Source: Amycolatopsis sulphurea
GTDB taxonomy: Bacteria; Actinomycetota; Actinomycetes; Mycobacteriales; Pseudonocardiaceae
Assembly: GCF_002564045.1 (NCBI RefSeq)
Contig: NZ_PDJK01000002.1
Coordinates: 4,588,001 to 4,652,000, forward strand
Length of the DNA: 64,000 nt
Reading direction: 5' to 3'
Shown here in pieces: positions 1 through 64,000 of this stretch. Position numbers and translations under genes: made by a program. A model generated the notes under the pieces. The model searched no databases, was not told where the DNA came from, and worked only from the letters and a program-made list of their open reading frames with translations. Each line of letters begins with the position of its first letter. Position 1 is the first letter of the stretch.

Positions 1-2866
<2,866 letters not shown>

Positions 2867-3021
2867 GTCTGCCGACCTTCCCACCACGCGTGTGCCAGCC
2901 ATGGTCGTCGACCCAGCGTGCCACGGTTCGCCCTACACTTCGACCCAGTCCGCCCGCGCACGCTGTGCCAACCTTGAAGGACGAGGACCGCGAGGTCGAC
3001 CCGGAGGCAGGAGGTTCGTGC

Positions 3022-4557
3022 ATGGTGTCACGGCCCGCTCCGGCGTCGGCCCTGCCACCCGGCGCTGAGCTGCCCGAGCACGCCGGCTTCTGGCGTGCGG
3101 CGCTGGACGCCGTGCGCGACCCGGTGTTCGTGCGGGACCCGGCGGGGGCCCTGCGCTGGGCCAACACGGCCGGTGAACGGCTCGCGGCGGGGGCTTCCCC
3201 GGAGTTCGTGAACGTGACCGAGACCACGGGGAAGATAGGCGCCGGCGGCGTGCTGCGCCCGGCCCGGATCGGTGCGCTGCCCGGCGGCTGGCAGGCGTGG
3301 ACGCTGCACGAGGGCGGTGGCCGCCGCCGTCCGGAGGATTTCCTCGCCGAGGCAGGACCGAAACTCGCCGCGGCGCGCGGCCGGCACGGCACCGCGCGGC
3401 TGATCGCCGAGCTGGCCGCGCCCGCGCTCGGCGACTGCGTGTTCGTGCTGCTGCCCACGACCCGTGGCCGTTGGGAGTGGTGGAGCAGCGGCGCCGGCAC
3501 ACCCGGGCACGGCCGGATCCGGCGGGTGCCCGCGCAGGCGGCGCCGGTGCTGGCCGGCGCCTTCGCGGCGACGTCGCGTCCCGAGGTCCGTGCGGTACCC
3601 GGCAGCGAGATCGACGCGCTGCCGTCGGTGGTCGCGGAGCAGTTCCAGGCGCACAGCGAGGTGTCGGTCACCTCGTTCGGCGGGCACGACGTGCCCGGCG
3701 CGGTACTGGTCGGGCGCCGGAGTGAGCCGGTGTTCGGCTCGGCGCAGCCGCGGGCGATCGAGGGCTTCGCGGAGGCGGCGGGCACCGCCCTCGCCAACGC
3801 GCACCGGTTCGCGTTGCAGGAGGAAGCGACCCGTGGGCTCGAATCCACGCTGCGCCCGTCCCCGCCGGCCCGGGTGGAGGGCGCGAACTTCGAGCTGTGG
3901 TACGAGCCCGCGGCCGGGGTGCTGGGCGTCGGCGGCGACTTCTACGACGTGCTGCGTCGCGAGGACGGAAGCGCGTTCGTGGTGGTCGGCGACATCTGCG
4001 GCAAGGGCGCCGAAGCGGCCGCGCTCACCGGCCGGGTCCGGCATTCCCTGGCCGCACTGCACCTCGTCGAGCGCGACGGCCGTACTCTGCTGCGGCTGCT
4101 GAACGAACTGCTCATCGCGGGCGGCAGCAACCGGTTCGCCACGCTGGTGCTCGGCTCGGTCGCCGCCGCGGAGTCCGGGCTCGACGTCACGCTCGCCTCC
4201 GGCGGGCACCCGGCGCCCCTCGTCCTGCGCCGCGGTGGCGGGGTCGAGGAGGTCAGCGTGCCCGGCACGCTCGTCGGCATCTCGCCGCAGGCGAGGTTCG
4301 CCGAAGCGACCACGCACCTGGACGAGGGCGACATCTGCCTGCTCTACACCGACGGCGTCACCGAAGCCCGCAACCGCACCGAGTCGACCGAACTCTTCGG
4401 CGACGAACGGCTGTTCACGGTGCTCGAATCCTGCGTGGGGCTGCCCGCACGGGAGGTGGTGGCCCGGCTGCGCGAGGCGGTGCGGGAGTGGCTCGGCAAT
4501 TCCGGCCACGACGACATCGCCGTACTGGCTATCGAGGCGGCTCCGCGCGCTGAATGA
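3022..4557 (+). CDS. PAS/GAF/SpoIIE-type serine phosphatase
   Basis: A 511-residue PP2C-like (SpoIIE/RsbU) phosphatase, of the kind that dephosphorylates anti-sigma-factor antagonists in partner-switching circuits. The ATG at 3022 is chosen because AGGAGG lies 7 nt upstream; the frame stays open further 5' but without a better site. A PAS-like segment (residues ~23-60, [11 protein letters not shown]) is followed by a GAF-like region (~115-265). The phosphatase domain (~285-505) shows GGDFYD at 304-309, GDICGKG near 323, ASGGHPAP near 393, [10 protein letters not shown] near 440 and GHDDIAVL near 495, covering the metal-binding acidic residues. No HATPase kinase domain is attached. The divergent HAMP-array kinase is a plausible upstream partner (inference). 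Confidence 0.9.
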
Positions 4558-4579
4558 CGGGCACGGCTTGACGTGCTTT

Positions 4580-4623
4580 TTGATGCGGTGAACGACGCGG
4601 TTTGATGCGGTGAACGACGCGGT
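4580..4623. repeat. 22-bp perfect tandem duplication
   Basis: Two exact adjacent copies of a 22-bp unit (TTGATGCGGTGAACGACGCG plus GT) lie 20 bp after the phosphatase stop codon. It starts a roughly 2-kb gene-poor stretch with several low-complexity tracts. Confidence 0.8.
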
Positions 4624-4975
4624 GATTGATCCGGTGGGTCAGCGGGTACCTCCGGGGCGTCCGGCAGGTGGTTCGGCCGGGCGGATGGTGTGGGGCTGGG
4701 GGGCTGCCGGTGCCTTTGTCGTTGTCCCTTTTGTCGTTGTCACCGTTGTTTGTTGCCGTGTCGATGGTGCCGCGTTGTCGTCGCGGCGCTGCCGTCGCAG
4801 CGTTGGTGCTGCAGTGTTGCTGCCGCAGTGTTGCCGTTGTGCCGGACGATGGTGTCCTGCGTGGTCGCTGGGGTCGTTTCCGGCGCTGTGAACCACCCGG
4901 TCGGCTGACGACGGACAACGGGCTGGCGTCGTTCGCCGCGGCGCGGCACCCTTGTGGGTGCTGGGAGGGGACCAG
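4624..4975. other. low-complexity gene-free stretch
   Basis: T/G-rich degenerate repeats of GTTGTCGTTGTC and GTTGCTGCCGCAGTG type dominate 4715-4850. Reading frames on both strands here are open only because of composition: they translate to Ser/Thr/Pro/Arg-rich strings with no recognisable domain. No gene is called. Confidence 0.5.
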
Positions 4976-5137
4976 ATGACCGCGAACGCGCGGCGGTATG
5001 GCCGCCAATGCCGGGAACAGTTCGAGCGCGGGGATGGGAAGACGCCGCCGGAATCCGTCGAGCCGGAGAGTCCGCGGGACAAGCCAGGGGAGGAGCCGGG
5101 GCCGGTTCCGGTGGCGGAGCCGCGCGGGGAGCAGTGA
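4976..5137 (+). CDS. small hypothetical protein, 53 aa
   Basis: A short ORF beginning MTANARRYGRQCREQFERGD, with GGGAGGGGA 5 nt before the ATG. Codons end mostly in G or C as expected for this genome, and the protein is charged, with a Pro/Glu-rich tail. No family is recognised and no membrane segment is visible. It stands alone in a gene-poor region, so it may be spurious; the ribosome-binding site is the main support. Confidence 0.35.
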   Translation: MTANARRYGRQCREQFERGDGKTPPESVEPESPRDKPGEEPGPVPVAEPRGEQ

Positions 5138-5416
5138 CGTGCTGTGTGGTTGCGGGCGGTTGCCGGGGATGGCTCGGTGCTCGCCAGGGACGGTGGGCTT
5201 GGTACTCGCCGGGGACGGTGAGTCACGGACGCGTTGCCGGGCGCGGTGGTGCCGGGATTCAGGTGCGGTGGTGCCGGGGGTTTCAGGGGTGCCGGGTGGT
5301 CGTCGGAGGGCGTGAGGTCCGGTGCCGGTCGGGAAGCCGATCGTCGATGCACGGTGATGTCTCGCCGAGCCGGTGACGGTGCCCGGCGGAGTCCTGGCGC
5401 TGCCTGCGGTGGAGCT

Positions 5417-5956
5417 TCACCACAGCCTGCTGAGCAGCGCGATGAGCATCAGGAGCAGGAAGCCCCCGCAGCCTAGGCTGGTCAAGATCAGGAGTCCGCG
5501 CCAGGAGCACCCGCGCGGTCGACGGCGAGCCGGGAAGGTGCGAGCCGGGACGCCTGAGGATGGGACGTCGAGCCCCAGCACTGCGGGTGGCCGGTGGTCA
5601 CGGGACGGGAAGCCGTGCGGCGGTACGCCGGGCGACCGGATGTCGCGGGACGGGATGCTGCGGGACAGGAGGTCACGGGACCGGATGTCACGGGACCGGA
5701 TGTCACGAGACGGGATGCCGCGGGACCCGATACCGCGAGACGGGAAGCGGCGACCCGGGAAGCCGTGGGTCGGGCGCGATCGCCGGCGCGCGTGGGGTGG
5801 CAGGCGGGAGCCGTTGGACCGCCAGGCGGCATTGCATCCGGAGCCGTCCGGCCGCCAGGCCGAGCATCCGAGGAACGCGCCGAAGCGGCCGCTTGCCCGG
5901 CACACCTCACCCCGGCGGCACCACGGGCAGCGATCCCCGATACGGATCCGCACCAT
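5417..5956 (-). CDS. zinc-ribbon protein with pentapeptide-repeat linker and C-terminal membrane anchor
   Basis: A 179-residue protein starting MVRIRIGDRCPWC at the ATG 5956-5954, with GGAGAGAG about 7 nt upstream; the frame is open 83 codons further 5' but without supporting signals. Residues ~9-43 match the C4 zinc finger of topoisomerase C-terminal repeats (CPWC, then GRFGAFLGCS, then a fourth Cys in DGSGC). Residues ~65-120 are a basic linker of about ten imperfect five-residue repeats (PSRDI, RSRDI, RSRDL). The last ~26 residues (GLLILTSLGCGGFLLLMLIA) form one hydrophobic segment, so the protein is probably tail-anchored with the finger in the cytoplasm. DNA or RNA binding at the membrane is inference. 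A perfect 20-bp palindrome lies 20-39 nt upstream of the start. Confidence 0.6.
   Translation of the reverse strand: MVRIRIGDRCPWCRRGEVCRASGRFGAFLGCSAWRPDGSGCNAAWRSNGSRLPPHARRRSRPTHGFPGRRFPSRGIGSRGIPSRDIRSRDIRSRDLLSRSIPSRDIRSPGVPPHGFPSRDHRPPAVLGLDVPSSGVPARTFPARRRPRGCSWRGLLILTSLGCGGFLLLMLIALLSRLW
5641..5754. repeat. 15-bp imperfect tandem repeat
   Basis: Imperfect head-to-tail copies of TGTCACGGGACCGGA. Because the period is a multiple of three, the array adds five-residue SRDI-type units to the linker of the zinc-ribbon protein encoded on the minus strand. Such arrays can change length by slippage. Confidence 0.7.
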
Positions 5957-5975
5957 CGCCACTCTCTCCGCAAAG

Positions 5976-5995
5976 TTGCCGTACATGTACGGCAA
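5976..5995. promoter_or_regulatory. perfect 20-bp palindrome, likely operator
   Basis: TTGCCGTACATGTACGGCAA is an exact inverted repeat embedded in A/T-rich flanks that are unusual for this genome. It lies 20-39 nt upstream of the minus-strand zinc-ribbon gene. The form resembles TetR-family operators, but no regulator gene is adjacent, so the partner is unknown. Confidence 0.6.
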
Positions 5996-6631
5996 TTTTC
6001 TACCCGATATAGGTCGAGAACGTCGACGGAGATCGCGGCACAGGCGCGACGATGAGGAGGGACGGAAAGTGTCTTGGCCCGGCTGCGTGTGTCGGAGGCG
6101 AGGTCTGTTCGTCACGAGGGGCGCTGTGGGTGAGGTTCGCTCACCACGCAGTGGTTTCGAGGTGACGGTCACTCGCCGCGCGGGTCGGGAGTTGGTTCCT
6201 GGCAAGGGTGGCTGTTGGTCAAGGGATTCGTTTCACCGTGTGAGGCCTGGCAGTCAAGGGAATTGTCGGCTACGCGGACGTTGCCATGGCCGGGCGGCAG
6301 GTTCGCTTCAGGAGTGCGTTGGGAGAGTCTCCGCCACGGCGGGCGTCAGGGTGGAGTTCGGTCCGTGACATGGGGTGGGCGGCCAGGTGTCGCGGGCAAA
6401 GGGCGTGGGTTGAGGCGGGCGAAGGTCGGCCCGCCACCCCGAGCTCGCCCGCCACCTCGAACTCGCCAGGCACCCGAACTCGCCAGGCACCCCGAACTCG
6501 CCAGGCACGCAGAACTCGCCGAGCGCGCCGTCAGTGAGGAGGCTGGGCCGGTCGGGTGATCTTCGGTCCGCCGGTCGTCTTCTCCTGTCCGTGCCAGGGC
6601 AACCTGGGCGTGGCCGGAACGTCCCCGCGGC
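5996..6631. other. gene-free stretch with an ~18-bp tandem repeat
   Basis: No convincing gene. From about 6435 to 6522 there are four or five imperfect copies of an ~18-bp unit containing CGAACTCGCCAGGCACC. A possible GTG start at 6069 follows AGGAGGGACGG, but the reading frame behind it has poor codon usage and no recognisable product, so it was not called. Confidence 0.5.
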
Positions 6632-7711
6632 ATGACAAGAGCCTTTCGGTGTGCTGCTGTGGTCCTGGCCGGGGCCGCGGCGATTTCCGTTGCTCCGCCG
6701 GGTGTTTCGGCTGCGGAGGGGTTCGAGCCGTCGTCGACGGGGTGGGTCGGTCCGGAGCGTGGGTTCGTGCTCGGGTACGCGCGGTGCGGTGGCGGGTGGT
6801 GCTCACAGCTGAAGGCGACCGACGACGGCGGCGCGCACTGGCGGTCGCTGCAAGCGCCGCCGGTGCCGTATCCGGACAACCACAATCGCGTACGCATTGT
6901 CGCGGCTGATGACCAGCATCTGTACGTCACCGACGGCATGCAGATCCGGGCGACTCGCGACCAGGGCGCGCATTGGTACCCGGTGGGGCTCGCGGGGGCG
7001 GCCGCGAAGCGGTACGTGGCGAAGGTCGTCGAGTTCGGGGGACGGAGTTTCGCGCTCGTCACGGGGGACGGTGGGGCGGCGAACGTGTACGCGGGGGCCG
7101 CCGGGGCGCAGGTTCTGACCCCGGTGCCGGGGCTCCGCATCGAAGGCGGGAACACCGGGGGCGACCTGTCGGTGCGCGGCGGGCTGCAGATCGTCCTCGA
7201 TGCGGATCACCGCACCGAGCGGTACTGGACTTCCCACGACGGTATCCGATTCACCACCGCGCCTTCGCCGTGCCCGGCCGGCGAGACCGCGAGTCTAGGC
7301 GGGGTGCAGGACGGGCAGGTGACCGCCTTGTGCAACAGCGGACCGGCGGTACCGCAGCCGGGGCACATGATGCGTGAGCTCTGGCGTGCCCGGGGATTCG
7401 GCGGGATCTTCAGCGGGACCGCGGCCGCGCCGAACACCGGGATCACCCTGTCTTTCGGTGCGGCGACCGCGGAATCGGCGACGGTCGCGGCCGAAGGCGG
7501 CGCCGCGGAATTCCTCCACCACACCACCGACGGCGGCCGCACCTGGACCACCACGGTGCTCAGCGAGCACGGGTACGGGGTGGCGGACCTGGCCTTCCCG
7601 GACAACCGGATGGGCGTACTCGTGGAAGGCCAGCCGGACGCCGAATCGGGCGCCCGGCTGTACCGCACCACTGACGGTGGGTGTACTTGGCAACCGTTGG
7701 CCGTCGGTTGA
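6632..7711 (+). CDS. secreted BNR/Asp-box beta-propeller protein
   Basis: 359 residues with a typical signal peptide (residues ~1-27, MTRAFRCAAVVLAGAAA, Ala-rich cleavage region). The mature part carries Asp-box motifs of sialidase/BNR propellers: TDDGGAHW, TRDQGAHW, TTDGGRTW and TTDGGCTW. Several cysteines suggest disulfides outside the cell. The sialidase catalytic Arg triad and Tyr/Glu pair cannot be assigned, so a binding or structural propeller is as likely as a glycosidase. It is monocistronic with a weak ribosome-binding site; the next gene starts 107 bp downstream. Confidence 0.75.
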   Translation: MTRAFRCAAVVLAGAAAISVAPPGVSAAEGFEPSSTGWVGPERGFVLGYARCGGGWCSQLKATDDGGAHWRSLQAPPVPYPDNHNRVRIVAADDQHLYVTDGMQIRATRDQGAHWYPVGLAGAAAKRYVAKVVEFGGRSFALVTGDGGAANVYAGAAGAQVLTPVPGLRIEGGNTGGDLSVRGGLQIVLDADHRTERYWTSHDGIRFTTAPSPCPAGETASLGGVQDGQVTALCNSGPAVPQPGHMMRELWRARGFGGIFSGTAAAPNTGITLSFGAATAESATVAAEGGAAEFLHHTTDGGRTWTTTVLSEHGYGVADLAFPDNRMGVLVEGQPDAESGARLYRTTDGGCTWQPLAVG

Positions 7712-7818
7712 GCCGCATGGGGGACTGGGGTCTCACCCGGGAACGCACTGTCGTAACCTGAACACTGTCCGTTGCCGACGGTGGCACGGAGCGGCCTTGG
7801 GTAGGGGGCAGTTTCAGG

Positions 7819-8646
7819 ATGATCCGGGCGAACCTGAGGTCCGGTCCGGCGACGTTGTGGGATATGGACCGGCCCAGCCTCGCCCGGTTCGCCGACGCGC
7901 TGCTCGGCGGCCACGACCACTACGGCTGTGACCGCGCGCTGCTGCAACGGCTGCTGACCGTCGCCCCGTACGCCCGCGAAGTGGCCCACGAACGGCGGCG
8001 GTGGCAGCTGCGCGTGCTGCGGCACCTGATCCGCAGCGAGGGCGTGGACCAGTTCCTGGATCTCGGGTGCGGAATGCCGACCACGGACAACACGCACCAG
8101 ATCGCGCAACGGCTGCTCCCCGGCGCGCAGGTGGTCTACGTGGATCACGATCCGGTCGTGCAGGTGCACGGGCGGGCCGTGCTGGAGGAGAACGAATGCG
8201 TGCACGTGACCGGGCCGGATCTCACCGATCCCGGTGCCACGCTGGGAGATCCGATCGTCTACCGGCACCTCGACTTCGAACGGCCGGTGGTGCTGCTGCT
8301 GTGTGACGTGCTGCACCACGTGCCGCGCCTGGAGCACGCGCAGTACGTCGTGCGCAGCTACATCGACCAGCTCGCGCCCGGGTCGTTCGTGCTGATCACG
8401 CATGATCGCCTGCCTCCGGACAAAGCTTGTGCGGCGCTGGCCCGCGATCTGGACCGGGTGCTCGGCGAGGCCGGGCTGGGCAGCACCCGCCGGGACCGGG
8501 CCGGGATCGTCTCCCTGTTCACCGGACTCGAACTGATCGAACCCGGCGTCGTCCCGCTGCACGAGTGGTGGCCGTGCGGTCCGCGGCTGCTTCCGGTGAG
8601 CCACCAGCATCTCCTGAGCCTCGGCGGAGTGGCGGCCAAACGCTGA
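7819..8646 (+). CDS. SAM-dependent methyltransferase, DUF574 (SAV2177-like) family
   Basis: 275 residues, the usual length for the actinomycete-specific S-adenosylmethionine methyltransferase family PF04672. It opens with the family signature RPSLARFADALLGGHDHY and has the SAM-binding motif FLDLGCGMPTTDNTH near residue 80, an acidic strand end at VVYVDHDP and LLCDVLHHV in the core. The substrate is unknown for the family. It is followed by a palindromic repeat and a synthetase relic, so it is probably a single-gene transcript. Confidence 0.85.
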   Translation: MIRANLRSGPATLWDMDRPSLARFADALLGGHDHYGCDRALLQRLLTVAPYAREVAHERRRWQLRVLRHLIRSEGVDQFLDLGCGMPTTDNTHQIAQRLLPGAQVVYVDHDPVVQVHGRAVLEENECVHVTGPDLTDPGATLGDPIVYRHLDFERPVVLLLCDVLHHVPRLEHAQYVVRSYIDQLAPGSFVLITHDRLPPDKACAALARDLDRVLGEAGLGSTRRDRAGIVSLFTGLELIEPGVVPLHEWWPCGPRLLPVSHQHLLSLGGVAAKR

Positions 8647-8684
8647 CCCGCCACCCCGGACCCGCGCGGGCGGGCCGAACCAAA

Positions 8685-8739
8685 GTCCGTGAAGGGGCCC
8701 TTCACGGACTCAGAGTCCGTGAAGGGCCCCTTCACAGCC
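8685..8739. repeat. dispersed palindromic repeat, copy A (core only)
   Basis: Two hairpin-forming units of the form GTGAAGGGGCCCTTCAC separated by ACTCAGAGT; the pair also forms one long inverted repeat centred on ACTCAGAGT. Only the core is present here. Other copies are at 13316, 27656, 35591 and 43033. It sits 38 bp after a plus-strand gene and 2 bp before the end of a minus-strand relic. Confidence 0.9.
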
Positions 8740-8741
8740 GT

Positions 8742-8890
8742 TCAGGGCCGCAGGCGGTGCAGGTCGCGCGGGAAGAGCGTGGTGCCGCGGACGTTCGGCA
8801 CGCCGAGTACCCGCGCGACCCAGCGTTCGAGGCCGATCGCGAACCCGCCGTGCGGCGGCATGATCGCCGATCCGGCTCCGTTCCTGGTCG
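8742..8890 (-). pseudogene. relic of an AspRS-type (class II) aminoacyl-tRNA synthetase, 3' end only
   Basis: The minus strand reads MPPHGGFAIGLERWVARVLG, then NVRGTTLFPRDLHRLRP and a stop at 8744-8742. This is class II motif 3 and the C-terminus of archaeal-type, probably non-discriminating, aspartyl-tRNA synthetase. Only about 45 codons remain: upstream of ~8890 the frame no longer resembles a synthetase and runs into the promoter of the next gene. The remainder has been deleted, so this is a dead fragment. Confidence 0.75.
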
Positions 8891-8970
8891 GCTGACCCGC
8901 TCCGTGAGTCCTCTGTGGACCTACCGGTCGCCGCCTTCCCCGCTCGGCACGCAGCTGGCAGGCTGGGCGG

Positions 8971-10431
8971 ATGGACGATCTTCTCCTCCGCCGGGTGCGG
9001 GTCGGGTTGCGCGGGCCGCTGGCCGAGGTGCGGGTCCGCGACGGGGTGATCACTTCGATCGAGGAACCCGGTGCCGGATCCGGGTTCGCCGCCCGGATGG
9101 TCGACGGGCACGGTGGCACGCTGCTGCCGGGGCTGGTGGACGCGCATGCCCATCTGACGCAGTGGTCGGATTTCCGGCGGCGGATCCCGCTGGGGGCCGC
9201 GCGGTCCGCGACGGCCGCGGTGGAGTTGCTGATGGCGCGGCTGCTCGTCGCGCCGGGGCGGCCGGGCGAACTGGTCGTGGGGGCCGGATTCCGCGACGGG
9301 CTGTGGCCGGACCGGCCGCACAAGCAGCTGCTGGAACGTGCGCTGCCGGGCCGGGCGGTCGCGTTGTTCAGCGCGGATCTGCACACGCTGTGGCTGAGCC
9401 CGGCGGCGCTGCGGCTGATCGGCCGGGACCATCCGACCGGCGTGCTACTGGAGAACGATTGCATGAGCGCGACCGCGGCGCTGCCTTCGGCGTCCGTGGC
9501 CGAGGAGGACCGGGCGGTCGCCGAGGCCCTCGCCGCGGCGGCCGCGCGCGGGGTCACCGGGGTGGTCGACTACGAATATGCCGACACCGTCGCGGACTGG
9601 ACGCGGCGGGCCGCCCAAAAGCCGCCGCTCTTGCGGATTTCCTGCGTGATCGCCCGGTATCTGCTGGACCATGCCATCGCCTGCGGGCACCGCACCGGCG
9701 ACGTCCTCGAAGCCGGGCACGGGCTGCTCACGGTCGGCCCGTTCAAGCTGTTCGCCGACGGTTCGCTCAACACCCGCACCGCCTGTTGTCACGATCCCTA
9801 TCCCGAAGACGGCGGGACCGGGCTGCTCGAACTACCGCCCGACGAGCTGGTGCCGTTGCTGCGGCGGGCTTCGGCGCACGGGCTGACCCCGGCCGTGCAT
9901 GCCATCGGCGATCGCGCGAACACCGTGGCGCTCGACGCGTTCGCCGAGGCCGGTTGTGGTGGCCGGATCGAGCACGCCCAGCTGTTGCGGCCGGAGGACG
10001 TGTCGCGGTTTGCTGCGCTCGGCCTCACCGCGGGTGTGCAACCGGCGCACCAGCCCGACGACCGGGACGTCGCCGATCGCCACTGGCCGGGCCGCACCGA
10101 GCGGGCCTACCCGTATCGCGCGTTGCTCGAGGCCGGTGCCCGGCTGGAGATCGGGTCGGACGCCCCGGTCGCGCCGCTGGACCCGTGGGATGGGATCGCG
10201 GCGGCGGTCGGCCGCACCGATGACGACCGGCCGCCGTGGCATCCGGAGCAGGCCATCCCGCTGGAGGACGCGCTCGCCGCGGCCGCGGGCGGACGCCGGG
10301 GCATCGCGGTGGGTGACGTGGCCGACCTCGTGGTCACCGCGGCGGACCCGAGCGGGCTGTCCCCGGCGCAGCTGCGCGAGCTGCCGGTCTCCGCGACGAT
10401 CGTCGCCGGGAAACCGGTGTACCTGGCGTGA
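8971..10431 (+). CDS. amidohydrolase, YtcJ-like (Amidohydro_3)
   Basis: 486 residues, slightly short for the family (~520). A composite domain N-terminus leads to the metal motif DAHAHLTQW near residue 51; later motifs are VGPFKLFADGSLNTRT, HAIGDRANTVALDAF, RIEHAQLL and IGSDAPVAPLDPW, as in metal-dependent exo-acting amidohydrolases. The substrate cannot be told from sequence. The ATG at 8971 lies 6 nt after CAGGCT, a possible -10 box, so the mRNA may be leaderless. It is transcribed alone, convergent with the phosphoribosyltransferase 17 bp away. Confidence 0.85.
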   Translation: MDDLLLRRVRVGLRGPLAEVRVRDGVITSIEEPGAGSGFAARMVDGHGGTLLPGLVDAHAHLTQWSDFRRRIPLGAARSATAAVELLMARLLVAPGRPGELVVGAGFRDGLWPDRPHKQLLERALPGRAVALFSADLHTLWLSPAALRLIGRDHPTGVLLENDCMSATAALPSASVAEEDRAVAEALAAAAARGVTGVVDYEYADTVADWTRRAAQKPPLLRISCVIARYLLDHAIACGHRTGDVLEAGHGLLTVGPFKLFADGSLNTRTACCHDPYPEDGGTGLLELPPDELVPLLRRASAHGLTPAVHAIGDRANTVALDAFAEAGCGGRIEHAQLLRPEDVSRFAALGLTAGVQPAHQPDDRDVADRHWPGRTERAYPYRALLEAGARLEIGSDAPVAPLDPWDGIAAAVGRTDDDRPPWHPEQAIPLEDALAAAAGGRRGIAVGDVADLVVTAADPSGLSPAQLRELPVSATIVAGKPVYLA

Positions 10432-10448
10432 ATCCGCCGCTGAACCGG

Positions 10449-10997
10449 TTACAGATCCCGCACGTGCAGCAGCGACCGCACACCCAGCCTGCGGCGAGGT
10501 TCGTTGCTGCGCAGGCCGTCCACGATCACCGCGGTGCCGAGCCAGGTCGCGCCGGCCTCGGCGACCAGCGACCGGGCGGCGCTCGCCTGGCCGCCGGTCT
10601 CGATCCAGTCGTCGACCAGCAGCACCCGGTTTCCGCCCGAGACGAGGCGGCGGCGGAAGCCGAGGGTCAGGTGGCGGTCTCGGTAGTCCGGTGCGGACGT
10701 GCGGTGCCGCCAGGGGTCCGAGTCCGAGACCGGGCGGCGGTTCTTGCGCAGCTCCACGAAACCGGCGCCGAGTGCGACCGCGACCAGCGGGCCGAGGAGA
10801 CAGCCGCGTGATTCCGGGCCGAGGACCACGTCCGGCTGCTCGTCGGCGAACAGCTCGGCCAGGGCGGGACCCAGGTCGGCCAGCAAGCCGGGCACACGCC
10901 ACCAGCTCGCCGGGTCGGGGTAGCGGCCGTCGTCCATCCGGTCCCCGAGCACGACGGTGGCTTCGCGGATCCGATCCGCCACGGTGCTGGTACGCAT
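10449..10997 (-). CDS. phosphoribosyltransferase, Apt-like
   Basis: 182 residues with the type I phosphoribosyltransferase fold. The PRPP-binding loop is VLLVDDWIETGGQA near residue 125, where the two acidic residues and the following Thr/Gly contact the ribose 5-phosphate, and PDVVLGPESRGCLLG marks the first core strand. It resembles adenine phosphoribosyltransferase, but an adenine substrate is not certain and a regulatory or salvage role is possible. The ATG 10997-10995 follows GAAGGC. It is divergent from the DinB protein, with a TGTCCAC-type palindrome between them. Confidence 0.8.
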   Translation of the reverse strand: MRTSTVADRIREATVVLGDRMDDGRYPDPASWWRVPGLLADLGPALAELFADEQPDVVLGPESRGCLLGPLVAVALGAGFVELRKNRRPVSDSDPWRHRTSAPDYRDRHLTLGFRRRLVSGGNRVLLVDDWIETGGQASAARSLVAEAGATWLGTAVIVDGLRSNEPRRRLGVRSLLHVRDL

Positions 10998-11072
10998 GCC
11001 TTCGATGGTCGCCTACGCTGGTCGTGGTGGCGAGCGAATTTCGGCCGGAGAGCCCGCTCTCCGTCGCTGTTT

Positions 11073-11087
11073 TGTCCACAGTGGACA
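11073..11087. promoter_or_regulatory. 15-bp palindrome TGTCCACAGTGGACA
   Basis: An exact inverted repeat with a single central base in the divergent interval between the phosphoribosyltransferase and the DinB-like gene. It may be an operator for either promoter, though its core CCACAGTGG also recurs inside genes elsewhere in the window. Confidence 0.5.
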
Positions 11088-11155
11088 TATGGTGGAGTCG
11101 CCTGGTTTGCGCGTTCAGGATCGGCCCGCCACCGACGACCGGAGGGAGGTCCACC

Positions 11156-11779
11156 GTGGACCTGCGCCGATTCGCCCGCGAGGAGCGCGCCGACCTCGCG
11201 GAACTCCTGGAAAGCCTGACCACCGAGCAGTGGTCACAGCCGACGCTGTGCGCCGGATGGACGGTGCACGACCTCGCGGCCCACGTGGTGAGCTACGACG
11301 AGATCGGTGCCCGCGGACTGGTCCGGCGGCTGGCCGGCGCGCGATTCTCCCCGGATCGCGCGAACGCGCTGGGCCAGGCCGAATACCGCGCGCGGCCGCC
11401 CGAGGAGCTGATCGCCATCCTGCGGCGCAATCCCCAGCCGCGCGGCCTGCCCGCCGCGTTCGGCGGTCTGATCGGCTTTCTCGACGGGCTGATCCACCAG
11501 CAGGACATCCGCCGTCCACTGGGACTGCCCCGCACCATCCCGCCGGAACGGCTGCAAGCCGCCCTGCGCTCGCTGCGGTTCGCCGTGCCGGTCGGCGCCG
11601 CCCGCCGGCTGCCCGGCCTGCACGCGGTCGCCACCGACCTGGACTGGTCGACCGGGAAGGGCGCCGAGGTCCGCGGCCCGGCCGAAGCCCTCCTGATGGC
11701 CTTGGCCGGCCGCCGCGCGGCGACCGGGGAGCTGAGCGGGCCGGGGCTGGAGCTGCTGGTGTCCCGCACTCAGGGCTGA
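11156..11779 (+). CDS. maleylpyruvate isomerase-family (DinB/TIGR03083) protein
   Basis: 207 residues from the GTG at 11156, which follows GGAGGGAGG by 6 nt; the frame is open far upstream but that part is antisense to neighbours. The N-terminal segment LRRFAREERADLAELLESLT and LCAGWTVHDLAAHVVSYD matches the four-helix DinB fold of mycothiol-dependent maleylpyruvate isomerase-like enzymes, whose metal-binding His residues are at AAHVV and GLIHQQD. The reaction is unknown; thiol transfer with mycothiol is the family-level expectation. Confidence 0.8.
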   Translation: MDLRRFAREERADLAELLESLTTEQWSQPTLCAGWTVHDLAAHVVSYDEIGARGLVRRLAGARFSPDRANALGQAEYRARPPEELIAILRRNPQPRGLPAAFGGLIGFLDGLIHQQDIRRPLGLPRTIPPERLQAALRSLRFAVPVGAARRLPGLHAVATDLDWSTGKGAEVRGPAEALLMALAGRRAATGELSGPGLELLVSRTQG

Positions 11780-12113
11780 GCCCGGTCGTCCTGGGCCGGA
11801 CGCAGCCGCTTCCGGCGCCCGCCGGGGCCGTGACCATGGCGGTTCCGGCCCTCCCGGCCGGGAATCCGCCGTGCGGCGGCCCGGTGCCGATCCCGCGTGG
11901 TGCTCGCGTCGACATCCGGTGACGCCCGGCCGGACGTCGGTGCACGAGCCGGCGGCCCGGGGGCGGGAATCCCGGTGTCGCCCCGGGATTTCGCCGCGGA
12001 TTCCGCAGGTCTGCCGGGGGATTCGCGCTCGGCCGTGATCACCCGGACCGGGGCTTGCGTCGGCATCGGCGGACAGCCGGAATGGCCTTCCGCAGTCCAG
12101 GGGAGGAAATCCG
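11780..12113. other. 334-bp interval without a recognisable gene
   Basis: GC-rich sequence with open frames on both strands that translate to Arg/Pro/Ala-rich strings. Only the ribosome-binding site GGGGAGGAA just before the gene at 12114 is informative. Confidence 0.4.
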
Positions 12114-12308
12114 GTGTTTCGATGGCAGCAGGCGGAGGGAAAGCGGCACGCGCTGGAGGGGCCGTTCCCGCCGCGGCCCGACGAGAGCTTCGTGGCGTTG
12201 TGCGGGGAGGAGGTGACAGTGGCGTGCAGCGACGTTCCGCAGCTTGGCGGGCATTGGTTCGATCCGACCTGTGCCGAGTGCAACGCAGTGTGGCTGAGCC
12301 GGGTATGA
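12114..12308 (+). CDS. small zinc-ribbon protein, 64 aa
   Basis: Starts at GTG 12114 after GGGGAGGAA. Two cysteine pairs (VALCG and VACSD near residues 28-40, then DPTCAEC at the end) and a nearby His resemble the short zinc-finger proteins (zf-HC3-like) common in Pseudonocardiales. The opening MFRWQQAEGKRHAL also fits that group. Function is unknown. It is translationally coupled to the next gene through an ATGA overlap at 12305-12308. Confidence 0.6.
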   Translation: MFRWQQAEGKRHALEGPFPPRPDESFVALCGEEVTVACSDVPQLGGHWFDPTCAECNAVWLSRV

Positions 12309-12715
12309 ACGACCTCCGGCTGCTCGCGCGCATCCGTGACCTGCAGGTCTCGCTGGCCACCGAGCTGGCCTTCCTGACCCGCTCGGTGGACGAGCAGGCA
12401 CCCCGCCCGGACGTGCTGCGCGACCTCGGCGAGCGGCTGCTCGACCTGGGCGGCGCGCTGGTCGAACGGGCCGACGAGCTCAACACCGCGGTACTGGCCA
12501 CGTTGCCCGCGCACGGCTGGCTCCCGGAGGCGGGCACCCGGCAGCGGGCGCTCGGCGTGGTGCATCAGGTCGGCCCCCGGCCGCTGCGGTGCGGGCCGAT
12601 CTTCCTGGCGCTGTGCGGGGCGGCCTGTTTCCCGTTCTACGGCCGGGACCCGGCCGGCCGCACCGCCCGGCACGAGCGGTGCCCGGCCTGCGCCGAACCG
12701 GGACGACGAGCGTGA
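12305..12715 (+). CDS. hypothetical protein with C-terminal Cys/His cluster, 136 aa
   Basis: Begins MNDLRLLARIRDLQVSLATE inside the stop codon of the preceding gene (ATGA overlap), so the two are co-translated. The first ~85 residues look helical and heptad-like. The C-terminal ~45 residues carry FLALCGAACFPFYGRD, then ARHERCPACAEPG, a zinc-ribbon-like arrangement echoing the partner upstream. No named family is recognised. Confidence 0.65.
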   Translation: MNDLRLLARIRDLQVSLATELAFLTRSVDEQAPRPDVLRDLGERLLDLGGALVERADELNTAVLATLPAHGWLPEAGTRQRALGVVHQVGPRPLRCGPIFLALCGAACFPFYGRDPAGRTARHERCPACAEPGRRA

Positions 12716-12742
12716 CCGGCGGTTTTCCGGTTTGCTGGAGGG

Positions 12743-13243
12743 ATGAGCGAGAAACCACCGGCGAAGGCGCCTCGCAGCACGGAGCGGCTCTTCCGGATCG
12801 CGATCGCGCTGAAGGGGCTGGACGGCGCCCTCCAGCTGGTCGGCGCGCTGATCCTGCTCTTCGTCCCGGCCACCGTGGTGACCGGGTTCGCGCATGCGGT
12901 GATCACCCGCGACCTGCTCGGCGATCCGTCCGGCACGCTGGCCCGGCACCTCGAACTCGCCGCCGAGCATTTCGCCGCGGGCGGCACGAAGACGTTCGCG
13001 GTGGTCTACCTGCTGGCGCACGGCGTGGTCAAGCTCGGCCTGGTGTGGGCACTGGCCCGGAAGTGGCTGCGGGCCTACCCGGTCGCGATGCTGGTGCTGG
13101 CCGCGTTCGTGGCCTACGAGATCTATCGCGCGATCGAGACCAGCTCGATCGCGCTGCCGTTCTTCGCCGCCGTGGACGCGCTGATCATCGTGCTGGTGTA
13201 CCGGGAATACCAGCAGCTCCGCCGGGAACGGGCAGCGGCCTGA
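12743..13243 (+). CDS. DUF2127 membrane protein
   Basis: 166 residues with four hydrophobic segments (residues ~20-50, ~85-105, ~110-128 and ~133-150). It opens FRIAIALKGLDGALQLVGAL and ends EYQQLRRERAAA, as in DUF2127. Family function is unknown. It is convergent with the PP2C gene, with copy B of the palindromic element between. Confidence 0.8.
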   Translation: MSEKPPAKAPRSTERLFRIAIALKGLDGALQLVGALILLFVPATVVTGFAHAVITRDLLGDPSGTLARHLELAAEHFAAGGTKTFAVVYLLAHGVVKLGLVWALARKWLRAYPVAMLVLAAFVAYEIYRAIETSSIALPFFAAVDALIIVLVYREYQQLRRERAAA

Positions 13244-13315
13244 CACCGGTACCCGTGTGATCGGCACCGGCATTCCGTGACCGTGCGCGAAGATCGCCGC
13301 GCACGGTCACGGAGC

Positions 13316-13483
13316 GCAGGGTGTCGGCAAAGTCGGTGTGGAGGTCTGTGAAGGGGCCCTTCACAGACTCTGAGTCCGTGAAGGGCCCCTTCACAGCCCC
13401 GAAACCGGTCCGGCGCACGCCACGAGGTGGTCGCACACACCTCCGCAGCGCCCGCCGCCGGGTCCCCGACCAACCCTGGTCAC
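13316..13483. repeat. dispersed palindromic element, copy B (near full length)
   Basis: Order: CAGGGTGTCGGCAAAGTCGG at the left end, the double hairpin (13344-13400), then a conserved non-coding arm starting CGAAACCGGTCCGGCGCACG and running to CCCCGACCAAC. The first hairpin reads GTCTGTG...CACAGAC where copies A and C have GTCCGTG...CACGGAC, a compensatory change. It lies between convergent genes. Confidence 0.85.
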
Positions 13484-13514
13484 GGAGCGGCCGAGCGCTC
13501 GCGCTCAGCGGGCC

Positions 13515-14222
13515 TCAGGCGGCCGTGCGAAACGGCTCCGTCGCGATCACGGCCGGGTCCACCGCGGGCGGTTCCACGAACAGCGCGGTCGCGTTGTCCC
13601 GTCCGCCCAGCTCGATCGCCGCGGCCACCAGCCCGGCCGCGCCGCCCGACGGATCGGCCAGGATCGCGTCGATCGTGGACGGCGGAACGACCTTGTGCAC
13701 ACCGTCGCTGGTCAGCAGCAGACCGCCGCCGACCACCTCGGTGGTGCCGATCTCGTCCGGCCGAGTGGTGCGCACGCTGGTGGTGACCACGTGCTCCATC
13801 CGCGCCGTGTAAGGCTGCCGCCGGCGGCGGAAGTACTCGGCCATGGTGTGGTCCTCGGTCACCTTGCGGACCATGTGGCCGTCCCAGCCGTACGCCCGGG
13901 AGTCGCCGACCCAGGCGATCCGGTAGCCGCCCTCGAACGGCATCGCGACCACCATCACCGCGTCGCCGGTGCCGCCCAGCTTCTGCACGGCCTGCTGGCC
14001 GTTCAGGATCGCGGCGACCGGCCCGTCCGCCACCGGGGTGCGGGCCGCGGCCGTTGCCGCGGTCCGCGCGGCCAGGCCCGCCGCGGGATCGTCCCCGACC
14101 CCGTCGGCGAGCGCGAACGTGATCCCGGGGGCGCCGGCCGCGGCGTAGGCGCTCACGGCGTCCGCATTGCGTTCGCGTGGCCCTCGCTCGCTGGCGGTGT
14201 GCCACGGTGGAAATCCGGTCAT
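13515..14222 (-). CDS. PP2C-type serine/threonine protein phosphatase
   Basis: 235 residues, a compact soluble PP2C domain. Motifs: ERNADAVSAY near the N-terminus, ITFALADGVGDD (metal-binding Asp), IAWVGDSRAYGWDG, LLLTSDGVHKVV and GGRDNATALFV near the end. It lacks the membrane tail of PstP-type enzymes and is shorter than average. The ATG follows GGGGAGG by 7 nt. It lies downstream of the glycosyltransferase cluster on the same strand but 124 bp away, so co-transcription is possible rather than clear. Confidence 0.85.
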   Translation of the reverse strand: MTGFPPWHTASERGPRERNADAVSAYAAAGAPGITFALADGVGDDPAAGLAARTAATAAARTPVADGPVAAILNGQQAVQKLGGTGDAVMVVAMPFEGGYRIAWVGDSRAYGWDGHMVRKVTEDHTMAEYFRRRRQPYTARMEHVVTTSVRTTRPDEIGTTEVVGGGLLLTSDGVHKVVPPSTIDAILADPSGGAAGLVAAAIELGGRDNATALFVEPPAVDPAVIATEPFRTAA

Positions 14223-14346
14223 GATGACCTCCCCGACTTCTCTGAGGGGGAACCCTCGCCTGTACCCAGAATGCGCTCCATTCCTGGGAACAGGCTGAGG
14301 ATTCCCGATCTTGCGGCTGTCTCTCCGGACACACCCCGGAAGATCG

Positions 14347-16191
14347 TCAGGAGATCAGCTTGTACACGGTCTGCCCGCCCACCGTGGTGGCGGTGAAATG
14401 CGCCGCGACCCAGTCGCCGATCTCGCTCGATCCGCCACCCGGGCCACCGCCGCGTCCGCCGTCCACGTAGTACGAGATCTTGCCCTCGGCCACGTACTGC
14501 TGGAACTGCGCCAGCGTGGGTGCCGGATCGCTGCCCGACCAGCCGCCGATCCCGATCACGCCCTTGCCACTGGCCAATTCCAGGCCGGCCGCGGATTGCG
14601 AGCTGGTAGTCGCCGCGGCCCACGTAGTGGTGGTCTGGGCGAGCAGAGTGCCGAGCGCGCTGCTCGTCTGCTCCATCCCGCCGCCGCCCATCCGGCCCAT
14701 GCCAGTGGTCTCCGGACCGGAAGTCGGGATGGAACCGCTGTGCGGCAAGGAAACCGTCTCCACGCCGTAAGCCGCGGTGCCCGCGCCGAGGGTGACCATC
14801 GTGGCCACCGCGACGCCTGCGATCAGCGTGCGGATCCGGGGCAGGCCGACCACGACGAGCGTGGCGACGATCAGCCCGAGTGCCACGATCACCCAGCGCA
14901 GCACCGGAAGCCACGTCGAGGTGCGGTCCAGCAGGATGTAGTCCCACACCGCGGTCACGGCGATCATCGAGCCCAGCAGCACGCGCGGGACGAGGTGTGC
15001 GCGACCGCGCCACAGCGCGTGCCCGGAGATCGCGACCAGTGCGGCGATCGCCGGGGCGAGCTGCACCGCGTAGTACGGGTGGATGGTGCCGCCCATGAAG
15101 CTGAACACCAGCCCGGTCACCAGCAGCCAGCCGCCCCAGACCAGCAACGAGGCACGGGTACGGTCGGTGCGCGCCGCCCGCCGGGTGAACCACAGCCCGG
15201 CCACCAGGCCGAGCAGCGCGGCGGGCAGCAGCCAGGAGATCTCGGTGCCGAAGCTCTCGCCGAACATCCGGCCCAGCCCCGAGGCGCCGCCGAACATCGT
15301 GTTCCCGACGCCTCCGCCCCCGAATCCGCCGCCCCCGCCGTTGCCTTCGCCGCCGAAGATCCGGCCGAGGCCGTTGTAGCCCAGCGCCAGCTCCAGCAGG
15401 CTGTTCCCGGTGGAACCGCCGATGTAGGGCCGGGACGTGGCAGGCCACAGCTCGACCAGCGCGACGAACCAGCCCGCGGAGACGATCAGCGCGCCGGCCG
15501 CGGCGAGCAGGTGCAGCAAGCGTTTGCCCAGCGAGGTCGGCGCGGCGACCAGATACGCCAGCGCGAACGCGGGCAGCACCAGGAAGGCCTGCATCATCTT
15601 GGTCAGGAAGCCGAAGCCGACCGCGACCCCGGCGAACACCAGCCACTTCGGGCTCGCCTTCTCGATCGCGCGGATCGTGCAATAGGCGGCCGCGATCAGC
15701 AACAGGACGAGCAGCGCGTCCGGATTGTTGAACCGGAACATCAGCGCGGCCACCGGGGTCAGCGCGAGGGCCGCCCCTGCCAGCAGTCCGGGCACCGGAC
15801 CGGAAACCCGGCGCACGGTCAGATACAGCAGCCCGACCGAGGCGACGCCCATGAGCGCCTGCGGGGCGAGCACGGTGAAGCTGGAGAAACCGAAGACCCG
15901 GGCGAACGCGGTGCCCACCCACAGCGCGGCAGGCGGTTTGTCGACAGTGAGCACACTGCCCGGGTCGAGCGAGCCGAAGAGCCAGGCCTCCAGGTTCTGC
16001 GTGCCGGATTGCACCGCGGCGGCGTAGAACGAGTTGCCATACCCCGAGGCGGTGAGGTTCCAGAAGTACAGCACCGCCGTGAGTGCCAACAGCCCGAGCG
16101 CCGCCGGGCGCACCCACGGCGGCGAATTCTCCTTGCGGTGCTGCGGATCCCGCGCCTGCGGAGTGGCAGGGCGGGCGGACAGGGCCGTCAT
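14347..16191 (-). CDS. GT39/ArnT-like membrane glycosyltransferase (paralogue 1)
   Basis: 614 residues with about ten to twelve hydrophobic segments. The first periplasmic loop carries LTVDKPPAALW with the acidic catalytic residue expected for polyprenyl-phosphate-sugar transferases; IRAIEKASPKW and RFNNPDALLVLLL are also typical. A Gly-rich loop lies near residues 285-310. The last ~110 residues form an extracytoplasmic domain (WAAATTSSQSAAGLELASGK and TLAQFQQYVAEGKISYYV) seen in actinobacterial members. It is translationally coupled to the upstream GT2-GtrA gene (TGATG overlap). Likely role: transfer of a sugar from a lipid carrier to an envelope acceptor. Confidence 0.85.
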   Translation of the reverse strand: MTALSARPATPQARDPQHRKENSPPWVRPAALGLLALTAVLYFWNLTASGYGNSFYAAAVQSGTQNLEAWLFGSLDPGSVLTVDKPPAALWVGTAFARVFGFSSFTVLAPQALMGVASVGLLYLTVRRVSGPVPGLLAGAALALTPVAALMFRFNNPDALLVLLLIAAAYCTIRAIEKASPKWLVFAGVAVGFGFLTKMMQAFLVLPAFALAYLVAAPTSLGKRLLHLLAAAGALIVSAGWFVALVELWPATSRPYIGGSTGNSLLELALGYNGLGRIFGGEGNGGGGGFGGGGVGNTMFGGASGLGRMFGESFGTEISWLLPAALLGLVAGLWFTRRAARTDRTRASLLVWGGWLLVTGLVFSFMGGTIHPYYAVQLAPAIAALVAISGHALWRGRAHLVPRVLLGSMIAVTAVWDYILLDRTSTWLPVLRWVIVALGLIVATLVVVGLPRIRTLIAGVAVATMVTLGAGTAAYGVETVSLPHSGSIPTSGPETTGMGRMGGGGMEQTSSALGTLLAQTTTTWAAATTSSQSAAGLELASGKGVIGIGGWSGSDPAPTLAQFQQYVAEGKISYYVDGGRGGGPGGGSSEIGDWVAAHFTATTVGGQTVYKLIS

Positions 16192-17474
16192 CAGGACTCC
16201 TCGGGTGCGGTGCGGCCGCGGCGGGGGTTGAAGACCCAGCCGCGCAGCAGCAGGAAGCGGAGCACCGTGGCGGCGAGGTTCGCCAGCACGAGAACGGTGG
16301 TCTCCAGGACGACTCCGGGATGCGTGGTGTGGTTGAGCAGCGCGAGCGAACCGCTGGTGAGCACGAGTCCGAGGCCGAACACGATCAGGCCTTCGAACTG
16401 GTGCCGTCCGGCTCCGGCGCGGCCGCGTACGCCGAAGGTCACCCGGCGGTTGACTGCGGTGTTCGCGATTGCCGTCACCAGCAGTGCGGTGAAGTTCGCT
16501 GCCTGCGCGCCCACCATGGTGCGCAGGAGCAGGAACAGCAGCAGGTACGCGGCGGTGCTGGCGACGCCGACCGCGGCGAACCGGACGAGCTGCTTGACGA
16601 GGCTGGGGGACACGCCGGGTGCCTCCACTCCGATCGGTTCCCGGCCGAGCTGCTCTCGCAGCCGGTGTACCGGGATCTGCCCGGTGAAGGTTGCGCGTGT
16701 GATGCGTACGAGGCCCTTGAGGTCGGCGGTCGCGGTGGCGACGAGGTTGACCGAGGAGTTCGGATCGTCGACCCAGTCCACGGGTACCTCGTGGATCCGC
16801 AACCCGGCGCGCTGGGCGAGCACGAGCAGCTCGGTGTCGAAGAACCAGCCGGTGTCCTGTACGTGCGGCAGGAGGCGGTGTGCGACGTCCGCGCGAATCG
16901 CCTTAAAGCCGCACTGCGCGTCGGAGAACCGCACGGCCAGTGCGCCGCGAAGGACCAGGTTGTAGCAGCGCGAGATGAACTCGCGCTTCGGTCCGCGTAC
17001 GACGCGGGCGCCACGCGCGAGCCGGCTGCCGATCGCGACGTCGGAATGTCCGGACAGCAGTGGCGCGACGAGCGGCCCGAGTGCGGCTAGGTCCGTCGAT
17101 AGGTCGACGTCCATGTACGCGAGCACAGCTGCGTCCGAAGCGGACCAGACCGCGTGAAGGGCGCGTCCGCGGCCCTTCTCGTCGAGGTGGTGTACTTCTA
17201 CTTCGGGGAACTCACGGGCGAGTCGTTCTGCGACCTGCAACGTGCGGTCGGTGCTCGCGTTGTCCGCGACGGTGATCCGGTACGGGTAGCCGACTCGCTC
17301 GGCCAGATAGGCATGCAGACGGCGGATGCACGGTTCGAGGTCGGCTTCTTCGTTGTAGACCGGGATGACGACGTCGAGCACGGGTTGCGGGCCGCCGAGG
17401 CCGACCGGGGTCGTCCCGGGCCGCGGTGCGGGCACGTCGCCGGCGCTGCTGCGGGAGGGGGCGGTGGCGTTCAT
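16191..17474 (-). CDS. GT2 glycosyltransferase fused to GtrA-like membrane domain
   Basis: 427 residues from the ATG 17474; the frame is open to a TTG at 17588, but that start falls inside a perfect palindrome. Residues ~30-280 are a dolichyl-phosphate-sugar synthase-type GT2 domain: LDVVIPVYNEEADLEPCIRR, then VADNASTDRT, and AYMDVDLSTDL with the DXD-type acidic residues. Residues ~295-420 contain four membrane segments of the GtrA family (LVRFAAVGVASTAAYLLLFL, then TAVNRRVTFGVRG). Expected job: charging polyprenyl phosphate with a sugar and moving it across the membrane for the two GT39 enzymes in the same cluster. Confidence 0.85.
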   Translation of the reverse strand: MNATAPSRSSAGDVPAPRPGTTPVGLGGPQPVLDVVIPVYNEEADLEPCIRRLHAYLAERVGYPYRITVADNASTDRTLQVAERLAREFPEVEVHHLDEKGRGRALHAVWSASDAAVLAYMDVDLSTDLAALGPLVAPLLSGHSDVAIGSRLARGARVVRGPKREFISRCYNLVLRGALAVRFSDAQCGFKAIRADVAHRLLPHVQDTGWFFDTELLVLAQRAGLRIHEVPVDWVDDPNSSVNLVATATADLKGLVRITRATFTGQIPVHRLREQLGREPIGVEAPGVSPSLVKQLVRFAAVGVASTAAYLLLFLLLRTMVGAQAANFTALLVTAIANTAVNRRVTFGVRGRAGAGRHQFEGLIVFGLGLVLTSGSLALLNHTTHPGVVLETTVLVLANLAATVLRFLLLRGWVFNPRRGRTAPEES

Positions 17475-17577
17475 GGCGTTCACCGTCGTCTGTGGGGCTT
17501 TGGTGACGTTGTGGCGTCCCTGTGCGGGTGCTGTGGGTCTGCCACTCGTCGATCGGCTTCGCCGGGCAGGACGAAAC

Positions 17578-17605
17578 CCCTTGGACAACCCGGGTTGTCC
17601 AAGGG
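17578..17605 (-). terminator. perfect 28-bp palindrome after the GT39 paralogue 2 stop codon
   Basis: An uninterrupted inverted repeat centred on CCCGGG with arms CCCTTGGACAACC, beginning 17 nt past the stop codon of the gene that ends at 17622. It is best read as a transcription terminator or attenuator before the GT2-GtrA gene. No U-tract follows. Confidence 0.6.
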
Positions 17606-17621
17606 TTCGGTGTAGGTGGGA

Positions 17622-19493
17622 TCAGGGGGTCAGGTCGTACACCACGACACCGTCCACTGTGGTCGATTGGTAGTTCGCCGCGACCCAGTCGACGATCTGC
17701 TGGGACAGATCACTGCCACTGCTGTTGCCGCCGAACACGGTCATCCCTTCGCCGAGTAAGTAGTGGATCTTCCCGTCGTGGACGTACTGCTGGAACTGTT
17801 CCAGCGTCGGGTACGGGTCAGTACCGTTGAACCCGCCCACGGCAAGCACGGGTTGCCCGCTGGCGAGCTGATATCCGGCCGCGTTGTTGGAACCGACTGT
17901 GGCAGCTGCCCAGGTGTACTTTCCGGTGTTCTGGGTCAGTAGCGCGGTGAGCGCCGTCCCAGGTGACGAGGTGCCGAGCAGCCCTCCGGCAGGTCCGCCG
18001 CCACCGCGCATTCCGCCACCGCCAGGCATGCCGCGGTTGGAAGATGGCCCTGCAGAAGGAATCGCGCCGCTATGCGGGGTCGTCGCTGTCGCGACGGCGT
18101 ACGCGCCAGTGCCCGCGAGTAGCGCGACAAGCCCTACGACGGCAAGGGATCGCGCAGCGACGCGACTGAGGTGACTGGAGAAGAACAGCGCCACTGAGGT
18201 GAACAACCCGATGATGAGCACAGTGGGGGCGAGCCAGGGCAGCCACGACGATTCGCGCAATAGCAGCACGTACGTCGTGACAGCGCTCAAGGCGAGCCCA
18301 CCGCTGAGCAGGCCCGAGGCGACGGGGTCGTCGCGTAGCCGCCACAGCTGAACGATGGCGGTACCGACGAGTGCGGCTATCGCCGGGGCGAGCGCGACCG
18401 TGTAGTACGGATGGATGATGCCGCCCATGAGGCTGAACACAGCAGCGGTGACGATCAGCCAGCCACCCCAGATCAGCAAAGCCGCACGGCTGTGATCGGT
18501 TCGCGGCGCGCGGCGGGTGAACCACAGTCCGGCGCCCAGCGCGAGTACGGCGGCAGGCAGCAGCCACGCGATCCCGCCCGCCATCTCGCTGCCGAACAGC
18601 CGGAACAGTCCGGTGCTGCCCCAGCCGCCGCCGGCCCCGCCGCCGACGCTGCCGGTCTCGTCGCCGGTGATCCGGCCGAAACCGTTGTAGCCCAAGGTCA
18701 ATTCTAGCAGGCTGTTGTTCTGCGAGCCGCCGATGTAGGGCCGGTCCGCGGCGGGCCAGAGCGCGACGACGGCGAGGTACCAGCCCGCAGAGACGATCAG
18801 GGCGACCCCTGCGGAAAGCAGGTGCAGCAGGCGTTTTCCGGGTCCTGTGGGCGCGGCGACGAGATAAGCAAGGGCGAATCCGGGCACCACCAGGAATGTT
18901 TGCAGCATCTTCGCCAGGAACCCGAATCCGACGGCCATGCCGGCCAGGACGAGCCATTTCGGGCTGGCCTTCTCGATGGCGCGTACGGTGCAATAGGCCG
19001 CAGCTACGAGAAGAAGTACGAGCAGGGCGTCCGGGTTGTTGAAGCGGAAGATCAGCGCTGCCGCGGGGGTGAGGGCCAACACAGTGCCCGCGAGTAGCCC
19101 GGTCGCGGCGCCGGAAGTGCGCCGTACGGTCGCGTACGTCAGCCAGGTCGCGCCGACGCCCATCAGCGCTTGCGGTACGAGGATGCTCCAGCTGTTCACG
19201 CCGAACAGTCGCGCGGAGAGGCTCATCACCCACAGAGCAGCGGGGGTCTTGTCCACTGTGATGCCGTTGGCTGCGTCGCTGGAGCCGAAGAACAGTGCCT
19301 TCCAGCTTTGTGAACCCGCTTGTGCGGCAGCGGAGTAGAAGGAGTTGGCCCAGCCTGAAGCACTCAGGTCCCACACGTACAGCGCAGCGGTGGCGGCGAG
19401 GAGCGCAACGAGGGACAGCCGCATCCACCGCGGTTCTCGCCGTGGCGCGGCGGGACTGCTTGGCGGTGCTTCGGGGGTGGCGACTGCGGTCAT
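17622..19493 (-). CDS. GT39/ArnT-like membrane glycosyltransferase (paralogue 2)
   Basis: 623 residues from the ATG 19493 (MTAVATPEAPP); the frame is open to 19562 without a better site. It is clearly homologous to the GT39 gene at 14347: same ITVDKTPAALW loop, IRFNNPDALLVLLLVAAAYC, Gly-rich loop (GGGAGGGWG) and C-terminal extracytoplasmic domain. The sequences have diverged enough that this is an old duplication. It sits between the histidine kinase and the GT2-GtrA gene on the same strand, implying one regulated operon for envelope glycosylation. Confidence 0.85.
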   Translation of the reverse strand: MTAVATPEAPPSSPAAPRREPRWMRLSLVALLAATAALYVWDLSASGWANSFYSAAAQAGSQSWKALFFGSSDAANGITVDKTPAALWVMSLSARLFGVNSWSILVPQALMGVGATWLTYATVRRTSGAATGLLAGTVLALTPAAALIFRFNNPDALLVLLLVAAAYCTVRAIEKASPKWLVLAGMAVGFGFLAKMLQTFLVVPGFALAYLVAAPTGPGKRLLHLLSAGVALIVSAGWYLAVVALWPAADRPYIGGSQNNSLLELTLGYNGFGRITGDETGSVGGGAGGGWGSTGLFRLFGSEMAGGIAWLLPAAVLALGAGLWFTRRAPRTDHSRAALLIWGGWLIVTAAVFSLMGGIIHPYYTVALAPAIAALVGTAIVQLWRLRDDPVASGLLSGGLALSAVTTYVLLLRESSWLPWLAPTVLIIGLFTSVALFFSSHLSRVAARSLAVVGLVALLAGTGAYAVATATTPHSGAIPSAGPSSNRGMPGGGGMRGGGGPAGGLLGTSSPGTALTALLTQNTGKYTWAAATVGSNNAAGYQLASGQPVLAVGGFNGTDPYPTLEQFQQYVHDGKIHYLLGEGMTVFGGNSSGSDLSQQIVDWVAANYQSTTVDGVVVYDLTP

Positions 19494-19558
19494 ACGGTCA
19501 GATTCCAGGGACGACCTGGGGCGGTGGTATGTCCGGCCTGTGCGCCTGCTGTGCGGCT

Positions 19559-21067
19559 TCACGCCTCTAGTCGCCGCGTGGTCTTTTCAGCGGTTACACG
19601 GCGCTGTGCGGGTACCGCTATAGGCAGCCGGACGGCGAATTCGGTACGCCCAGGGCGGCTGTGGACCTCGATGGTGCCGTGGTGCGCGACGAGGACTGCT
19701 GCGGCGATGGCCATACCGAGCCCGGTAGATCCGGCTGCGCGGGAACGGGACGAGTCGCCGCGCGCGAAGCGTTCGAACACTTCCGGGAGCAGGTGCGGTG
19801 GGATCCCAGGGCCGTTGTCGGTCACAGTCACGACGGCGCTGCCGTCAGCCGACTGCGTGAGAGCGGTGACCACTGTCGTGCCGGGCGGAGTGTGTACGCG
19901 CGCGTTCGCGAGCAGGTTGGCCAGCACCTGATGCAGCCGCTGTACGTCACCGAGTACAAGCACTGGTGCGTCGGGTAGCGACAGCTGCCAGTGATGCTTC
20001 GGCCCTGCGACGTGTGCGTCGCCGACAGCGTCCGCGACAAGCCGCGCCAGATCGATCTCGGCGACATCGAGCGGACGCCCGGCATCCAGCCGTGCGAGAA
20101 GCAGCAGGTCCTCGACGAGCGTTGTCATCCGGTCTGCCTCGGACTCGATGCGGGTCATGGACCGCGCGACGTCCGGCGGTACCAGCGCGCGCCCCCGCCC
20201 GGCCAGTTCGGCGTAGCCACGGATAGCCGCGAGCGGCGTACGCAGCTCATGGCTGGCGTCTGCGACGAACTGGCGGGCTCGCAGCTCGCTCGAATGACGC
20301 GCCTCCAGCGCCGACGAGATGTGCCCGAGCATCAGATTGAGCGCCGCACCGACCTGGCCCACTTCGGTCCGTGGGTCGGTGTACGGGGCCGGTACTCGTA
20401 CAGACAGGTCGACGTCGCCACGGTCCAGCGGGAGCTCCGAGACCTGCGAAGCAGTCGCAGCCACCCGGTCGAGCGGGCGAAGCGTGCGACGCACCGCGAA
20501 AGCCCCCACGAACGCCGCACCGGTCACCCCGGCTGCAGCGACACCGAACAGAATCAGCCCAACCGTCAACAGCGTTTGCTGCATCTGGGCCAGTGGTACC
20601 CCGGTTACGACCACGCTGCCCGGGATCTGCATCGCGGTCAGCCGATAGTCACCACGGTCGCCGAGCGCGCGCGTGTACGCGCGCCCGTTCGGAGGAAGGC
20701 TCTGTAGCACGGCCAGCTCGTCCGAGGTCAGCGTGATGCGCTCGCCGTACGTCGACAGGGCGCCGCCATTCACCAGCTGTCCGCCGGAAAGCTGCACGTT
20801 GACGGTGCCCGCGCCTTGCCCAGGAGCGTCCAACGGGTTGTGTCCGCCGAGCGGACTGTCGTGCGTGGCGAACTCCTCGGCACGGGTTGCCGCCGCGTAC
20901 AGCTGGCCGTCGGTTTGCGCCAGGAGGAACGCGCGCAGGGCGAACTCGCTCACGACACCGATCACCAGGCACACGAGTGACAGCAGCAGCACGATCGACA
21001 CGATCAGCTTCACGCGCAGCGAAAGCCGCCCGAACCGGGAGGCAGCGAGCTTCGCGCGAAGTTCCAT
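19559..21067 (-). CDS. membrane sensor histidine kinase
   Basis: 502 residues from the ATG 21067 (MELRAKLAASRFGRLS); the frame continues 54 codons upstream with unlikely sequence. There are two membrane segments (residues ~20-42 and ~165-190) around an extracytoplasmic sensor, then a HAMP linker, a HisKA box ASHELRTPLAAIRGYAE with the phospho-acceptor His, an N-box LANLLANARVH, and ATPase motifs DNGPGIPP and GLGMAIA. No response-regulator gene lies on either side, which is unusual for this type. The adjacent glycosyltransferases are the probable target regulon (inference). Confidence 0.88.
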   Translation of the reverse strand: MELRAKLAASRFGRLSLRVKLIVSIVLLLSLVCLVIGVVSEFALRAFLLAQTDGQLYAAATRAEEFATHDSPLGGHNPLDAPGQGAGTVNVQLSGGQLVNGGALSTYGERITLTSDELAVLQSLPPNGRAYTRALGDRGDYRLTAMQIPGSVVVTGVPLAQMQQTLLTVGLILFGVAAAGVTGAAFVGAFAVRRTLRPLDRVAATASQVSELPLDRGDVDLSVRVPAPYTDPRTEVGQVGAALNLMLGHISSALEARHSSELRARQFVADASHELRTPLAAIRGYAELAGRGRALVPPDVARSMTRIESEADRMTTLVEDLLLLARLDAGRPLDVAEIDLARLVADAVGDAHVAGPKHHWQLSLPDAPVLVLGDVQRLHQVLANLLANARVHTPPGTTVVTALTQSADGSAVVTVTDNGPGIPPHLLPEVFERFARGDSSRSRAAGSTGLGMAIAAAVLVAHHGTIEVHSRPGRTEFAVRLPIAVPAQRRVTAEKTTRRLEA

Positions 21068-21246
21068 ACCCTGAGCGTGCGAGGAGTCGGTGTGGCTGCG
21101 ATGTGTGCTGCCTGTGAGTCCGCTGTGCGGTCCGTCGGGAGTGTCCGGAAAGCCGGTCACAGCATCGGCTGACCGATTCCACAGCGCCGCCACAGGCACC
21201 GTCGCCACGGTGGGAGCCGAACCGTCCACCGAACGCAGGAGTCACC

Positions 21247-21804
21247 ATGACCGCCCCGAACCGCAATCCCGAACCGGCTACTCCGCAGCAGCCTGCCGCC
21301 GAATGGGGAGCCGCGCCGCCGACCTCACCCGCGCCGAAACCCCGTTCCGCACGGTCGAAATGGATCGCCGGCGGGGTGGCCGTGGTGATCGTCGCCGGTG
21401 GCGGCGCGGCGGTGTGGGCCGGGACCTCGTCCTCGTCGTCCGGCACCGCCGGCGGTGGCCAGGCCGGTCCCGGCGGGCAGCCGGGCGGCGCCGGCGGACC
21501 TGGGGGAGGGGCCGGGCTCGGCTCGGCCTTGCACGGCGAGTTCGTGACCTCTGACAACGGGATATACGTGACGAAGTTCCTGCAGACGGGCGAGGTCACC
21601 GAGCTGAGCAGTACGTCCTTGACCACGAAGAGTACCGACGGGTTCACCAAGACCTACACGATCGACTCGGCCACGGTCACCGGCATCACGAAGGGTGAGA
21701 GCGTCACCGTCGTGGCGACGGAAAGCGGCAGCACCGCCACCGCCACGTCGGTCACCGAAGCGGGCTCCGGTGTGACCGGCGCCCCGCCGATGAACCGCGG
21801 CTGA
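21247..21804 (+). CDS. membrane-anchored secreted protein, hypothetical
   Basis: 185 residues. A Pro-rich cytoplasmic N-terminus (~37 residues) precedes one membrane segment (WIAGGVAVVIVAGGGAAVWA), a Ser/Gly-rich linker and a ~90-residue extracytoplasmic domain beginning LHGEFVTSDNGIYVTKFLQT. The C-terminal part resembles small beta-rich DUF5666-like domains, but weakly. The ATG follows GCAGGAG. It is divergent from the histidine kinase, so it could be its sensor partner or target. Confidence 0.6.
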   Translation: MTAPNRNPEPATPQQPAAEWGAAPPTSPAPKPRSARSKWIAGGVAVVIVAGGGAAVWAGTSSSSSGTAGGGQAGPGGQPGGAGGPGGGAGLGSALHGEFVTSDNGIYVTKFLQTGEVTELSSTSLTTKSTDGFTKTYTIDSATVTGITKGESVTVVATESGSTATATSVTEAGSGVTGAPPMNRG

Positions 21805-21808
21805 GGAT

Positions 21809-22654
21809 TCAGCCGACAGACCGCGCCGCGGCCAGCGCCTGCGCGGCGTATGACCGTCCGAATAGGACAGTGTGCACCAGCAGCGGGAACAGCTGGTGCA
21901 TCGGGATCCGTTCGCGGTAACCGTCGGCCAGCGGCGCGGCTTCGTCGTACGCGGCGACGATCCGGTCCAGATGTGGGCTGCCGAACAGGTGCAGCATCGC
22001 CAGGTCGGTCTCGCGGTGCCCGCCATGCGCCGCCGGGTCGATCAGGACGGCACCGTGCTCGCCCCACAGCACGTTGCCGTTCCACAGATCACCGTGGAGC
22101 CGAGCCGGCGCTTCAGCCGTCTCAGGGAACCGCGCGCAGGCTTGTTCGAGCGCTGTCGCTTCTGAGGCAGTCAGCACGCCGGAATCGACCGCCGCGCGCA
22201 CGTACGGCAGCACGCGGTGTTCGGCGTACCACTGCGGCCAGCTGTCCCTGCGTACGTTCCGCATCGGCGCGAGCCCGATCCGTGCATCCACTGGGCCGTC
22301 CGGGGGAGGTGCGCCGAACGACGGTGCACCAGCGTTGTGTAGCGCGGCAAGCCCACGGCCGAAGGCCTCCGCGGCGGCGACCGTCGGCGACGCGGTCTCG
22401 ACGACGTCTATTACGAGCCAGTCCGCGTCGGCTCCGTGTACCCGCGGGACCGCCACCGCACCGGCTTTGGCGAGCCAGCGCAATCCGGCGGCTTCGGCGG
22501 CCGCGGCACCCGGAGCGTGCTTCACCATCAGAGTGTCACCGTCGGTCATGGCCAGTGCGCTGAGCGTGCCGCTGCGCCCGCCGCGGGCGACCGTCCGGCC
22601 AGTGAGCCGCGCGGCCGCTTCGGCGGGTTCTTCGGGGCGCTGCCGGGAAACCAC
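21809..22654 (-). CDS. fructosamine kinase family protein
   Basis: 281 residues, normal for fructosamine/ketosamine-3-kinases, which phosphorylate sugar adducts on proteins so that they fall off. ATP-site lysine context TLMVKHAPG; catalytic loop ARLHGDLWNGNVLW; metal-binding segment VLIDPAAHGGHRETDLAML. The start is GTG 22654, preceded by TAGCGT 6 nt upstream, suggesting a leaderless transcript. The gene is convergent with its left neighbour (4-bp gap) and divergent from tig. Confidence 0.85.
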   Translation of the reverse strand: MVSRQRPEEPAEAAARLTGRTVARGGRSGTLSALAMTDGDTLMVKHAPGAAAAEAAGLRWLAKAGAVAVPRVHGADADWLVIDVVETASPTVAAAEAFGRGLAALHNAGAPSFGAPPPDGPVDARIGLAPMRNVRRDSWPQWYAEHRVLPYVRAAVDSGVLTASEATALEQACARFPETAEAPARLHGDLWNGNVLWGEHGAVLIDPAAHGGHRETDLAMLHLFGSPHLDRIVAAYDEAAPLADGYRERIPMHQLFPLLVHTVLFGRSYAAQALAAARSVG

Positions 22655-22676
22655 ACCCGGACGCTACCGCCGCGGC

Positions 22677-22706
22677 CGCTCCCCGCCGCTGGACGGGCGG
22701 GGAGCG
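22677..22706. promoter_or_regulatory. inverted repeat between the kinase and tig
   Basis: Arms CGCTCCCCGCC and GGCGGGGAGCG (11 bp, perfect) around an 8-nt loop in the divergent promoter interval. It could be an operator or a cruciform; nothing in the window identifies the protein. Confidence 0.4.
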
Positions 22707-22724
22707 CGAAGGCCCCCGGGCCGG

Positions 22725-22778
22725 TGACGTCACACCGCTGGCCTAGACTCGGATGTCCCGGTCAGCAGGTGACCGGGG
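22725..22778 (+). promoter_or_regulatory. tig promoter and leader
   Basis: TAGACT at 22744-22749 fits an actinobacterial -10 box. The palindrome TGACGTCA (22725-22732) lies 11 bp upstream of it. The predicted leader contains a hairpin with arms CCCGGTCA and TGACCGGG (22757-22778). No clear -35 is seen. Confidence 0.45.
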
Positions 22779-22830
22779 CCGTCCCGAGGGACGTTCTCAC
22801 CCATATCTTTTACCGCTCGAGGAGAAGACC

Positions 22831-24207
22831 TTGAAGAGCACCGTCGAGCAGCTCAGCCCGACGCGAGTGAAGATCAATGTCGAGGTGCCGTTCGACGAGC
22901 TCAAGCCGAACTTCGATCGCGCCTACCGCAAGATCGCCCAGCAGGTGCGCATCCCGGGCTTCCGGCCCGGCAAGGCGCCCGCTCGCGTCCTGGAAAGCCG
23001 GATCGGCCGCGCGCCGGTGCTCGACGAGGTCGTCAACGAGGCCATCCCGGCCAAGTACATCGAGGCCGTCCGGGCCGGCGAGGTGCGCACGCTGGGCCAG
23101 CCCGAGTTCGAGGTGACCAAGCTCGAAGACCGCGACGTGCTGGAGTTCAGCGCCGAGGTCGACGTGCGCCCGGCCATCGAGCTGCCCGATCTCGCGGGCC
23201 TGGAGATCAGCGTCGACGACGTCGAGACCACCGACGAGGAGGTCGCCGAGCAGCTCGACGAGCTGCGGGCCCGGTTCGGCACGCTGACCGGCGTCGAGCG
23301 CGCGGCCGAGAACGGCGACTTCGTCTCCGTCGACCTGTCCGCCACGGTGGACGGCGCCCCGGTCGAGGAGGCCACGACCAGCGGCCTGTCCTACGAGATC
23401 GGCTCCGGCCAGCTCGTGGACGGCATCGACGAGGCGATCATCGGCGCGAACGCCGGCGAGAGCAAGACCTTCACCACCAAGCTGGTGGCCGGCGAGTACG
23501 CCGGGCAGGACGCCGAGGTCACCGTGACCGTGCAGTCGGTCAAGCAGCGCGAGCTGCCCGAGGCCGACGACGAGTTCGCCCAGCTGGCCAGCGAGTTCGA
23601 CACCATCGAGGAGCTGCGCGCGGACCTGCGCGAGCGCCTCGGCCGGGTGAAGAAGATGCAGCAGGGCGTGCAGGCCCGGGACAAGGTCCTGGACATCCTG
23701 CTCGAGCGCACCGAGGTGCCGATCCCGGAGAAGGTGCTCGAGTCCGAGGTGGAGAACCGCAAGCACGACGCGGTGCACCCCTACGACCACGACGAGGCGA
23801 AGTTCGCCGAGGCGCTGGCGGCCGAAGGCCGCAGTGTCGAGGAGTTCGACACCGAGGTCCGGGAGGAGTCGGAGAAGGCCGTCCGCACGCAGCTGCTGCT
23901 GGACACCATCGCCGACAACGAGCAGACCACGGTGGACGACGGCGAGCTGACCGAGCGGATCCTCTACCAGGCCCAGCGCTTCGGCGTCAGCCCGGACGAG
24001 TACGTGCAGCGGGCACAGCAGTCCGGCCAGCTCACCGCGATCTACGCGGACGTGCGCCGTGGCAAGGCGCTGGCCTCGATCGTGCGCGGCACCACCGTCA
24101 AGGACGCCTCGGGCGCCGAGGTGGACCTGAGCGAGCTGTTCGGCGGCGACGAGGACGCCGAGCAGGCCCCCGCGACCGAGGAAGCGGTCACGACCCCGGC
24201 AGAGTAA
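22831..24207 (+). CDS. tig: trigger factor, ribosome-associated chaperone and prolyl isomerase
   Basis: 458 residues from TTG 22831 (MKSTVEQLSPTRVKINVEVP), with GAGGAGAAG 5 nt upstream. Residues 1-~115 are the ribosome-binding tail domain (GFRPGKAPARVLESRIG is the signature near residue 44). The FKBP-like PPIase domain (~160-245) contains NGDFVSVDLSATVDGAPVEE. The long C-terminal arm follows, ending in an acidic tail (GGDEDAEQAPATEEAV). It lies directly upstream of clpP1-clpP2-clpX, the standard actinobacterial and E. coli order, linking nascent-chain folding to proteolysis. Confidence 0.97.
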   Translation: MKSTVEQLSPTRVKINVEVPFDELKPNFDRAYRKIAQQVRIPGFRPGKAPARVLESRIGRAPVLDEVVNEAIPAKYIEAVRAGEVRTLGQPEFEVTKLEDRDVLEFSAEVDVRPAIELPDLAGLEISVDDVETTDEEVAEQLDELRARFGTLTGVERAAENGDFVSVDLSATVDGAPVEEATTSGLSYEIGSGQLVDGIDEAIIGANAGESKTFTTKLVAGEYAGQDAEVTVTVQSVKQRELPEADDEFAQLASEFDTIEELRADLRERLGRVKKMQQGVQARDKVLDILLERTEVPIPEKVLESEVENRKHDAVHPYDHDEAKFAEALAAEGRSVEEFDTEVREESEKAVRTQLLLDTIADNEQTTVDDGELTERILYQAQRFGVSPDEYVQRAQQSGQLTAIYADVRRGKALASIVRGTTVKDASGAEVDLSELFGGDEDAEQAPATEEAVTTPAE

Positions 24208-24216
24208 AGCTGTAAG

Positions 24217-24258
24217 CGAACTTGGGCGGTGTCAGGCATTCTGCACCGCCCGAGTTCG
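24217..24258 (+). terminator. hairpin between tig and clpP1
   Basis: Arms CGAACTTGGGCGGTG and CACCGCCCGAGTTCG (15 bp, one mismatch) around a 12-nt loop, 10 nt after the tig stop. There is no U-tract. TAGGGT at 24260-24265 follows directly and could be the -10 box for clpP1, so the structure may be a terminator, a regulator site, or both. Confidence 0.6.
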
Positions 24259-24348
24259 TTAGGGTCGAAGACAAGGTTCCAGCACGGAAGAACGACAGCG
24301 GCGCACCGGCCTGCACCAGGGTCGGCGCCGGCGAAAAGGCAGGCACAC

Positions 24349-24954
24349 GTGACGCAGCACATGCCCGAGGGGCGGACCGGCACCGCGGGGCTCACCCTCA
24401 CCGACTCGGTGTTCGAGCGGTTGCTCCAGGAGCGCATCGTCGTTCTCGGTTCCGAGGTCAACGACGAGGTGGCCAACCGGCTCACCGCGCAGCTCCTGCT
24501 GCTCGACGCGGACGACGCGGAATCGGACATCCGGTTCTACATCAACTCGCCGGGCGGCTCGGTGACCGCCGGGTTCGCCATCTACGACACCATGCAGCTG
24601 ATCAAGCCGGACGTGGCGACCTACGCGATGGGCATGGCGGCCTCGATGGGGCAGTTCCTGCTCTCCTCGGGCACGCCCGGCAAGCGTTACGCCCTCCCGC
24701 ACGCGCGGATCCTGATGCACCAGCCCTCCGCGGGCGTCGGCGGCACCGCCTCGGACATCGCGATCCAGGCCGATCTGTTCAACAAGTGGAAGCAGGAGCT
24801 GGCGAAGATCACCGCCGAGCAGACCGGGCAGACCACCGAGCAGATCATCAAGGACGGCGACCGCGATCGCTGGTTCACCGCGCAGGAGGCGAAGGACTAC
24901 GGCTTCGTCGACCACGTGCTGACCCGCGACAACGGTCTGAACTCCGGCAACTGA
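24349..24954 (+). CDS. clpP1: ATP-dependent Clp protease proteolytic subunit ClpP1
   Basis: 201 residues from GTG 24349 ([10 protein letters not shown] follows); the ATG at 24361 is an alternative. Serine-protease residues are visible: Ser99 in [14 protein letters not shown] and His124 in ARILMHQP, with the acidic member in the [16 protein letters not shown] region. [11 protein letters not shown] forms the oxyanion strand. In actinobacteria ClpP1 and ClpP2 assemble as a mixed tetradecamer fed by ClpX or ClpC1. It is separated from clpP2 by 25 bp with an AGGAGAG site, so one operon. Confidence 0.97.
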
Positions 24955-24979
24955 GTCCCGAAGCACACAGGAGAGCATC

Positions 24980-25633
24980 ATGAGCAACTTCCGGCTCCCG
25001 GGTGACTTCCGGGCTCCGCGGACCCCGCAGTCGCGGTACATCCTCCCCTCCTACGTCGAGCGCACCAGCTACGGCGTGAAGGAGTCCAACCCGTACAACA
25101 AGCTGTACGAGGAGCGGACGATCTTCCTGGGCGTGCAGGTGGACGACGCGTCGGCCAACGACGTGATGGCCCAGCTGCTGCACCTCGAGCACGAGGACCC
25201 GGACCGCGACATCAGCATCTACATCAACTCCCCGGGCGGGTCGTTCACGTCGCTGATGGCGATCTACGACACCATGCAGTACATCCGCCCGGACATCTCG
25301 ACCGTGTGCCTCGGCCAGGCGGCCTCGGCCGCCGCGGTGCTGCTGGCCGCGGGCACGCCGGGCAAGCGCATGGCGCTGCCGAACGCGCGCGTGCTGATCC
25401 ACCAGCCGGCCACCGAGGGCACCTACGGGCAGGTCTCGGACCTGGAGATCCAGGCCAACGAGATCCAGCGGGTGCGGCGCCAGATGGAGGTCATCCTGGC
25501 CAAGCACACCAACAAGGAGCCGGACGAGATCAAGGCCGACATCGAGCGGGACAAGATCCTCACCGCCGAGGAGGCCAAGGCCTACGGCCTGATCGACGAG
25601 GTGCTCCCGTACCGGAAGGCCTCGGCGAACTGA
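24980..25633 (+). CDS. clpP2: ATP-dependent Clp protease proteolytic subunit ClpP2
   Basis: 217 residues starting [20 protein letters not shown]. Catalytic Ser116 lies in [16 protein letters not shown] and His141 in [34 protein letters not shown] is the substrate strand. The N-terminal extension before the protease core is typical of ClpP2. ATG follows CAGGAGAGC. It partners ClpP1 immediately upstream and is followed by clpX after 225 bp. Confidence 0.97.
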
Positions 25634-25858
25634 TCGGACGGGCCGGTGCGCGGGCAATCCTCGCCGCGCACCGGCCCGCTGGTCTACTGTCGGAACTTCG
25701 ACGTGCCCGCAACCGGCCGGGGTGCTCCCGCTCACGGCTCCGGACGGGTACCGTCGGTGGCAATGCGTGCGGCCCGGGCGAGCCCCCGGGCCCGGGACCG
25801 CCAGAGAGAGAGTGCAGGTGCGCACCCCCGCGCACCGGAGGGGACGAGGTCAACGGCC

Positions 25859-27154
25859 ATGGCACGGATCGGTGACGGCGGGGACCTGCTGAAGTGTTCT
25901 TTCTGCGGAAAGAGCCAGAAACAGGTGAAGAAACTCATTGCCGGCCCCGGGGTGTACATCTGCGACGAGTGCATCGACCTCTGCAACGAGATCATCGAGG
26001 AGGAACTCGCCGAGGCGGGCGAGGTCAAGCTCGACGAGCTGCCCAAGCCCGCGGACATCCACGAGTTCCTCCAGCAGTACATCATCGGCCAGGACGAGGC
26101 GAAGAAGACGCTCGCGGTCGCGGTGTACAACCACTACAAGCGGATCCAGGCCGACGACAAGAGCGGTCCCAAGGACTCCAAGGACGAGCCGGTCGAGCTG
26201 GCCAAGTCCAACATCCTGATGCTCGGCCCCACCGGCTGCGGCAAGACCTACCTCGCGCAGACCCTGGCGAAGCTGCTGAACGTGCCGTTCGCGATCGCCG
26301 ACGCCACCGCGCTGACCGAGGCCGGCTACGTGGGCGAGGACGTCGAGAACATCCTGCTCAAGCTGATCCAGGCGGCCGACTACGACGTCAAGCGCGCCGA
26401 GACCGGCATCATCTACATCGACGAGGTCGACAAGATCGCCCGGAAGAGCGAGAACCCGTCGATCACCCGCGACGTGTCCGGCGAGGGCGTGCAGCAGGCG
26501 CTGCTGAAGATCCTCGAAGGCACCACCGCCTCGGTGCCGCCCCAGGGCGGGCGCAAGCACCCGCACCAGGAGTTCATCCAGATCGACACGACGAACGTGC
26601 TGTTCATCGTGGCCGGCGCGTTCGCCGGGCTGGAGAAGATCATCAACGAGCGGGTCGGCAAGCGCGGCCTCGGTTTCGGTGCGGAGATCCGCACCAAGGC
26701 CGAGATCGAGGGCAGCGACGTGTTCTCCGAGACGATGCCCGAGGACCTGATCAAGTTCGGCCTGATCCCGGAGTTCATCGGCCGCCTCCCGGTGGTGGCC
26801 ACGGTGAACCACCTGGACAAGGAGTCCCTGGTCTCCATCCTCACCCAGCCGCGCAACGCGCTGGTCAAGCAGTACAAGAAGCTCTTCGAGCTGGACAACG
26901 TCGAGCTGGAGTTCACCAAGACCGCGCTGGAGGCGATCGCCGACCAGGCGGTGCTGCGCGGCACCGGCGCCCGTGGCCTGCGCGCGATCATGGAGGAAGT
27001 CCTCCAGCCGGTGATGTACGACATCCCGAGCCGCGACGACGTGGCGAAGGTCGTGATCACCGAGCAGACCGTCCGGGAGAACGTGAATCCCACGATCGTG
27101 GCCCGGCAGCCCTCCCGCCGCACGCGTAGCGAGCGGGGCGAGAAGTCGGCCTGA
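25859..27154 (+). CDS. clpX: Clp protease ATP-binding subunit ClpX
   Basis: 431 residues from ATG 25859 ([20 protein letters not shown]). N-terminal C4 zinc-binding domain: CSFC and CDEC. AAA+ core: Walker A GPTGCGKT near residues 123-130, pore loop GYVGED near 156, Walker [10 protein letters not shown] near 184, and sensor-2 motif TGARGLR near 371. ClpX unfolds tagged substrates into ClpP1P2. The frame is open further 5' but the standard ClpX N-terminus fixes the start. The 225-bp gap from clpP2 leaves room for its own promoter. Confidence 0.97.
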
Positions 27155-27240
27155 CGCCGGGCCCGCCCCCCGGCACCCGCGGAGATTCTCAACAGGAGTC
27201 GGCTGTCACGGTGCGTGCGGCAGGCGCGATAATGGACAGG

Positions 27241-27639
27241 ATGACGACCGTGCCGCTGACCGCACCCCCGGGGGATGACACCGCCAACCCGGCCGAAGCG
27301 GTGCTTCCCGAAGTCGCCGGGCCGAGGCCCACCCCGGTGGGCCTCGTCGAGCTCAGCGAGCGCGTGGTGGCGTCCATCCTGAACCGCTGCCCGTGGCTCT
27401 TCCGCGCTGTCGAGATCTTCCTGGCTGCCTGCACCGTGGTCTGCCTGATCGCGATCGCCACCCGGCGGTCCCCGCTGCCGCTGCTGCCGATTCCGCTGTT
27501 CGGGGTCACCTACCTGCTGTTGCGCCGGTTGCGGACCGCCGAGACCCGCGCGCACCGGTTCCGCTGGTCGATGCTCACCGCCCTGGCCGCCATGGCGGGG
27601 TTCTGGCTGGTCTCCGTGGTCGGCCGCTGGGTCTCCTGA
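27241..27639 (+). CDS. small membrane protein, hypothetical
   Basis: 132 residues from ATG 27241. GATAAT at 27228-27233 lies 7 nt upstream, so a leaderless mRNA starting at this ATG is likely; a GTG at 27211 with AGGAG 11 nt upstream is the alternative (142 aa). Hydrophobic segments: [34 protein letters not shown] and [18 protein letters not shown]. No family is recognised. It is convergent with the esterase gene, with repeat copy C between. Confidence 0.7.
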
Positions 27640-27655
27640 CCGGGCCGTGAAGGGA

Positions 27656-27780
27656 CCATGCACGGCCTCAGAGTCCAGGGTGTCGGCAAAGTCGGTGTGA
27701 GGGCCTTGCGCAGACGGCGTAGGTCCGTGAAGGGGCCCTTCACGGACTCAGAGTCCGTGAAGGGCCCCTTCACAGACCTG
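27656..27780. repeat. dispersed palindromic element, copy C (left arm plus core)
   Basis: The left arm (CAGGGTGTCGGCAAAGTCGG and its outer flank with CCGTGAAGGG) is followed by the double hairpin at 27726-27780. The long right arm of copies B, D and E is missing. It lies between two convergent genes. Confidence 0.85.
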
Positions 27781-27796
27781 GCGCGCACCGGACCCG

Positions 27797-28708
27797 CTAG
27801 ACCGGTCGGGGTAGGTGCTTGCCGAGGAAGCCCACCATGCTCGGCACGACGCTGCGGAAGAACGTGTCGCCGTGCTTGCCCTTCGCGGTGTAGGCCACGG
27901 CCGGGTGAGTGGCGGCGATGTATTCGCGGACGCCGGTGATGAACGAGTCCTCTGTGCCGCAGTAGATCGCGGTGGGGATGCCGGCGAGCGCCTCGGTGTG
28001 CCGGAGCGGGTCCAGGTCCGTCCAGTCGGTCAAGCCGGTGAAGATGTGGCGCTTGGCCATTTCCGGCCAGGAGGTGATCAGCGCGGGGGAGATCGCGGCG
28101 AGCGCGGCCGGGGGCTGGCGGCGTTCGGCCCGGCGGCGGCCGTACAGCAGGGCGCCGAAGCCGCCCATCGACACGCCCGCGCAGCCGAAGGGCAGGCCGT
28201 CCGTGCCGCCGAACCCGCGCTGGCGCAGCCATTGCGGGACCTCTTCCAGCAGCATCGCCATCGGATCGTCGCCGGGGCGGACCTGGTGCCAGTAGTTGTC
28301 GCCGCCGTCCACGGCGACGTAGCCGTAGGCGGGCACGGACTTGCGCGCGACTTCGCTGCCGAGCTGCTTGAGCAGACCGCTCGGACCCGCGGTGCGGGCG
28401 TTGCCGTGCAGGCCGTGCAGGAGCAGCGACATCGGCAGCCCGCGCTTCGGCTGCTTGCTCGGCAGCAGGAACACCAGGTTCACCATGCGCCCGCGGGCGG
28501 CGGAGTACACCCGCTCCACCCGCATGCTGCCCAGCTGGGTGACCGGAGTGGATGATGCGACGCCGAGGGCGCGCTGCAACGCCGGGCTGAACGGGACGAC
28601 ACCGGTCGCGGTGCCCACCACGAGACCGGCCACGCCGAGCCCCGACGCGCCCGCGATCAGCAGGGAACGACGGCTCACTCGCCGCCGCTCTCCGGTTGGT
28701 TCGTCCAC
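27797..28708 (-). CDS. exported alpha/beta-hydrolase, esterase family
   Basis: 303 residues from GTG 28708, with AGGGAGG 6 nt upstream and a plausible -10 TACCCT about 20 nt further. The N-terminus ERRRVSRRSLLIAGASGLG has twin Arg then a hydrophobic run, suggesting Tat export and possibly retention as an anchor. The fold is esterase/antigen-85-like: LLLHGLHGNAR, nucleophile elbow FGCAGVSMGGFGALLYG, later GTEDSF with a candidate acidic residue and GKHGDTFF with a candidate His. The substrate is unknown; a surface lipid or acetyl ester is plausible. Confidence 0.8.
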   Translation of the reverse strand: MDEPTGERRRVSRRSLLIAGASGLGVAGLVVGTATGVVPFSPALQRALGVASSTPVTQLGSMRVERVYSAARGRMVNLVFLLPSKQPKRGLPMSLLLHGLHGNARTAGPSGLLKQLGSEVARKSVPAYGYVAVDGGDNYWHQVRPGDDPMAMLLEEVPQWLRQRGFGGTDGLPFGCAGVSMGGFGALLYGRRRAERRQPPAALAAISPALITSWPEMAKRHIFTGLTDWTDLDPLRHTEALAGIPTAIYCGTEDSFITGVREYIAATHPAVAYTAKGKHGDTFFRSVVPSMVGFLGKHLPRPV

Positions 28709-29093
28709 CTGAGCCTCCCTCTTCGCACAGGGTAGGACGTCAACCGGAGCAAGATCGTTGCGTCTGGTGATCTTTCTCGCGGATGTTAACCAAGTCATAA
28801 CCGGCATCGGACAACGCGGGCGGTTTCGGGCGGCTCGGCCACTGTGGACGTTCCGGTGACTCCCATGTGGACTTTTGTGGACTTTCCACCGGGCCGGAAT
28901 CCAATCGTGACATTCTCCCGGTACAAGCCCCGTCGAGCGCGGTGCCAGGTGCGCACATGCGCCCAGGGCGCCGGCGCTGCCCCGGCCGCGGAATCGTGGC
29001 GAGGCGAACCAGACATACGACATTTGGGCGGTGCGATGTCGACAGTTTGGTAATACATTTCGTGGGCACCCGACTGTTCGGAGGACTCTGACA
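28709..29093. other. 385-bp divergent promoter interval
   Basis: Between the esterase (minus) and the OFA transporter (plus). Frames here are open but not protein-like. GGAGGA at ~29080 serves the transporter. No strong palindrome or gene is seen. Confidence 0.5.
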
Positions 29094-30452
29094 ATGGCCG
29101 TCCCCGGCTTTCTCGCCCGTGCCCGGATCGTGGCCCCGCCGGGGTGGACCCGCTGGCTGGTCCCGCCCGCCGCGCTGTCGATTCACCTGTCGATCGGCCA
29201 GGCCTACGCGTGGAGCGTGTTCAAGACGCCGCTGGAGAAGACGCTGCACCTGTCGGGTACCGAGTCCGGTCTGCCGTTCCAGCTGGGCATCGTGATGCTC
29301 GGGCTGTCCGCGGCCTTCGGCGGGACCCTGGTCGAGAAGAACGGCCCGCGCTGGGCGATGGCCGTGGCCACGGTGTGCTTCTCCGCCGGCTTCCTGATCT
29401 CCGCGCTCGGCGTCGCCACGGGGCAGTTCTGGCTCGTGGTGGTCGGTTACGGCGGGATCGGCGGCATCGGGCTGGGCATCGGCTACATCTCGCCGGTGTC
29501 CACGCTAATGAAGTGGTTCCCGGACCGGCCGGGGATGGCGACCGGGATCGCGATCATGGGCTTCGGCGGCGGCGCGCTGGTCGCCTCGCCGTGGTCCTCG
29601 GCGATGCTCGGCGGCCATCCGGAGACGAGCGACATCGCGGTGGCCTTCTTGGTGCACGGGCTGGTGTACGCGGTGTTCATGGCGCTCGGCGTGCTGCTGG
29701 TGCGCGTGCCCGCGGACGGCTGGCGCCCGGCCGGCTGGTCACCGGAGGCGGACGCGGCCAAGCCGCTGGTCTCCACCGCGAACGTCTCCGCGGCCAACGC
29801 CATCAAGACGCCGCAGTTCTGGCTCTTGTGGATCGTGTTGTGCCTCAACGTCACGGCGGGCATCGGCATCCTGGAGAAAGCCGCGCCGATGATCACGGAC
29901 TTCTTCAAGGACACCTCGGCCCCGGTCGGCACGGCCGCCGCGGCCGGGTTCGTCGCGATGCTTTCGCTGACCAACATGCTCGGCCGGTTCGTCTGGTCCT
30001 CGCTGTCGGATATGGCCGGGCGTAAGAACATCTACCGGTTCTACCTCGGCGTGGGCGCGCTGCTGTACCTGGTGATCGCGCTGACCACGAACAGCTCGAA
30101 GCTGCTGTTCGTGCTGTGCGCCATGCTGATCCTTTCCTTCTACGGCGGCGGGTTCTCGACCCTCCCGGCGTATCTGAAGGACCTGTTCGGCACCTATCAG
30201 GTCGGCGCGATCCACGGCCGGCTGCTCACCGCCTGGTCGGTGGCCGGGGTGCTCGGGCCGCTGATCGTGGACGGGATCGCGGACAGCGAGAAGGCGGCCG
30301 GCAAGACCGGCCCGGATCTCTACTCGACGTCCTTTTCCATCATGATCGGCCTGCTGGTGGTCGGCTTCGTCGCCAACGAACTCGTGCGCCCGGTCAAGGC
30401 GCGCTACCACGAACCGGTCCAGGAGATTCCGGTGGGAAGTGAGGCCCGATGA
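29094..30452 (+). CDS. OFA-family MFS transporter (oxalate/formate antiporter-like)
   Basis: 452 residues from ATG 29094, which follows GGAGGA by 9 nt. About twelve membrane segments. Family features: SIHLSIGQAYAWSVFKTPLE in helix 1, FGGTLVEKNGPRWAM at the helix 2-3 loop, GIGLGIGYISPVSTLMKWFP in the centre and YGGGFSTLPAYLKDLFG in the second half. Substrates of this group include small carboxylates, but none can be assigned here. Its stop codon overlaps the start of a 46-residue partner (ATGA), a fixed arrangement for some actinobacterial OFA transporters. Confidence 0.87.
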   Translation: MAVPGFLARARIVAPPGWTRWLVPPAALSIHLSIGQAYAWSVFKTPLEKTLHLSGTESGLPFQLGIVMLGLSAAFGGTLVEKNGPRWAMAVATVCFSAGFLISALGVATGQFWLVVVGYGGIGGIGLGIGYISPVSTLMKWFPDRPGMATGIAIMGFGGGALVASPWSSAMLGGHPETSDIAVAFLVHGLVYAVFMALGVLLVRVPADGWRPAGWSPEADAAKPLVSTANVSAANAIKTPQFWLLWIVLCLNVTAGIGILEKAAPMITDFFKDTSAPVGTAAAAGFVAMLSLTNMLGRFVWSSLSDMAGRKNIYRFYLGVGALLYLVIALTTNSSKLLFVLCAMLILSFYGGGFSTLPAYLKDLFGTYQVGAIHGRLLTAWSVAGVLGPLIVDGIADSEKAAGKTGPDLYSTSFSIMIGLLVVGFVANELVRPVKARYHEPVQEIPVGSEAR

Positions 30453-30589
30453 GCACCTCGACCCCGGCCGAGGGCCGGTCCGCCGGACGTACCGCACTGC
30501 TGGTGTTCGCCTGGGTATGGGTGCTGGCCCCGTTCGCCTACGGCGTGGTCGAGCTGATCGCGAAAGTGGTCGACCTGTTCGGCGGCTGA
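30449..30589 (+). CDS. small membrane subunit of the OFA transporter, 46 aa
   Basis: A 46-residue ORF starting MSTSTPAEGRSAGRTALLVF and ending VVELIAKVVDLFGG, with one membrane helix (LLVFAWVWVLAPFAYGVVEL). The ATG overlaps the TGA of the transporter, and the transporter's last codons supply the Shine-Dalgarno region. It matches the short MFS transporter small-subunit proteins found next to OFA transporters (family knowledge). A 1:1 complex is inferred from coupling. Confidence 0.75.
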   Translation: MSTSTPAEGRSAGRTALLVFAWVWVLAPFAYGVVELIAKVVDLFGG

Positions 30590-30648
30590 GCACAGCGGCG
30601 CCCACACTGTCCTTTGTGGTCAGTGCGGGGCTCGCTGCAGCCGGGCGG

Positions 30649-30762
30649 TCAGGCCGTTCGCTGCGCGACCCGCTTGAGGTACCAGACGGTCCAGGCGGTG
30701 GTGACCAGCGCGACGACCGGCTCGATCAGGCCGGTCACGGTGGCCGCGACCGGGATCGGCAA
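30649..30762 (-). pseudogene. possible small membrane protein or remnant
   Basis: The minus strand reads PIPVAATVTGLIEPVVALVT followed by TAWTVWYLKRVAQRTA and a stop, one membrane helix with a basic tail. The only start is TTG 30762 without a ribosome-binding site, and the upstream residues become unlikely. It may be the tail of a lost gene. Confidence 0.25.
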
Positions 30763-30924
30763 GGAGCCGGCTTGAGCGCCGGGTGCCTCGGAGGCGGGGT
30801 GGGTGTCGGTGGCTGGTTTGAGCGCGTGGTTCGGTCCGGGTGTCTGGTGCGTCGATCGGGCTCTATCAAGCCGGTTGCGCTCGGAGGTGGTTGCTTGGCA
30901 AGGGATTCACCGCGTTTCCTGCTC

Positions 30925-31020
30925 GTGGAGCGTGCGTGGTCCTGGGCGGTGTGGCCGCGTTGTTCGATCCCCGGTGCGGATGAGTGCCGCCAGCTCGCGG
31001 TGCTCGGAAACGACGTGTGA
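30925..31020 (-). pseudogene. degraded duplicate of the 3' end of the GntR-type regulator
   Basis: The stretch containing GCCAGCTCGCGGTGCTCGG matches 31190-31300 inside the FCD domain of the neighbouring regulator with scattered mismatches and small gaps. Flanking blocks (30853-30895 versus 31065-31105; 30603-30625 versus 31133-31155) also match. The copy has no intact frame, so it is a decayed partial duplication. Confidence 0.5.
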
Positions 31021-31172
31021 GAGATCCGCTGTGTCACGGCGCACGGTCCCGGACGGAGCCTCGCTCGTTGATCAAGTCCGTTGCGCACGCAGGTGGTGGC
31101 CCGGCAAGACCTTCATCCTGTCACCTGGCCACACTGTCCTTTATGGTCAGTTCGGCGCTGATCCGCGGGCAG

Positions 31173-31847
31173 TTACCCGCGGAGTTCGGCGAGCAGGCTC
31201 TGCCGTGCGGAGTGTACGTGGTCCTCGGCGGCGCGGGCGAGCCGTTCGGTCTCCCCGGCACGGATGAGCGTCGCCAGCTCGCGGTGCTCGGCGACCACGC
31301 GCGCGCGGTAGTGGCGGTGGCTCAGGGAAATCCGCTGCAGCTGGAACAGGAACACCTGTGAGCGCACCGCATGCCACGCCTCGCGGAGCCGGGTGTTGCC
31401 CGCGGCGGCGTACACCTGGTCGTGGAACGCGATGTCCAGGGCCAGCAGGCGCGGGCCGTCGGCGTCTTCGCGGACCGCGGTGGTCAGCTCGGCGACGAGG
31501 GCGTCCAGCCCGGCCAGCTCGTCCGGCGTGGCGTGCGTGTGCGCGGTCGTGGCGGCCAGCCGGTCCAGTGCGGCGCGGACGGAGTAGACCTCTTCCACGT
31601 CCGCGGCGGTCACCTCGACCACGGTGGTCGGCCGGTGCCAGCCGCCGTGGATCAAGCCCTCGCGGGAGAGCAGCGCCAGGCCTTCCCGGACCGAACCGCG
31701 GCTGATCCCCAGCGAAGTGGCCAGCTCGACCTCGCGCAGCGGGGCGCCGGGACGGAAGTGACCGGCGAAGATCGCTTCCCGCACCCGGTCGGCGGCCTCC
31801 TCGGCGAGCCCGCGGCGGGCCGCCTTCCGGAGCTGGGTGACTTCCAC
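31173..31847 (-). CDS. GntR-family regulator, FadR/FCD subgroup
   Basis: 224 residues. N-terminal winged helix: [20 protein letters not shown] then [20 protein letters not shown] (recognition helix). C-terminal FCD ligand domain (~85-220), with metal-type residues in [16 protein letters not shown] and [12 protein letters not shown]. It is divergent from the VOC-SDR pair with an A/T-rich interval holding TGTC-type half sites, so autoregulation and control of those two genes is the natural reading. The ligand is probably a small carboxylate (family knowledge). Confidence 0.85.
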
Positions 31848-31850
31848 GGG

Positions 31851-31873
31851 TTAATGTTGACATTTGGACATTC
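31851..31873. promoter_or_regulatory. candidate GntR operator in the divergent interval
   Basis: AATGTTGACATTTGGACATT contains ATGTTGACAT (imperfect dyad) and spaced TGTC half sites, within the most A/T-rich stretch of the neighbourhood, 4-26 bp from the regulator's start. Its position and composition suit FCD-type regulators. Confidence 0.45.
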
Positions 31874-31916
31874 GCGAGTCAACGTGGGGTCACGAAGCCG
31901 AGCCCGAGGAGTGCGC

Positions 31917-32339
31917 ATGTCCGTCCGCCCCGCGTTCCACCTGGCCGTTCCGGTCGACGACCTGGGCCGCGCCCGCGCGTTCTACGGCGGGGTGCTCGGG
32001 CTCGCCGAGGGCCGCTCGGCACCGTCCTGGGTGGACTGGAACTTCCACGGCCACCAGGTGGTCACGCATCTGGTGCCGGGAGCGCGGGCGGAGGCGGGCC
32101 GCAATCCGGTCGACGGGCACGAGGTGCCGGTGCCGCATTTCGGGCTGGTGCTCGACGTGGCCGGGTTCCACGAGCTGGCCGGGCGGCTGCGGGCCGCGGG
32201 CACCGAGTTCGTGATCGAGCCGTATCAGCGTTTCGCCGGGGAGCCGGCGGAGCAGTGGACCATGTTCCTGCACGATCCGGCCGGCAATGCCTTGGAATTC
32301 AAGGCGTTTCGTGACGAGTCGCAGTTGTTCGCTATATGA
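31917..32339 (+). CDS. VOC-family (glyoxalase/dioxygenase-like) protein
   Basis: 140 residues from ATG 31917 with GAGGAG 5 nt upstream. Two beta-alpha-beta-beta-beta units: [20 protein letters not shown] and, in the second half, [19 protein letters not shown] followed by [15 protein letters not shown]. His and Glu at the usual metal positions (FHLAV and ALEFK) suggest an active metal site. The reaction is unknown. Its stop overlaps the next start (ATGA), so it is co-translated with the SDR enzyme. Confidence 0.8.
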
Positions 32340-33079
32340 ACGTCCTGGTCACGGGTGCCTCGCGCGGGATCGGGCGCGCCATCGCCGTCGCCTTCGCCAC
32401 CCGGGGCGACCGAATCGCCGTCCACTGTGGATCGAACCGGGAGGCGGCCCGGGAGACGCTGGAGGCGTTGCCCGGTTCCGGGCATGTGCTGGTGTCCGGC
32501 GACCTGGGCAATCCGGCCGCCGCGCAGTGGCTCGCCGACATCGCGGAGAAGCAGCTCGGCGGGGTCGACGTGCTGGTCAACAACGCCGCGGTCGGCACTT
32601 CGGCGGAGACGGCCACCCCGATCGCGGACGTCTCCTACGAGCACTGGCAGGAGGTCTGGCGTTCCACAGTGGACGTGAACCTGCTGGGCGCGGCCAACAT
32701 CTCGTTCCATTTCGCGCGGCATCTGATCGCCCGCGGCGCGCCGGGCCGGATCGTGAACATCGGCTCGCGCGGGGCGTTCCGCGGGGAGCCCGAGCATCCG
32801 GCGTACGGGGCGAGCAAGGCGGCGCTGCACGCGCTCGGCCAGTCTCTCGCGGTCGCACTGGCCCCGCACGGGATTTCGGTCACCTCGGTCGCGCCGGGCT
32901 TCACCGCCACCGAGCGGCAGGCCGGGCGGCTGACCGAGGAGATCCGCGAGCAGAGCCCGTTCGGCCGGGTCGCCGAGCCGGAGGAGGTCGCCGACGCGGT
33001 GGTGTTCCTCGCCTCGGCGGAGGCGACCTGGGCCTCCGGTGCGATCCTCGATCTCAACGGGGCCTCGCACCTGCGCTGA
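32336..33079 (+). CDS. short-chain dehydrogenase/reductase
   Basis: 247 residues, classical SDR length. Cofactor motif [11 protein letters not shown] at residue 6; VLVNNAAVG after strand 4; catalytic Ser in RIVNIGSRG, then [12 protein letters not shown] with the YxxxK pair; C-terminal [16 protein letters not shown](P)H-dependent oxidation or reduction of a small molecule, probably in the pathway controlled by the divergent GntR regulator. The ATG overlaps the VOC stop codon. Confidence 0.87.
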
Positions 33080-33086
33080 GAATCCG

Positions 33087-35399
<2,313 letters not shown>

Positions 35400-35426
35400 G
35401 TCCTCATCGTGCGCCTGATTGGCCGG

Positions 35427-35525
35427 TTACCCAAGTCGGCGCGGCGACTCCGCCCGCCGGAGGCCTCGATCAGCTGCCGCTACTACGAAAAGCAGCACGC
35501 TGACTACGACGAGTACTACCGCCAA
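35427..35525 (-). CDS. possible 32-aa membrane peptide upstream of the molybdoenzyme
   Basis: TTG start at 35525, with GGAGG 10 nt upstream, gives AVVLVVVSVLLFVVAAAD followed by a basic tail and TAA, 27 nt before the molybdoenzyme start. One membrane helix. It uses the rare codon GTA several times, which argues against or reflects a special origin. The opposite strand is also open, so the call is tentative. Confidence 0.35.
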   Translation of the reverse strand: MAVVLVVVSVLLFVVAAADRGLRRAESPRRLG

Positions 35526-35590
35526 TCGGTGTAGTCCTCCGGAATCAGCCTGAACTGTGCTGCCCGGCCTGTGTATAGGGGCCGGAAAGC

Positions 35591-35846
35591 GGTGAAGGGC
35601 ATCTTCACGGACTCAGCGTCCAGGGTGTCGGCAAAGTCGGCGTGGAGGGCCCTGCGTAGCTGCGGAGGTCTGTGAAGGGTCCCTTCACGGACTCTGAGTC
35701 CGTGAAGGGCCCCTTCACGGACCCGAAACCGGTCCGGCGCACGCCACGAGGTGGTCGCGCACACCTCCGCATCGCCCGCTGCAGGGTCCCCGACCAACTT
35801 TGCCGGGCCCCTGGACGCGGAGTCCGTGAAGATGCCCTTCACCGCC
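35591..35846. repeat. dispersed palindromic element, copy D (with terminal inverted repeats)
   Basis: The most complete copy, about 256 bp. The ends are inverted repeats: left GGTGAAGGGCATCTTCACGG, then CAGCGTCCAGGG and CGGCAAAGTCGG; right, read on the other strand, GGTGAAGGGCATCTTCACGG, then CCGCGTCCAGGG and CGGCAAAGTTGG. Inside lie the double hairpin (about 35670-35727) and the conserved arm beginning CGAAACCGGTCCGGCGCACG. No protein is encoded and no clear target-site duplication is visible. This layout is MITE-like. Confidence 0.85.
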
Positions 35847-35867
35847 ATGCTCGGGGGCGGCGCAGCG

Positions 35868-36185
35868 TCAGCCGGAGCCCACCTGGTACTCGATCGAGGT
35901 CTCGTTCACGCCGGGGCCGCGCACCTCGTGCACGGTGACCGCGGCGGCCACCAGGACCACCAGGCCGATCAGCGCGGCGATCCCCGGCCAGCGGCTCGGG
36001 GCCGCCGTGCCGTAGCCCGCGCCGTGGCCGGCGGAGCGCGCGCGGCGTTCGCGGCGGCGCTTCTTCTTCAGCTCCTTCTTCGCGCCGAGCCACGCGTCCA
36101 GCTCGGCGTGCTTGCGCCATTCCGGGTCGATCAGGTCCGGATGGGTCTCGATCGAGTAGTCGTCCGGATCCTCCGGCCGGGTCAT
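35868..36185 (-). CDS. single-pass membrane protein, hypothetical
   Basis: 105 residues from ATG 36185 with GAGGTGG upstream. A cytoplasmic N-terminus ([20 protein letters not shown]), a strongly basic stretch ([19 protein letters not shown]), then one helix ([20 protein letters not shown]) and a short outer tail. It is divergent from valS (60 bp) and conserved in style with small proteins beside actinobacterial valS, but the function is unknown. Confidence 0.7.
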
Positions 36186-36231
36186 CCTTGCCACCTCTTT
36201 CCCCCTGAGCGAGCCCGCGGCGGCGGGTTCG

Positions 36232-36245
36232 TAGACTTGTCCATT
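36232..36245 (+). promoter_or_regulatory. valS -10 box, leaderless promoter
   Basis: TAGACT at 36232-36237 is followed by 8 nt and then the GTG start of valS, with no Shine-Dalgarno sequence. Transcription from such a box would begin at or next to the GTG. Confidence 0.55.
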
Positions 36246-38873
36246 GTGACCGAGAACGCTCCGCAGCAGAAAACCGACCTTCCGGGTGCCTGGGACCCGG
36301 CCGCCGAAGAAGCCCCGATGTACGACCGCTGGGTAGCGGCCGGGTACTTCACGGCCGATGCCTCGTCGGACAAGCCGCCGTTCTCGATCGTACTGCCGCC
36401 GCCGAACGTCACCGGCAGCCTGCACATGGGCCACGCGCTCAACCACACCCTGATGGACGCGATGAGCCGCCGCCGCCGGATGCAGGGCTACGAGGTGCTC
36501 TGGCTGCCGGGCATGGACCACGCGGGCATCGCCACGCAGAACGTGGTGGAGCGCCAGCTCGCGGGGGAAGGGCTCTCCCGCCACGACCTGGGCCGGGAGA
36601 AGTTCGTCGACCGCGTCTGGGAGTGGAAGGCCGAGTACGGCGGCCGGATCCTCGGCCAGATGAAGCGGCTGGGCGACAGCGTGGACTGGTCGCGTGAGCG
36701 GTTCACCATGGACGAGAACCTGTCCCGGGCTGTGCAGACGGTCTTCAAGAACTTCTACGACGCGGGCCTGATCTACCGTGCCGAGCGGATCATCAACTGG
36801 TGCCCGCGCTGCCAGACCGCGCTGTCGGACATCGAGGTGGACCACAGCGAGGACGAGGGCGAACTCGTCTCCATCCGCTACGGCGGGGGCGCGGACGCGA
36901 TCGTCGTGGCGACCACCCGCGCGGAGACCATGCTGGGCGACACCGGCGTCGCCGTGCACCCCGAGGACGAGCGGTACGCACACCTGGTCGGCACCGAGGT
37001 CGAGCTGCCGCTGACCGGGCGTCGCATTCCGATCGTCGCGGACCGCCACGTTGACCCGGAGTTCGGTACCGGCGCGGTGAAGGTGACCCCGGCGCACGAT
37101 CCGAACGACTTCGAGATCGGCCGCCGGCACGACCTGCCCATGCTGACCGTGATGAACGAGCGCGCGGAGATCACCGTGGCGGGCCCGTTCGAGGGGCTGG
37201 ACCGGTTCGAGGCGCGCCCGGCCGTGGTCGCCGCGCTGCGCGAGGACGGCCGGATCGTCGCGGAGAAGCGGCCGTACCTGCATTCGGTGGGGCACTGCTC
37301 GCGGTGCGACACCGTGGTGGAGCCGCGGCTGTCGCTGCAGTGGTGGGTCAAGGTGGCGGAGCCGGCCAAGGCCGCGGGCGACGCGGTGCGCGACGGCCGC
37401 ACGAAGGTGCACCCGGCCGAGCTGGAGAAGCGGTACTTCGACTGGGTCGACAACATGCACGACTGGACGATCTCGCGCCAGCTGTGGTGGGGGCACCGGA
37501 TCCCGGTCTGGTACGGCCCGGACGGCGAGGTCGTGTGCGTCGGCCCGGACGAGCAGCCGCCGTCCGGCGAGGGCTGGACCCGGGATCCGGACGTGCTCGA
37601 CACCTGGTTCTCCTCGGGCCTGTGGCCGATGTCCACCATGGGCTGGCCGGAGCAGACCGCGGACCTGGCGAAGTTCTATCCGACCAGCGTCCTGTCCACC
37701 GGCTACGACATCCTGTTCTTCTGGGTCGTGCGGATGATGATGTTCGGCGTGCAGGAGATGGACGGCCGGCCGCCGTTCGACCACGTCTACCTGCACGGGC
37801 TGATCCGCGACGCGAACGGCAAGAAGATGTCGAAGTCGCGCGGCAACGTGATCGATCCGCTGGAGTGGATGGACGCCTACGGGGCCGACGCCACCCGGTT
37901 CACCCTCGCCCGCGGCGCGAACCCGGGCGCGGACATGGCGCTGGCCGACGAATGGGCCGCGGGCTCGCGCAACTTCTGCACGAAGCTGTGGAACGCCAGC
38001 AAGTTCGCCATGATGAACGGCGCGGACGCCACCGGTGCGCTGCCCGCGCCCGGGGAGCTGACCGAGGCGGACCGCTGGATCCTCGGCAGGCTGGCCGCGC
38101 TCGTGTCCGAAGTGGACGAACTGTTCGAGCAGTTCCAGTTCGCCAAGGTGGCGAACGCGCTGTACCAGTTCACCTGGAACGAGCTGTGCGACTGGTATCT
38201 CGAACTGGCGAAGGTGGCGCTGTACCAGGGCGACGAGGCCCGGGTCGCGGCCACGCGCGCGGTGCTCGGGCACGTGCTGGACGCGGTGCTGCGGCTGCTG
38301 CACCCGTTCATCCCGTTCGTCACCGAGAAGCTGTGGACCGCGCTGACCGGCGGGGAGTCGCTGGTGATCGCGGCCTGGCCGAAGCCGATCGAGGGCTACG
38401 CGGATCCGGCCGCCGCCGCGCGGATCTCGGATGTGCAGAAGCTGGTCACCGAGATCCGCCGGTTCCGGGCCGATCAGGGCCTGAAGCCGGGGCAGAAGGT
38501 GGTCGCGCGGCTCGCCGGGGAGGCGCTCCCGGCCGGGCACGAGGACGCGATTCGCTCGCTGGTCCGGCTCACCCCGCCCGACGATGGATTCGCGGTGAGT
38601 GCCTCGCTTGAGGTGGCGCTGGCCGGTGGCGTGGTCACCGTCGAGCTGGACACCTCCGGCACCATCGACGTGGCCGCCGAACGCAAGCGGCTGCAGAAGG
38701 ATCTCGGTGCGGCACAGAAGGAACTGGCTCAGACCGAGGGCAAGCTCGGCAACGAGTCGTTCATCGCGAAGGCCCCCGCTCCGGTGATCGAGAAGATCAA
38801 GGTGCGCCGGGAGACCGCCGTGGCGGACATCGCCCGGATCGAGGCGCGGCTGGCTGCGTTGCCCGCTTCCTAG
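36246..38873 (+). CDS. valS: valyl-tRNA synthetase
   Basis: 875 residues from GTG 36246 ([17 protein letters not shown] follows). Class I signatures: HMGH at residues 60-63 and KMSKS at 527-531. The editing domain contains [20 protein letters not shown] and [17 protein letters not shown]. The zinc-site region has [11 protein letters not shown] and [11 protein letters not shown]. The C-terminal ~70 residues form the tRNA-binding coiled coil ([20 protein letters not shown]). Length is normal for bacterial ValRS. It is probably leaderless and ends at a strong terminator. Confidence 0.98.
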
Positions 38874-38897
38874 CGGGGGTCCAGCCGTCTTCCTTTC

Positions 38898-38929
38898 CGA
38901 TGCCACGCGGCCCAGGCCGCGTGGCATCG
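38898..38929 (+). terminator. valS rho-independent terminator
   Basis: A perfect 14-bp stem (CGATGCCACGCGGC and its complement) with a CCAG loop, followed by CTTTTG. It lies 24 nt after the valS stop. Confidence 0.9.
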
Positions 38930-38962
38930 CTTTTGTCCGTGCCTGCTTCCTGAGCGGTGGAG

Positions 38963-39004
38963 GGGCCTCGTGGTGGCTGTGCCGGAGTGGCCACCACGAG
39001 GCCC
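38963..39004 (-). terminator. terminator hairpin of the SGNH hydrolase gene
   Basis: Perfect 15-bp arms (GGGCCTCGTGGTGGC and its complement) around a 12-nt loop, 19 bp beyond the stop of the minus-strand hydrolase. Together with the valS terminator it insulates convergent genes. Confidence 0.75.
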
Positions 39005-39022
39005 GACGCCGGCGGCGGTGAC

Positions 39023-39898
39023 TCAGCCGCCCAGCTGCTGCCGGATCACCCCGGCGATCCCGGCCATTCCCGCGGCGAGCGGGTGGTACGCGGCCGCGGC
39101 GAACAGGTTCGTGTCCTTCCCGTTGATCCACGCCGCGTCGCCGGCGCAGGCATCGTGCCCGGCGGACGGGGTGTAGATGTCCACATAGGACGCTTGACCG
39201 TCGGCCCGTACGGCGTCTTCGATCGCCGAGTTCAGGGCTTCTTCGACGCTGGAGAGCCAGGCGTAGTCACCGTCCGCGAACGGCAGGACCTCCGGGCAGC
39301 GGCCGGATTCCGGGGCGATCCGGGGATAGCCGACGGCGAGTACCCGCGCCCGCGGCGAGCGCGCGTGGATCCCCGCCAGCACCTGCCGCACGCGTTCCCC
39401 TGTCACCGGGAGCAGCGCCTTGATCGTGTCCACCCCGTCCACCGTGAAGTGCTGCCGGCACGGGCTCCCGGTGGGATCGCCCGGTCGCAGCCCGGGGCAG
39501 GTGCCGATGAGCTTGCCGAACACCTCGGAGTCGTTGCCGCCGATGCCGAGGGTGACCAGGTCCGTGTCCGGGCGCAGGGCGGAGAACTGCGGCGGGTTGA
39601 CGCCCAGCGGCACCTGCTGCGCCTGCGTCATGTGCGTGGTGTCCGCGCTGGAGCAGCTGACGTCGGTGGCGGAGTCCACGTGCAGGGCCGCGGCGACGCG
39701 CGCCGGATAGTTGCCTGTCGATCTCGCGCAGCCCAGCGGATCGAGCCGGAGAACGGGGATGAACGGCCCGGCGGTGTAGGAGTCGCCGAGCGCCACGTAG
39801 TGCCGGAAACCGGGCTGTGCGGCGGATGCGGCCGTCGCCGAGGTGCCGAGCAGTGCGAGCGCGGCCAGCATCGCGAGCACGATCCGGGTGGGGCGCAT
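39023..39898 (-). CDS. secreted SGNH/GDSL hydrolase
   Basis: 291 residues from ATG 39898, with AAGGGA upstream. Signal peptide MRPTRIVLAMLAALALLGTS with an Ala-rich cleavage region. SGNH blocks: YVALGDSYTAG (nucleophile Ser), the Gly and Asn of GIGGNDSEV, and AYHPLAAGM with the catalytic His near the C-terminus. Cysteines (CARS, CSSAD, CPGL, PCRQ, RCPE, DACAG) indicate a disulfide-rich extracellular lipase/esterase like Streptomyces SGNH enzymes. It is inserted between valS and folC. Confidence 0.85.
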   Translation of the reverse strand: MRPTRIVLAMLAALALLGTSATAASAAQPGFRHYVALGDSYTAGPFIPVLRLDPLGCARSTGNYPARVAAALHVDSATDVSCSSADTTHMTQAQQVPLGVNPPQFSALRPDTDLVTLGIGGNDSEVFGKLIGTCPGLRPGDPTGSPCRQHFTVDGVDTIKALLPVTGERVRQVLAGIHARSPRARVLAVGYPRIAPESGRCPEVLPFADGDYAWLSSVEEALNSAIEDAVRADGQASYVDIYTPSAGHDACAGDAAWINGKDTNLFAAAAYHPLAAGMAGIAGVIRQQLGG

Positions 39899-39992
39899 GG
39901 AGATCCCTTCGGCGGGGAACGCGGGACGGGCTCCACTTTCGGCCCGGATCGGGAGCGTTGCCTGCCGCCGTTCGGGTGGTCGGCCGCGAGGT

Positions 39993-40634
39993 TCACCCGG
40001 CAGCCGGGTGATCCGCGGATTCCCTTCCACCCCAGGGCTTCCGGTAGCTCAGGAGGTACCGCCAGAAGAGCAGTGGCCGCAGCTCGCTGCCGGGTAGCAG
40101 CCGGGCCGCATCGCGGCGTACGTCGGACAGGGCGGGGAACTCCATCCGCACGGGGGCCTTCGGCGCCGGGTCGGTGCCGCCGTTGAGCCGGTCTCCGGCC
40201 GCGACCACCAGCCGGGCCGCGAGGTTGGCCGGGGCCGCGGCGAGTTGCCGCGCGTAGTCACGGGGGCTGCTGGGCCGGGCGCACCCCAGCACGGCCAGTA
40301 CCCCGCCGGGTGCGAGCGCGTGGCGGAACTTCAGCACCGTGTCGAACGGCACGTGGTGGAGCGACGCCAGGCAGGAGATGAACGCGTACGCGCCGGGTTC
40401 CAGCTGTACCTCGGTGACGTCCGCGTGCCGGTAGGAGACCGTGGCGGGGCTGGCGGCTGCCGCGCGGGCCACGAGGTCCGCGGCCTGGTCGATGCCCTCC
40501 ACCGTCAGGCCCGTCGCGGCCAGTCGTCGTGCGAATCGGCCGTCGCCGCAGCCGACGTCGAGTGCCCGGCCCGGTCCCGGCGGTACCAGCCGCAGCAGCT
40601 GCGGGTGGTAGTGGTGGTTGTGGTCGAACGGCAT
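39993..40634 (-). CDS. class I SAM-dependent methyltransferase
   Basis: 213 residues. SAM motif ALDVGCGDGRFARRLAATG near residue 24, acidic residue in VEGIDQAADL, then YRHADVTEVQLEPGAYAFIS and LKFRHALAPGGVLAVLG. The opening MPFDHNHHYHPQLLRLVPPG is typical of small Methyltransf_11/25 enzymes. The substrate is unknown. It is divergent from folC. Confidence 0.85.
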   Translation of the reverse strand: MPFDHNHHYHPQLLRLVPPGPGRALDVGCGDGRFARRLAATGLTVEGIDQAADLVARAAAASPATVSYRHADVTEVQLEPGAYAFISCLASLHHVPFDTVLKFRHALAPGGVLAVLGCARPSSPRDYARQLAAAPANLAARLVVAAGDRLNGGTDPAPKAPVRMEFPALSDVRRDAARLLPGSELRPLLFWRYLLSYRKPWGGRESADHPAAG

Positions 40635-40673
40635 GCCCCGACCCTGCCATGCCGGGCGGCGGGAACGGGCCGG

Positions 40674-40679
40674 GTAGGC
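40674..40679 (+). promoter_or_regulatory. candidate -10 box upstream of folC
   Basis: TAGGCT at 40674-40679 would place a transcript start about 85-90 nt before the folC GTG, giving a normal leader that ends in GAGGAG. Confidence 0.35.
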
Positions 40680-40774
40680 TGGTCACGCCGGTTCGGCACA
40701 GGGCATACCGCCTGGTCGGCCGGGCTGGAGGCGCCGGTTCCCGGCGCCGTGCGACGTCGTCGAGGAGCAAGTGC

Positions 40775-42487
40775 GTGCCGCGTGGTGAGGGCGGCGGTCC
40801 GGAAGGGCCGTTCGGTGCCGAGGAATCCGAAGAGCCCGGCGGGCGGCCCCGGCGGCCCGATCTCGCGGATCCGGACAGCTTCGCCGGCGTGGACGAGCTG
40901 GGCGGGCCGTCCGGCGATGGCACTGACGACAGCACCGAGCCGGACCTGGACGCACCCGACGCGGCCTACACCGTCGGCGGCGGCGCCGGTGGCGGGATCG
41001 GCGGAATCGGACAGCTCGGCGACAACCTCGCCCTCGGTCCGGTACCGGACCTGGTCGCCGGTGAGGGTGCCGAACTGCACGAGCTGGACGACGAGGGCGT
41101 CCTGGAGACACCCGGCGACGAACACGGCCCGGAGGCCCGCCGGGCGTTGATGGCGGTCGAGGCGGAACTCAACCAGCGTTGGCCGGAGACGAAGATCGCC
41201 CCCTCGCTGGCCCGGATCCAGGCGCTGGTCACGCTGCTCGGCGAGCCGCAGCGCGGATACCCGGTACTGCACGTGGCCGGGACCAACGGCAAGGGCTCGG
41301 TCACCCGCATGATCGACTCGCTGCTCACCCGCATGGGCCTGCGCGTCGGCCGCTACACGAGCCCGCATCTGCAGCTGGTGACCGAGCGGATCGCGCTGGA
41401 CGGGCAGCCGATCTCCGCGGCCCGCTACGCCGAGCTGTACGACGACATCGCCCCGTACGTCGCGATGGTCGACGGGGCGAGCGAAGACGGCGTGCCGATG
41501 AGCAAGTTCGAGGTGCTCACCGGGATGGCGTTCGCCGCGTTCTCCGACGCGCCGGTGGAGGCCGCCGTCGTCGAGGCGGGCATGGGCGGGGCCTGGGACG
41601 CTACGAACGTGGCCGACGGCCAGGTCGCGGTCATCACCCCGATCGGGCTGGACCACACCGACTATCTCGGCCCGGCCGCGGTCGACGCGGCTCGGGAGAA
41701 GGCGGGGATCATCAAGCCCGGCTCCGTCGCGGTCCTCGCCGAGCAGGACGCCGACGTGCTGAACGTGCTGTTGGAGCGGACGGTCGAGGTGGATGCCGCG
41801 GTGGCCCGTGCGGGCAGCGAGTTCGGCGTGCTGGAGCGGGAGGTCGCGGTTGGCGGCCAGATGCTGAAGCTGCAAGGCCTCGGCGGGGTGTACGACGAGA
41901 TCTTCCTGCCGCTGCACGGCGCGCACCAGGCGGCGAACGCGGCGCTCGCGCTCGCCGCGGTGGAGGCGTTCTTCGGTGCGGGCAAGGACAAACAGCTGGT
42001 GCTGGAGGCCGTGCGCGAGGGATTCGCCGAGATCACGAACCCGGGCCGGCTCGAACGGGTCCGGGCCGCGCCCGCGGTGCTGATCGACGCCGCGCACAAC
42101 CCGATGGGCGCGCGGGCCCTGGCCACCACCGTCACCGAGGAATTCGTGTTCCGGCGGCTGGTCGCGGTCGTCGGGGTGCTGACGGACAAGGACGCCAGGG
42201 GCATCCTGGAGGCGCTGGAACCGCTGGTGTCCGACATCGTGGTCACTCGCAACTCCTCGCCCCGGTCGATGCCGGTCGAGGAGCTGGCGCAGCTGGCGGC
42301 GTCGGTGTTCGGCGAGGAACGCGTGCTGGCCGACCAGGACTTGGGCACCGCGATCGAGACCGCGATCGGGCTGGTGGAACAGTCCGACGATCCGGAGGAG
42401 CCGCTGTCCGGTGGCGGGGTGCTGGTCACCGGTTCGGTGGTCACCGCGGGCGAGGCGCGTACGTTGTTCGGAAAGGAGCCGGCATGA
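40775..42487 (+). CDS. folC: folylpolyglutamate synthase with long acidic N-terminal extension
   Basis: 570 residues from GTG 40775, with GAGGAG 7 nt upstream. The P-loop HVAGTNGKGSVTRM (GTNGKGS at 169-175), SKFEVLTGMAFAAF, ITPIGLDHTDYLG and VLIDAAHNPMGARAL identify the Mur-ligase-like FolC fold that adds glutamate to folates (and possibly dihydropteroate). The first ~115 residues are an acidic Gly/Asp/Glu/Pro-rich extension absent from typical family members, which reach the P-loop near residue 50-70. Position after valS is conserved in actinobacteria. Coupled to the next gene by ATGA. Confidence 0.93.
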   Translation: MPRGEGGGPEGPFGAEESEEPGGRPRRPDLADPDSFAGVDELGGPSGDGTDDSTEPDLDAPDAAYTVGGGAGGGIGGIGQLGDNLALGPVPDLVAGEGAELHELDDEGVLETPGDEHGPEARRALMAVEAELNQRWPETKIAPSLARIQALVTLLGEPQRGYPVLHVAGTNGKGSVTRMIDSLLTRMGLRVGRYTSPHLQLVTERIALDGQPISAARYAELYDDIAPYVAMVDGASEDGVPMSKFEVLTGMAFAAFSDAPVEAAVVEAGMGGAWDATNVADGQVAVITPIGLDHTDYLGPAAVDAAREKAGIIKPGSVAVLAEQDADVLNVLLERTVEVDAAVARAGSEFGVLEREVAVGGQMLKLQGLGGVYDEIFLPLHGAHQAANAALALAAVEAFFGAGKDKQLVLEAVREGFAEITNPGRLERVRAAPAVLIDAAHNPMGARALATTVTEEFVFRRLVAVVGVLTDKDARGILEALEPLVSDIVVTRNSSPRSMPVEELAQLAASVFGEERVLADQDLGTAIETAIGLVEQSDDPEEPLSGGGVLVTGSVVTAGEARTLFGKEPA

Positions 42488-42900
42488 GCGAGAACGACAC
42501 TCCGGAGCCCGCCGCGGCGCCCCGGCCGCCGGCGAAGGATCCGATGAAGGGCTTCCGCGGGGTGCTCTCCGGAACCCTGATCATGGAGGCGATCACGGTC
42601 GCCCTCGCACTGCCGGTGGTGGCGAACCTCGGCGGTGGGGTCACCAGCTTCACCGGCTGGACGGTGATCGCGATCGCCGCCGCGCTGATCGTGCTGTGCG
42701 GGATGCTCAAGCACCGGTGGGCGGTGCCGGTGGTGCTGGTGCTGCAGGTGGCGCTGATCGCGATGGCCTTCGTGCTGCCCGCGGTCGCGATCCTCGGGGT
42801 GCTGTTCCTCGCCGCGTTCCTCTGGTTCCTGTGGCTGCGCCGCGATGTCGCCCGCCGGATGGCTGCCGGGACGTTGGCCAGCCAGCAGCCGCAGTCCTGA
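42484..42900 (+). CDS. DUF4233 membrane protein
   Basis: 138 residues starting MSENDTPEPAAAPRPPAKDP inside the folC stop codon (ATGA overlap). Four hydrophobic segments follow (for example GTLIMEAITVALALPVVANL and VPVVLVLQVALIAMAFVLPA). DUF4233 proteins lie between folC and ndk in many actinobacteria; the function is not established. Confidence 0.88.
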   Translation: MSENDTPEPAAAPRPPAKDPMKGFRGVLSGTLIMEAITVALALPVVANLGGGVTSFTGWTVIAIAAALIVLCGMLKHRWAVPVVLVLQVALIAMAFVLPAVAILGVLFLAAFLWFLWLRRDVARRMAAGTLASQQPQS

Positions 42901-43032
42901 CGCGTCGCCGGCCTGGCTGGTCTCGGTGTGGCGGCTGGGGTTTGACTGGCTGCCTTGGTGTGACTGCCGCGGTTCTGGCTGGCTCTGCTTTGACGGGGGT
43001 CTCGGCTTGACTGTTGCAGTCTTGACAGGTTG

Positions 43033-43225
43033 CAGCCCCAGGATTCCGGCGAAGTTGGTCGGGATCCGGCGGCGGGCGTTGCGGAGGTGTGTGCGACCAC
43101 CTCGTGGTGTGCGCCGGACCGGTTTCGGGTCTGTGAAGGGACCCTTCACGGACTCAGAGTCCGTGAAGGGTCCCTTCACAGACCTCCACGGACCTCCACA
43201 CCGACTTTGCCGATGCCCTGGGTCG
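43033..43225. repeat. dispersed palindromic element, copy E (inverted orientation)
   Basis: Full-length copy on the opposite strand relative to B and D: the left end in window coordinates has CCAGGATTCCGGCGAAGTTGG and the right end CCGACTTTGCCGATGCCCTGG, the two inverted ends. The double hairpin is at about 43129-43186. Central bases are A in one hairpin and T in the other (GGGACCC and GGGTCCC), a paired change relative to G and C in A, B and C. It lies between convergent genes. Confidence 0.85.
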
Positions 43226-43270
43226 CCATCCTGACCGGCTTCCGTCTTGACGGGCCGCCGCTGACAAGTC

Positions 43271-43963
43271 TCAGTCCTGACGGCTCAGCCTGACCGGCCA
43301 CAGGTTTGGCAGGTCTGAGCGCGCCGGTATCGCCCGATGTGCCGCCGGGGCGGCGATCCGCCAGTGGCGTCCGCGCCGCCGCGTCCGCGCGCGCCGCTCC
43401 CATGCGGAGGGACGCGCGGCGAAGCTGTCGCCGGTGAGGCCCATCAGCACCGGATACCGGACTTCTCCCTGCAGCAACTCCGTATCCCGCGGCCGCCCTT
43501 CCTCCCGGAAGCCGAGTTCGCTGTGCAGGGCGAGCGAGGCGAAGTTGCCGCCGTTGATGCTGACCTCGCACTTGCGGTAGCGCCGCTGCTCGAACATGGA
43601 CGACAGCAGCACGGTCACGGCGTCGGCCGCGTAGCCGCAGCGCCGGTGCTGCGCCCCGATTCCGACGCCATAGCTGAACCAGCCGGACGCCGGATCGGCC
43701 CGAACCCAGAGCGATCCGACCACCGTCCGGTTGCGCAATGTCTCGATCGCGAAGTGCCCGTCGTCGCCGGCCGGGGAGGTGCCGCGCCGGTGCGTCGCCC
43801 AGTGCCGGTAACCCCCTGCCCCCTGCGCCGCGGCCCGATCGAACCCGGCCAGGGTCCGGCGATCCGCGGGGCGGACTTCCCGCAACCGAACCTGCGAGCC
43901 GCACCGGCCGTCTCCGACGAGCGAGCCGTGCCGCGAACCGGACCGAGACACATTCGTGATCAT
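43271..43963 (-). CDS. GNAT-family N-acetyltransferase
   Basis: 230 residues. GNAT core (~25-180): VRLREVRPADRRTLAGFDRA, acetyl-CoA loop region GVGIGAQHRRCGYAADAVTV, then YRKCEVSINGGNFASLALHS and ELGFREEGRPRD, like RimJ/RimL-type acetyltransferases. The C-terminal ~50 residues are Arg-rich and may be non-conserved. ATG 43963 is preceded 8 nt upstream by TACGAT, so a leaderless transcript is possible. The substrate is unknown. Confidence 0.75.
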   Translation of the reverse strand: MITNVSRSGSRHGSLVGDGRCGSQVRLREVRPADRRTLAGFDRAAAQGAGGYRHWATHRRGTSPAGDDGHFAIETLRNRTVVGSLWVRADPASGWFSYGVGIGAQHRRCGYAADAVTVLLSSMFEQRRYRKCEVSINGGNFASLALHSELGFREEGRPRDTELLQGEVRYPVLMGLTGDSFAARPSAWERRARTRRRGRHWRIAAPAAHRAIPARSDLPNLWPVRLSRQD

Positions 43964-44023
43964 CGGCAGCGATCGTACCCGTCGCGGTGCGGCGTTCCCG
44001 GGGGTGCCGGACGGCGAGGAGCC

Positions 44024-44690
44024 TCACCGGCCCACGAAGATCGGTGGTCTCCCCTTCGCCCGTGCGGCCAGGGCCTCCAGCGAGTCCGCGGTCGACATGG
44101 CGACGCCCTGATGCGATGCGATCGGATCGAGCGCGGACTTCAGGTCGCCGTGCTCGGACTGGCGGACCGCGGTCTTGATCATCTGGATCGCGGCCGGTGG
44201 CTGGTCGGCCAGGTGCCGGGCGAATTCGCCGAGCCGGTCGTCGAGATCGCCGGCGGGGCAGAGTTCGTCGACGATGCCCCAGTCCAGCGCGTGCCGGGCG
44301 GTGATGAACTCGCCGGTCCACAGTAGACGCAGCGCCCGGGACCGGCCGATCATGCGTGGCAGGTAGTAACAGCCGCCGTCGCCGGGGACGAGGCCGGCGC
44401 GGATGTAGCCCTCGGAGAACCGGGCCTCCTCGGACGCGATGCGGTACGCACATCAGGGCCAGGTCCATCCCGGCGCCGACCGCGGGGCCGTGGACCGCGG
44501 CGATCAACGGCTTCGTCAGATCGTCGACCGCGCGGGCGACCTGGTGGACGTGGTCGGTCATCAGCCGGCGGCTGGGCGAGCGGTCGAGCTGGTCCAGGGC
44601 GCCGAGGTCGACGCCGGAGCAGAAGGCCTCCCCGGCGCCTCGGACCACCACGACGCGGACCTGGTCGTCGGCCTGGACGCCGGTGATGAG
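44024..44690 (-). pseudogene. enoyl-CoA hydratase, 5'-truncated and frameshifted
   Basis: Two frames together give a crotonase fold. From ~44690: DDQVRVVVVRGAGEAFCSGV, AAVHGPAVGAGMDLALMC. At about 44443 the frame shifts (two bases missing or one extra), and the protein continues as YRIASEEARFSEGYIRAGLV, then GDGGCYYLPRMIGRSRALRL to the stop at 44024. The first ~45 residues, including the substrate strand, are missing; at 44690 the sequence switches to the CoA-transferase relic on the other strand. Not functional. Confidence 0.8.
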
Positions 44691-44913
44691 CATCGACGAG
44701 GTCGCCAAGACCCCGCAGTTGGTCGCCAGCGGTCTGTTCGAGGCCGTCGACCACCCGGTGCTCGGGCTGCTCCGGCAGCCGGGCATGCCGGTGACCTTCG
44801 GCCGCACGCCATCGGCTCCGGCCACACCCGCCGTCGTACTGGGGGCGGATTCCGCGGCGATCCGGGACCGCTACGACCCGGCGGCGGAAGCCGGTGGTTC
44901 GCGGGCGGGGTGA
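44685..44913 (+). pseudogene. CaiB/BaiF CoA-transferase, 3' fragment
   Basis: Plus-strand frame SIDEVAKTPQLVASGLFEAV, DHPVLGLLRQPGMPVTFGRT, PSAPATPAVVLGADSAAIRD, ending at TGA 44911-44913. This is the C-terminal segment of class III CoA-transferases. The preceding ~300 residues are missing. It starts where the enoyl-CoA hydratase fragment starts on the other strand, so one deletion probably removed both 5' parts. Confidence 0.75.
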
Positions 44914-45090
44914 GGTCGCGCGGGGCGGTGACCACACCCGTCCCCGCAGCACGGGTGATCGCACCGGATAGGCTCACGGGGCGAATACTGTGCTGTTCGT
45001 TACCCCTCCGGCGGGAAACAGTGTCCACGGGTACGTCGCCTGCTTCCGGCCGGATCGGTAACACCAATCCACCCAAGGAGAAACACCGTC

Positions 45091-45501
45091 GTGACTGAAC
45101 GCACGCTGGTCCTCGTCAAGCCCGATGGCGTCGCGCGCGGCCTCGTCGGCGAGGTCGTCTCGCGCATCGAGCGCAAGGGCCTGAAGCTGGCCGCGCTGGA
45201 GCTGCGCACGGTCGAGCGGTCGCTCGCCGAGGAACACTACGCCGAGCACAAGGAACGCCCGTTCTTCGGCGATCTGCTGGAGTTCATCACCTCCGGCCCG
45301 GTCGTCGCGCTCGCCGTGGAAGGCCCGCGCGCCATCGCCGCGTTCCGTCAGCTGGCCGGCGGCACCGACCCGGTGGAGAAGGCCACCCCGGGCACGCTGC
45401 GCGGCGACTTCGCCCTGGAGACGCAGTACAACCTCGTGCACGGCTCGGACTCGCCGGAGTCCGCCGAGCGCGAGCTGAAGCTTTGGTTCCCGGATCTGTG
45501 A
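45091..45501 (+). CDS. ndk: nucleoside diphosphate kinase
   Basis: 136 residues from GTG 45091, with AAGGAG upstream. Transfers the gamma-phosphate between NTPs and NDPs through His117 in the invariant NLVHGSDS. The start [20 protein letters not shown] and the [20 protein letters not shown] segment are family-typical; length is normal. In relatives ndk follows folC and DUF4233 closely; here it is separated by a repeat, a GNAT gene and two gene relics. A strong hairpin follows. Confidence 0.97.
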
Positions 45502-45507
45502 GCCGGA

Positions 45508-45540
45508 GCGGGTGCCGGGGACGGGCTCCCCGGCACCCGC
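45508..45540 (+). terminator. ndk terminator hairpin
   Basis: 14-bp perfect arms (GCGGGTGCCGGGGA and its complement) with a CGGGC loop, 6 nt after the ndk stop. No U-tract, as is common in actinomycetes. Confidence 0.75.
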
Positions 45541-45543
45541 GGT

Positions 45544-46050
45544 TCAGGCCGCCATCCCACCGTCCACCGGCAGCACCGTGCCGCTGACGTAGGAGGCCCG
45601 GTCGCTGAGCAGCCAGGCCGCCGCCTCGGCGATCTCCGCGGGATCGGCGCCGCGGCCCAGCGGGGTGCCCGCGATCAGCCGTTCGGCCAGACCCGGGCTG
45701 TCGCTCGCCCAGGTGCCGGACAATCTCGGTCACGGCGTAGCCGGGCGCGATCGCGTTGACCCGGATGCCTTCCGGCCCGAACTGCGCCGCGGCCGACGCG
45801 GTGAGGCTGTTGAGCGCCCGCTTCGTCGCCGCGTAGCCGGGCTCCCCACACTCGAGGTGTGCACGATCGCGCCGGTCCCGGCACTCGCCCGGATCGCGTC
45901 GGCTTCGGCGACCATGGCCAGCCACGGGCCGCGCAGGTTCACTTCGTAGAGCCGGTCGAAATCGGCCGGCGGCATCCGGTCCACCGGCAGGGGCGGGGTG
46001 AGCGTCGCCCCGTTGTTGAAGGCGATGTCGAGCCGCCCGAACCGGTGACG
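45544..46050 (-). pseudogene. short-chain dehydrogenase, 5'-truncated with two frameshifts
   Basis: Three frames in sequence give an SDR: FGRLDIAFNNGATLTPPLPV and FDRLYEVNLRGPWLAM; a shift near 45850; PGYAATKRALNSLTASAAAQ and [19 protein letters not shown]; a shift near 45705; then [20 protein letters not shown] to DGGMAA and the stop at 45546-45544. The N-terminal third with the cofactor motif is missing at ~46050. Dead gene. Confidence 0.8.
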
Positions 46051-46059
46051 GTCCGGTCC

Positions 46060-46434
46060 ACCGCCGCCCGCACGCGCCGCAACCTGGTCCGCCGGGGAGT
46101 TCGCGCGCTCGTCGGCGCTGCGGCCGCGGTCCGCTATCCCGGCGACCACGAGCTGACCGGGCTGATCGCGGACCTGCGCGCCGGGAGCGAGGAATTCGCC
46201 CGGCTGTGGGCACGGCACGAGGTCGCCGTGGAACCGACGCCGCGCAAGACATTCCGGCATCCGGCGGTCGGTCCGATCACGGTGAACTGCGACGTGCTGG
46301 AGATCTCCGACCGGGACCAGCAGGTCGTGTTCTACTCCGCTCCGCCCGGCTCGCCGGCCGAGGAGGCGCTGCGGCTGCGCTCGGTCCTCGGCACGCAGAC
46401 GATCATGCTGGAGGACGGTACCGCCGCGCGCTAG
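46060..46434 (+). pseudogene. XRE-family regulator, MmyB-like ligand domain fragment
   Basis: The plus strand reads DHELTGLIADLRAGSEEFAR, LWARHEVAVEPTPRKTFRHP, AVGPITVNCDVLEISDRDQQ, VVFYSAPPGSPAEEALRLRS, the C-terminal half of MmyB-type regulators; the helix-turn-helix half is absent. Residues before ~46130 are less typical and may include a frameshift. It abuts the SDR relic head to head; intact SDR/XRE-MmyB divergent pairs are common in actinomycetes (family knowledge). Confidence 0.7.
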
Positions 46435-46443
46435 TCTCGGCCC

Positions 46444-47175
46444 GTGCCGACTTTTCCGTTTCCTGCGCCGGATTACCTGCCGCACCTGCGGGCACTGACC
46501 GAGGCTTTCGCCGAAGAGGTGCGGGCCGGCCGGTTCGAGGCCGCGGTGCCCTGCTGCGGGGACTGGACCCGGCGCGATCTCGTGGCGCACCTGGGCGTCG
46601 TGCACCGGTCGGTGGCGACGATCGTGGAGACCGGGCAGCAGGTGCGTGTCGAGGCGGAGATGGGGGAGGATCCGGCGGGCTGGTATGCCGAAAGCGCGGC
46701 CAGGTTGCTGGACGTGCTCGCCGCAGCGGATCCGGACGAGCCGTGCCGGCAGTTCGTCGGCATCGAGATGACCAAGGCGTTCTGGTTCCGCCGTCAGGTG
46801 CACGAAACCGCAGTGCACCTGATCGACGCGCACGCCGCTCGTGGCGGAGTGGTCCGGCTGGAACCGCTGGTGGCCGCGGACGGGGTGGACGAGGTCCTCG
46901 GCAGGTTCCTGCCCGTGGCCGCGCGGTTCGTGGCCATCCCCTCCCTGGCCGCGCCGATCGCTTTGCACGCCGGCGATCTCGGGTGTTCCTGGACGCTCGT
47001 GCCCGGCGCACCGCCCGTGCTCGGCGAGGCGGAGCCCGTCGCGACGGTCGAGGCGACGGTCCAGGAGTTGCTGATGCTGCTGTGGAAACGGGGCGGGATC
47101 AGCCCGCGGATCACCGGAGCGGCGGAGGCCGAGGAGGCCGCTCGGGGGTTCCTCGCGGCCAAGCTCACGCCCTGA
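46444..47175 (+). CDS. maleylpyruvate isomerase-family (TIGR03083) protein
   Basis: 243 residues from GTG 46444; TAGTCT lies 6 nt upstream, indicating a leaderless mRNA. The N-terminal DinB-like bundle has GDWTRRDLVAHLGVVHRSV; RQVHETAVHLIDAH carries the second metal-type His pair; the C-terminal domain (GDLGCSWTLVPG and ELLMLLWKRGG) is the SCP2-like part of mycothiol-dependent isomerases. Substrate unknown. Second member of this family in the window after 11156. Confidence 0.85.
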   Translation: MPTFPFPAPDYLPHLRALTEAFAEEVRAGRFEAAVPCCGDWTRRDLVAHLGVVHRSVATIVETGQQVRVEAEMGEDPAGWYAESAARLLDVLAAADPDEPCRQFVGIEMTKAFWFRRQVHETAVHLIDAHAARGGVVRLEPLVAADGVDEVLGRFLPVAARFVAIPSLAAPIALHAGDLGCSWTLVPGAPPVLGEAEPVATVEATVQELLMLLWKRGGISPRITGAAEAEEAARGFLAAKLTP

Positions 47176-47277
47176 TCGTCCCTGCGCCATTCAGGCGGCG
47201 TTCACCGGCTCGTCTTCCCGAAGCCGCGCCGGTCGACTTACCTGGCCCAAGCTGCTTCCTCGATCCTGGGGTTCCTT

Positions 47278-50200
47278 GTGAAGAAGTCACGCCTCGTGCT
47301 GCTCACGGCCGTCCTCGCGGTTTCCGTCGCCACTCCGGCCCAGGCCGATCCACTCGCCGCGCCGCTCGGCTCGCCCCCGATGGAGGGTGCTCCCGCAGCG
47401 TCTTCCGCCCGTGAAGCGCCGGTTTCCGCGGCCGCTCCGGCCGTCGACGACGGATTGGTGACCAGCAGCTCGTCGACCGAGGTCGCGCCCGGTCTGGGCC
47501 TCACCCAGTTCGACCGCTTCGACCCGAAGGGCTGGATCCGCGGCGACACCCTGAGCGTCGACCTCACCAGCAAGGTGCTGAAGCCGACCTACCTCAGTCC
47601 CGGCACAGTGTCCGCGCGGACCCCGCTTTCACAGCAGGTCGCGAAGGCGGGCGCGGTCGTGGGCGTGAACGGAGACTTCTTCGACATCAACGCGACCGGT
47701 GCCCCGATCGGCGTCGGGATCGACAATGGGAAGCTGCAGACGGCGCCGGCTGCCGGGCACAACACGACCGCGGCGATCACCGAGGAAGGCCGCGCGAAGC
47801 TCGCGGACATCTTCCTTGAGGCGTCGGTGACGATGCCGGACGGCCGTGTCGTCCCCGCCAGCAACTTCAACAGCCCCGTACTCGGTAAGGACGCGCTGGG
47901 CGTGTACACGCCGTTGTGGGGTGCTTCGGCGCGTGGGACTTCGGTAGCCGGAGCACAGCGTGTCGTCGAAGCGGAGATTCACGACAGCGTGGTTACGCAA
48001 CTTCGCGCGAAGCCTGCGGACGGGCCTGTCCCGGCCGGCGCGATCCTCCTGCTCGGCCGGGAAGCCGGTGCGGACGCTCTTTCCGCATTGCGCGTCGGTG
48101 ACCGGGTAGGTGTCTCGTACGCGCCGCGTACGGACGCTGGGAAGATCGCGGTCGCAGTCGGCGGCAACGAGGCGTTGCTGAAGGACGGACAGCTGCAACC
48201 GGTCAACGACACCGCTCTCGCGCCGCGTACGGCGGTCGGGTTCTCCGCGGACGGTAAGCGGATGTGGCTGATCACTGTCGACGGACGACAGGCCGACAGC
48301 CGGGGCATGACCGAGCTGGAACTGGCTCGGCAGATGAAAAGCCTCGGCGCCGACGACGCGATCAACCTCGACGGCGGTGGCTCCTCGACGTTGCTCGCCC
48401 GCGGTGAAGGCAAAGCCACGCCGACCGTGCGCAACTCTCCCTCGGACGGCGAGGAGCGCTTGGTACCCAACGGGATCGGCGTGGCGACGGTCCCCGGCAG
48501 CGGGCGGCTGACCGGCTTCGCACCGGCGCCCGCGCAACAGGGCGAAAACGCCGACCGGGTGCTGTCCGGCCTGACGCGTGTACTCACGTCGAACGGTCAC
48601 GACGAGACCGGTGCCGCGGTCGCTGCCAACCCGGGTTGGCATGTCTCGAATCCAGCACGCGGCGCGGTGACGAAGAACGTCTTCACGGCGCACGAGAACG
48701 ACGTGCGTACGGACGTTGATGTCACCGCTCGGCAAGGCCGCGCAAGTGGCCACACGAAGCTCACTGTGCTGGGTACGCCGGTTCGCCTCGGTACGAGCGC
48801 GAAGCAGGTCGCGTTGTCCGCCTCCGGTGCGCGCGGGACGTTCCAGGTCTACGGCTACGACGCCGACGGCTACGGAACCTGGATCGAGCCGTCGGACGTG
48901 AAGCTCGAGTACGACACGTCGGTCGTAAAGGTGGTTCCTTCGGGCAGCGGCTTCGCCGTCACGGCTCTGGCCTCCTCCGGTGCCACAGCGATCACCGTGC
49001 ACGCTGCCGGGCTGACAGAGCACCTCGGCGCCTCCATCGGTGCGGTCTCGCAGGTGGCGTCTCCGCTCGACGGCCCGGACGGCTGGTCCGCATCCGTGTA
49101 CCCGGCCGTGGTCGGCGCCGCGCTTTCCCCCGCCGAAGGACGCGACGGCGGCAAAGGCCTCGCCCTGGACTACCGCCTCACCGGCACCACCGCGACGCGC
49201 GCCGCGTACGTGAACGCAACCAACCCGATCCCGGTGTCCGCGGGTACGCAGAAGATCGGCCTGTGGGTCAATGGGGACGGCAAAGGCGCCTGGCTGCGCG
49301 CGGAACTGTGCGACGCGGCAAACGTGGCGTCCATTGTGGACCTTTCGCTGAGCGTCGACTGGACCGGCTGGCGGCACGTCACGGCCACGGTGCCTGCTGG
49401 GCTGCCGGACGGGCAGCGGCTGACCCGGTTCTATGCCGTGGAGAACGTGCCGGATCAGCAGTACTCGGGCCACCTCGTGTTCGACGACCTCACCTTCGAG
49501 GTCGCCCCCACCGCCCAGATCCCCGGCGACCCGGCCTACCACGACCCCGCGCTCGTCACCGATGGCACGCTGGGCACCGGCGGCCTGCGGATCGCCGTCG
49601 TCAGCGACGCCCAGTTCACCGCGGACGCGCCGGACGGCCCGCTCGTCGCCCAGGCGCGGCGGGCATTCCGGGAGGCAGTCGCCGCGAAACCGGACCTCGT
49701 GCTGATCAACGGCGACCTCGTGGACCGCGGCACGGCGCCGGACTTCGCGTTGGCGCGCAAGGTGATCGGCGAAGAACTCGACGGCCGCGTCCCGTGGTAC
49801 TACGTGCCCGGCAACCACGAGGCCGAAGGCGGCGACGGGCTGGCCCGGTTCCAGGAGGTCTTCGGCCCGACCCACCGCGTCGTCGACCTCCACGGCATCC
49901 GGCTGGTCCTGCTCGACTCGTCGCGCGGGTCCCTGCGGGCCGGCGGCTTCGACCAGGTGCGGATGCTGCGCGACGCGCTGGACAGCGCCGCCGGAGACCG
50001 TTCGGTGCGCGGTGTGGCGGTCGCCATGCACCACCCGGTGCTCGACCCCAGCCCGGCCGGAAACTCGCAGCTCACGGACCGGAAGGAAGCCGCCCTGCTG
50101 CAGACCTGGCTGACGGGTTTCGCAGAGAAGTCCGGAAAACCGGCCGCCGCGATCGCCTCCCACGCGGGCGTTTTCGCGCTGTCCCGCACCGACGGCGTGC

Positions 50201-50619
50201 CTTACCTGGTCAACGGAAACTCCGGCAAGACCCCCGCCGCCGCCCCCGGCGACGGCGGTTTCGTCGGCTGGACACTGGCCCGCCTCGACCCGGCCGGCCG
50301 AGCCCAGCCGGTCCGCTTCGAAACCCGCCCGAACGTGGACACCCTCACCCTGACCGGCCCGTCCACCCTGCCCCGCGCCGCGACCGCCCGCATCACCGCC
50401 ACCCTCGCCCAGGGCACCCGCAGCATCCCCGTGACCTACCCGGTCAGTGCCCACTGGACCGGCCGCGCCGCGCACATCGGCACCTGGCCACCCGGCCCGC
50501 GCGACGTGGTCTCCTTCGACCCGGCGACCGGCACGGTCCGCGCCCTGCGCCCGGGCACCGCGTGGATTTCGGTTGCGGTGAACGGGGTTTCTCGCACGAC
50601 GGCGATCACGGTGACCTGA
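47278..50619 (+). CDS. secreted phosphodiester glycosidase fused to a metallophosphoesterase
   Basis: 1113 residues from GTG 47278. Signal peptide KKSRLVLLTAVLAVSVATPA. The NAGPA-type phosphodiester glycosidase domain (~60-410) has VVGVNGDFFDI near 127, WLITVDGRQADSRGMTELEL and INLDGGGSSTLLARG near 362. Beta-sandwich-like regions (~420-750) follow. The calcineurin-like phosphoesterase (~765-1000) shows VVSDAQF, LINGDLVDRG, VPGNHEAEG near 845, MHHPV near 918 and ASHAGVF near 962: the first metal motif is D-x-Q rather than D-x-H, and the last GHxH is SHAG. A C-terminal Ig-like domain ends the protein. Probably an extracellular enzyme for phosphodiester-linked sugars in envelope polymers. Confidence 0.85.
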   Translation: MKKSRLVLLTAVLAVSVATPAQADPLAAPLGSPPMEGAPAASSAREAPVSAAAPAVDDGLVTSSSSTEVAPGLGLTQFDRFDPKGWIRGDTLSVDLTSKVLKPTYLSPGTVSARTPLSQQVAKAGAVVGVNGDFFDINATGAPIGVGIDNGKLQTAPAAGHNTTAAITEEGRAKLADIFLEASVTMPDGRVVPASNFNSPVLGKDALGVYTPLWGASARGTSVAGAQRVVEAEIHDSVVTQLRAKPADGPVPAGAILLLGREAGADALSALRVGDRVGVSYAPRTDAGKIAVAVGGNEALLKDGQLQPVNDTALAPRTAVGFSADGKRMWLITVDGRQADSRGMTELELARQMKSLGADDAINLDGGGSSTLLARGEGKATPTVRNSPSDGEERLVPNGIGVATVPGSGRLTGFAPAPAQQGENADRVLSGLTRVLTSNGHDETGAAVAANPGWHVSNPARGAVTKNVFTAHENDVRTDVDVTARQGRASGHTKLTVLGTPVRLGTSAKQVALSASGARGTFQVYGYDADGYGTWIEPSDVKLEYDTSVVKVVPSGSGFAVTALASSGATAITVHAAGLTEHLGASIGAVSQVASPLDGPDGWSASVYPAVVGAALSPAEGRDGGKGLALDYRLTGTTATRAAYVNATNPIPVSAGTQKIGLWVNGDGKGAWLRAELCDAANVASIVDLSLSVDWTGWRHVTATVPAGLPDGQRLTRFYAVENVPDQQYSGHLVFDDLTFEVAPTAQIPGDPAYHDPALVTDGTLGTGGLRIAVVSDAQFTADAPDGPLVAQARRAFREAVAAKPDLVLINGDLVDRGTAPDFALARKVIGEELDGRVPWYYVPGNHEAEGGDGLARFQEVFGPTHRVVDLHGIRLVLLDSSRGSLRAGGFDQVRMLRDALDSAAGDRSVRGVAVAMHHPVLDPSPAGNSQLTDRKEAALLQTWLTGFAEKSGKPAAAIASHAGVFALSRTDGVPYLVNGNSGKTPAAAPGDGGFVGWTLARLDPAGRAQPVRFETRPNVDTLTLTGPSTLPRAATARITATLAQGTRSIPVTYPVSAHWTGRAAHIGTWPPGPRDVVSFDPATGTVRALRPGTAWISVAVNGVSRTTAITVT

Positions 50620-50973
50620 GTTGCCGGGTCAGTCCTTGCTCCGGTGCTCGGCCGCCAACGGCCAATCGGCAGGCCCGTGGCGTCCCCGCCGGCCCGTCGG
50701 ACAGACACAGGAACTTGCACTGTTGGCAGGAACCGACGCACGCTTTCCGGTGGCTGTCTCCGGATGGTCCGCGTCTTCATCCGCCGACCAGGCAGCTGCC
50801 CGTCCGTACGACGGAATGCTTTGATGAGAGCATTCCTCGCGCACCGTCCGGTGTAACCGGGCAGGAAACAGGGGCGTCGGTGATCTCCCGCCCACGCTCC
50901 CTGCGGCCGCCCGCAACCGGTAGCCGGAACAAGTCGGTCGAAACTGTCGGTGCCGCGGCCTAGAGTCGGCGGC
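50620..50973. other. 354-bp interval with one hairpin and a leaderless promoter
   Basis: No gene is recognised. GGAATGCT...AGCATTCC (50813-50836) forms an 8-bp stem. TAGAGT at 50961-50966, 7 nt before the GTG of the ABC gene, is a likely -10 box. Confidence 0.5.
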
Positions 50974-51909
50974 GTGGCAGAGATCGACTCGGCACTGGTG
51001 CGAGCCAAGGCCCTGGCAAAACGGTTCGGAGAGTTCGAAGCAGTACGCGGCATCGACATCGAGGTGCGGAGAGGGGAGGCGTTCGGGTTCCTCGGTCCCA
51101 ACGGGGCCGGGAAGTCCTCGACCATGCGGATGATCGCGTGCGTTTCCCCGCGCAGCGAGGGGCAGCTGCGGGTCCTCGGCCTGGACCCGGAAGCAGACGG
51201 GCCGCGGATCCGGGCGCGGCTGGGCGTGGTGCCGCAGGAGGACAACCTCGACACCGAGCTGACCGTGCGGCAGAACCTGCACGTCTACGGCCGCTACTTC
51301 GGGCTGTCCCGGGCACACGTGCGGCGCCGGGCCGAGGAGCTGCTGGAGTTCGCGCAGCTCGCCGACCGGGCGGACAAACCGGTGGACTCGCTCTCCGGCG
51401 GGATGAAACGGCGGTTGACCATCGCCCGTTCGCTGGTCAACGACCCGGAGCTGCTGCTGCTCGACGAACCCACCACCGGGCTCGACCCACAGGCCCGGCA
51501 TCTGCTGTGGGACAGGCTGTTCCGGCTCAAGGCCGAAGGCACCACGCTGATCGTGACCACGCATTACATGGATGAGGCAGAGCAGCTTTGCGATCGCCTG
51601 GTCGTCATGGACGGCGGCCGGATCGCCGCCGAGGGCTCGCCCGCCGAGCTGATCGCGCGGTACTCCACCCGGGAGGTGGTCGAGCTGCGGTTCGCGCCGG
51701 GGGACCAGGAGGCCGCCGCCGCGGGGCTCGCCGGGCTGGCCGAGCGCACGGAAGTGCTGCCGGACCGCGTGCTGCTCTACACCATGGCCGGCGAAGCCAC
51801 CCTGGAACGCGCGCACGAACGCGGGGTACGCCCGGTGTCCAGCCTGGTCCGCCGCAGTTCGCTGGAGGACGTCTTCCTCCGGCTCACCGGCCGGACGCTG
51901 GTCGACTGA
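50974..51909 (+). CDS. ABC-2 type exporter, ATP-binding subunit (NodI/DrrA-like)
   Basis: 311 residues from GTG 50974. Walker A FLGPNGAGKSSTMRM, Q-loop VVPQEDNLDTE, signature DSLSGGMKRRLTIARSL, Walker B LLLLDEPTTGLDP and H-loop TTHYMDEAEQ. A C-terminal ~80-residue extension follows, as in NodI/DrrA. It energises the two membrane subunits that follow with TGATG overlaps at 51907-51911 and 52710-52714, so the three are one translationally coupled operon. Substrate unknown; drug or lipid-linked molecule export is usual for the family. Confidence 0.93.
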   Translation: MAEIDSALVRAKALAKRFGEFEAVRGIDIEVRRGEAFGFLGPNGAGKSSTMRMIACVSPRSEGQLRVLGLDPEADGPRIRARLGVVPQEDNLDTELTVRQNLHVYGRYFGLSRAHVRRRAEELLEFAQLADRADKPVDSLSGGMKRRLTIARSLVNDPELLLLDEPTTGLDPQARHLLWDRLFRLKAEGTTLIVTTHYMDEAEQLCDRLVVMDGGRIAAEGSPAELIARYSTREVVELRFAPGDQEAAAAGLAGLAERTEVLPDRVLLYTMAGEATLERAHERGVRPVSSLVRRSSLEDVFLRLTGRTLVD

Positions 51910-52712
51910 TGGCGACCGCATCCGCCGCTCGGGTGGTCGGACCGCTCCGCGGTGCCTGGCTGCGCGTCGAAGGGCATTGGACCTGGTACCGGCGCCACTG
52001 GGTCAGCACGCTGTACTCCACCGGGCTGCAACCGGTGGTGTTCCTCGCCGCGATGGGCCTCGGCTTCGGCTCGCAGGTGAAGGCCGGACCGGCCACCGGC
52101 GGGGTGCCGTACCTGGTCTACCTGGCCCCGGCGCTGCTCGTGGCGGGCGCCGCGCAGCTGGGCATCGGCGAGTCCAGCTACCCGGTGCTGTCCGGATTCA
52201 AATGGCAGAAGGACTATCTCGCGGTCACCGCCACACCGGTGTCGCCTGGTCAAGTCCTCGGCGGGCACCTGATCTGGACCACCCTGCGGCTCACCACGGC
52301 CGGTCTGGTCTACGGGCTCATCGCGTTGCTGTTCGGCGCTTGGCCGAATGCGGGTGCGCTCATCGTCGTCCTGGTCGGCACGCTGACCGGGCTCGCCTGC
52401 GCCGTGCTGGTCACCGCGCTGGCCGCGTACACCTTCGATGAGGGCCAGCGGTTCGGGCTGCTGTTCCGGTTCGTGCTCACCCCGATGACGTTGTTCTCCG
52501 GCACGTTCTTCCCGATCACCCAGATCCCGGTGTTCCTGCGCTGGCTCGCCTGGCTTTCCCCGCTGTGGCACGGCACCGAGCTGGCCCGTGCGGCCACCCT
52601 CGGCGGTCTCGGAGCCGGGGCCGTGCTCGGGCACCTCGCGTACCTGATCGTGCTCGTGCTGGCAGGCTGGGCGATCGCGCATCGCGGGTTCTACCGAAGG
52701 CTGGTGGCGTGA
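51909..52712 (+). CDS. ABC-2 type exporter, membrane subunit 1 (NodJ-like)
   Basis: 267 residues with six hydrophobic segments, for example LYSTGLQPVVFLAAMGLGFG, LVTALAAYTFDEGQRFG and MTLFSGTFFPITQIPVFLRW. The phrase TLFSGTFFPI is typical of NodJ/DrrB permeases. Starts at ATG 51909 inside the stop of the ATPase gene. Confidence 0.9.
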   Translation: MATASAARVVGPLRGAWLRVEGHWTWYRRHWVSTLYSTGLQPVVFLAAMGLGFGSQVKAGPATGGVPYLVYLAPALLVAGAAQLGIGESSYPVLSGFKWQKDYLAVTATPVSPGQVLGGHLIWTTLRLTTAGLVYGLIALLFGAWPNAGALIVVLVGTLTGLACAVLVTALAAYTFDEGQRFGLLFRFVLTPMTLFSGTFFPITQIPVFLRWLAWLSPLWHGTELARAATLGGLGAGAVLGHLAYLIVLVLAGWAIAHRGFYRRLVA

Positions 52713-53521
52713 TGACCGCGCGGCCCGGGCTGCTGCTGCGCATCCTGCCGATCACCGGGTACCACGGCCGGGCCGGTGCGCTGATCGAACGCTCGCTGGT
52801 CGTCAGCGGCCGTTCGTGGCTCATACTGGTCTCCGGCGCGCTCGAACCGCTGCTGTACCTGCTCGCGTTCCAGATCGGCTTCGGCAAGCTGGTCACCACT
52901 GTGGCCGGGCCGGACGGGCGGCCGATGAGCTACGTCGCCTTCGTGGCCCCTGCGCTGCTCGCGGCTTCGGCGATGAACGGCGCGGTGTTCGAGAGCTACA
53001 ACATGTTCTTCAAGCTGCGCTACGCCAACCACTACGAGGCAGTCCTCGCCACTCCCGTGGGGCCGCTGGACGTGGCACTCGGCGAGATCGGCTGGGCGAT
53101 GCTGCGCGGCGGGCTCTACACCGTCGCGTTCATGGGCATCACCGGGGCGATGGGGTTGCTCACGTCGTGGTGGGCGCTGGCGCTGCTCCCGGTCGCGCTG
53201 CTGGTGTCGTTCGCCTTCTCGGCGATCAGCATGGCGCTGGTGAGCTTCCTGAAGTCCACCTCGCAGCTGGACTACATCCAGCTCGTGCTGATGCCGATGT
53301 TCCTGTTCTCCACCACGTTCTTCCCGCTCGCCGTGTACCCCGAGGCGCTGCAATGGCTGGTCCGGTGCTTCCCGCTGTACCACGCCATCGAGCTGATGCG
53401 CGGGCTCGCCGCCGGGTTCTTCTCCTGGGGGATGGCCGGCAACCTCGCCTACCTGCTGGCGCTCGCCGCACTCGGCGTGTGGGGCGCGACAAGGAGGATC
53501 GCGAAACTGCTGCTGACCTGA
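52712..53521 (+). CDS. ABC-2 type exporter, membrane subunit 2 (NodJ-like)
   Basis: 269 residues from ATG 52712 in a TGATG overlap with subunit 1. Six hydrophobic segments; MNGAVFESYNMFFKLRYANH and MPMFLFSTTFFPLAVYPEAL are NodJ-like. Homologous to subunit 1 but divergent, so the transporter probably uses a heterodimeric membrane domain with two copies of the ATPase. Confidence 0.9.
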   Translation: MTARPGLLLRILPITGYHGRAGALIERSLVVSGRSWLILVSGALEPLLYLLAFQIGFGKLVTTVAGPDGRPMSYVAFVAPALLAASAMNGAVFESYNMFFKLRYANHYEAVLATPVGPLDVALGEIGWAMLRGGLYTVAFMGITGAMGLLTSWWALALLPVALLVSFAFSAISMALVSFLKSTSQLDYIQLVLMPMFLFSTTFFPLAVYPEALQWLVRCFPLYHAIELMRGLAAGFFSWGMAGNLAYLLALAALGVWGATRRIAKLLLT

Positions 53522-54097
53522 ACCGCTCCGCCGGCCGGGCGGGGCTGCCGGGATGGAGGCAACTTCCGATCTGCCGGTTGCGCCCGGCGGATCGGATCAC
53601 GACGGCCGGTTTCGGCGTAAGCGCAGTTCGCCGCCGTCTCCCCCCACGGTCGTCCTGCCGTAAGCGCTGGTCGGGGCGAATCCCGGCCTCTCCGACCAGC
53701 CGGAGAGTGGCTGCGGCGGCCGCACGCGGCGCGCCCGGACGCCTGCTCCGGGGCACCGACTCCACCGGGTGCACCCCCGGGTGTGGGATACTGACCTCGG
53801 CCGCCGCGCCGACGGGCATCCCGCTCGCGTCGTGAGCGGCCCGGTGGAGTGCCGGACCGGCACTACGCGCGTCGCCCCCGGGAGGCCGGGCCAAGGTCGA
53901 CGTGCTGGCGGCGGTCCCGGGGGCACGCCGCCGAGCAGACCAGGACGTGCGCGGCCGCCGGTTCCGGAGGAGCGCACGGTCGCCAGCAGGATTCCCGCCG
54001 CTGGTCACCACGGCGGGCACGGAACGGAAAGGGCCCCTGTGCGGCCGCGTCGTGACCGGTGTCAACCGGCGGACGCGCCCGGGGGCGGAGGAGACAC
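53522..54097. other. 576-bp upstream region and probable long leader of rne
   Basis: No gene is recognised. GATACT near 53788 could be a -10 box, which would give rne a leader of about 300 nt. Long leaders are used for autoregulation of RNase E in other bacteria (established for E. coli; inferred here). GGAGGAGA precedes the ATG. Confidence 0.4.
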
Positions 54098-57000
54098 ATG
54101 CCGAACGCGGACACACCCGCCGACCAGACCGGCGGGACTACCGCCGAACCCACCAGCCGCCTGGGCGAGCTGCCGCCGCGCATCCGCGTGCACGCACTGG
54201 CCAAGCTGCTCGGCCAGAGCAGCCGCGACCTGCTCGCCAAGCTCGCCGAACTCGGGGAGAGTCCGCGCAGCGCGGCCTCCAGCGTGACCCGCGAGGTCGC
54301 CCACCAGGTGGCCGAGGCACTGGACCAGGCCGCCGGCGCCACCCCGGCCACGGACACCACCCCGGCCGCCGACCCGGCTCCGGCGACCCCGGCCACGGAC
54401 GAAGCCACCGCCCGCGCCGACCGGCCCGCCGAGACCCCGGCCCCCGAAGCCACGACCACCGAAACCCCGGCCCGCCCCGCCAGGACCCGGGAGCGCCGCC
54501 GCGGCTCGGCCGCCCGGACCGCCCCCGAGCCCGAGGCCGCCGCAGCCGAGCCCGCCGAAGACAGCGAAGCAAAGGCCGCCGCGCCTGGCCAGGCCGTCGT
54601 GACCAGCCCGTTCACCACCGGCCAGGCCCCGGCCGACGCCGCCGAGACCACGGGCGGCAAGACCGCGCGAGGCGGTTCCCGGCGCAGCCGCCGGGTGGTC
54701 GCCCCGGCGGTCCCGGCCGAGCAGCAGGAGACCGAGCAGGCCACGCCCGCCCGGGGTCCGGTGCACGTGCCGGTGTTCGCCGCGCCGTCGCCGGTCTTCC
54801 TGCCGCCGGAGCAGCAGGAAGCGCAGCCCGCGCGCAGCAAGCCCGCGCCCGCCGTGGCCGAGGCCACGGAGACCGCCGAGGACACCGCCGGCGAGGACAC
54901 CGCGGCCGAACCGCGCGACGAGCGCCCGGACGAGGACGGCGAGGACGCCAACGGCCGCCGTCGCCGCCGCCGTGGCCGCCGTGGCCGTGGCCGGGGCAAG
55001 GGCGGCGAAGAGGGTGCCGACGTCGCGGAGCAGTCCGAGGACGCCGAGCAGCCCGCCGCCGACCAGAGCGGCAAGCGCGAGGACAAGGCCGAGCAGGACG
55101 AGGCCGATTCCGGCGACGACAACGACGCCGACGGAGGCAGCAAGCGCCGCCGCCGTCGCCGTCGCCGCAAGGGCGGGGACGACGACGCGGCCGAGACCAC
55201 GGCCGGCGACGATCCGCCGAACACCGTCACCCACGTCCGCCAGGGCAAGTCCGAGTCCGAGCGCCCGGTGCGCGACGAGGTGCGCAGCGTCCGCGGCTCC
55301 ACCCGGCTGGAGGCCAAGCGCCAGCGCCGCCGCGACGGCCGGGAGGCGGGCCGCCGCCGTGCCCCGATCCTGTCCGAGGCCGAGTTCCTGGCCCGCCGCG
55401 AAGCGGTCGAGCGCACCATGGTCGTCGCCGAGAAGGGCGACTCCACCCAGATCGGCGTGCTCGAGGACGGCGTGCTGGTCGAGCACTTCGTGACCCAGTC
55501 GGGCACCGGCTCGATCGTCGGCAACGTGTACCTGGGCCGGGTGCAGAACGTGCTGCCCAGCATGGAGGCCGCGTTCATCGACATCGGCCGCGGCCGCAAC
55601 GCGGTGCTCTACGCCGGCGAGGTCGACTGGGACGCGGCCGGCCTGGAGGGCAAGGCCCGCAAGATCGAGCAGGCCCTCTCCACCGGCGACAGCGTGCTGG
55701 TGCAGGTCACCAAGGACCCGGTCGGGCACAAGGGCGCCCGGCTGACCACGCAGATCTCGCTGCCCGGCCGGTTCCTGGTCTACGTCCCCGCGGGCGGGGC
55801 CACCGGCATCTCCCGCAAGCTGCCGGAGAACGAGCGCCGCCGGCTCAAGGACATCCTCAAGCGGATCGTCCCGGAGGACGCGGGCGTGATCATCCGCACC
55901 GCCTCGGAGGGCATCTCCGAAGAGGAGCTGGACCGCGACGTGCAGCGGCTCAAGGCGCAGTGGGACGTCATCAAGGACAAGGCCGCGGCCGGGTCCGGCA
56001 AGAAGGGCGGCGCTCCGGCGATGCTCTACGAGGAGCCGGATCTGCTGGTCAAGGTCGTGCGGGACCTGTTCACCGAGGACTTCGCCCAGCTGGAGGTGCA
56101 GGGCGGCAAGGCCTGGGACACCATCCACGGCTACGTGCAGCACGTCGCCCCCGACCTGACCGACCGGCTCAAGCGCTACATCGGCAACGGCGACGCGTTC
56201 GCCGACCACCGGATCGACGAGCAGATCACCAAGGCGCTCGACCGCAAGGTCTGGCTGCCCTCCGGCGGTTACCTGGTCATCGACCGCACCGAGGCGATGA
56301 CCGTGATCGACGTGAACACCGGCAAGTTCACCGGCTCCGGCGGCAACCTCGAGGAGACGGTGACCCGCAACAACCTGGAGTCGGCCGAGGAGATCGTCCG
56401 CCAGCTGCGGCTGCGCGACATCGGCGGCATCATCGTGATCGACTTCATCGACATGGTGCTGGAGTCCAACCGGGAACTGGTGCTGCGCCGGCTCACCGAA
56501 TGCCTCGGCCGCGACCGCACCCGTCACCAGGTCGCCGAGGTCACCTCGCTCGGCCTGGTGCAGATGACCCGCAAGAAGATCGGCACCGGGCTGCTCGAAG
56601 CGTTCTCCACGCCGTGTGAGCACTGCAAGGGCCGCGGCGTGGTCGTCTCCACCGAACCGCAGCGCGGCAACGGCGGTGGCGGCGGCGGGCACAACGGCAA
56701 CGGGCACAACCACGGCGGGGACACGAAGTCCTCCCGGCGTTCCCGCGGCCGCGGCAAGGGCGGCGAAGAGCAGCACACCGAGCATCAGGCGAAGAACGAG
56801 CCGGTGTCCGCGGGCCCGACGCCGGAGCAGCGCGAATCGGTGGCCTCCGCGGTACAGGCGATGGCCAACGCCTCGAAGGCCGCGTCCACCCGTGGTGAAC
56901 ACGACGAGCCCGCCGGGGAGGAGGCCGAACCGGACCGGCAGCCCCGGGAGGGCAGTGGCGAGTCCGCCGGGGACCAGCCGGTGACCGCCGAGGCCCCGTC

Positions 57001-57406
57001 CGCCGAGCCCGTCCGCGAAACCACCGGCCGCTCGGCCACCCGGTCCCGCCGGGTCGCGAGCCGGGCCGCCGGAAGGGCCGGTCCCGCGCGGGAACTCGCC
57101 GGCCAGCCGGTGACCACCGCGGCCGACGAGACCGAGGTGCGCCCGGCGGAGCCGTCCGCCGGGCCCGCCCGGGAAGTCGCGGATGCGCCGGTCACCACGT
57201 CGGCCGACGAAACCGTGGTGCCCCAGGCGGAACCGGCCGTGGCGCCGTCCTCTCCGGAACCGGAGCCCGCGGAAGCCCCTGAGGCCGCTGCCGGGGAACC
57301 CGAGGTCGAGGTGCCCGCTCCGGCCGGACGCAGCGGCCGCCGGCGCTCGCGGCGGGCGGCTTCGCGGCCGGCGGGCCCGCCGGTGCACGCCACCGACCAG
57401 AGCTGA
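54098..57406 (+). CDS. rne: ribonuclease E/G with large disordered arms
   Basis: 1102 residues from ATG 54098 with GGAGGAG upstream. Residues ~23-60 (RIRVHALAKLLGQSSRDLLA) resemble the IF2 N-terminal helix-turn domain found in actinobacterial RNase E. Residues ~65-430 are Ala/Pro/Glu/Arg-rich disorder with RRRRRGRRGRGRGKGGEEG-like RNA-binding patches. The catalytic core (~435-845) has the S1 domain (GNVYLGRVQNVLPSMEAAFI), the DNase I-like active site (MTVIDVNTGKFTGSGGNLEE, then GGIIVIDFIDM) and the zinc link CEHCKGRG near 840. Another ~260 disordered residues follow. Initiates mRNA decay and rRNA processing; position before rplU-rpmA-obg is conserved. Confidence 0.95.
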   Translation: MPNADTPADQTGGTTAEPTSRLGELPPRIRVHALAKLLGQSSRDLLAKLAELGESPRSAASSVTREVAHQVAEALDQAAGATPATDTTPAADPAPATPATDEATARADRPAETPAPEATTTETPARPARTRERRRGSAARTAPEPEAAAAEPAEDSEAKAAAPGQAVVTSPFTTGQAPADAAETTGGKTARGGSRRSRRVVAPAVPAEQQETEQATPARGPVHVPVFAAPSPVFLPPEQQEAQPARSKPAPAVAEATETAEDTAGEDTAAEPRDERPDEDGEDANGRRRRRRGRRGRGRGKGGEEGADVAEQSEDAEQPAADQSGKREDKAEQDEADSGDDNDADGGSKRRRRRRRRKGGDDDAAETTAGDDPPNTVTHVRQGKSESERPVRDEVRSVRGSTRLEAKRQRRRDGREAGRRRAPILSEAEFLARREAVERTMVVAEKGDSTQIGVLEDGVLVEHFVTQSGTGSIVGNVYLGRVQNVLPSMEAAFIDIGRGRNAVLYAGEVDWDAAGLEGKARKIEQALSTGDSVLVQVTKDPVGHKGARLTTQISLPGRFLVYVPAGGATGISRKLPENERRRLKDILKRIVPEDAGVIIRTASEGISEEELDRDVQRLKAQWDVIKDKAAAGSGKKGGAPAMLYEEPDLLVKVVRDLFTEDFAQLEVQGGKAWDTIHGYVQHVAPDLTDRLKRYIGNGDAFADHRIDEQITKALDRKVWLPSGGYLVIDRTEAMTVIDVNTGKFTGSGGNLEETVTRNNLESAEEIVRQLRLRDIGGIIVIDFIDMVLESNRELVLRRLTECLGRDRTRHQVAEVTSLGLVQMTRKKIGTGLLEAFSTPCEHCKGRGVVVSTEPQRGNGGGGGGHNGNGHNHGGDTKSSRRSRGRGKGGEEQHTEHQAKNEPVSAGPTPEQRESVASAVQAMANASKAASTRGEHDEPAGEEAEPDRQPREGSGESAGDQPVTAEAPSAEPVRETTGRSATRSRRVASRAAGRAGPARELAGQPVTTAADETEVRPAEPSAGPAREVADAPVTTSADETVVPQAEPAVAPSSPEPEPAEAPEAAAGEPEVEVPAPAGRSGRRRSRRAASRPAGPPVHATDQS

Positions 57407-57569
57407 TCGAGCACAGGGGGACCCCGGGTGTAACCGAGCCCGGGGCCTCCCGTAACCTGGACTACGGCTCACCGCCAGAGTGAGTCGCTGCGCGAGCACC
57501 TGGACCGCCTCCCGGCGGGCCGGCCGCGCCAGCCCCTGAACCCATTGTCGAGTAATGCAGGAGACTTCC

Positions 57570-57884
57570 GTGTCGGCGTACGCGATCGTCAAGACCGGCG
57601 GCAAGCAGTACAAGGTGGCCGTCGGCGACGTCGTCGAGGTCGAGAAGCTCGAGGGCGAGCCGGGCACCGAGCACACCTTCACCGCCGTGCTGTTCGTCGA
57701 CGGTGGCCAGGTCACCACGGACGCCGATGCGCTGGCGAAGGTCTCGGTCACCGGCAAGGTCGTCGAGCAGACCAAGGGTCCGAAGATCCGGATCCACAAG
57801 TTCAAGAACAAGACCGGCTACCACAAGCGCCAGGGTCACCGGCAGAAGCTGACCCGCGTCGAGGTCACCGCGATCTCCCAGTAA
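57570..57884 (+). CDS. rplU: 50S ribosomal protein L21
   Basis: 104 residues from GTG 57570, which follows AGGAGACTTCC; the ATG at 57555 would place the ribosome-binding site inside the gene. [20 protein letters not shown] and [20 protein letters not shown] are invariant L21 segments contacting 23S rRNA. Confidence 0.97.
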
Positions 57885-57924
57885 GACTTTCCGGATCTTC
57901 GCCAGAGCAAGAAGGGCTTGAACG

Positions 57925-58173
57925 ATGGCTCACAAGAAGGGTGCGTCCAGCTCCCGCAACGGTCGTGATTCGAACGCGCAGCGCCTCGGCGTGAAGCGCT
58001 TCGGCGGCCAGCAGGTCAACGCGGGCGAGATCATCATCCGCCAGCGGGGCACCAAGTTCCACCCCGGCGTGAACGTCGGCCGCGGCGGCGACGACACGCT
58101 GTTCGCGCTGGCTGCCGGTGCGGTCAAGTTCGGTGCGAAGCGCGGCCGCAAGACCGTCAACATCGAGCCGTAA
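57925..58173 (+). CDS. rpmA: 50S ribosomal protein L27
   Basis: 82 residues, [20 protein letters not shown] at the N-terminus that reaches the peptidyl-transferase centre, and [20 protein letters not shown] later. There is no N-terminal prosequence of the cleaved Firmicutes type. It is 40 bp after rplU, same operon, AAGGGCTTG upstream. Confidence 0.97.
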
Positions 58174-58261
58174 CGGGCGATGTCGGGGCGACGTGTGTCC
58201 GCCGAAAGCGCGGACCACGTCGCCCGTTACTCGTGTTAGCCCCGGGGGCCCGAGCCCCCGG
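58171..58261 (+). terminator. overlapping hairpins after rpmA
   Basis: Three structures: an outer pair TAACGGGCGA (58171-58180, including the rpmA stop) with TCGCCCGTTA (58220-58229); an inner stem of 58186-58202 with 58210-58225; and a separate 8-bp hairpin at 58242-58261. The outer and inner stems share bases and cannot form together, so this may attenuate transcription into obg. Confidence 0.6.
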
Positions 58262-58336
58262 AACCCCCACGGTGCGGCCGCTGGAGACCCAGCGTGAGCC
58301 GCGCCGTTTTTCGTGTGCAGGGAAAGGTGCGACGTC

Positions 58337-59863
58337 ATGGCGTCCCGGTTCGTGGACCGTGCGGTCATCCATCTGACCGCCGGTGACGGGGGCAACGGAT
58401 GCGCCTCGGTGCACCGTGAGAAGTTCAAGCCGCTCGGCGGCCCGGACGGCGGCAACGGCGGCAACGGCGGCGACGTCACGCTCGTCGTCGACCCCAGCGT
58501 GCACACCCTGCTCGACTTCCACTTCCGCCCGCACGCCCGCGCCGGCAACGGCAAGATGGGCATGGGCAGCAACCGCAACGGCGCCGCCGGCCAGCCGCTG
58601 GAGATGCGCGTCCCGGCCGGCACCGTGGTGTTCACCGAGGACGGCGAGCTGGTGGCCGACCTGGTCAACCCGGGCACCCGGTTCGTCGCCGCGCAGGGCG
58701 GCCGGGGCGGGCTGGGCAACGCGGCGCTGGCCTCAAAGGCCCGCAAGGCACCCGGTTTCGCGCTGCTGGGCGAGCCGGGGGAAAGCCGCAACCTGGTGCT
58801 GGAGCTGCGTTCGGTGGCCGACGTCGGGCTGCTCGGCTTCCCGTCCGCGGGCAAATCCTCGCTGATCTCCGTGCTGTCCGCGGCCAAGCCGAAGATCGCC
58901 GACTACCCGTTCACCACGCTGGTGCCGAACCTCGGCGTGATCACCGCCGGGTCCACTGTGTACACGATGGCGGATGTGCCCGGCCTGATTCCCGGCGCTT
59001 CCGAGGGCCGCGGCCTGGGGCTGGACTTCCTGCGCCACATCGAGCGCTGCGCGGTACTGGTGCACGTGGTCGACTGCGCCACCCTCGAACCCGGTCGCGA
59101 TCCAGTGTCCGATGTGGACGCGCTGGAGGCGGAGCTGGCCCGCTACACCCCCCGCCTGGGCGGCAAGCTCGAAGAGCGCCCGCGGGTGGTCGTGCTGAAC
59201 AAGATCGACGTCCCGGAAGCGGCGGAGCTGGCCGAATTCGTGCGCACCGACTTCGAGGAACGCGGGCTGCGGGTGTTCGAGGTGTCCACCGCCTCGCGCA
59301 GGGGCCTGCGGGAATTGAGCTTCGCCCTCGCCGAGGTCGTCACGGCCTATCGCGAGGCACAGCCGGTGCTGGAGCCGGAAAAGATCGTTCTGCGCCCGCT
59401 CGCGGTCGACGACACCGGGTTCACCGTGTCGCCCGACCCCGAAGAGGAGGGCGCGTTCGTCGTCCAGGGCGCCCGGCCGGAACGCTGGATCCGGCAGACC
59501 AACTTCGCCAACGACGAGGCGGTCGGCTACCTGGCCGACCGGCTCAACCGCCTCGGCGTCGAGGACGCGCTGGCCAAACGCGGCGCGAAACCGGGCAGCC
59601 CGGTCACCATCGGCGACATCCAGTTCGAATGGGAGCCGTCCACGCCCGGGGCCGCCGTGCACCTGTCCGGCCGGGGCACCGACGTCCGGCTGGAGCGCAA
59701 CGACCGGGTCGGCGCAGCCGAACGCAAGGAAGCCCGGCGGATCCGCCGGGACGGCCCGGACGAGCCCGAGGACGGCCCGGACGACGAGCCGGCCGGCCTC
59801 GCCGACGACCTCGGCGAGGTGTGGACCGACGAGGATCCGGCCGCCCCGGAGCAGGACCGGTGA
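58337..59863 (+). CDS. obgE: Obg-family GTPase
   Basis: 508 residues from ATG 58337 ([20 protein letters not shown]). Glycine-rich Obg fold (1-~158: [20 protein letters not shown]); GTPase domain with P-loop [10 protein letters not shown]3 [16 protein letters not shown] and G4 NKID; C-terminal OCT domain ([20 protein letters not shown]) and an acidic tail. A ribosome-assembly and stress GTPase. Its stop overlaps the proB start (GTGA). Confidence 0.96.
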
Positions 59864-60966
59864 ACGGGACCCGGCAGGCGATCGCCGAGGCCCGCAGGCT
59901 CGTGGTCAAGGTCGGCTCGTCCGCGCTGACCACCGCGGGCAGCGGGCTCGACGTGGCCCGGCTGGACGCGCTGGTCGACGCGATCGCCGACCGGGCACGG
60001 CGCGGCGCACAGATCGTGCTCGTGTCCTCGGGCGCGATCGGCGCCGGTCTGGCGCCGCTGGAGCTGGGCAAACGCCCGCGTGACCTGGCCACCCAGCAGG
60101 CCGCCGCGAGCGTCGGCCAGCTCGCGCTCGCGCACGCGTACGCGGAGTCGTTCGGCCGGTACGCGCTCACCGTCGGCCAGGTCCTGCTGACCTCGGACGA
60201 CGTGGTCCGCCGGTCCCACTACCGCAACGCGCAGCGCACTTTCTCCCGGCTGCTCGCCCTCGGCGCGGTGCCCGTGGTGAACGAGAACGACACCGTGGCC
60301 ACCCAGGAGATCCGGTTCGGCGACAACGACCGGCTGGCCGCACTGGTGGCCCACCTGATCGGTGCCGACGCACTCGTCCTGCTGTCCGATGTGGACGGAC
60401 TGTACGACGGGGATCCGCGCTCCGGCGCCACCCGCCGCATCGCCGAGGTGCACAGCGAGTCCGATGTAGACGGAATCTCGGTCGGCATGTCCTCCTCCGG
60501 CCTCGGCACCGGCGGCATGGTCTCGAAACTCGCCGCCGCCCGCACCGCGGCCGGCGCCGGCATCCCCGTCCTGCTCGCCGCCGCCGCGAACGCCGCCGAC
60601 GCGCTCGGCAGGGCCGAGGTCGGCACCGCGTTCACCCCCGCCGACACCCGCCTGTCCGCTCGGCGTTTCTGGCTCGGCTACGCCACCGACGCCACCGGCA
60701 AACTCCGCCTCGACGAAGGCGCGGTCCAGGCCATCCTGCGCCGCCGCTCGCTCCTGTCCGCCGGCATCACCGGCCTCGACGGCGATTTCCAGGCCGGCGA
60801 CGTGGTCGACCTCGTCGACCCGGCCGACCTCCCTGTCGCGCGCGGCGTGGTTGCCTTCGATGCGGCTGAGCTGCCTGCGTTGATCGGCCGTTCCAGCCAT
60901 GAGCTTCCGGTGGAGCAGCGTCGTGAGGTGGTGCACGCGGATGATTTGGTGCCGCTGCGCCGCTGA
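59860..60966 (+). CDS. proB: glutamate 5-kinase
   Basis: 368 residues from GTG 59860, overlapping the obg stop, so translationally coupled. First step of proline synthesis. Kinase motifs [47 protein letters not shown] and [39 protein letters not shown]-terminal PUA domain (~285-368). Length normal. About 60 bp of its 3' end is repeated 129 bp downstream. Confidence 0.96.
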
Positions 60967-60998
60967 GTCGTCGTGTGTCTCTCGCGGACTCGATGGGG

Positions 60999-61060
60999 GC
61001 TGCCTGCGTTGATCGGCCGGTCCAGTCATGAGCTTCCGGTGGAGCAGCGTCGCGAGGTGG
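60999..61060 (+). repeat. duplicated piece of the proB 3' end
   Basis: 62 bp matching 60870-60931 with three mismatches (both contain CATGAGCTTCCGGTGGAGCA), in direct orientation. It ends exactly where the truncated argS begins, so it marks a rearrangement junction. Confidence 0.85.
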
Positions 61061-61061
61061 G

Positions 61062-62252
61062 TCCAGCAGGTCGGCGAGCTTGATCGTCTCGCCTGCGCGC
61101 GTCCGCATCACCTTGCCGTCCGCACCGAGTACCGAGCCGAACCCGATGTGCTCGGCGTGTACACCGTCTAGCCAGCCTACTGCGCGGCATACCGCGAACA
61201 GCATCGCGAAGTGCTGTGCCTGCGGTGTGCCGACCACGTACAGCAAATCGGTGGCGCCACGTTCCGTGGTCCAGTACTTCGCTGTGGCGAGATCCGTGGC
61301 CGCATAGCCGTAGCCGCCGTCGCGTTTGCGGACGATCAGCGGAAGGCGGTCGCCTTCGCGGTTGTGGAAGCCTTCGGGGAATACACAGACCGCGCCGTCG
61401 CTGATCTCGGTGAGCCCGTCCGCTTCCAGCTCGTCGACGACCGTCGCGAGGCACGGGTTGTAGAAGCTCTCGCCGTAGATGTCGGCGTCGGTCAGCGTGA
61501 TGCCGAGATTTCGGTAGACCTCGTTGAAGTGCCGAGCCGATTCGTCGACGAGTTCCTGCCACACCGCGAGGGTTTCGAGGCCTCCGCTCTGCAGCTTGAC
61601 CACGCGCTCGCGAGATCTCGCGGCGAACTTCTCGTCGCTGTCGAACTTCCGCCGTGCAGTCTGGTAGAACGCGTTCAGGTCGCCGATTCCGTTGCGGGCC
61701 GCCGGTGGTTCGTCCAGCAGACGCTCGACGAGCATGCCGAACGGCGTGCCCCAGTCGCCGAGATGGTTGTGCGGCAGCACTTCGTGCCCGGCGAACCGCA
61801 GCAGCCGGGCAATCGCGTCGCCGAGCACCGTGGACCGCAGGTGCCCGACGTGCATTTCCTTCGCGACGTTGGGACTGCTGTAGTCGAGCGCGATGCGGCG
61901 GGGCTGTTCCTCCGGTGCCACGCCGAGCCGGTCGTCCCCGGCCAGTGCGTGCACGCGGTCTTCGAGCCAGACTCGGCGCAGCACGAAGTTGAGAAACCCA
62001 GGCCCGGCGATCTCCGGCGGTTCGAGCACGTCCCCGAGGTCGAGGTGTTCCAGGATCCGCCCAGCCACTTCACGGGGTGGGGTCGCGAGTCGTTTGCCCA
62101 GGCTCATCGCCAGGTTGACCTGGTAATCCACACCGTCGCGTGTGGACACTGCGAGGAGCGCGGGCCGGGGCCAGATCGAGACCGAACGCGCGGCCGACTG
62201 CGGCCACCACGCGTCGCGCCAGATCCTCGTTCACTTCGAGCTGCGGTTGCAC
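61062..62252 (-). pseudogene. argS: arginyl-tRNA synthetase, frameshifted and 3'-truncated
   Basis: The 5' end is intact: GTG 62252 after AAGGAGG, QPQLEVNEDLARRVVAAVGR. Near 62160 the frame shifts (about four extra bases) before AVSTRDGVDYQVNLAMSLGK. The catalytic domain then reads on through NVAKEMHVGHLRSTVLGD (HIGH-like) and GKVMRTRAGETIKLADLLD (KMSKS-like), and stops at ~61062 where the proB duplicate begins. The whole DALR anticodon-binding domain (~200 residues) is gone. A functional argS must exist elsewhere. Confidence 0.85.
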
Positions 62253-62319
62253 AGTGTTCCTCCTTCGCGTCGGCGGATCGCCGCAGCACACCGACTTCGC
62301 GTGGACGGAATCGAACAGA

Positions 62320-63612
62320 TTACTGCAGCTCAGTGCCCTTCGTCTCGGGCAGCCGCAGAATGACGAGGAACGCGATGGCCGCCGCGATCGCCACGTACCA
62401 GAAGAACGCCGTTCCGGCCCCGGCCGCGGACAGCGCGTTGAGCACCAGGGGAGCGGTGCCGCCGAACACCGCGACGGTGAGGTTGTACCAAGCGCCGATG
62501 CCCAGCCCACGCAGTTCGGTGGGGAACAGCTCACTCATGATCGCCGGGGCGAGCGAGGTCATCGCGGTGTAGAGCCCGAGCCCCACACAGAACACGACGA
62601 GCAGCCCGCCGAGCCCCGGCCGCACGAGGTACGACAGTGGGACGATCACCAGCGCCGTCGCCCCGGCCCACACGAGCAGCTGCGGTTTGCGCCCCGCCCG
62701 GTCGGCGAGCGCCCCCATCGGGTACTGGAGCGCGACGAACAATGCGGTGCCGATGGACAACGCGAGGAAGGTGTCGACGTCGTCCGCGCCCCGGTTCTTC
62801 ACCGCGAACGAAGTGAGCGCGCTGAAGAACGTGTAGTAGCAAAGCGTCGACAGCATCGTGAATCCGACCAGCTGCCCGACTGCACGCGGGTGGTGCGTGA
62901 GCGTGGTGCGCAACGGCCGTTCGACGCGCCGGGCTTGTTCTTTTTTCCGTTGGTACAGCTCGCTTTCGGTGAGACTGTGGCGCAACCACAGCCCCACGAC
63001 GCCGAGCACCCCGCCGAGCAGGAACGGAATCCGCCAGCCGAACGAGCTCAGCTGGCTCTTGTCCATCGTCCGCGCAAGCACGAACCCGAGCACCGTCGCG
63101 ACCAGCACTGCCGACCCGGTCGAGATGTAGAAGAACGAGGAATACCGACCCCGCCGTTCGTCCGGCGCGATCTCCCCGAGGTAGGCGGAGGCGTTGGACA
63201 CCTCACCCCCGAGCGAAAGCCCCTGCGCGATCCGTGCGACGAGCAGCAGCACCGGCGCCAGCCACCCCACCTGTTCGAACGTCGGCAGCACCCCGATCGC
63301 CACGGACCCGCCCGCCATCAACCCGATGGTGAGAATCATCGCCGGCTTGCGCCCGCGCACGTCCGCGAACCGCCCGAGCAGCACGCCACCGAGCGGCCGG
63401 AAGAAGAACGCGAGCGCGTAGGTGGCGAACGTGTTGATCAACGCCAGCGTGTCGTTCCCGGCCGGGAAGAAGGCCGCCGCGAAGTAGATGCTGAACGTCC
63501 CGTAGATCGTCCAGTCGAACCACTCCAGCGCGTTCCCCGCACTGGCCGCGAACAACTTCCGCACCGGCAACCGATGCCGCGCAGTCCCGTCGGCCACCGC
63601 CGGCTCGCCCAT
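62320..63612 (-). CDS. MHS-type MFS transporter (metabolite:H+ symporter)
   Basis: 430 residues with about twelve membrane helices. AGNALEWFDWTIYGTFSIYF in helix 1, GGVLLGRFADVRGRKPAMIL in the helix 2-3 loop, RIAQGLSLGGEVSNASAYLG, and LPETKG at the end identify the shikimate/alpha-ketoglutarate/proline-betaine symporter family. The substrate cannot be chosen from sequence. It starts at ATG 63612 and ends 67 bp before argS on the same strand. Confidence 0.9.
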   Translation of the reverse strand: MGEPAVADGTARHRLPVRKLFAASAGNALEWFDWTIYGTFSIYFAAAFFPAGNDTLALINTFATYALAFFFRPLGGVLLGRFADVRGRKPAMILTIGLMAGGSVAIGVLPTFEQVGWLAPVLLLVARIAQGLSLGGEVSNASAYLGEIAPDERRGRYSSFFYISTGSAVLVATVLGFVLARTMDKSQLSSFGWRIPFLLGGVLGVVGLWLRHSLTESELYQRKKEQARRVERPLRTTLTHHPRAVGQLVGFTMLSTLCYYTFFSALTSFAVKNRGADDVDTFLALSIGTALFVALQYPMGALADRAGRKPQLLVWAGATALVIVPLSYLVRPGLGGLLVVFCVGLGLYTAMTSLAPAIMSELFPTELRGLGIGAWYNLTVAVFGGTAPLVLNALSAAGAGTAFFWYVAIAAAIAFLVILRLPETKGTELQ

Positions 63613-64000
63613 TCCCGACCTCCCCGTCTCACCCGAAGCAGGACGGCACTTTGCCAGAAACCGCCCGGCCTCGGTAGTTCCTGCCGAATCGGTTCCTGAT
63701 CAGTTCCCTTCGAGTCCCGGGGCCGGCCTCCCCCTCGGTACCGGTCGTCGTGCCTGTCGGCCGGTTCGTGTTGGTCTGGCGTGCCTGCTGGCTCGTGCGG
63801 TCTGGTGTCCGTGGTGCCTGCCGCCCGTGGGGTCTGGTGCCGGTCGTGTCTGCCGCTGGTCGGGTTGGGTGCCCGTGGTGCTCGCCCGGTCGGGCTCGGT
63901 GTGTCTGCCGCTCGTCGCGTTTGGTGCCCGTGGTGCCTGGCCGGTCGGGGCCGGGTGTGGTGCCTGACCCGGTCAGGCCCGGTGTGCTGGGTCCGGCCGG
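63613..64000. repeat. low-complexity right end with a 55-bp tandem repeat
   Basis: No gene is supported. Two imperfect copies of a 55-bp unit beginning GTGTCTGCCGCTGGTCGGGT lie at 63846-63900 and 63901-63955, preceded by shorter degenerate versions back to ~63750. The composition is T/G-rich on the plus strand, like 4715-4850. Confidence 0.6.

Follow-up and report, generated by a model that had tools for sequence, protein, structure and literature searches.

Long gene-end hairpins and an ISAs1-type MITE that probably inserts at their centres in an Amycolatopsis sulphurea genome

The dispersed repeat of the window (the whole analysed stretch of DNA, 64,000 nucleotides) appears to consist of two nested parts, a long hairpin belonging to the host and a mobile element that has entered it. 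The mobile part is a gene-less transposon (MITE), which is filed as ISAs1-type by its ends and its target duplication. We consider it probable that the whole pattern is explained by a family of gene-end hairpins together with this ISAs1-type MITE inserting at hairpin centres. According to this explanation, each lineage would possess long gene-end hairpins in its own sequence dialect, while the MITE, with 20-bp CAGGG... ends and a 10-11 bp duplication, would depend for its movement on an ISAs1 transposase acting in trans, of which the window genome no longer has an intact version. The MITE would prefer the centre of hairpins, so that the duplication would correspond to the hairpin's central 11 bp. 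Since it would also bring a complete hairpin in the host dialect, each insertion at a centre would split the resident hairpin and add another.

A repeat search of the window revealed a 62-nt family in five copies (A to E), far above chance, in agreement with the sequence-only reading that had first listed them. Copies B, D and E have 127-143 nt in common at 92-95% identity, and D contains a 52-nt inverted repeat (35589-35640/35794-35845, 90% complementary). In D, a MITE of 193 bp occupies positions 35621-35813 on the forward strand, between CAGGG... ends whose pairing recurs genome-wide; it starts with CAGGGTGTCGGCAAAGTCGG and finishes with CCAACTTTGCCGGAACCCTG, the ends being CAGGGTNNCGGCAAAGT. 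It is flanked by the left (35589-35620) and right (35814-35845) arms of a host hairpin, which pair at 31 of 32 positions and correspond to orthologous hairpins of relatives. The target duplication is represented on the left by the last 11 bases of the left arm (35610-35620, GACTCAGCGTC) and on the right by a copy that is diverged or palindromic (35814-35824, GACGCGGAGTC). Inside this MITE lies another hairpin (35667-35723; fold -51.0 kcal/mol, z -9.25). Copy B is a MITE with a shortened right end (13317-13478, forward strand), an internal hairpin (13346-13396) and an 11-bp duplication, GTCACGGAGCG, on either side (13306-13316 and 13479-13489). Copy E is a two-ended MITE of 182 bp on the reverse strand (43039-43220, internal hairpin 43128-43184), where a search for a duplication at up to 2 mismatches found none. 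B, D and E had been recognized as copies of one element and they are indeed MITEs, yet with the boundaries given here instead of those first drawn. Of the two copies described as partial, C, as read from the sequence, is the left-over left half of an outer hairpin (27641-27675) beside a forward-strand MITE part (27676-27779) that keeps its left end (27676-27695) and internal hairpin (27721-27779) and has lost its right end, and A (8685-8739; fold -47.3 kcal/mol, z -10.0) is a hairpin without MITE ends. The long hairpin has the form GTGAAGGGGCCCTTCACGGACTC-N-GAGTCCGTGAAGGGCCCCTTCAC and, in the five window copies, folds as RNA with -47 to -62 kcal/mol (z -9 to -11); Rfam 15 gave 0 matches at gathering score within the window. 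We agree that the window holds no transposase for this repeat. It contains other repeats as well, namely eight 276-nt tandem repeats of 70-77% identity within a long ORF (169-2400), a 30-nt repeat present four times at a spacing of mostly 32 nt (63791-63939), and a 62-nt stretch that recurs 129 bp on with 95% identity (60870-61060).

Initially, D was read as a single composite element, mobile as a whole and about 256 bp long, with the outer GGTGAAGGGCATCTTCACGG palindromes as its true ends. The good pairing of D's outer arms would suit this, as would three further loci (L004, L007, L010) where arms also lie outside the CAGGG ends. However, most MITEs are without such arms and yet have duplications directly at CAGGG...CCCTG, and the arms of D have orthologues in MITE-free relatives, which together rule out the outer palindromes as element ends and leave the composite element very improbable. 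D is thus a 193-bp MITE with CAGGG...CCCTG as its true ends, nested in an older host hairpin whose arms are the GGTGAAGGGCATCTTCACGG palindromes.

The mobility of the inner part was studied on 50 two-ended MITEs from 1.05 Mb of the window genome (6.86 Mb in 2 contigs), a region partly chosen for holding copies. They measure 128-306 bp, most commonly 173 bp. A 9-12 bp duplication at up to 2 mismatches flanks 36 of the 50 (11 bp in 19, 10 bp in 14, 12 bp in 2 and 9 bp in 1) and is perfect in 20 of the 50, while 14 of the 50 show none at that tolerance. The target-site duplications that had been proposed as a check were thus found, mostly of 10-11 bp, and these duplications, the ends and the genome-wide end pairs bear out the interpretation as a non-autonomous mobile repeat in many copies. 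Further evidence comes from G106, the nearest relative as judged by one locus (88% identity over 2.5 kb), which is colinear with the window genome over 133 kb. Among 11 gaps between genes that carry palindromes or ends in the window genome, 7 have a short, element-free counterpart in G106 (11-585 bp), and the counterpart of the D gap has a hairpin and no MITE; these eight counterparts were read, and those of A, E and a site at 4679108 are long in G106. At B the element is missing, with a short gap instead, in G106, G100 and G133, and at C it is absent from G106, where the gap is 16 bp. Relatives without the insert therefore exist, as the search for empty sites had anticipated, but intergenic DNA is too diverged between these genomes for sites exact to the base. 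It was also observed that G106 carries 1-8 kb of extra DNA relative to the window genome at 10440-11119, 28785-29005, 30602-31177, 33080-33086 and 35552-35854, and that the latter genome looks reduced compared to its relatives (6.9 Mb vs mostly 8-11 Mb).

A transposase with matching ends was found in relatives, in the form of autonomous ISAs1 elements. The one in G092 measures 1349 bp, has the same ends as the MITE and is bordered by an 11-bp duplication; its product, a transposase of 407 aa, matches NF033564 (ISAs1) with 193 bits at a cut-off of 70, and also PF13808 and PF01609. ISAs1 matches occur in 13 of the 80 genus genomes, 9 of them above the cut-off, and represent 24 distinct loci (27 rows), of which 15 have both CAGGG ends and the remaining nine are fragments or miss one end. 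A perfect 10-12 bp duplication accompanies 13 of the 15 two-ended loci; ISAs1 family elements generally duplicate 8-10 bp. The likeness shown between MITE and ISAs1 elements lies in the ends and the duplication, not the interiors, and on these grounds the MITE would be moved in trans by an ISAs1 transposase. The window genome contains an ISAs1 remnant (a match of about 61 residues with no ends close by) and no intact ISAs1 gene in its assembly, which is 97.6% complete; presumably it has lost the enzyme that moved the MITE. Two other DDE transposases situated between CAGGG ends, of 494 and 422 aa (L129, L125, L126), were considered as the autonomous partner and rejected, since their own ends show them to be separate insertion sequences within hairpins.

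Both parts of the repeat are most abundant in the window genome. The palindrome GTGAAGGGNCCCTTCAC is found there at 1290 places with up to 1 mismatch, 1140 of them exact, as against 0-11 exact copies in each of the other 79 genus genomes; it is present in 31 of 390 family genomes, and the reversed-sequence control gave 0. Single MITE ends at up to 2 mismatches number 253+252 = 505 in the window genome, followed by G157 with 92+74 (reversed control 0-8 per strand). For G106 the count of ends is 1+1, which equals its control and is at chance level, and exact palindromes are lacking there. Related hairpin centres, TNANGGACTCNGAGTCCNTNA, are spread over 21 of the 80 genus genomes, with 219 in the window genome, 162 in G096, 80 in G086, 56 in G151 and 43 each in G093 and G133. 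The repeat had been expected to be general in the genus; instead, the high copy number is peculiar to the window genome, and a related amplified form exists in one genome of another genus. That genome, G174, has its own amplified version of hairpin and MITE, with 329 exact palindromes and 35+27 MITE ends under a slightly tighter pattern. Plasmid and phage records gave no match. A sample of 516 kb of the window genome, chosen blind to repeats (at round intervals or for its synteny), yielded 10 two-ended MITEs and 37 ends, together with 30 single palindromes and 28 double hairpins.

The landing sites were analysed by joining the flanks of each MITE and counting the pairs among 20 positions around the insertion centre, with a threshold of at least 14 pairs. 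This threshold is reached by 14 of the 50 MITEs of the window genome, compared to 0.32% of 4000 random points, and 10 of the 50 have at least 15 pairs; the other 36 of the 50 lie below the 14-pair threshold. Among the matches listed for other genomes, 11 of 21 MITEs have at least 14 pairs (8/10 in G098, 2/2 in G099, 1/3 in G097, 0/2 in G092, 0/3 in G101 and 0/1 in G174), and the hairpins entered there are quite different in sequence; in G099 the exact centre of one hairpin is formed by a perfect duplication, GCATCGCATGC. Because dyad targets differ so much in sequence between genomes, MITE insertion seems to favour symmetry rather than sequence. The 15 two-ended ISAs1 elements, however, all fall short of this threshold at their own sites (8-11 of 20 pairs, random mean 8.7), so that the dyad preference is one of the MITEs and at most conjectural for the enzyme itself. 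The duplication of the autonomous elements has a C-run before it and a G-run after it, and the ISAs1 copies of relatives (L251-L276) recurrently occupy a GC-rich site like CGCCCCCC-GGGAGGGT-GGGGG. Three other types of insertion sequence in the window genome share the hairpin-centre location in 13 of 14 copies: the NF041680-type element in 5 of 5, the IS701 element in 3 of 3 and the IS4 element in 5 of 6, the sixth lying within a MITE arm. The IS4-family element is 1657 bp long, with ends CCAATGCC and 9-bp duplications (L107, L109, L111, L113, L115 and L117). At ten other DDE loci, nine had no palindrome in the stretch examined and one had a single palindrome.

The history of the outer hairpin is best documented at D, where its arms stop 22 bp beyond the 3' end of an ORF on the reverse strand (35868-39131) that is about 90% identical in G106 and has no Pfam match. 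A hairpin of the same kind is present at this site in 10 of 24 relatives, in dialects of their own (8 GTGAAGG-type, 2 AAGG-type), and absent in 14 of 24; in a set of 20 of the stretches no MITE end was found at up to 3 mismatches. Seven sequences could be aligned free of gaps, those of six relatives and the arms of the window genome joined across the MITE, with G106, G117, G153 and G131 left out since their loop or stem differs. In this alignment 97% of cells pair, and double changes occur in 10 of 24 pairs, in 17 cells, as compared to a mean of 4.4 and a maximum of 10 in 1000 shuffles, while a slide by one base reduces pairing to about 40%. Given the orthologous position, the pairing and the excess of double changes over the shuffles, the hairpin at D has been passed on in place, its stem preserved through compensatory changes. 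Mobile repeat and maintained structure had been offered as alternatives; both hold, each for one of the two nested parts, and are not alternatives.

Within the window genome, 31 solo hairpins, a set picked by a tight pattern, gave Watson-Crick pairing of 0.955 vs 0.942 when shuffled, and 6 double changes, where shuffles averaged 2.3 and reached 6 at most, so that covariation among them does not clearly exceed the shuffles. The stems of the family are about 20-32 bp long, and many lie closely downstream of stop codons. As placed by a rough home-made gene caller (of 32 rows, two fell in genes and one at an edge), 12 of 29 solo hairpins fall in convergent gaps, a class that accounts for 140 of the 627 gaps (p=0.02), and 3 of the 29 fall in divergent gaps, which account for 149 (p=0.066; two of these hairpins represent one locus). 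A U-tract after the stem is absent, at most 2 positions being about half T in the 31 solo units. Most likely the hairpins act as transcription terminators or 3'-end processing signals, which is the simplest reading of their predicted function. It was also asked whether they could be protein-binding or chromosome-structuring sites, repeated through selection and not acting as RNA signals. Perfect dyads in hundreds of copies, with one dialect per genome, would suit such sites, but the enrichment in convergent gaps and the scarcity in divergent ones fit 3' ends better, and we regard binding sites as improbable. A separate hairpin just past the ORF at 22753-24207 (24217-24258, CGAACTTGGGCGGTGTCAGGCATTCTGCACCGCCC(G/A)AGTTCG) is near-identical, including the loop, in G106, G105, G100 and G133, a constancy quite unlike the fast-changing hairpins that serve as MITE targets.

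The hairpin itself might be the mobile unit, REP/REPIN-like or moved by some other enzyme, with the MITE being merely one of several users of the target. The window genome has hundreds of near-identical hairpins, whereas 290 kb of G106 contain two that resemble the family, which would agree with such mobility; so would the solo hairpins that are missing from G106 at sites 4685087 and 4695186 and the 15 of 28 double hairpins of the blind sample that lie more than 330 bp from any MITE end. Set against this, Y1 transposase (PF01797) is absent from both the window genome and G174 (5 of 14 control genomes were positive), the flanks of the 31 solo hairpins show no flanking duplication by eye, and the hairpin at D is orthologous, with compensatory change. 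A mobile hairpin is therefore somewhat unlikely. The absence of PF01797 from these two genomes rules out a RAYT/REPIN identity; the GTAG/CGTC tag at the palindrome end is likewise absent, by eye, from the profile of the 31 solo units.

In the preferred explanation, a gene-end hairpin family entered by an ISAs1-type MITE, the hairpin carried within the MITE deserves attention. All 50 sampled MITEs carry 1-3 palindromes of the host kind at up to 3 mismatches, in a sample that is in part biased towards them. For G174 a single MITE was read, which carries that genome's own dialect, and the MITEs of G097 and G098 contain long inverted repeats, by eye of a type differing from that of their targets. 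The carried hairpin may soften the damage of insertion. A bolder proposal, which we hold as doubtful, is that the MITE is a mobile terminator that splits a resident terminator hairpin and replaces it in the host dialect, repeated rounds and conversion then unifying the dialect. Insertion would be cheap because an intact replacement is supplied, and at hairpin centres unrelated DDE transposases, recognizing the dyad or the extruded hairpin instead of the base sequence, would have a common place to land without harm.

The finding explains a puzzling nested repeat and adds IS701, NF041680-type and ISAs1-type elements to those known at palindrome centres. The many independent insertions in several species lend themselves to the question of whether the shape of DNA or its sequence guides transposases, and they hint at how gene-end repeats may be tolerated and spread. 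Moreover, a gene-end hairpin can be traced across species as its sequence changes and its stem stays. In the open-licence literature, neither this combination of MITE and hairpin, nor an Amycolatopsis MITE with its transposase, nor insertion into terminators was found described, and the accessible part of PMC12306157 does not mention Amycolatopsis. MITEs and palindrome-targeting insertion sequences are already known. What looks new is that a MITE should carry the hairpin dialect of its host and that this target should be common to ISAs1-type, IS701 and NF041680 elements.

Three known systems are closest. REP, BIME and REPIN sequences with RAYT are an established kind (accessible parts of PMC3116915, PMC2817692 and PMC3733652). 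The hairpins described here share with them the paired palindromes, the hundreds of copies and the mainly intergenic location, and differ in that there is no Y1 transposase and that the unit whose mobility can be demonstrated, a MITE, is of DDE type. MITEs derived from insertion sequences, e.g., MITEAba12, are likewise established (as far as excerpts of PMC6382973 go). ISAs1 elements and IS-derived MITEs have in common with the present MITE the short gene-less body, paired ends, target duplication and a partner insertion sequence with the same ends, while the present MITE differs by carrying the host's hairpin dialect, by preferring hairpin centres and by a duplication of mostly 10-11 bp. Finally, REP palindromes were described as targets of the IS3, IS110, IS4, IS256 and IS5 families, and ISRm22 (IS4 family) as inserted at the axis of palindromy (Tobes and Pareja, 2006; PMC1525189, accessible part). 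Judged from that part of the paper, the choice of palindromes by unrelated insertion sequences and the insertion at the axis are shared with the window genome, which adds IS701, the NF041680-type element and the ISAs1-type MITE besides IS4, and whose MITE itself carries the hairpin of its target.
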